From IMG/VR virus record IMGVR_UViG_3300010166_000004, positions 1 to 22,064 of that record: DNA of 22,064 nucleotides; one strand, 5' to 3'. Source of the stretch: a virus. A program made the translations under genes and the position numbers. Shown here in pieces: positions 1 through 22,064 of this stretch; the stretch's first letter is position 1; each line of letters begins with the position of its first letter. The notes beneath the pieces were generated by a model. The model was not told the DNA's origin and ran no database searches. It saw only the letters and a program-made list of their open reading frames with translations.

Positions 1-455
1 TCACGAAACCTACTCTCCAGATGAGCTTCGATATATGACTCACCACCGACATTGTCTCCATGGACGACCTGATCGATATAGCCGCGATACTCCAACTCAA
101 CTGACATCAGCGCCCATGTGTCAGGATTGAAGTATGCAGTGCTGATCTCAGCCGGACGCTGATGGTATGTTTCCGCCTCGATTGTAGCCAGAACGTCTGG
201 CGTCAGCGCTGTGTTGGGAATAGCAGTTAGCCGTACTGTGACCTGGACAGAAGAAAGATCAGACGACTGCTTCACCCCTTCTATTGATATGAGTGAACCA
301 GAACCGACATAGGTCACACCGTTGTAAGTAAACGGTCCCATGCCGCTGTGGAAGCCATAAATGCCGGACGCCAAATCAAACAGGATGAGCCGTCGATCTG
401 CAACGCGACCAGCGTTGAGAGCGGCTTGTGTGGTGGTATTAAATGCCCTTGGCAT
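1..455 (-). CDS. Phage tail-tip region protein, C-terminus cut by window edge
   Basis: An open frame begins with ATG at 455 and runs off the left edge, so only about 151 N-terminal residues are visible. The stop of the upstream tail gene overlaps this start as TGATG, which fixes the start and shows translational coupling. The protein begins MPRAFNTTTQAALNAG and contains RRLILFDLASGIYGFHSG, YNGVTYVGSGSL and IPNTALTPDVLATIEAE. This pattern resembles proteins I recall just after the tape measure region in alphaproteobacterial prophages, in the place of the gene transfer agent DUF2163-type tail protein. I infer a role at the distal tail or baseplate from that place. The exact family is not certain, and the missing C-terminus may carry further domains. 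Confidence 0.75.
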   Translation of the reverse strand, partial: MPRAFNTTTQAALNAGRVADRRLILFDLASGIYGFHSGMGPFTYNGVTYVGSGSLISIEGVKQSSDLSSVQVTVRLTAIPNTALTPDVLATIEAETYHQRPAEISTAYFNPDTWALMSVELEYRGYIDQVVHGDNVGGESYIEAHLESRFR

Positions 456-1075
456 CAATAGACCTTCTGAACTGCGGAGAAGCTAATGGGAGAAGGGATG
501 CCTGCTGTTCTACTCGCGGACACTGTGCTAACATCTATTGTCATCGTGCAGACTGGGAAGCTGAATTGAGCGAATGACCCAGTTGTAAATTGTCCTCCTA
601 CAATACGAGGCTCGATGTTGAGTGTGCCAGAGGAGCCAGTTAAATCTTCCAAGATACGAAACAGACCGCGCCTAGCACCTTCCACCAGACCTACATGATC
701 ACCTGCCTTTATAGCAAATGTGGCTGGCAATCCTGAAATGCCTATTGTGTTGACGCCAACGCTCGTGACATTAGCTGCTCCTACAGTTCCGGCCGGATAC
801 ACGCCACCTGGATACATCACAGGATACGGCTTCAAAGGATCATGAGCATAAAAGTCTAGAAGGCCACCACGCAAGCTATCAATCCAAGCCTCTATCGCTT
901 GGTGCTCCCGACGCATCAAGCCAGCATAAGTGAACTCGGCTGTCCAGCGCGGCTCAGCAAATTGACGAACCTGTGACACGCCACTGTTCAGTCGATTGAT
1001 GCTGACGCCTTGAGCTATGCGGAAATTGGATGTAACAATTCCACAAGGCAAAGCTCTGGGGTAAGTTATCGTCAC
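455..1075 (-). CDS. Distal-tail-like protein following the tape measure
   Basis: This 206-residue protein starts at GTG (1075), overlapping the tape measure stop as GTGA, and ends in a TGATG overlap with the next gene. Visible features are an N-terminal MTITYPRALPCG, a central FAEPRWTAEFTYAGLMRREH and AWIDSLRGGLLDFYAHDP, and a proline/glycine stretch around residues 80-95. The arrangement 'Trp-x-Ala-x-Phe-Thr ... Glu-x-x-Ala-x-x-Ala-Trp-x-x-x-Leu-Arg-Gly ... Phe-x-x-x-Asp-Pro' is what I recall from small tail proteins that directly follow tape measure genes in rhizobial prophages. By position it would cap the tail tube or form the hub that starts the tip. The role is inferred from order, not from a catalytic motif; no membrane segment or signal peptide is visible. 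Confidence 0.75.
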   Translation of the reverse strand: MTITYPRALPCGIVTSNFRIAQGVSINRLNSGVSQVRQFAEPRWTAEFTYAGLMRREHQAIEAWIDSLRGGLLDFYAHDPLKPYPVMYPGGVYPAGTVGAANVTSVGVNTIGISGLPATFAIKAGDHVGLVEGARRGLFRILEDLTGSSGTLNIEPRIVGGQFTTGSFAQFSFPVCTMTIDVSTVSASRTAGIPSPISFSAVQKVY

Positions 1076-2895
1076 AGTGAGCTCCGCGAGCGCGCGTCTC
1101 GGATCATGGCCGGAAGCTGAGTCCGTATAGCACGGTTGTTTGCGTCTAGGGCCGCAGCGATTTGTTCTCCCACGCCAATCTGCGCACCGCGCGCGTCGAT
1201 AGGCTGATTGATCTGAAGTGTCGTTCCTCCGAAGGCTCCACTTCGAGCCACATTCGGAGGCACCACATATTCTCCGCCATGAACCATAGCCAACTTGGGA
1301 CCCGCACCAGGCACTATGCCTCCATCTTGGAAGCTGAGACCTGCACCCTTGAGAAGAGCAGCAAGACCGCCAATAGCACCGCCAGTTTGGCCAGCTACCG
1401 CAGGCGCTGTACCAAACAAGCCTGCAAGCGGACCTTGACCAAGAATGAGCGCTTGAAGAGCAGCCTTGGCGAGCAATTTGGCGATATCAGCCATAATGTC
1501 TGAGAACTTGGCGCCAGCTTCTGTCGCCTTCATGAGCGAGTCAACCAGGATGCTACCTGCTAAGTTTTGAAGCTCCACGTTCTGACGATTGAGCCTATTA
1601 GCTTCGTCCAGCCTCTTGTTCGCTTGAGCATATTTGTCCGCCAAGCTCTCGATTGTCTGAACCCTTTTCTCATCCAGAGTCAAATTCTCTCTAGTAGCCA
1701 TCTGAGTAAGACGAACAACCTCAAGCTCAAACGTCCGCTGCTCAACTGTCTTGCCAACCAGCTCCGCTTCCTTATTAAGCGTCTCAGTTCGCTCTGTAGC
1801 CCTGCGCTGCTCGCGCTCGAATGCGTCTAACTCATCGCTTGTCGATTTGGCCTTTGGTGTTAAGTCTCTGTTGGTGGAGAACCCTCTAGCTGGAGCCGCA
1901 CGACCTGCTGGTGGAGCAGTAAACCCGCCGCCACCTGCTCCGAACGGCGTTCCGCCAAGAAGCCCTGTCGCAACTTGCGCTGCCTCGACATTCGATCTGG
2001 CAGCAGCCATCTGCTTACCAACATTTTGAATCGCTACGCCAACATCATAAATATCTTGGATGATTCCTGGCTTAGTAGTTGTATTGAAAATCGAATCAAA
2101 AGACTTACCAAAGTCAAGCAGCGTCTTAGCTATGTTAGCAATTTCTCTGCCTGTAGTCTCAATAGTCTGACCTATTGTTGAGAATGCGATGTGGATATTA
2201 TCCACCAAATACTTTTTGACCGTATCAATGACGCCTTTGATGGCATCGTCTAATTGCTTAACTGCTATGGCCAATCGCTCTAGATCAGGCTGTCCGGACT
2301 GAACTTGTGCAAACATCGTTTGATAATTGTCACCAAGCTTACGGATATTGTCAACTACATCTTCACTGATGCCCAAATCTTGACCAAACTCACGAGCGCG
2401 CAAAGGCGTCCTTGCGCGCGCAATAATATCAATGACGTAGTTCCAAGCATCGCCAGCAGTTTTGATATCAGCCAAGCTATCCTTATTGATTGAGACAATA
2501 TCAGCAAGCTTGTTCTTCTCTCCCCTCTGAGCGCGATCAAGCAAAGTGGCGACGCTCTCAAATGCGTCTCTGACCTTCTCAGAATTGCCGCCGATCGTCT
2601 GCTGGATCGCGAACACATCATTCATTGACGTCTGAGTCAGACGCGCCGCTTTCTCTATGGCTTGGAACTCAGTAACAATTGAACCCAAAGCGCTCAGAAC
2701 GCCCTCAATGCTTCCTCTAGTAAGGCCGCCAATAGCATTCGCCAACCCGCCACCAAACGCGGGATTGGCTCTTGAGAACCGATCCTCGATATCCCTAACC
2801 GCGCTATCAGCCAAGCTGCCTGCTTCAGATAGCTGGGCTTGAAAGCGATCAAGCTTGATCTGGAGGACGGTATTAAGTGATGCCTCACCAGCCAT
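1072..2895 (-). CDS. Tail tape measure protein
   Basis: This 607-residue protein sets tail length and is probably ejected with the DNA. Its place directly after the frameshifted chaperone is diagnostic. The N-terminal 100 residues contain LNTVLQIKLDRFQAQLSEAG and an Ala/Gly-rich segment. Residues 100-300 are largely helical and include hydrophobic stretches. Residues 350-460 are strongly charged and probably coiled-coil (DELDAFEREQRRATERTETL, ANRLNRQNVELQNL). A hydrophobic Ala/Gly/Leu region at about 475-530 precedes FQDGGIVPGAGPKLAMVHGGEYVVPP, a C-terminal signature common in lambda-like and rhizobial tape measures. With the rule of thumb of about 0.15 nm per residue, the tail would be roughly 90 nm, typical of a siphovirus. 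The start ATG at 2895 overlaps the stop of the frameshifted chaperone (TGATG). No peptidase or lysozyme motif is seen. Confidence 0.93.
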   Translation of the reverse strand: MAGEASLNTVLQIKLDRFQAQLSEAGSLADSAVRDIEDRFSRANPAFGGGLANAIGGLTRGSIEGVLSALGSIVTEFQAIEKAARLTQTSMNDVFAIQQTIGGNSEKVRDAFESVATLLDRAQRGEKNKLADIVSINKDSLADIKTAGDAWNYVIDIIARARTPLRAREFGQDLGISEDVVDNIRKLGDNYQTMFAQVQSGQPDLERLAIAVKQLDDAIKGVIDTVKKYLVDNIHIAFSTIGQTIETTGREIANIAKTLLDFGKSFDSIFNTTTKPGIIQDIYDVGVAIQNVGKQMAAARSNVEAAQVATGLLGGTPFGAGGGGFTAPPAGRAAPARGFSTNRDLTPKAKSTSDELDAFEREQRRATERTETLNKEAELVGKTVEQRTFELEVVRLTQMATRENLTLDEKRVQTIESLADKYAQANKRLDEANRLNRQNVELQNLAGSILVDSLMKATEAGAKFSDIMADIAKLLAKAALQALILGQGPLAGLFGTAPAVAGQTGGAIGGLAALLKGAGLSFQDGGIVPGAGPKLAMVHGGEYVVPPNVARSGAFGGTTLQINQPIDARGAQIGVGEQIAAALDANNRAIRTQLPAMIRDARSRSSL

Positions 2896-3448
2896 CAGTG
2901 ATATCCTGCTTTGCGCATGTCAGCTTCGTACTCTTCGACAGACAGCGGATCAAGTGGCGGTTCAACGCCCTGAGACGCATTGTAGCCAATTACACAAGAC
3001 TTGAGCTGCCACAGCGTCATTGCATCCGTTTGCTGCGGCGTGAATCCGAGCGCGGCTCCTGTACCATAAAGTTCGGAGAAGCGGAGCCTTCCACCTTCGA
3101 TGACTCCTCCGTCTGGGCTTTTCCCAATTGATCATCCATCGGGCCGAGCAAGGCTGTTGCCAGGATTGTAAACGCGACTGGCAAGCTCTCCATGATTGGC
3201 CGATTGTCAACATAACGATTGATGAGTGTAAACGCATCCACAGGAGCCATGCCCCCACCAATCAAGCCTAACCTAATTACTTCCCTGACATCATCAACTC
3301 TCCATTTTCTCTCCCGGAACCTGTCCAAGATTTCAATTGCTCCCGCTTCTCGCTTGTCTTGCAATTCCCTCAGTTGGCCAAGCGCCAACTTGAAGCGGTG
3401 CTCATCATCGCCCCAGATGATAAGGCTGATAGTCCCATCTGTAGTCAT
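2895..3448 (-). CDS. Tail assembly chaperone, long form made by -1 frameshift (GT-like)
   Basis: The zero frame gives 110 residues up to Lys at the slippery heptamer G GGA AAA (3125-3119). A slip back of one base continues for 74 codons to TGA at 2897-2895, giving a 184-residue fusion. The -1 extension reads SPDGGVIEGGRLRFSELYG, then GAALGFTPQQTDAMTLWQLK, and ends EEYEADMRKAGYH. The GFTP...MTLWQ pattern matches the small second chaperone (gp10.1 / Phage_TAC_6-like) of gene transfer agents and prophages. The only ATG in that frame lies about halfway along the extension, so it is not a plausible separate gene. By analogy with lambda G/GT, the long form would bridge the tape measure and tail tube protein. 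The frameshift is inferred from sequence; efficiency is unknown. Confidence 0.8.
3017..3448 (-). CDS. Tail assembly chaperone, short form (G-like, GTA gp10 / Phage_TAC_11-like)
   Basis: This is the 143-residue product made without frameshifting. It begins MTTDGTISLIIWGDDEHRFK and contains LGQLRELQDKREAGAIEI, WRVDDVREVIRLGLIGGG and PVDAFTLINRYVD, which resemble the gene transfer agent gp10 chaperone family. The region before the slip site (residues 1-110) looks like a complete folded domain. The remaining tail to residue 143 (AQTEESSKVEGSASPNF and on) is low-complexity and hydrophilic, as expected for sequence retained mainly because it overlaps the coding frame of the extension. The start ATG overlaps the upstream gp10-like stop as ATGA (3448-3445). 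It is expected to coat the tape measure before tail tube polymerisation. Confidence 0.88.
   Translation of the reverse strand: MTTDGTISLIIWGDDEHRFKLALGQLRELQDKREAGAIEILDRFRERKWRVDDVREVIRLGLIGGGMAPVDAFTLINRYVDNRPIMESLPVAFTILATALLGPMDDQLGKAQTEESSKVEGSASPNFMVQEPRSDSRRSKRMQ
3074..3125 (-). promoter_or_regulatory. Programmed -1 ribosomal frameshift signal
   Basis: Read on the minus strand, the heptamer GGGAAAA lies at 3125-3119 and is in phase as G GGA AAA with the short chaperone frame, fitting the X XXY YYZ rule; lambda uses the near-identical GGGAAAG at the same place. A 7-base spacer (3118-3112) follows. Then CGGAGGAG (3111-3104) can pair with CTTCTCCG (3081-3074) across a 22-base loop, giving an 8-bp stem with one G-U pair. 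Heptamer, frame, spacer and stem all agree with the open -1 frame downstream. Confidence 0.8.
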
Positions 3449-3873
3449 CGTGTCCTCCCTGTCTTGACATTCAAATCAAGAACCGTTCGTAAGGCACGGT
3501 CAATATTCTTTCGAATGCCAGGCAATCTTCTCCTCACAGTCGGATAAAAGAAAGGCCGGGCAGATTGCTTAGCTGTGCCAAACTCAGTTGCGTTGGCATA
3601 ATCATAAGGCCCAGCGGCAGTTGTCTTCGTCGTCTTTTGACCACCAGCCCTCACATACACTTTTGGGTTTCTTTGGTCAGTTCTATCCTCTATCCTGACA
3701 CTTGCTCTTAGATCGCCATCTTCGCTTGGAGCTGAAGAACGTATGTCCTCTGCCAAGCTGTTCGCGTTCTTGCGCAGCTCAGCAGAAATGCGATCGTGCA
3801 TCGCATCTGACATATTGTCCAACAACTTCTCAAACTCAGCGTTGTTGGTGCGTGACTTCCGAAACGCGACCAC
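3445..3873 (-). CDS. HK97 gp10-like head-tail / tail completion protein
   Basis: This protein of about 142 residues contains NNAEFEKLLDNMSDAMHDRI, LAEDIRSSAPSEDGDLRASV, GPYDYANATEFGT and ARPFFYPTVRRR. This is the usual pattern of HK97 gp10-like proteins: an N-terminal helix, a 'G.L..S' motif, a 'Y...vEfGT' motif and a conserved 'rPF..P' near the C-terminus. The family is thought to help join or complete the tail. The start is uncertain. GTG at 3873, six bases after the tail tube stop, is my choice because the protein then starts near the expected VAFRKS. An in-frame TTG at 3900 would add nine residues inside the upstream gene. No clear ribosome site decides between them. Its stop overlaps the chaperone start (ATGA). 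It lies after the tail tube gene, not before it as in HK97. Confidence 0.83.
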   Translation of the reverse strand: MVAFRKSRTNNAEFEKLLDNMSDAMHDRISAELRKNANSLAEDIRSSAPSEDGDLRASVRIEDRTDQRNPKVYVRAGGQKTTKTTAAGPYDYANATEFGTAKQSARPFFYPTVRRRLPGIRKNIDRALRTVLDLNVKTGRTR

Positions 3874-3878
3874 CAGCG

Positions 3879-4331
3879 TTAGCTCGAAGCAGGAACCCAA
3901 GTGAGCGCGCCATCGCTAACAAGAGTGACTGCCACATTAATCTTATCGCCAACTTCACCGGTGATGGCGAATGAAGTGATGTGGATCTTGCCAGCATAGT
4001 GGCCGCCAGCCTGAGCCAGTGGCGCATTGATGCCGATCCTAGCATTAGACGAAACCGCGTTGAGGAAGGAAGTTCGCCAAGTTGGCAAAGCTTCCGCAGC
4101 CAAGATGCCGGAGCCAGTCACTTCTGCACTGAACGAAGCCACTGCTCTTTCTGTCCAAGCCGGAAGGTCCGGGTCATCACAATCTGGAACAGTTACGTCA
4201 TTCGTGTCTTTTGTGAAGGTGATACCTCTAGTGGTCAAGCCACAAGGTGCAGTAAAGAGTTCAGTTGGAGTAGCACCATTGCCCAACTGAATGTAGAGCT
4301 TTGATCCATTATAGGTGGTAGGCTTAGCCAT
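3879..4331 (-). CDS. Major tail tube protein
   Basis: This 150-residue protein begins MAKPTTYNGSKLYIQLGNGA and contains GLTTRGITFTKDTNDVTVPDC, WTERAVASFSAEVTGSG and a C-terminal AVTLVSDGALTWVPAS. Short beta-rich segments, the 'pdCddpd...Wter' motif and a final 'l.SdG.l.w' are typical of tail tube proteins of gene transfer agents and rhizobial prophages (Phage_tail_2-like). It would polymerise as stacked hexamers around the tape measure. A strong Shine-Dalgarno sequence (GAGGAG, about eight bases before the ATG) fits the high expression needed for the main tail subunit; it is among the clearest ribosome sites in the window. The gene lies directly after the DUF3168-like completion gene and before the gp10-like gene. 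Confidence 0.9.
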   Translation of the reverse strand: MAKPTTYNGSKLYIQLGNGATPTELFTAPCGLTTRGITFTKDTNDVTVPDCDDPDLPAWTERAVASFSAEVTGSGILAAEALPTWRTSFLNAVSSNARIGINAPLAQAGGHYAGKIHITSFAITGEVGDKINVAVTLVSDGALTWVPASS

Positions 4332-4360
4332 CTCGTTGTTCTCCTCGATTTGACAGAAAC

Positions 4361-4759
4361 TTAGACGGGCTCTGTCAATGCCCGAAACGATATTGCGGCG
4401 TGACTTGTCGCACCATCAGGGTCTCTCAGTGTGCGCGTTTCTGACTCGTAAATGTCTACTAAGCGCTGACCTGCCAGAACCAATGGCGCGTCGTTGAGAG
4501 AAGCACGGATAGCGTCCGCGATCCTTTTAACCTCAGGGTAACCGACTGATCTGGACCAGGCGTCAACTTGCAGGGTGATCTCACTTCCATCGTAACAGTC
4601 CGCCCGACTTGGTAAGATTTGATCAGGGCCAAGACTGATGAATGGGTAAGTAGGGCTTGGCGGAGGTGAGTCATAGACCCTTCCATTCACTAACGTTATT
4701 AAAGTGGCGTCAGCTTTCAGCCTCGCTACCATAGCCTTTTGAAGCTCTAGTGAGCTCAT
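4361..4759 (-). CDS. Tail completion / tail terminator protein (DUF3168, gp17-like)
   Basis: This 132-residue protein begins MSSLELQKAMVARLKADATL and contains VYDSPPPSPTYPFISLGPDQ, ITLQVDAWSRSVGYPEVKRI and LVDIYESETRTLRDPDG. The pattern 'LQ.a....L.ad..L..lv.grvyd..P....yPfi.lg' followed by 'v.vws...g...v..ia..i...l' is characteristic of DUF3168 proteins, which cap the tail tube or join it to the head. I chose ATG at 4759 because it overlaps the upstream adaptor stop as ATGA and matches the family N-terminus. An in-frame upstream codon at 4795 would add twelve Gly/Ser-rich residues inside the adaptor gene and is less likely. Confidence 0.9.
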   Translation of the reverse strand: MSSLELQKAMVARLKADATLITLVNGRVYDSPPPSPTYPFISLGPDQILPSRADCYDGSEITLQVDAWSRSVGYPEVKRIADAIRASLNDAPLVLAGQRLVDIYESETRTLRDPDGATSHAAISFRALTEPV

Positions 4760-5118
4760 GCTGCTGCCCCCAGAACCGCTGGTATCTCCAACCAACGGCG
4801 AGTTTGATCCCGGTCTACTGGCGGCGCGCTGATTGCGTAGATGATCTCAGTGTTCCGAGCGTCCACAGCCCGCCAGTTCGATTGGATCTGAATTGTCCGC
4901 GAATTCAAGCGCAACTTGATGATGACTGGTTGACGACCCTCCAGCCTGCTCGCAACGACTGTCTCGTTTCCAAACGAGGCGAAAATCAGCCGCGCTGGTT
5001 CCGTGAACTGGTCAATAAACTCAGTCTGTGAGTTCCCAAATTCATCAGGCGTGTTTTGCCTGACTTGGAACTTCAGCAGATGAGGTAGAACCTCATACTT
5101 AACAGGCTGCTGGGCCAT
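4756..5118 (-). CDS. Head-tail adaptor (Phage_H_T_join, SPP1 gp16-like)
   Basis: This 120-residue protein contains LLKFQVRQNTPDEFGNSQTE, FIDQFTEPARLIFASFGNE, EGRQPVIIKLRLNSRTIQIQ and RAVDARNTEIIYAISAPPVD. The progression 'r..v..Q...D..G......F......ar......g.e.....l.gr....i..r.s..i......a.D.....y.I...p.d' is that of head-tail joining proteins. These sit below the connector ring and help close the channel. The ATG at 5118 overlaps the preceding stop as TGATG, and the stop overlaps the next start as ATGA. Length is normal for the family. Confidence 0.88.
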   Translation of the reverse strand: MAQQPVKYEVLPHLLKFQVRQNTPDEFGNSQTEFIDQFTEPARLIFASFGNETVVASRLEGRQPVIIKLRLNSRTIQIQSNWRAVDARNTEIIYAISAPPVDRDQTRRWLEIPAVLGAAA

Positions 5119-5303
5119 CAGTCGTTCTTATTGCCTCTCTTAGTCGGTGTACGATCTTCCACTACCTCTGCGACGCCCTTTGCTAAGACTTCCTCAGCAT
5201 GATCGTCGTTGAGAGTGTCTTCGGTTCCCTTCTTGTAGGCTTTGACCTGGCGAGGCCCAACCCAGAGATCATAGTCAGAATTGAAAACGACTTTCTTCGC
5301 CAT
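5118..5303 (-). CDS. Small phage protein of unknown function in the head-tail joining cluster
   Basis: This 61-residue protein begins MAKKVVFNSDYDLWVGPRQV, continues KAYKKGTEDTLNDDHAEEVL and ends in a charged RTPTKRGNKND tail. A good ribosome site (AAGGAG, seven bases before ATG) and a TGATG overlap with the adaptor support it as a real gene. The 'f..dydl.....vkaYk.G....lt.d.AeeaiakGvAe' pattern is common to small proteins between connector and adaptor genes in many prophages. Their role is unknown to me. No cysteine motif or membrane segment is present. Confidence 0.8.
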   Translation of the reverse strand: MAKKVVFNSDYDLWVGPRQVKAYKKGTEDTLNDDHAEEVLAKGVAEVVEDRTPTKRGNKND

Positions 5304-5320
5304 TTGCTTTCTCCTTGGGT

Positions 5321-5866
5321 TCAGTACCCGAATGAGTACTGGTAGTAGTTGGTCAGCAGATCGTGAACTGCTCTCTCATTATCCTCTCTATCGTAAAACT
5401 CCTGAACCTTTAACCGGATTGCTTGCTTGAGAGGGCCAGGCGCTTCGGCTGGAGAAGCATAGCCTGCCACAAACGTAACGCGAACAGCATTCACAGCAGA
5501 CAACGTTGCTGGCCAAGCCTCACTCGGAAAGATCCAAGCATTCAAGCTGACATTGTCCAGATAGTAGTCAACTGGGTCAACTTCTGCCTCCAAGCCATCA
5601 GTGCCATCATACGCGATACTGACCACTTCCTGTACAGGGCTGAATGGCAACTTTATCTCAGCAGCAGGAAATTCGTCGATCACAAATTCCCAAGTTTGTG
5701 AAGCTATTTTTTGTTGTACCCGACGCTCGACCCAAGCCCTCGCATCAGCAATGTATCGCTGTAGCTTGGCGTCATCGTCTGTATGACTAATGCGCAAATC
5801 TGCCTTGATCTCCGCCAAGGTGATAGGCTCAACAGTCGGTTCAGTTGTGACTAACCTAGTGCCCAT
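5321..5866 (-). CDS. Head-tail connector protein (gp6-like, phiE125 gp8 type)
   Basis: This 181-residue protein contains LVTTEPTVEPITLAEIKADL, the helical DDDAKLQRYIADARAWVERR, then WEFVIDEFPAAEIKLPFSPV and VRVTFVAGYASPAEAPGPLK, ending in a helical QAIRLKVQEFYDREDNERAV segment. The order 'p.......v.lee.K..LRi...ddD..l..yI.aAr..ve.....' then 'l...P...v.si.Yd.....' and 'v.yvaGY' is characteristic of head-tail connectors that dock on the portal. The ATG at 5866 lies inside the end of the giant repeat gene (16-base overlap), so the connector cluster is translationally linked to the fibre block. A weak AAGG is seen upstream. Confidence 0.9.
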   Translation of the reverse strand: MGTRLVTTEPTVEPITLAEIKADLRISHTDDDAKLQRYIADARAWVERRVQQKIASQTWEFVIDEFPAAEIKLPFSPVQEVVSIAYDGTDGLEAEVDPVDYYLDNVSLNAWIFPSEAWPATLSAVNAVRVTFVAGYASPAEAPGPLKQAIRLKVQEFYDREDNERAVHDLLTNYYQYSFGY

Positions 5867-8800
5867 GGTCGAGTGCCTTCCGATCTAACTGCTGGGCGTT
5901 CTGATGGAGTGTAATCCTCAGAGCGTGTACGAGCAAACGTCGTCCTGCGAAACACCCCATACTGAATGATCGCGGCAAAGACTGGCAAGGGTGTGGTCTG
6001 AACTGCGGCTCCACGAAGTGTGATCTTGACCAGATTGGTCGGCGTATTGGCGGGAGTGACTTGGACAATCGAGAAACCGACGCTTTCCCTAGCGGCAGCA
6101 ACTTGGACTGGCAAGGCAGTGGTTTGGGCCGCTGCCAGGTCTTTCTTGAACTCTGGTAGTAAAGCTGTCGCAACTTGAATAGGAACGGTGGTGGTTTGGG
6201 CCGCTGCAGCCGCCACCCGTATCGTCTCTGTCGCCACTTGAATCGGCAGAGGCGTAGTTTGACCAGTACTGAGATTGACGCCTGGTAGTGGCAGCGTTGC
6301 TGATGCGGTCTGAGTCGGAACTGTCGTCGTTTGAGTAGCTGTCGCCGAAACGCGAACTGTTTCTGTCGCTGTTTGAGCGGGCAGCGAGGTCGTTTGAACT
6401 GCGACCGCGTTAAGGCCTGGTATGATAATTGTACCAGTCGCGGTCTGCGCAGGCAGCGCGGTAGCTTGAGCCGCCACCGCCGATACCACATCGACCTGTG
6501 TCGCCGTCTGCGTAGGAAGCGCCGTAGCTTGTGTAGCAGAAGCAGCAACCCGAACCGTCTCGGTCGCGGTCTGGGTCGGCAGCGCTGTCGTTTGGGCTGC
6601 AGAAGCAGCAACCCGAACCGTCTCGGTCGCGGTCTGGGTCGGCAGCGGCGTCGTCTGACCTGTAGTAAAGTTGAGGCCAGTAAGAGGAAGCGTCGCGGTC
6701 GCAGTTTGGGTTGGTAGTGCTGAAGTCTGAGTAGCAGTACCCGAGACGCGAACCGTCTCTGTGGCTACCTGAGTCGGCAGCGCGGTTGTTTGAGCCGCAG
6801 TAACTGCAACTAGAACTGTTTCGGTAGCGGTTTGAGTCGATAGCGCGGTCGTTTGAGCCGCAGTAGCTGAAACCCGAACCGTCTCAGTAGCTGTTTGTGT
6901 CGGCAGCGGAGTAGTCTGAGCCGCAGCAGCATTGACCACTGCGCTGGGAATTGTTCCAGTCGCAGTTTGAGTAGGTAGTGGCGTAGTCTGAACAGCCGCG
7001 TGGTTGACCAGAAGAATTTCCGATCCAACCTGAGTCGGCAGCGCGGTTGTTTGTATAGCAGCAGCTGAGACGCGAGCTGATGCTGCCGCCGTCTGAGTCG
7101 GTAGTGCGGTTATGCCTACGCCAGGCTGTGCGACGACAACATTGTCAATCGTTCCACTAAAGACTTGAGTATCAGCCTCAAGCGAGAACGCTGTATTGAT
7201 CGCAGTAAATGAACCGGTCTTAGTTCCATTGAAAACGCCAAAAGGTCCGACAACAACATCATCAGCATTATTAGTAGGATGATTGCTGATACGCAGACCA
7301 GACCCACTCGACACGGTCATGTCGAACGAGTAATTGTAGAGAATGCCAATTTGCAAACAGTTCGTCTGCGTTAAGAACTTCGTGCCACCAGAAGCAGTCG
7401 CAACACCACCAGAAATAGTTGTGCCGGTACCCTTGACCCACTCAGTATCAGAGTCAAAGGTTCCATTGCGAATGGCATTCAGAGCGGCAGCGACTATACC
7501 GACAATGGCTCTAGCTGTCGCAGTCTGTGTCGGCAGCGCTGTCGTTTGAGTTGCTGTAGCATTTACCGCTGTAACCGGTATCGTGCTTGTAGCAGTTTGC
7601 GTTGGTAACGCTGTTGTTTGCGTCGCTGTAGCACTAACCGCTGTGACAGGTACTGTCCCTGTTGCTGTCTGTGTCGGCAGCTCAGTGGTTTGTGAAGCTG
7701 TGGCGTTTGTTACCACCCCACCTAGGGGTGCTGTTAGTGCCTGCAGCTCGGCGTTGGATTTGCGCGTGGAGAAGAACTGGAAGCTCTTGATCCAAGAATT
7801 GTGCTGGAAGCTGGGGTCCCCCCCAATGCCCCCGAGAGATGCTCTATCAGGCGCTTGAGGTGTGTAAGCGTCGACCGCCGTGTAAACTGTGCCCCCATTC
7901 GCAACCGCCGCCCGATCATTGCTCCTATAAGCCACCGCCACCTTATGCGGCCCTAAGGTTACGAAGCTTCCAGCCCCTGTGTTCAATTCGGATAGCGCCC
8001 CAGAGAGGAGCACGTCAAACCGCCCGACTGTCCCAGAACCCCTTAGGTAGATGCCTTCAGTCGCCGCCGCATTGTGCGCAGCGAAAATATACGGGTTGCT
8101 AGCAACCATGACCCCGAGGGTCATGAAGCGCGCCGCGACGACAACGCTCCCTTCTGGTTGATTGAACCAGGACGAGAAATTCGTCCCGGTCATCATCGCG
8201 ATGTCAAGTGCGCGCGTGACAGCAGTAGTCGTCGTCGGAATATATGAGGTGGGAAAGGCGCCAAGTTCAACCTGGGCACCCCAAATGTCAATGCTACCGA
8301 TTAGAGCAGTATCGGTATCATTGCTACCATCCACCGGAAACCGTGTGTCGACCACATGAATGTTGCAATCACCACTGTTCGTAAATACACCAGTTAATAC
8401 AAAACGCTGCCACTGAGACGTTAGATTATATTTTTGTCCAACTCCAGTATTCCATGCGAAAGAATTGTTTGAATTCATGCGGAACTTGGTAGCGCCGCCG
8501 CTGGCACTACTCTTAGCCCACAAAGTCAAAGTATAGATTGCACCTGCACTAAAGGTGCCAGAATGATGCCAGAGTAACGCATCACCAGCAGCTAGGACAT
8601 TTACAGTTCGACCTGTGTTAGTGCCATCAGGGGCTGTAACAGTACCTCCGAGTGTAACTGCCTCTTTCAACCACGAGCCATCTGCAAAATCTTGGGATCG
8701 TGGTTGTATATTCGTCCGCTGCTCCTCAATCAGCAACCCGCGAGACTCATGCGTTACCGGATCATGGTCGAAGCGCGGGCCGTAGTAGGCTGAAGCACTA

Positions 8801-10191
8801 GTAGGATTATAAGAAGATGGTACGAGGCTTTCAGTAGCCTCAACTTGCCAACCAAAGAATTCAACATCCCCTGTTGATGCCGACACAAGGTCCCATTGAG
8901 GACCAGCTTCAAACTGAACCTGTCCCGCCGCCAAAGACGGAAAACTAAGAGCGAATTTTCGCCATGATGTCGTTGGCGTAAATTCTCTGAACCTCGCTTG
9001 CCCTTGGATGCCACCGTCACGTAAATTCAATGAGCCTGGGTACGCATTAGAAGAAGGGTAACGCGCCCAGAATGATACAAGAAGGGTACCGCCCGGTTGT
9101 GCCGGGACAATGGCCCCGATAGATTGAGACAGCGTAGTAAAGGCGACTCTGACCGCGTTATTGCCGCCGAGAGGATCGTCAATCCCCGTCGTGAACGTCG
9201 GCCCGTTGTTTACTGACCAACCGCTACTGTCCTGAGAGTATTGCGCGAGATTATGCGGTGCATACGCCAGCTTGCCTGTGCTGTCGTATATCGTCGCCAT
9301 CGACGGGCGCGAGAAGGTGACGCGGCTATCGAGAAGCCCTGTTGTAAAATCGAGATCAAGAGATGATGTGGCAGTAAGGTCTGTCAATAAATTAGATGAA
9401 AGCTCAAACCACGAAACGACAGCTTGATTGTATGCTTCTACAGTACCCGTTGCTGCTTGAGTCGGCAGTGCTGTGGTTTGATCAGCAGTGGCTGCAACTA
9501 CTGAAACAATCGTACTTGTAGCTGTCTGTGATGGCAGCGATGTAGTCTGGATGGCGCTAGCGACAACTGCTGGACTAAAATCGGAGGTTACAACAGCCGC
9601 TGTCGCACCAGTACCAGCAATATACCAACGCGAATTGCTACCATTCGCAGCACCGGTGCCTGTGATTTCCCATTCAACCTGAACGAACAAGTATTCATTC
9701 GAGAATGTTTGCGCGCCAGGATTAACTGTGCTCGTAAATGTGAAAGTTGCCGCAGTTGAATTAAGAGTCTGACCCGCAGCAGGAACTGAAACTGCTCCAA
9801 TACGAGTCGCATTGGACCCGTCAGCCGCAGAACCTTTCCAGAGCTGAATGCGAGGACGACCAATCGCACCAGTAGTGCTTGGACGGAACGCAAGGCTGAA
9901 CGTCCAATTAGCAGAAGCAAAAACTCCGCTATATGCATTCTCAGATCGCCACGCATTACCTACGGTATTGCTTAGCGCAGTGGTCGAAAGAGGATCGGTC
10001 GTTACAAAAGTCGCGGACCCAAGCTCTGTTCCAAAATCCATAACAGCATAGCGGGTTGCTGCAAGTTTTGCAACGACCCAGCCGTGCGTTGTAGTGCCTG
10101 CTGTAATGGTCGGCGACGTGCCTTCCTGCAGCGTGCCATACTGAGTACCGCCAACGGCAGCATTGTTTAGATAGAATGATCTAGTGGCCAT
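5851..10191 (-). CDS. Giant repeat-bearing phage fibre/spike protein, 1446 residues
   Basis: Domains by residue: 1-207, a beta-rich N-terminal domain (MATRSFYLNNAAVGGTQYG...); 210-250, two copies of a Q-T-T-x-L-P-x-Q-x-A-T repeat; about 277-315, an LDLDF...DSRVTF block; about 316-490 and 495-670, two carbohydrate-binding or spike-like jelly-roll modules ending in PTSYIPTTTTAVTRALD; 678-819, a concanavalin/LamG-like region; 830-895, three more repeats; 905-1019, another jelly-roll-like module (NGTFDSDTEWVKGTG); 1025-1400, seventeen repeats; then a basic tail. No enzymatic motif is visible. Position between portal and connector, plus this architecture, suggests a virion-surface fibre that binds a receptor or glycan. 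Start ATG at 10191 has an AGGTG site and lies in the end of the cysteine-rich gene. A tail fibre role cannot be excluded. Confidence 0.85.
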   Translation of the reverse strand: MATRSFYLNNAAVGGTQYGTLQEGTSPTITAGTTTHGWVVAKLAATRYAVMDFGTELGSATFVTTDPLSTTALSNTVGNAWRSENAYSGVFASANWTFSLAFRPSTTGAIGRPRIQLWKGSAADGSNATRIGAVSVPAAGQTLNSTAATFTFTSTVNPGAQTFSNEYLFVQVEWEITGTGAANGSNSRWYIAGTGATAAVVTSDFSPAVVASAIQTTSLPSQTATSTIVSVVAATADQTTALPTQAATGTVEAYNQAVVSWFELSSNLLTDLTATSSLDLDFTTGLLDSRVTFSRPSMATIYDSTGKLAYAPHNLAQYSQDSSGWSVNNGPTFTTGIDDPLGGNNAVRVAFTTLSQSIGAIVPAQPGGTLLVSFWARYPSSNAYPGSLNLRDGGIQGQARFREFTPTTSWRKFALSFPSLAAGQVQFEAGPQWDLVSASTGDVEFFGWQVEATESLVPSSYNPTSASAYYGPRFDHDPVTHESRGLLIEEQRTNIQPRSQDFADGSWLKEAVTLGGTVTAPDGTNTGRTVNVLAAGDALLWHHSGTFSAGAIYTLTLWAKSSASGGATKFRMNSNNSFAWNTGVGQKYNLTSQWQRFVLTGVFTNSGDCNIHVVDTRFPVDGSNDTDTALIGSIDIWGAQVELGAFPTSYIPTTTTAVTRALDIAMMTGTNFSSWFNQPEGSVVVAARFMTLGVMVASNPYIFAAHNAAATEGIYLRGSGTVGRFDVLLSGALSELNTGAGSFVTLGPHKVAVAYRSNDRAAVANGGTVYTAVDAYTPQAPDRASLGGIGGDPSFQHNSWIKSFQFFSTRKSNAELQALTAPLGGVVTNATASQTTELPTQTATGTVPVTAVSATATQTTALPTQTATSTIPVTAVNATATQTTALPTQTATARAIVGIVAAALNAIRNGTFDSDTEWVKGTGTTISGGVATASGGTKFLTQTNCLQIGILYNYSFDMTVSSGSGLRISNHPTNNADDVVVGPFGVFNGTKTGSFTAINTAFSLEADTQVFSGTIDNVVVAQPGVGITALPTQTAAASARVSAAAIQTTALPTQVGSEILLVNHAAVQTTPLPTQTATGTIPSAVVNAAAAQTTPLPTQTATETVRVSATAAQTTALSTQTATETVLVAVTAAQTTALPTQVATETVRVSGTATQTSALPTQTATATLPLTGLNFTTGQTTPLPTQTATETVRVAASAAQTTALPTQTATETVRVAASATQATALPTQTATQVDVVSAVAAQATALPAQTATGTIIIPGLNAVAVQTTSLPAQTATETVRVSATATQTTTVPTQTASATLPLPGVNLSTGQTTPLPIQVATETIRVAAAAAQTTTVPIQVATALLPEFKKDLAAAQTTALPVQVAAARESVGFSIVQVTPANTPTNLVKITLRGAAVQTTPLPVFAAIIQYGVFRRTTFARTRSEDYTPSERPAVRSEGTRPWALG
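5975..7115 (-). repeat. Protein-coding repeat array, 17 copies of a Q-T-T-x-L-P-T-Q-T-A-T unit
   Basis: This is the C-terminal array of the giant gene. The consensus unit is A-Q-T-T-A-L-P-T-Q-T-A-T-E-T-V-R-V plus a short Ala/Ser linker. Spacing is mostly 21 residues (63 bases) with some longer units of about 24-28 residues where a linker such as LPLTGLNFTTG is inserted. Most copies differ at synonymous positions while keeping the amino-acid pattern. Five further copies lie earlier in the same gene, at about 9461-9555 (two) and 7510-7710 (three). Confidence 0.92.
6536..6647 (-). repeat. Recent 63-base tandem duplication inside the repeat array
   Basis: The 49 bases at 6536-6584 recur exactly at 6599-6647, an offset of 63 bases, which is one 21-residue unit. 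Neighbouring units show many synonymous changes, so this pair looks recently duplicated or converted. Confidence 0.85.
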
Positions 10192-10438
10192 CGGGCACCT
10201 CCCTGAATGAGAAGGTGCAACGCGGAAGGTGCGCTATGTTGCTCGGATGCGTTGGCCAAACGTTACACCCGAACGACCAATATGTGTCCACTGTGTTGTG
10301 GATAGAGCAAAGACGTTTGCCTGAATCTTCTTTGGCAAGATAAGGACATGCGCCGTCAGACTGCTCCGGGAGCCCATCAATTGGTCCTCGGCAGCAGTCC
10401 CCGCACATGCAGCAATATCCTTCTCTCACCCACGCCAT
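10181..10438 (-). CDS. Small nine-cysteine protein (CxxCxxCC-type cluster, YkgJ/UPF0153-like)
   Basis: This 85-residue protein has cysteines at 9, 10, 12, 15, 16, 31, 44, 58 and 74, in the pattern CC-x-C-x-x-CC ... CPYL ... CSIH ... GCNVWP ... LPRC. The CxxCxxCC-like start, followed by spaced single cysteines within short hydrophobic contexts, resembles the small metal-binding cysteine-cluster proteins related to YkgJ/UPF0153, whose biochemistry is poorly known. I chose ATG at 10438 because it overlaps the preceding stop as TAATG; an in-frame codon at 10462 would add eight residues. The gene sits between two fibre-type genes and overlaps the next start by 11 bases. Zinc or iron-sulphur binding is inferred from cysteine spacing only. 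The absence of a signal peptide fits a cytoplasmic or virion-internal role. Confidence 0.78.
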   Translation of the reverse strand: MAWVREGYCCMCGDCCRGPIDGLPEQSDGACPYLAKEDSGKRLCSIHNTVDTYWSFGCNVWPTHPSNIAHLPRCTFSFREVPDGH

Positions 10439-10896
10439 TACAGAAACTGACCACCCAACCAAACGCGAGGGGGATTTGTTATGTCTCTTGGATCCAAGAC
10501 CTGGACCCTCTGATCACCTGTGCCAAACTGATAAGCTCTGATGGTTTCTCCTCTGAATGGCAAACTGATCTGAGCACCATTGTCGCGAACAAATTTCACC
10601 AGCTTAGATCGGACGAACCGAAAGTTGCCAGTCTCACCAGGAAAGACCGCTGTGTCCAGATCATCAGCGAACCTTTGCCCAAAGAGCCGGACATTGACGC
10701 ACCACCAGGTATCAAGCACAGCTGGAGTGACGAGAACCCCTCCGGCATCGAACACAGCAGGAGTGAGAAGCACATTGCCCAACTCGTCAATCGCCACATT
10801 AGGCATTGGTGTGCCTTGAGCATCGATCAAGTTGCGGTTGACTCCGACAGCGAGCCATCGAGCGCGGTTGAAGCATCTAAGATAAACATCGATCAT
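10438..10896 (-). CDS. Phage protein of unknown function in the fibre block
   Basis: This 152-residue protein begins MIDVYLRCFNRARWLAVGVN. It carries a short internal duplication (NVLLTPAVFDAG then GVLVTPAVLDTW), a WWCVNVRLFG segment, and a C-terminal QVLDPRDITNPPRVWLGGQF. The ATG overlaps the stop of the 1934-residue gene (ATGA), and its stop overlaps the cysteine-rich gene (TAATG), so it is firmly part of the operon. I do not recognise a named family. The length, lack of catalytic motifs and place suggest a virion component or a fibre assembly helper, but this is a guess from context. Confidence 0.8.
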   Translation of the reverse strand: MIDVYLRCFNRARWLAVGVNRNLIDAQGTPMPNVAIDELGNVLLTPAVFDAGGVLVTPAVLDTWWCVNVRLFGQRFADDLDTAVFPGETGNFRFVRSKLVKFVRDNGAQISLPFRGETIRAYQFGTGDQRVQVLDPRDITNPPRVWLGGQFL

Positions 10897-13800
10897 CGAC
10901 TGAGACCCTGGATGATTTGACGAAGGAAGCGCTTGCGGTAGTGTGTGAGCCTCTTATAATGAGCACGAAGGATATTGTGCCCGTGACCTCCATTCATTCC
11001 AAAAGCCAACTCAGACAACCCGATCGGAGACAGAGCGCTAGTGTCTTGTACAGGCGTGGCGCCTCTCACGGACCCAATAAGACCATTTTCTCGATAACCA
11101 AACACGACATTGTGAGCAGCATTCGGAATAATTGATCCCATCGTAAATGTGGACTGAACAGCCGTTGCGGCTCTTGAATAAAATTCAACCTCATTGTTAG
11201 CTATCATAGTGGCGGTATAGCTATTGTCCTCATTGCCAGAATTAAAGGCAAAGAGTTCTCGGGCATCATACGCACCACTCTGATCCATCACGAATGAGAC
11301 TGTTCCTTCTGTACTTGTAAACCATGAGGAGAATGCGGCTCCAGATATAGTCGCAAAATCAGCGGCCCGAGTGACCGCAGAAGCAACAGTCGGGATGTAT
11401 GATGTGGCAGAAGGACTTTGTTCTAACTGAGCACCCCAAAGCCAGGCCTGTCCCCCGGACCAAAAGAAGTCCGCATCATTAAGTGATGATGCAACCTTAA
11501 CGCCATAAAAGAGACTCGCAGGTGTAAGACTTGTGGCTTGTATTCTGTACCATCCATTACCAACATAATGGATGTTGCTATCCACAATAGTGGGGCTTTT
11601 AAATCCAGCAACACCGGCTTCTAGATCAAATGATGCACCACCCTCGAAACTTGGTACACTAAAAAATATGTAATACCATTTCCAAGTCGTGCTTTGTCTC
11701 TTCACATAAATGGAAAACGTATATGGGACACTTGGCGTTATAGAGATTTGGGGGGTCGTAACATGCGTCTCAGTGGCCGCCCACACACCAATTGCATCTG
11801 CTGTGTAGGTACCATCCGGAGCGGCAGTTCCAGCATCATTGGGATAGACGGTGACATTGCCATGCACCCAGTAGCCACTCGCTGCGGAGAAGTCACTAGA
11901 GCCAGACAACAGATTAGTGGCCTGAGCCTCAATCAGCAGTCCCTTAGGCTTGTAGGCCATAGGCAGAGCTTGCGTGAGAGGCACTGTGTCAGTGGGGATG
12001 TATGGTGTATGGATTGAACCTGCTTCGAGTTGAGCACCCCAAACCAATAAACCCCGAATGCCAACAAGAGTCACACTCAGATCAGCATTTGCGACATTCA
12101 ATTGAAAACGAACAGCACCCCCAGCCCCAGGGGTGCGAGTCATAGAGCAACGGTACCAACCATTACCTACGCCTTCAATACTGGCTCTAGTGACAGTGCC
12201 TGAACCAATTGCTGCCTCTGCTGAGCCCAACACTCCATTACGAATATCATAATACTGCCTAATCTCATTGGTTCCGTCATAAGTTCCAAAGGCAAACCAA
12301 TCTGTCGTTCCATCATACTTGACATACACTGACCAAGTATGAGGGATGATTGCTACGCCTATACCAGCTATGTAAGCATTTGCTGTTCCACCATTGCCCT
12401 CTATTCGATCCGCCGTCAAAGTACCATCTGGAGCAATTGCTACATTTGCTGTTCTAGCTCCAGCATCAGATGCCCACGTAGCTCCGGCCATATCCTGAGA
12501 TTTGGTTAGCAGGTTCCTCGCAAACGTCTCTGGCGGAGGAGGAGCCTCATCGTAGGCGAACTGTAAGGGGAACCCGTTGTATTGACCTTCACCTGTCTTC
12601 TTAGTGTACTCATTCGGGCCATAACCAAGCTCAATTTGAGCGCCCCAATGGTATCTCGTGCGCCCGATTGCTGTGTTCGGGTCTAAATCTGCGCTCGCAC
12701 TATGGATGTAGAACCTCGTGGCATTGTCTCCGCCGATCCAGCTAGCTGTGATAGATATGCGCCACCATCCATTTCCCACATCAGTGATCTTTGAATTTAT
12801 GTGAACTGCAAACTCTGCAATCGCCGACCCAAGTGTACCAGTACCCAGATTGAACCACTGACGGACCCTAGAATTACCATTATCATTCAAGACCATGACA
12901 ATCCAGTCATGATTACAACGTTTTACATAAATCGACCCTGTGTTGGTATTATATCCATGCCCAATTCTGGACATGACCGCCGGAATCAGAGTACAAGCAC
13001 CGCCTCCGGCAGCGGTCTCTGTGAGCAGCGTTCCGTTGCTTGCTCCATTAGGAGCAGTGGTGGCATTGACTGTGAGGGTCGTATTATTGGCACCCCAATC
13101 GCCACCAGTGAAGTTCTCACTGTCGCCGTAAATGATATTCTTAACTGAATACGCCTTGCGCGCACTGCGCTTGAAGGTAGCGGGGCGTGTGAGATAACCG
13201 CTTCCTGTGACAATGAGCGGCGTGGGCCCTGTATTAGGACCCTGTGACAGTTCCAGCTGTCCACCCCACACATAGAGACCCGACGTGCCATCACCAGCAT
13301 AAATGTCTCTATCTGGTGAAGGACCCGCTATGTCAGTCCTGGCCACGAACACGCCGAGGGTAATTCCACCCAAACCTAGCTGACTTGTTACTGAGCAGCG
13401 ATACCAGCCATTCCCCACATTCTCCATAGTGGGGGGATACCCGGCATATTGATTGGTTCCAGGACCGACGCCCAGAACCCCATTACCTAGATCAAACGTG
13501 TATGCTGTAGCCTGAAGGATTACAGTGGCAAATGTCCTCTCAGCCGCCTTCAGATAGAACGACCCACAGTAATAATTATCGGGAGTAGTTATACCAGATT
13601 GATAAGGACCATGCGAGTCGTTGTCTGTGGTGTCGATTATCTTGTCTGCCGTCAAGGTTCCATCTGGTGCTATTGTAGCATTTGTCGTGACTGTGACTCT
13701 CGCAAGAGCCCAAAAATCAAACTCATTAGCGCGGATTATGAGATTGCGGGCAGCCGGCACAGCCAGGTCGCCGCTGTGAGGATCATAGTCGAAGCGCGGA

Positions 13801-16697
13801 CCATAATAGGCAGAGCCAGTGGCTGCGTAGAATGCTCGAGGAGCTTTCTCGTAGGTGACCCTCTCAATTTGAAACTGAGTGAAATAAGACGTGGCGCCTG
13901 CTACAGCATCCAACTCAGGTAGAACATCTTTAGCCCATGACAAACCAACGTCTAACCGATCCCCGACAATTGCCTCAACGGCGAGGCTAATACGATACCA
14001 GCCGTCATTGTCAGCCGTCATAATTGCGGTAGCAGTACCAATTAACAAATCGACTAGGCCAGTATCAAGATTAAAAAACCCGAGATTGTCTACCCCACCG
14101 AATGAGTCATTAACACCGAACCTAACGTACTTTGTAGGAGTCGATCCACCCTTCTTGACATATATTGAAACAACATAATTTCCCTTGCCAAGGCCAGCGT
14201 AGCCGACATCTACCCGGGGCCTCAACTCGCCAGAAGTAGCGCCTGTCATAAGAGTTGCAGACATTAATCCACTAGGACCGCGAGTCGCATTGTGAGTAAT
14301 AGTGCCATTAACTTGACCGGTCCACCAGTTATTGGCAAAAACCTCAACTGCTAAATTATTCGGCCCATAGGTCACTTTGCCATTGCTGTCGATGACCATG
14401 CCTATAGAAGATCGCGTATTCACCACGCGAGGATCGAGCTTCCCACCCATATTGGTAAAGTCCAGATCCAACCTCTTGGAGGTGAGGAACTGGAGCATGC
14501 GGTCGGACGGCTTGTGGTTGAATAGTTTAATGTTTCTGAAGCGACCAATACAATAATCCGTTCCTGGCGAGCTGCCGATCACCATCCTCGTAAGAGTTTG
14601 GACGGGCGTGTTGCTGGTATGCAGAGCTAAGCCACCATCTACAATTGTTCCAACATCGGGTGGACCCCAGAACATGGCAAACCCCTGACTGTTTCCAGTC
14701 AGAGGGCCTTTTCTTTGCGTAGTAGCTATACCTGTGCCGACAACGCCAATGCCAGCATCAGAAGCGCTCGTATAAATACCAAAATAATTGGCCCAGGTTT
14801 CATCATCTAAGGTCACTAAGTAGGTATCTTGTTTGGGTGGTATCGCCCCCTCAATGACAATAGCGCCGGAAACAGCGTTCAAAACAGGGAGCAAGTCTCT
14901 TGAGTAAACCTGTACACTGTCGGTTGCCCGAGTCACCTGAGTGGTAGTGGTCGGAATATACGACGTGGGTTCAAAACCAGCCTCGACTTGACCACCCCAA
15001 AACAGAATGTATTCACCGGTGGCACCAGTGATTGTCAAGTTACCAAATGCATCATACCCTGTCGTGACATCAGTCATATTCAAAACAATGTACGTACCAG
15101 TATCAGCGGCCGGGTTAAGCCACGTAACAGACAGACGCCACCAACCATTGCCAGCATTTTCTATTCTATAGCCAGTATTGGTTAATGTCGCAGCTCTCTC
15201 AGCCAGCATTGATCCAGTGTCAAGATTGACAACTATTGAATAATCCGTTCCTGAATCTCTTTGAACTTTAAGTTGGGCATAATTGCCTGAGACTCCCGCC
15301 TTCACATAAAAAGAGCAAACATGTTGAGCGTTAGTCAGGGATGGATTTCCACCGGCACCTGAGCTAGCGGCAGCATTAAGATTAGAACCAGTGGCATTTA
15401 AGGCCAATTTCTTGGCATCATTCGTACCGTCCGGAGCTACTCCTTGATTAGTTGTAACAGTTCCAGCACTGCCACCCCCCATATTATTCCCGAGCAGCAA
15501 GTTCGTTCGCTGTGGCTCATGCAGCAGGCCGCGCGAGGCCAGGGTCACTGGGTCATGGTCAATGCGATGACCGTAGGTGAAGCCACTAGTGATATTGGGA
15601 TAGTGTACCCCAAAGGGGTTTGTGCCATCAGCAAGTTCAGTCTGAGGCCCCCACATGAGAAGACCTTTTGACGGATCACCTGCAAAGGGGTTACTGCCAT
15701 AACCAGCGTAAGGAGCACCTGACCCATCCGGCGCAAAACTTACAATGTGCCGAGTGGTCGTGCTTGGATTGGTTCCCTGAATGATGCACTTATACCAACC
15801 ATTCCCGACCGCGTTGATAGACGCATGAACCAGCGTGGCTGAACCCTCGACCCCAGTCCTATGAATAAGCCCATTCTGCAAGTCTATGATTGCGTAGTAT
15901 CCCTGAGATGGGGCATCATAACTAGCAAAACTAACAAATCGCCAGTTCAAATATTTAAGATAAACGGTGTGGGTATAAACAACTGATGCTGTTATGGTAA
16001 AATCTGGGATAAATCTATGGACATTGTTGGTCGTGCCTTGCATAATCAAGTAAGCAGTTGCTTTACCATCTGGCGCGATCTCGCCAGGCGTCACAGACAC
16101 ATCGTTCAATCCAGACGATAACGTCAACAAATCAGCACGAGGATATAGGTTCAATCCAGTGGTTCGAATAACTCCATTCTTGTCGACATAGGTGGCCGAA
16201 CTGGAACGATAGCAGCTAACGCGGCTGTCAATGGTCTGACCTGGCTTGCTGAAGTCAAGCTCCATGGTCGGCTCAGGTATCGGATTAGCGACCACACGCC
16301 CACGGAGATCAGATCTGTCAGTGATCAATGCGCGCTGCGCAGGAGACAACATCTCTGTCTTGAGGACAGGGCCAAAAGGCACATCAGGGTAGCGCCAAGA
16401 CGCTACCTCCATGTTGCCCTGCAACAGAGAGGCCTTGATATTGACAGACTCAGAATTGTTGACGGCCTTACCAACCGCGAGCTTTACGATACCATCCGAC
16501 AAGAATGATGTTGGAGTTCCCAGATTGCCCAAGCGAAACTCGGCAACCTCATTAAATCCTTGAACTGAGGATTTGATGAAGTCAGTATCGCTTTGTGTCG
16601 TCTCATCAATCGCATCGACAAGGTTTGTTCCACCAGCATTGGTAGTCCAACCGTCATCTCTGAGATCGAAGTTAGGACGAACTTTTACAAGCACCAT
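10893..16697 (-). CDS. Giant modular fibre/spike protein, 1934 residues
   Basis: After about 130 N-terminal residues (MVLVKVRPNFDLRDDGWTTN...), the protein is made of modules of about 200 residues. Each has an 'APDGT..A..l' start, a 'y.fSvYvK' strand, a 'DL.tG' strand and a 'vGNGWYR.s.t' core, then 'l.WGaQlE.g'. The GNGW-type core occurs seven times, near residues 296, 516, 897, 1093, 1307, 1510 and 1713. The wide gap between the second and third holds a LamG-like region (about 620-770), and a second LamG-like region ends the protein (about 1795-1934). These modules match what I recall as phage head spike fibre or carbohydrate-binding-like domains. LDF...DSRV and DHDPVT..SRGLL blocks also occur in the 1446-residue protein. 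No hydrolase motif is seen. ATG at 16697 has a weak GGGA site. Confidence 0.86.
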   Translation of the reverse strand: MVLVKVRPNFDLRDDGWTTNAGGTNLVDAIDETTQSDTDFIKSSVQGFNEVAEFRLGNLGTPTSFLSDGIVKLAVGKAVNNSESVNIKASLLQGNMEVASWRYPDVPFGPVLKTEMLSPAQRALITDRSDLRGRVVANPIPEPTMELDFSKPGQTIDSRVSCYRSSSATYVDKNGVIRTTGLNLYPRADLLTLSSGLNDVSVTPGEIAPDGKATAYLIMQGTTNNVHRFIPDFTITASVVYTHTVYLKYLNWRFVSFASYDAPSQGYYAIIDLQNGLIHRTGVEGSATLVHASINAVGNGWYKCIIQGTNPSTTTRHIVSFAPDGSGAPYAGYGSNPFAGDPSKGLLMWGPQTELADGTNPFGVHYPNITSGFTYGHRIDHDPVTLASRGLLHEPQRTNLLLGNNMGGGSAGTVTTNQGVAPDGTNDAKKLALNATGSNLNAAASSGAGGNPSLTNAQHVCSFYVKAGVSGNYAQLKVQRDSGTDYSIVVNLDTGSMLAERAATLTNTGYRIENAGNGWWRLSVTWLNPAADTGTYIVLNMTDVTTGYDAFGNLTITGATGEYILFWGGQVEAGFEPTSYIPTTTTQVTRATDSVQVYSRDLLPVLNAVSGAIVIEGAIPPKQDTYLVTLDDETWANYFGIYTSASDAGIGVVGTGIATTQRKGPLTGNSQGFAMFWGPPDVGTIVDGGLALHTSNTPVQTLTRMVIGSSPGTDYCIGRFRNIKLFNHKPSDRMLQFLTSKRLDLDFTNMGGKLDPRVVNTRSSIGMVIDSNGKVTYGPNNLAVEVFANNWWTGQVNGTITHNATRGPSGLMSATLMTGATSGELRPRVDVGYAGLGKGNYVVSIYVKKGGSTPTKYVRFGVNDSFGGVDNLGFFNLDTGLVDLLIGTATAIMTADNDGWYRISLAVEAIVGDRLDVGLSWAKDVLPELDAVAGATSYFTQFQIERVTYEKAPRAFYAATGSAYYGPRFDYDPHSGDLAVPAARNLIIRANEFDFWALARVTVTTNATIAPDGTLTADKIIDTTDNDSHGPYQSGITTPDNYYCGSFYLKAAERTFATVILQATAYTFDLGNGVLGVGPGTNQYAGYPPTMENVGNGWYRCSVTSQLGLGGITLGVFVARTDIAGPSPDRDIYAGDGTSGLYVWGGQLELSQGPNTGPTPLIVTGSGYLTRPATFKRSARKAYSVKNIIYGDSENFTGGDWGANNTTLTVNATTAPNGASNGTLLTETAAGGGACTLIPAVMSRIGHGYNTNTGSIYVKRCNHDWIVMVLNDNGNSRVRQWFNLGTGTLGSAIAEFAVHINSKITDVGNGWWRISITASWIGGDNATRFYIHSASADLDPNTAIGRTRYHWGAQIELGYGPNEYTKKTGEGQYNGFPLQFAYDEAPPPPETFARNLLTKSQDMAGATWASDAGARTANVAIAPDGTLTADRIEGNGGTANAYIAGIGVAIIPHTWSVYVKYDGTTDWFAFGTYDGTNEIRQYYDIRNGVLGSAEAAIGSGTVTRASIEGVGNGWYRCSMTRTPGAGGAVRFQLNVANADLSVTLVGIRGLLVWGAQLEAGSIHTPYIPTDTVPLTQALPMAYKPKGLLIEAQATNLLSGSSDFSAASGYWVHGNVTVYPNDAGTAAPDGTYTADAIGVWAATETHVTTPQISITPSVPYTFSIYVKRQSTTWKWYYIFFSVPSFEGGASFDLEAGVAGFKSPTIVDSNIHYVGNGWYRIQATSLTPASLFYGVKVASSLNDADFFWSGGQAWLWGAQLEQSPSATSYIPTVASAVTRAADFATISGAAFSSWFTSTEGTVSFVMDQSGAYDARELFAFNSGNEDNSYTATMIANNEVEFYSRAATAVQSTFTMGSIIPNAAHNVVFGYRENGLIGSVRGATPVQDTSALSPIGLSELAFGMNGGHGHNILRAHYKRLTHYRKRFLRQIIQGLSR

Positions 16698-16758
16698 TTT
16701 CCCGTCCGATAAAGGACATGAGTCTGCTCAAAGAGAAGAGCAAAAACCATTGCTGCTA

Positions 16759-17175
16759 CTAGGCGCCAGCTTCAGTGATCGCCCAACCGGTCACGTTGAC
16801 TGTCTGACCAACGGTCGTCGCCGCTGCGTTGTCGACAGTAAGATCGCCACCGCCACCCGTAGCAGTGATGGTGCCCTGCATGTGACAGGTCGTGCCATCA
16901 GAAGCATAGATGCGATAGTGACCCGGAGCCGCTGCGCCTGTCGCGGCGCCAGTTAGCGGAAGGTTATTCAACCAAGGCGAAGCTGCGCCGGCCGCAAACG
17001 CCGCTGCCCAATCTGCTGCCAGGACATAGCGAATGATTTCAGTTCCGCTGTCAGCGGTGGCAGCAGTAGCTGGTGGAGCACCAGAACGGATCGACAACCG
17101 CGCCGCCGTCCCGACAGTCGCCTCAAAAGCATTGCCGCGAGCATTACGAACAGCGACGGAAAACTGCTGTGCCAT
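16759..17175 (-). CDS. Small conserved phage virion-type protein
   Basis: This 138-residue protein begins MAQQFSVAVRNARGNAFEAT and contains RLSIRSGAPPATAATADSGT, HYRIYASDGTTCHMQGTITA and a glycine run (TGGGGDLTVDN), ending NVTGWAITEAGA. The combination 'FsvavrNa.ld.ie...g..a.L.i.sG..P' with 'fRIyda.GttchmqGtvt..GgggDltldn' is a widespread phage structural protein family; its exact place in the particle is not known to me. A clear ribosome site (AAGGAAG, about six bases before ATG at 17175) supports good expression. It precedes the 1934-residue fibre gene by 61 bases and may be a fibre base, decoration or adaptor subunit. Confidence 0.85.
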   Translation of the reverse strand: MAQQFSVAVRNARGNAFEATVGTAARLSIRSGAPPATAATADSGTEIIRYVLAADWAAAFAAGAASPWLNNLPLTGAATGAAAPGHYRIYASDGTTCHMQGTITATGGGGDLTVDNAAATTVGQTVNVTGWAITEAGA

Positions 17176-17216
17176 GTTCTACTTCCTTTCGTGTGAGCGA
17201 GGTTAGAGGCTGAGGG

Positions 17217-17459
17217 TTATTCCTCGCCCAAGGCACCCATACGCCATTCACCCTTAACGCCTTCATTCCCTGGCTGCTTCCGCTCGTCAGCAGAGAACGG
17301 ATGCCAAGTGAAATACTCGCCAGGATAGCTGCGAGAACGATAAACCCTGTTGGGCTCGTACTTCTCGCCCTTGATGTCCTCACGGAACTCCATCTTGTCT
17401 AGAGCCTTTTGACCAAAGCTCTTAGGATCAAGCTGATGAAATGCTCTGCGAACCGCCAT
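17217..17459 (-). CDS. Small phage protein of unknown function
   Basis: This 80-residue protein begins MAVRRAFHQLDPKSFGQKAL, contains KYEPNRVYRSRSYPGEYFTW and ends GEWRMGALGEE. I chose ATG at 17459, just past the collagen-like gene stop at 17461, because GAGGAG lies six bases before it. An in-frame upstream start at 17495 would add twelve residues and overlap the collagen-like gene. The protein is basic at the N-terminus with several aromatic residues; no family is recognised. It sits between the collagen-like and the conserved virion-type gene, so a role in the particle or its assembly is plausible but unproven. Confidence 0.75.
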   Translation of the reverse strand: MAVRRAFHQLDPKSFGQKALDKMEFREDIKGEKYEPNRVYRSRSYPGEYFTWHPFSADERKQPGNEGVKGEWRMGALGEE

Positions 17460-17460
17460 G

Positions 17461-18546
17461 CTAGTCTCCTCTAGTTTCGATTTGGAACTGCTCAAACAGC
17501 GCCCGCAACTCTAGCGGTTGTGCTGTCGTACCATCTGACAAGACCGGAGTTGCTACATACCGCTCAGTGTCAATGATCCAATTGGCAAACACTGGCGCAC
17601 CATCACCCTTGTCGCCTTTCAATCCACGTTGTCCGGCTTCTCCCGCCTTACCACGCTTACCGGGGCTGGCCATAAGCTGCCAGCCTGCTCCTGGTAGCTC
17701 ACCAGGTGCGTCACGTAGCGCCGTCCAAGTTCCCCCATTCCACGCCACGAGATCCATAGCGTTGTAGTCTTTCTCGGGATTGTAGGTTCCACGTATGTGC
17801 AAGCTACGCCCATCAATTCCATTCGTGCCGGGCGCGGCAATCTGAACCCAGTCATCTGTCCCCACCTCTGGCTCTTGAGCAGTATCTTTGGTGGCTTGGA
17901 AAAGCCCGCCGCGATGAGTCACAACGTCACTTTCATACCACACACCGTACTTCCATGAACGAACCGAAGGCAACTTGCCGGGTGCTCCTGGCTCGCCGCG
18001 TTCGCCGCGCTCGCCGCGTTCGCCGCGCTCACCGGAAAGACCAGGAGGGCCTTGATAGCCGGGTTCGCCGCGCTCGCCTGGCGCTCCTGCTTCTCCTGGA
18101 GGGCCGCGCTCGCCTGGCGCTCCTGCTTCTCCTGGAGGGCCGCGCTCGCCTGGCGCTCCCGGTGCTCCTGCAAGGCCGGGAGGGCCTGGCTCGCCGGGAG
18201 GGCCGGTTTCCCCTCTAATGCTCTCGCCTGGCGCTCCTGGCTCTCCTACGGGGCCGGGAGGGCCTGGCTCGCCGGGTTCGCCGCGCTCTCCATCCTTAAG
18301 AGTGGAAAGCCTCTCAATGATTCGCTTCGCGAGGTCATCTTCAAATGATCTCTTCCACTCAGCAAGGTCACGATCACGCTTCGCGTCGCGCGCCTCATAT
18401 TGTGCCTCGATTAGTTGAAGTCTCTCATCAGCCTTCGTTCTTGTATCGGCAATGACGCGCGCGAGCGCCCTTTCCAAGGCATCAATGTAAGAGGCTGAGT
18501 CCATGGAGCCGCCTGGCGATTGCTTCTGGATCGTGGTGGCTTCCAT
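17461..18546 (-). CDS. Collagen-like phage fibre protein
   Basis: This 361-residue protein has three parts. Residues 15-85 form a charged helical region ([20 protein letters not shown] ... [12 protein letters not shown]) likely to be a trimeric coiled coil. Residues 86-192 form a collagen-like stalk of 35 Gly-X-Y triplets, broken once by an Ile-Arg insert after GES. Residues 196-290 hold two short modules with [20 protein letters not shown] and [19 protein letters not shown], like the carbohydrate-binding module 5/12 type. Seven more Gly-X-Y triplets ([10 protein letters not shown]...) and a short C-terminal domain follow. Such proteins form trimeric virion fibres in other phages. The start at 18546 lies 65 bases inside the portal gene; a second in-frame ATG at 18504 is possible. 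Confidence 0.88.
17992..18159 (-). repeat. Tandem DNA repeats coding collagen triplets
   Basis: An 18-base unit occurs twice in tandem at 17992-18027 (coding GER repeats). A 36-base unit starts at 18068, 18104 and 18140, with two full copies and a third that matches for 20 bases, coding the repeated [12 protein letters not shown]. Near-identical units suggest recent expansion and a length-variable stalk. Confidence 0.88.
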
Positions 18547-19894
18547 CAGTCAATTCCCTTTTCGGCGGAACCTCTGGCGCTGGTGCAGCCGGGGCTGCTG
18601 GCGCTGGTGCCGGATCAGATGGTGGTCGAACAATAGGCGCTGGCTTCGGCGCCACCGCGTCTTTCAACGGCACAAGCTGCTGCTGGACGCGTGCATCGTC
18701 ACCACCATCGACCTCAGGCAATTCAAATTCTGAACGACCTTCGTTCGGAGTGTACAAGCCGCCCTGGATGCCGCGCACGTAAGCGTCTACGCGATCCTTG
18801 TGAGCTGAGCGCAACAACGCCTGAGTGTTAAACTCCAGATATTCGTCAGGCTGACCCTTGAGGGTGAACAACTGACCGAATGCTTCCTCGATGTGATTGA
18901 GAGCGAAGCCCAGGCCGCTGGCGATCCAAGACTGATAGAGCGCTTCTGTAGAAGCAAACGGGGTTGGACCTATGCCCAAGACCTGAAGTGGGATGCGGAA
19001 CACGAGCGCCACATGCTCGTCGGAAAGCTTCAGCAAATCAGCTAATGCGCCGTCTTTCGCCGAAGTGCCAATCATGTGCGGCTTGAGGCCGCCAGTGGCG
19101 ATAGCCGTTCCACCCGCCTTTAATCCACCACTGACCGCATCCCAAGCGTCACGTGCCTGTGTCGCTTGTTCCTTGGTCAAGATCAGATCAGTAGAGAGAA
19201 CGAAGCCAGGTTGTGCTCGGTTCAAGTAGAATGCGATCTGCTGCTGGGTCATAGCTCCACTGGCCAACACGTCTTGCGCAGCAGCCACCAAAGGGCTTTT
19301 ACCAATCAATGGATCATCCACATCAGTATGGAGCCGAATGTGAAGCACATCCCGAGACGGGATGATCAAATTGTCGAATTGCTCATCAATGACCCGGTTG
19401 CCTGACATGCGGTAGAAAACATCGCCAGTCTCTGCCACAACAGGCGTAACTGTCTTGGGGTTCATCAAATGCAATTCAGAAATTTCGTTTCGGTCATTTC
19501 TCAAAGCAAAGGCATAAGCATTACCATTAAGATAAAGTGATCGTGTGGCGTTTAACAAAAAGTCTGATATTGTTTGATAGTCATTGGGCCTACGAAGGAT
19601 GCGAGTCAAAGCGCTGAGAGGAACCCGCTCTCTGCCGCCGTTCTTCGTCGCACGCCAGTGATCGCCTGGACACATGGCGATAGTTTGTGAGTAGGCAGAC
19701 ACACAAGCTTCAACCATGGCAGTTGAGTTGCCAGGAATGGGGTCATACCCCATCTGCCACCAATTGAAGTATTTCCCGACATCCTCAGTCAGCCATCCCC
19801 CTGTGGACGGCAAATACCAAGGGCCTGGACGAGGCTGACCCTCAGTCTGGCGAACCAGACCAAGGGCCGAGCCTACACGTGTCAGAATGCCCAA
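18482..19894 (-). CDS. Portal protein (HK97 family)
   Basis: This 470-residue protein forms the dodecameric DNA channel at the head vertex. It contains [100 protein letters not shown] and [20 protein letters not shown], the usual landmarks of HK97-type portals (Phage_portal). A Pro/Ala-rich tail (about 415-445) ends the protein. The apparent start is TTG at 19894, four bases after the upstream stop, without a clear ribosome site; no better in-frame start precedes the conserved N-terminus. It lies downstream of the capsid gene, whereas in HK97-like phages it usually lies upstream of protease and capsid. Its last 65 bases overlap the collagen-like gene. Confidence 0.93.
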
Positions 19895-19898
19895 CTAA

Positions 19899-20228
19899 CT
19901 ACTCAGCAGACTTCTTCGGCCGACCAGCGCGACGCGGAGCACTTCCTTCACGCTCGGCAGAAGCGTCAATCTGACGCGTGTCATAGGGGTTGTTCTGAGG
20001 AAGGCGAGCAGTCATGACGCGAGTGTGAGCATCATCCTCCCACTCACTACCGTCATCCTCTTTGTTGTCAAGGTCATGAGCACCGACCTTCGCAAGATCG
20101 TTCTCACGCTGCGTCGGAGTAGGCTGGAGCCCTTCCTGAGCGGCATAGTACTCTTCCACCTGAGTGTTCTTGGCTGCTTCGCGGGCATCGACGCCCCTAA
20201 GAGCCGGGTGTTCATTGTCACGAGCCAT
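19899..20228 (-). CDS. Small acidic protein between capsid and portal genes
   Basis: This 109-residue protein begins MARDNEHPALRGVDAREAAK, has a strongly acidic middle (DLDNKEDDGSEWEDDAH) and ends in a basic RRAGRPKKSAE tail with a GRPKK element like an AT-hook core. A clear AAAGGAAA site precedes ATG at 20228. Predicted to be mostly disordered. I do not recognise the family; similar charged small proteins often follow capsid genes and may act in head assembly, but nothing here proves that. DNA contact through the basic tail is speculative. Confidence 0.78.
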   Translation of the reverse strand: MARDNEHPALRGVDAREAAKNTQVEEYYAAQEGLQPTPTQRENDLAKVGAHDLDNKEDDGSEWEDDAHTRVMTARLPQNNPYDTRQIDASAEREGSAPRRAGRPKKSAE

Positions 20229-20249
20229 TGGCTTTTCCTTTCAGTTGAG

Positions 20250-20280
20250 AAAAGGGAGAGGCAGCTTTCACTGCCTCCCC
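20250..20280 (-). terminator. Intrinsic-terminator-like hairpin after the capsid gene
   Basis: On the minus strand GGGGAGGCAG (20280-20271) can pair with CTGCCTCTCCC (20264-20254) around a six-base loop, giving about ten pairs including one G-U, followed by TTTT (20253-20250). It lies 40 bases after the capsid stop and before the next ribosome site. As the operon continues, it may act as a partial terminator that raises capsid mRNA relative to downstream genes. Confidence 0.65.
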
Positions 20281-20319
20281 AAGTTTAGCAGCACCAAAAA
20301 GGGAGGCGAAAGATGCTGC

Positions 20320-22064
20320 TTACCAGGTAACAGCCTGAGTCCAAGCCACGACACCAGCACGACGCAGGCCCCAGTTGACGTCCATGATCATCCGGAGCGC
20401 CATCGTGTCAGTCTGCCAAAGCGAACGAACCGGAGCCGCCACAGTAGCAGGCGAGCCCGCCGTACCAATGGCCAGAGGCGTGGTGTCCTCAAAGTGCAGC
20501 GTGGCCTGGTCGCTGACATCAAAGCGCGGAGCACCGCCTTCAATCGCGACAAAGTCAGCAGCATCGATAAGGATGACCATGCCCGCCGTTACAGTGGACG
20601 AGAGGATCACTGGATAGCCATTGAACCGGTTATTGTTGATCTCAGCCGCAAACGGAAAGTCGCCGCCCGCATTCTGAGTCATCGCGATAGCCAGCGCGTT
20701 GACTGGGTTCATGATCCACACCGGAGCGCGGAGGTTGCCGTTGCTCGCAGTGATCAAAGCACCAACCAGCGCCTTGAGATCGCCAACAAGCGCAGCAAAC
20801 CCACCACCAGTAGTCGCCGTCACGACTGTGATACCATTACGGATACCAGCAGGACGTGTGGCCGAAGCAGCGGTGGCATCAAGAAGCACGGTGTCAAGCG
20901 CGACAGACGTGTCCTCCTGAATGGCGTTCCGAATCAGGCCCTCAATCGCCGGAGTAGAATGCTCTGCAATCTCGCGAGTGAACGCGGAGATCACAGCCAT
21001 CTTCTTGGGAGTGAAAGTCTGAGCAGTGAACGCACCCTGCCGAACTGGGATGGGCGCGCCTTCAGCAACGAACGACCCAGCGATGGTCGGCGTAGCTGAA
21101 CGAGTGGGGATGCTGATCAGGCCAGTACGACCAAAGTTCATCCGCAAGCCACGACCAGCGAGACCAGGATAAACCGAAGCTGGCATAAGCAGCGCCATGA
21201 ACGCGGTGAACGAAGTCTCCACCAGCTGAGAGGCCCAGCCAGAAGTGGTCGTGGTCGCTGGAGCAGTAGCCGCACGAGACAGAGAGATAGCTTCAGCGAC
21301 TGACATGCCCTCTGGACGAGTGGCGACAGACGCGACAATGCGCGTACCATCGTCAATCTTGCCATCGTCACCATAACGACGAGCAATGGCCTGCTCAAGG
21401 TTGATCGGCTGACCACGCTTCGCCGAGACGAAGCAATCGACCAGACCCACCGCCGTGCGCAGCCAGTGATCCTCTGGCTTAATCGTCTGCTTGGGAACAG
21501 CAAACGGACGCGGAGCAACAGCAGAGCCCTGACGAGACTCCGCAGCAATCACTGCGCGAGCAGCAAGCTGGCCTTCCGCTGCCTTGAGCGAGTCAAGGTT
21601 GCGCTGAGCATTCGCGATGTTCGTGGTCATCTCTTCACGAACAGTGAGAGCAGCATCATCAGGCTCATCGCCCGACTCAGTAAGGTGATTGGTGAGCGCA
21701 TCACGCAGCTCATCCAGCTTAGTCGTCGCATCCTCGATGCGCTTCGAAAGAGGTTCGTTCATTGTAGGAGTTTTCCGAACAGGAGATGTAGTGCCGGACC
21801 CGGCAGTTGATCCAGGAGCTTTTGATGAGGGTGCTTCAGCTTGCTCGCCAAACACCACTCTCATAGTCTCGCCGGAGATATTCAAAGAGCGCGCAATCGC
21901 AAGTGCGTCTGGGTTCGAGCCCACACCAACGATCGACGCCTCCAAGAGTTGCTGCCGCTTGTAGTGCGGCACACCGTCGATCATCTCGGGCTTGCCCAAG
22001 GCACGAAAGCGCACTGACACAGCCTTAAGTACACCTTGCTGCACAAGGCGGATGATTTCATCAA
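20320..22064 (-). CDS. Prohead protease C-terminus fused in frame to HK97-type major capsid protein (N-terminus off window)
   Basis: The frame is open from the right edge to TAA at 20320. The first roughly 65 visible residues (DEIIRLVQQGVLKAVSVRF ... LLEASIVGVGSNPDALAIAR) match the C-terminal part of HK97-family prohead proteases. A Pro/Ser/Thr linker follows, then MNEPLSKRIEDATTKLDELR (ATG at 21762) opens a coiled-coil scaffold-like segment of about 100 residues. The capsid fold follows, with ISIPTRSATPTIAGSFVAEG, APIPVRQGAFTAQTFTPKKM, ISAFTREIAEHS, NRFNGYPVILSS and a final IMDVNWGLRRAGVVAW. There is no stop between the protease and capsid parts. The internal ATG has only a weak ribosome site, so the capsid could be released by self-cleavage or partly made by internal initiation. 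The catalytic His/Ser would lie outside the window. Confidence 0.9.
   Translation of the reverse strand, partial: DEIIRLVQQGVLKAVSVRFRALGKPEMIDGVPHYKRQQLLEASIVGVGSNPDALAIARSLNISGETMRVVFGEQAEAPSSKAPGSTAGSGTTSPVRKTPTMNEPLSKRIEDATTKLDELRDALTNHLTESGDEPDDAALTVREEMTTNIANAQRNLDSLKAAEGQLAARAVIAAESRQGSAVAPRPFAVPKQTIKPEDHWLRTAVGLVDCFVSAKRGQPINLEQAIARRYGDDGKIDDGTRIVASVATRPEGMSVAEAISLSRAATAPATTTTSGWASQLVETSFTAFMALLMPASVYPGLAGRGLRMNFGRTGLISIPTRSATPTIAGSFVAEGAPIPVRQGAFTAQTFTPKKMAVISAFTREIAEHSTPAIEGLIRNAIQEDTSVALDTVLLDATAASATRPAGIRNGITVVTATTGGGFAALVGDLKALVGALITASNGNLRAPVWIMNPVNALAIAMTQNAGGDFPFAAEINNNRFNGYPVILSSTVTAGMVILIDAADFVAIEGGAPRFDVSDQATLHFEDTTPLAIGTAGSPATVAAPVRSLWQTDTMALRMIMDVNWGLRRAGVVAWTQAVTW

Follow-up and report, generated by a model that had tools for sequence, protein, structure and literature searches.

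A recurring gene cassette of an adaptor-fold protein, a cysteine protein and a putative giant adhesin next to phage head genes

Introduction

Surface-binding appendages of the head or neck are known from few particles: RcGTA, the phages 7-7-1 and phiCbK with their head fibres, and Sf14 with its whiskers. The viral DNA analyzed here, a stretch of 22,064 nt that is called the window below and that stops within the tail-tip genes, contains two giant genes in a block between the portal gene and a head-tail connector gene. This raises the questions of which genes of the block are extra to the locus, what their products might do, and where on the particle they would be located.

Results

Layout of the locus

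All features are encoded on the minus strand. The left flank is an HK97-type portal gene (18482..19894; TIGR01537, E 3.9e-48; PF04860, E 3.7e-65), and the right flank encodes a gp6/gp8-type head-tail connector (5321..5866; TIGR02215, E 1.3e-28; PF05135, E 1.7e-9; phrog_442, 1.9e-30), referred to as gp6. Between them, at 5851-18546, seven abutting or overlapping open reading frames encode proteins of 361, 92, 138, 1934, 152, 93, and 1446 aa. With 12,696 bp the block makes up 57.5% of the window, and thus the first-pass annotation, which had placed seven genes between portal and connector and assigned more than half of the window to them, was correct in these respects. A chance pattern is excluded because of the lengths of the reading frames and the domain matches, including NF048003 in both giant proteins. 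Two of the small genes are orphans. For the 92-aa protein, which has a TTG start (17217..17495), no relatives were found in the surveyed loci and libraries, and searches with the 152-aa protein (10438..10896), the gene of which overlaps both neighbours, retrieved no family, no relative in viral contigs and none in the PDB.

The collagen-like gene is a resident of the locus

The 361-aa protein (17461..18546) is encoded by a gene that overlaps the end of the portal gene, and it matches PF01391 (E 2.4e-19) as well as phrog_5073, a tail fibre family (E 1.2e-32). It contains the G-X-Y triple-helix repeats of phage collagen-like fibre proteins in three tracts (residues 86-109, 112-192, and 296-316, with 8, 27, and 7 triplets). 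The collagen-like gene abuts or overlaps the portal gene in 65 of 76 portal relatives, and gp6 follows it immediately in 64 of 69, although many of the contigs in both sets are near-duplicates. Therefore, the collagen-like gene is a resident in the lineage order portal-collagen-gp6. The block had been described as a 12.7-kb insertion; the seven genes are indeed present, but the collagen-like gene was wrongly included, and the true extra DNA comprises about 11.6 kb (5867-17460). The biggest insert between collagen-like gene and gp6 among the portal-selected relatives was 4.1 kb (L140). When gp6 was used as bait in viral contigs, one distant locus was recovered.

Two giant proteins with spike-fibre modules

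The 1934-aa protein (10893..16697) matches the GTA_spike_fiber model NF048003 in seven stretches (E 4.2e-188), and phmmer connected it to Rcc01080 of RcGTA (6tb9_F3, E 5.4e-27). The seven modules, delimited with a module HMM, occupy 11349..16169 (modules 1-4: 15558-16169, 14925-15521, 13782-14342, and 13173-13757; modules 5-7: 12549-13145, 11949-12530, and 11349-11933). The residues P39, G41, Y76, K78, G107, G127, W128, Q169, and E171 are invariant in the module alignment (A3). Ahead of the first module lies an N-terminal domain (residues 1-176, 16170..16697), for which a PDB search found no relative. Its relatives in viral loci are encoded before a gene for the cysteine protein described below in L161 and L170, and just upstream of one in L174. 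In RcapMu, such modules are found within an annotated tail-fibre gene. The surroundings of spike modules in 80 other contigs contained few recognisable head or tail genes and yielded no general rule, the profiles used being narrow.

The 1446-aa protein (5851..10191) matches phrog_5939, which is labelled 'tail protein' in PHROG, and it contains one clear spike-fibre domain (residues 488-665, 8197..8730; NF048003, E 6.6e-40, and module HMM). Its conserved N-terminal domain, named repN (residues 1-214, 9550..10191; alignment A5, 31 sequences), was modelled with a pLDDT of 87.5. The model most resembled the jelly rolls at the C-terminus of CocE-type esterases (Z 9-13), while a PDB profile search gave no match. 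An enzymatic role of repN was rejected, as the CocE match is confined to the jelly-roll part and leaves the hydrolase uncovered, which indicates a shared sandwich fold. Further downstream, T-T-A-L-P-T-Q-T-A-T repeats of 21 or 24 residues extend over residues ~835-1345 (6157..7689), underlain by DNA tandem repeats of 63 and 72 bp. A pattern search found 16 copies in total, two of them outlying near residues 216 and 239.

The head-spike fibre of RcGTA is a capsule binder: the tagged protein bound fully to the wild type, whereas binding to a mutant lacking the capsule was about 4% (PMC10218006). The presence of seven domains of this kind in the 1934-aa protein and of one in the 1446-aa protein supports the proposal that the block encodes proteins for binding to surfaces or glycans, and the sequences support the view that both giants are adhesins of a sugar-binding type.

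A small protein with the fold of fibre adaptors

The 138-aa protein (16759..17175; phrog_3758, E 6e-17), named d138, was modelled as a monomer with AlphaFold2 (pLDDT 84). Profile searches matched 9rkv_A (E 9.1e-9) and 44nx_B. Structural comparison with VIA-align placed the 7-7-1 baseplate garland protein gp014 first (9rkv_A; Z 13.5, rmsd 2.2, 131 aa), together with a Bas63 connector chain, also of the neck (Z 10.2), the Sf14 neck chain 9c39_K (Z 10.0, 108/108 residues, 8% sequence identity), the GP4 fibre-tail adaptor 8jou_a (Z 6.7), and A511 gp105 (6hhk_B, Z 5.7). The numbering of chain K, 3-110, fits the 110-aa whisker protein gp31 of Sf14. Judged from the model, d138 has the adaptor fold of T4 gp8, A511 gp105, the garlands and the whisker, and genes of the d138 type adjoin giant adhesin genes in the window, the L019-type loci, L142, L193, L218, and L287. 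The suggestion that the small proteins of the block might be adaptors has thus gained a structural basis for one of them.

The precedents differ in context. The garlands of 7-7-1 and Milano (gp014; gp125/gp127), T4 gp8 and A511 gp105 share the fold with d138 and are likewise small proteins encoded beside fibre genes, but they are located on contractile-tail baseplates, whereas the d138 gene is part of a siphovirus-type head/neck block and accompanied by a cysteine partner and a repN adhesin. Sf14 gp31 shares both the fold and the gene position shortly past the portal (portal-gp30-gp31, two genes on), but Sf14 is a contractile phage that has no giant adhesin after gp31. The adaptor of Ralstonia phage GP4 is also a small protein joined to a fibre, but GP4 is a short-tailed phage with the adaptor at the tail, and the match to d138 is middling.

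The cysteine protein and the recurrence of a three-gene core

The 93-aa protein (10181..10462) contains eight cysteines, and its gene overlaps the start of the 1446-aa gene by 11 bp. Its motif includes W-[VI]-R-x-G-x-C-C-x-C-G-x-C-C. The CxxCxxCC spacing is shared with the zinc/iron-chelating proteins of PF03692, but the PF03692 model did not match the 93-aa protein up to E 1; it matched one divergent family member (1/23, E 1.3e-9). The protein probably binds metal. A PDB profile search with the family gave no match. Searches of 50,697 phage records by tblastn matched neither the cysteine protein nor the N-terminal domain of the 1446-type protein, which agrees with the description of the system as little described. 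A search for prophages that might point to the host was also negative: repN was absent from 297 genomes sampled at order level around a Bradyrhizobium genome, and the cysteine protein was absent from 398 genomes of a phylum-level sample, while its profile recovered 6/6 viral records in a positive control.

Among the 33 distinct relatives of the cysteine protein, a repN gene was found within 150 bp downstream in 28/32 cases, and still in 26/30 after removal of loci that had been fetched only via repN. In 13 loci d138 lies just upstream of the cysteine-repN pair, and six further loci have d138 with one or two intervening genes or an overlapping start call. The order of L193 (portal-collagen-d138-110 aa-423 aa-cysteine-repN-three ORFs-gp6) reproduces that of the window from portal to gp6. 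L218 has portal-collagen-d138-cysteine-repN, and L154 and L174 have cysteine-repN-gp6. In L142, the triad of d138, cysteine protein and repN follows terminase, portal and head morphogenesis genes; in L059 and L149, the cassette is found upstream of the major capsid protein (MCP) gene and not in the portal-connector slot; and in the short-tail-like contigs L145 and L153, the triad lies upstream of a phrog_3287 gene. Tape-measure and tail profiles derived from the window found few relatives, so that tail-side contexts are under-detected in this survey. Taken together, d138-cysteine-repN is the core of a recurring, undescribed cassette, which probably helps virions to stick to cells.

Discussion

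We favor the interpretation, with a probability of roughly 0.55, that the triad is a recurring virion adhesin cassette with the order adaptor fold, cysteine protein, repN giant adhesin. The phage studied here has another giant adhesin, that with seven RcGTA-type modules, encoded between the adaptor and cysteine genes. Dimers of d138 might dock the N-terminal domains of the adhesins onto the particle. A long, flexible, multivalent arm would be built from the repeated modules together with the TTALPTQTAT repeats, and its modules could bind surface polysaccharide and thereby mediate a reversible first attachment, before engagement of the tail tip. The cysteine protein may assist the 1446-type adhesin in maturation, folding or capping, since its gene nearly always abuts the start of the adhesin gene.

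The reading of the giants as head fibres, put forward by the first-pass annotation, is plausible as a proposal. Gene position alone does not decide between head and tail tip, because the adaptor fold occurs on the Sf14 neck and the 7-7-1 tail tip, and because tail-fibre and garland genes adjoin head genes in 7-7-1 also. A whisker-like placement at neck or head appears more likely, since in several unrelated lineages the genes come after those for portal or capsid, and since the best precedent for the gene order, that of Sf14, makes neck whiskers. Points against it, besides the 7-7-1 gene order, are the 'tail protein' label of phrog_5939, the tail-fibre annotation of the module-bearing RcapMu gene and the lack of the RcGTA docking peptide.

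A possible but doubtful alternative is that the cassette encodes receptor-binding fibres of the tail tip with their garland or adaptor proteins, which would merely be encoded beside head genes. This is the case for 7-7-1, in which gp014, the top structural match of d138, and the adjoining long tail fibre gene gp015 lie directly upstream of terminase-portal-MCP, and both proteins are located at the baseplate (PMC12796354). The gp014 relatives T4 gp8 and A511 gp105 join receptor-binding proteins to baseplates (PMC10811340), and the location of the triad in the two short-tail-like contigs also fits. However, the siphovirus lineage carries the cassette either in the interval from portal/collagen to gp6 (window, L193, L218) or ahead of the MCP gene (L059, L149), rather than behind the genes for tape measure and tail tip, and the neck whisker of Sf14 shares the fold and has a portal-proximal gene.

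It is unlikely that the block forms five-fold head spikes of the RcGTA type, in which every vertex of the capsid would bear a pentameric base plus a spike fibre. The Rcc01080-homologous domains and the location among head genes would fit, RcGTA spikes bind capsule (PMC7296036, PMC10218006), and binding of a capsule-type polysaccharide may be common to both. However, the RcGTA fibre has 325 aa with one module-bearing domain, and its N-terminal peptide of alternating hydrophobic residues and glycines, IALGLGLGL, plugs into the base pentamer (PMC7296036), whereas here seven modules are present in 1934 aa, and none of the window proteins has a (phi-G)3 motif in its N-terminal 90 residues. As a marker the strict peptide motif is of little use beyond this absence, as it was found in 3/88 spike ORFs versus 1/205 in the background. 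Sequence searches with d138 (as single sequence and as profile), the N-terminus of the 1934-aa protein, and the 152-aa protein did not reveal a homologue of the base protein Rcc01079, and the best match of d138 is another adaptor fold.

It is very improbable that the giant genes represent changing cargo with little function, kept by recombination at a hot spot between portal and connector. Relatives do carry different genes in this slot, namely GDSL-esterase fibres (L136, L140) or other fibres (L019, L040), and the cassette lies elsewhere in L059 and L149, but the frames are long and intact with ordinary GC3, the three-gene core is kept across many distinct viruses, and the gene junctions overlap or are one base long.

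For the adhesin cassette, a wider generalization can be offered tentatively: the triad might be a portable appendage cassette on the head-neck of siphovirus-type, contractile-tail, and possibly short-tailed phages, with the cysteine protein as an obligatory, metal-binding partner for maturation or capping of the giant adhesin. If this is true, a three-gene cassette moving between unrelated phages would provide a sequence handle for finding head and neck appendages, and it would allow the docking of giant adhesins to be tested.

Gene order and the recurrent cargo site

The window, a viral contig record of 22,064 bases, carries all recognisable genes on the minus strand, as judged by ORF calling and family matches. 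The order runs from the MCP, a 109-aa ORF and the portal through the block (5851-18546) to the gp6-type connector and a 61-aa ORF. These are followed by head closure, tail terminator and major tail genes, then by a neck/tail-completion gene and a 143-aa ORF of the tail-tube family. The series closes with the tape measure, the distal tail protein and the beginning of one more tail protein. The ORF calls reproduced exactly the seven block genes and coordinates of the first-pass annotation; an HK97-type portal (TIGR01537) flanks the block on one side, a gp6/gp8-type connector (TIGR02215) on the other. One ORF at 20320-22062 matches the capsid family and also, over its first 177 residues, a head maturation protease family, so that the two seem to be fused here, as in relatives of 630-820 aa. 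No relatives of the 92-aa ORF (17217-17495) and the 152-aa ORF (10438-10896) were found; judging from where they lie, they may be fibre partners peculiar to this phage.

The portal relatives compared comprised 80 IMG/VR and 17 bacterial-genome loci (Bradyrhizobium, Mesorhizobium, Devosia, Sphingomonas and others), in which genes were identified by ORF calling and iterated HMMs made from the window proteins. In 65 of 76 loci the collagen-like gene lies next to the portal, and in 64 of 69 next to gp6; it is therefore an old resident of the lineage, which the first-pass annotation had wrongly counted in the insertion. The extra DNA of the window is 5867-17460. The portal-collagen gap is occupied in 11 relatives, and 10 of these, several of them near-duplicates of each other, contain a gene of the 138-aa protein family followed by other ORFs (L019, L023, L025, L026, L027, L029, L040, L041, L058, L060), among them a long fibre-like ORF in several cases. 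In Devosia and Sphingomonas prophages, the portal-collagen-gp6 slot holds GDSL-type esterase proteins (L136:11663-13015, L140:12128-15253). Thus, the portal-gp6 stretch is a recurrent cargo site, and the esterase loci suggest a general one for surface-acting virion proteins.

The giant adhesins

A profile search revealed seven NF048003 "phage head spike fiber domain" modules in the 1934-aa protein (E 4.2e-188), which also matches RcGTA Rcc01080 (6tb9_F3, E 5.4e-27). Among 80 other viral contigs sampled, ORFs carried 1-5 modules each; seven lies at the upper end, although the profile was derived from the 1934-aa protein itself. The 1446-aa protein (5851-10191) has one clear module and about 14 TTALPTQTAT-type repeats of 21/24 residues each at 6157-7689, the motif occurring 16 times in all. 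In RcGTA, a pentameric base holds the fibre through the IALGLGLGL peptide at the fibre's N-terminus, and the fibre body binds the capsule (PMC7296036, PMC10218006). None of the window proteins has this docking peptide. Because annotated tail fibres such as that of RcapMu also carry the module, it says "adhesin" and not "head".

Elsewhere, spike-module proteins with a hydrophobic-Gly-rich start resembling the RcGTA docking peptide (L292:5226-9056, L253:7119-9047, L266:2735-4627, L240:7707-9041) may be genuine head spikes; L253, L266 and L292 have an apparent capsid gene upstream, as judged by eye. A related, even larger version of the window pair lies at L287:4141-12896, where a 138-aa family gene precedes a 2774-aa protein carrying three modules; the portal upstream of the two is of another type (judged by resemblance to L142).

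A predicted adaptor fold for the 138-aa protein

The family of the 138-aa protein (d138; 16759-17175) is phrog_3758, and its profile matches two solved "structural proteins", 9rkv_A (E 9e-9) and 44nx_B (E 2e-10). The AlphaFold2 model (pLDDT 84) aligned with 9rkv_A at Z 13.5; for neck chains the scores were 10.2 (Bas63) and 10.0 (Sf14). Values of 5.7-6.7 for the GP4 fibre-tail adaptor, the phi812 arm and A511 gp105 may reflect only a common arrangement. 9RKV is a tail-fibre entry of the flagellotropic phage 7-7-1, and the 141-aa chain was assigned by length to gp014 (141 aa), a baseplate garland protein whose gene adjoins the long tail fibre gp015. Likewise by length, the Sf14 chain, numbered 3-110, was matched to gp31 (110 aa), a protein that forms the neck whiskers together with gp30 and whose gene lies two genes downstream of the portal. 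The predicted fold is shared with proteins at the baseplate and in the neck.

The cysteine protein and its partner

The eight cysteines of the 93-aa protein (10181-10462) form a pattern that its 22 aligned relatives largely share. A gene with repN, the conserved N-terminal domain of the 1446-aa adhesin (residues 1-214), follows within 150 bp in 28 of 32 non-truncated cases (33 distinct, viral contigs), or 26 of 30 after removal of two loci fetched via repN only. A d138-family gene lies directly upstream in 13 loci; six others also have one, either separated by one or two genes or with an overlapping start call. Two tblastn queries for the cysteine protein and one for repN gave zero matches in 50,697 phage records, and both were absent from the sampled bacterial genomes, with a control for the cysteine profile. 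This partnership is undescribed. A divergent cysteine protein at L169:10007-10357 has no repN neighbour; it is probably the one family member matching PF03692, and may either link the family to the CxxCxxCC proteins of cells or be wrongly included in it.

The contexts of the triad (d138, cysteine and repN genes) are highly varied. It lies upstream of MCP-portal (L059/L162), downstream of TerL, the portal and one head morphogenesis gene (L142), immediately ahead of a tail sheath (L150), ahead of a phrog_3287 virion gene (L153, L145), after gp6 and neck genes (L155) or immediately ahead of gp6 (L154, L174). L218 reads portal, collagen, d138, cysteine, repN; L193 (portal, collagen, d138, two ORFs, cysteine, repN, three ORFs, gp6) has the window's layout with different cargo separating d138 from the cysteine gene. 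Wherever the context could be annotated, the triad was among head/neck genes, and none was found beside tail-tip genes in this small, incompletely annotated locus set.

Site on the particle and proposed mechanism

A neck/head site of the adhesins is favoured, with a probability of about 0.6, because the whiskers of Sf14 offer a precedent and head/neck gene contexts recur. However, gene order by itself does not settle particle position, as 7-7-1 is a direct counterexample: its garland and tail-fibre genes lie immediately upstream of TerL-portal-MCP, and their products are at the baseplate. A tail-tip site has some plausibility but is the less likely of the two.

The analysis establishes gene order, domain content, linkage and, as a predicted model, the d138 fold. 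In the mechanism proposed beyond this, d138 dimers would dock the adhesins, the spike-fibre modules would bind polysaccharide and the repeats would form a long flexible arm, while the cysteine protein may serve the 1446-type adhesin, perhaps via a metal site. The first-pass proposal of an adhesion system with small adaptors is supported and sharpened by the spike-fibre modules and the predicted adaptor fold of d138; the known kind represented here is a phage adhesin with an adaptor-fold protein and RcGTA-type modules.
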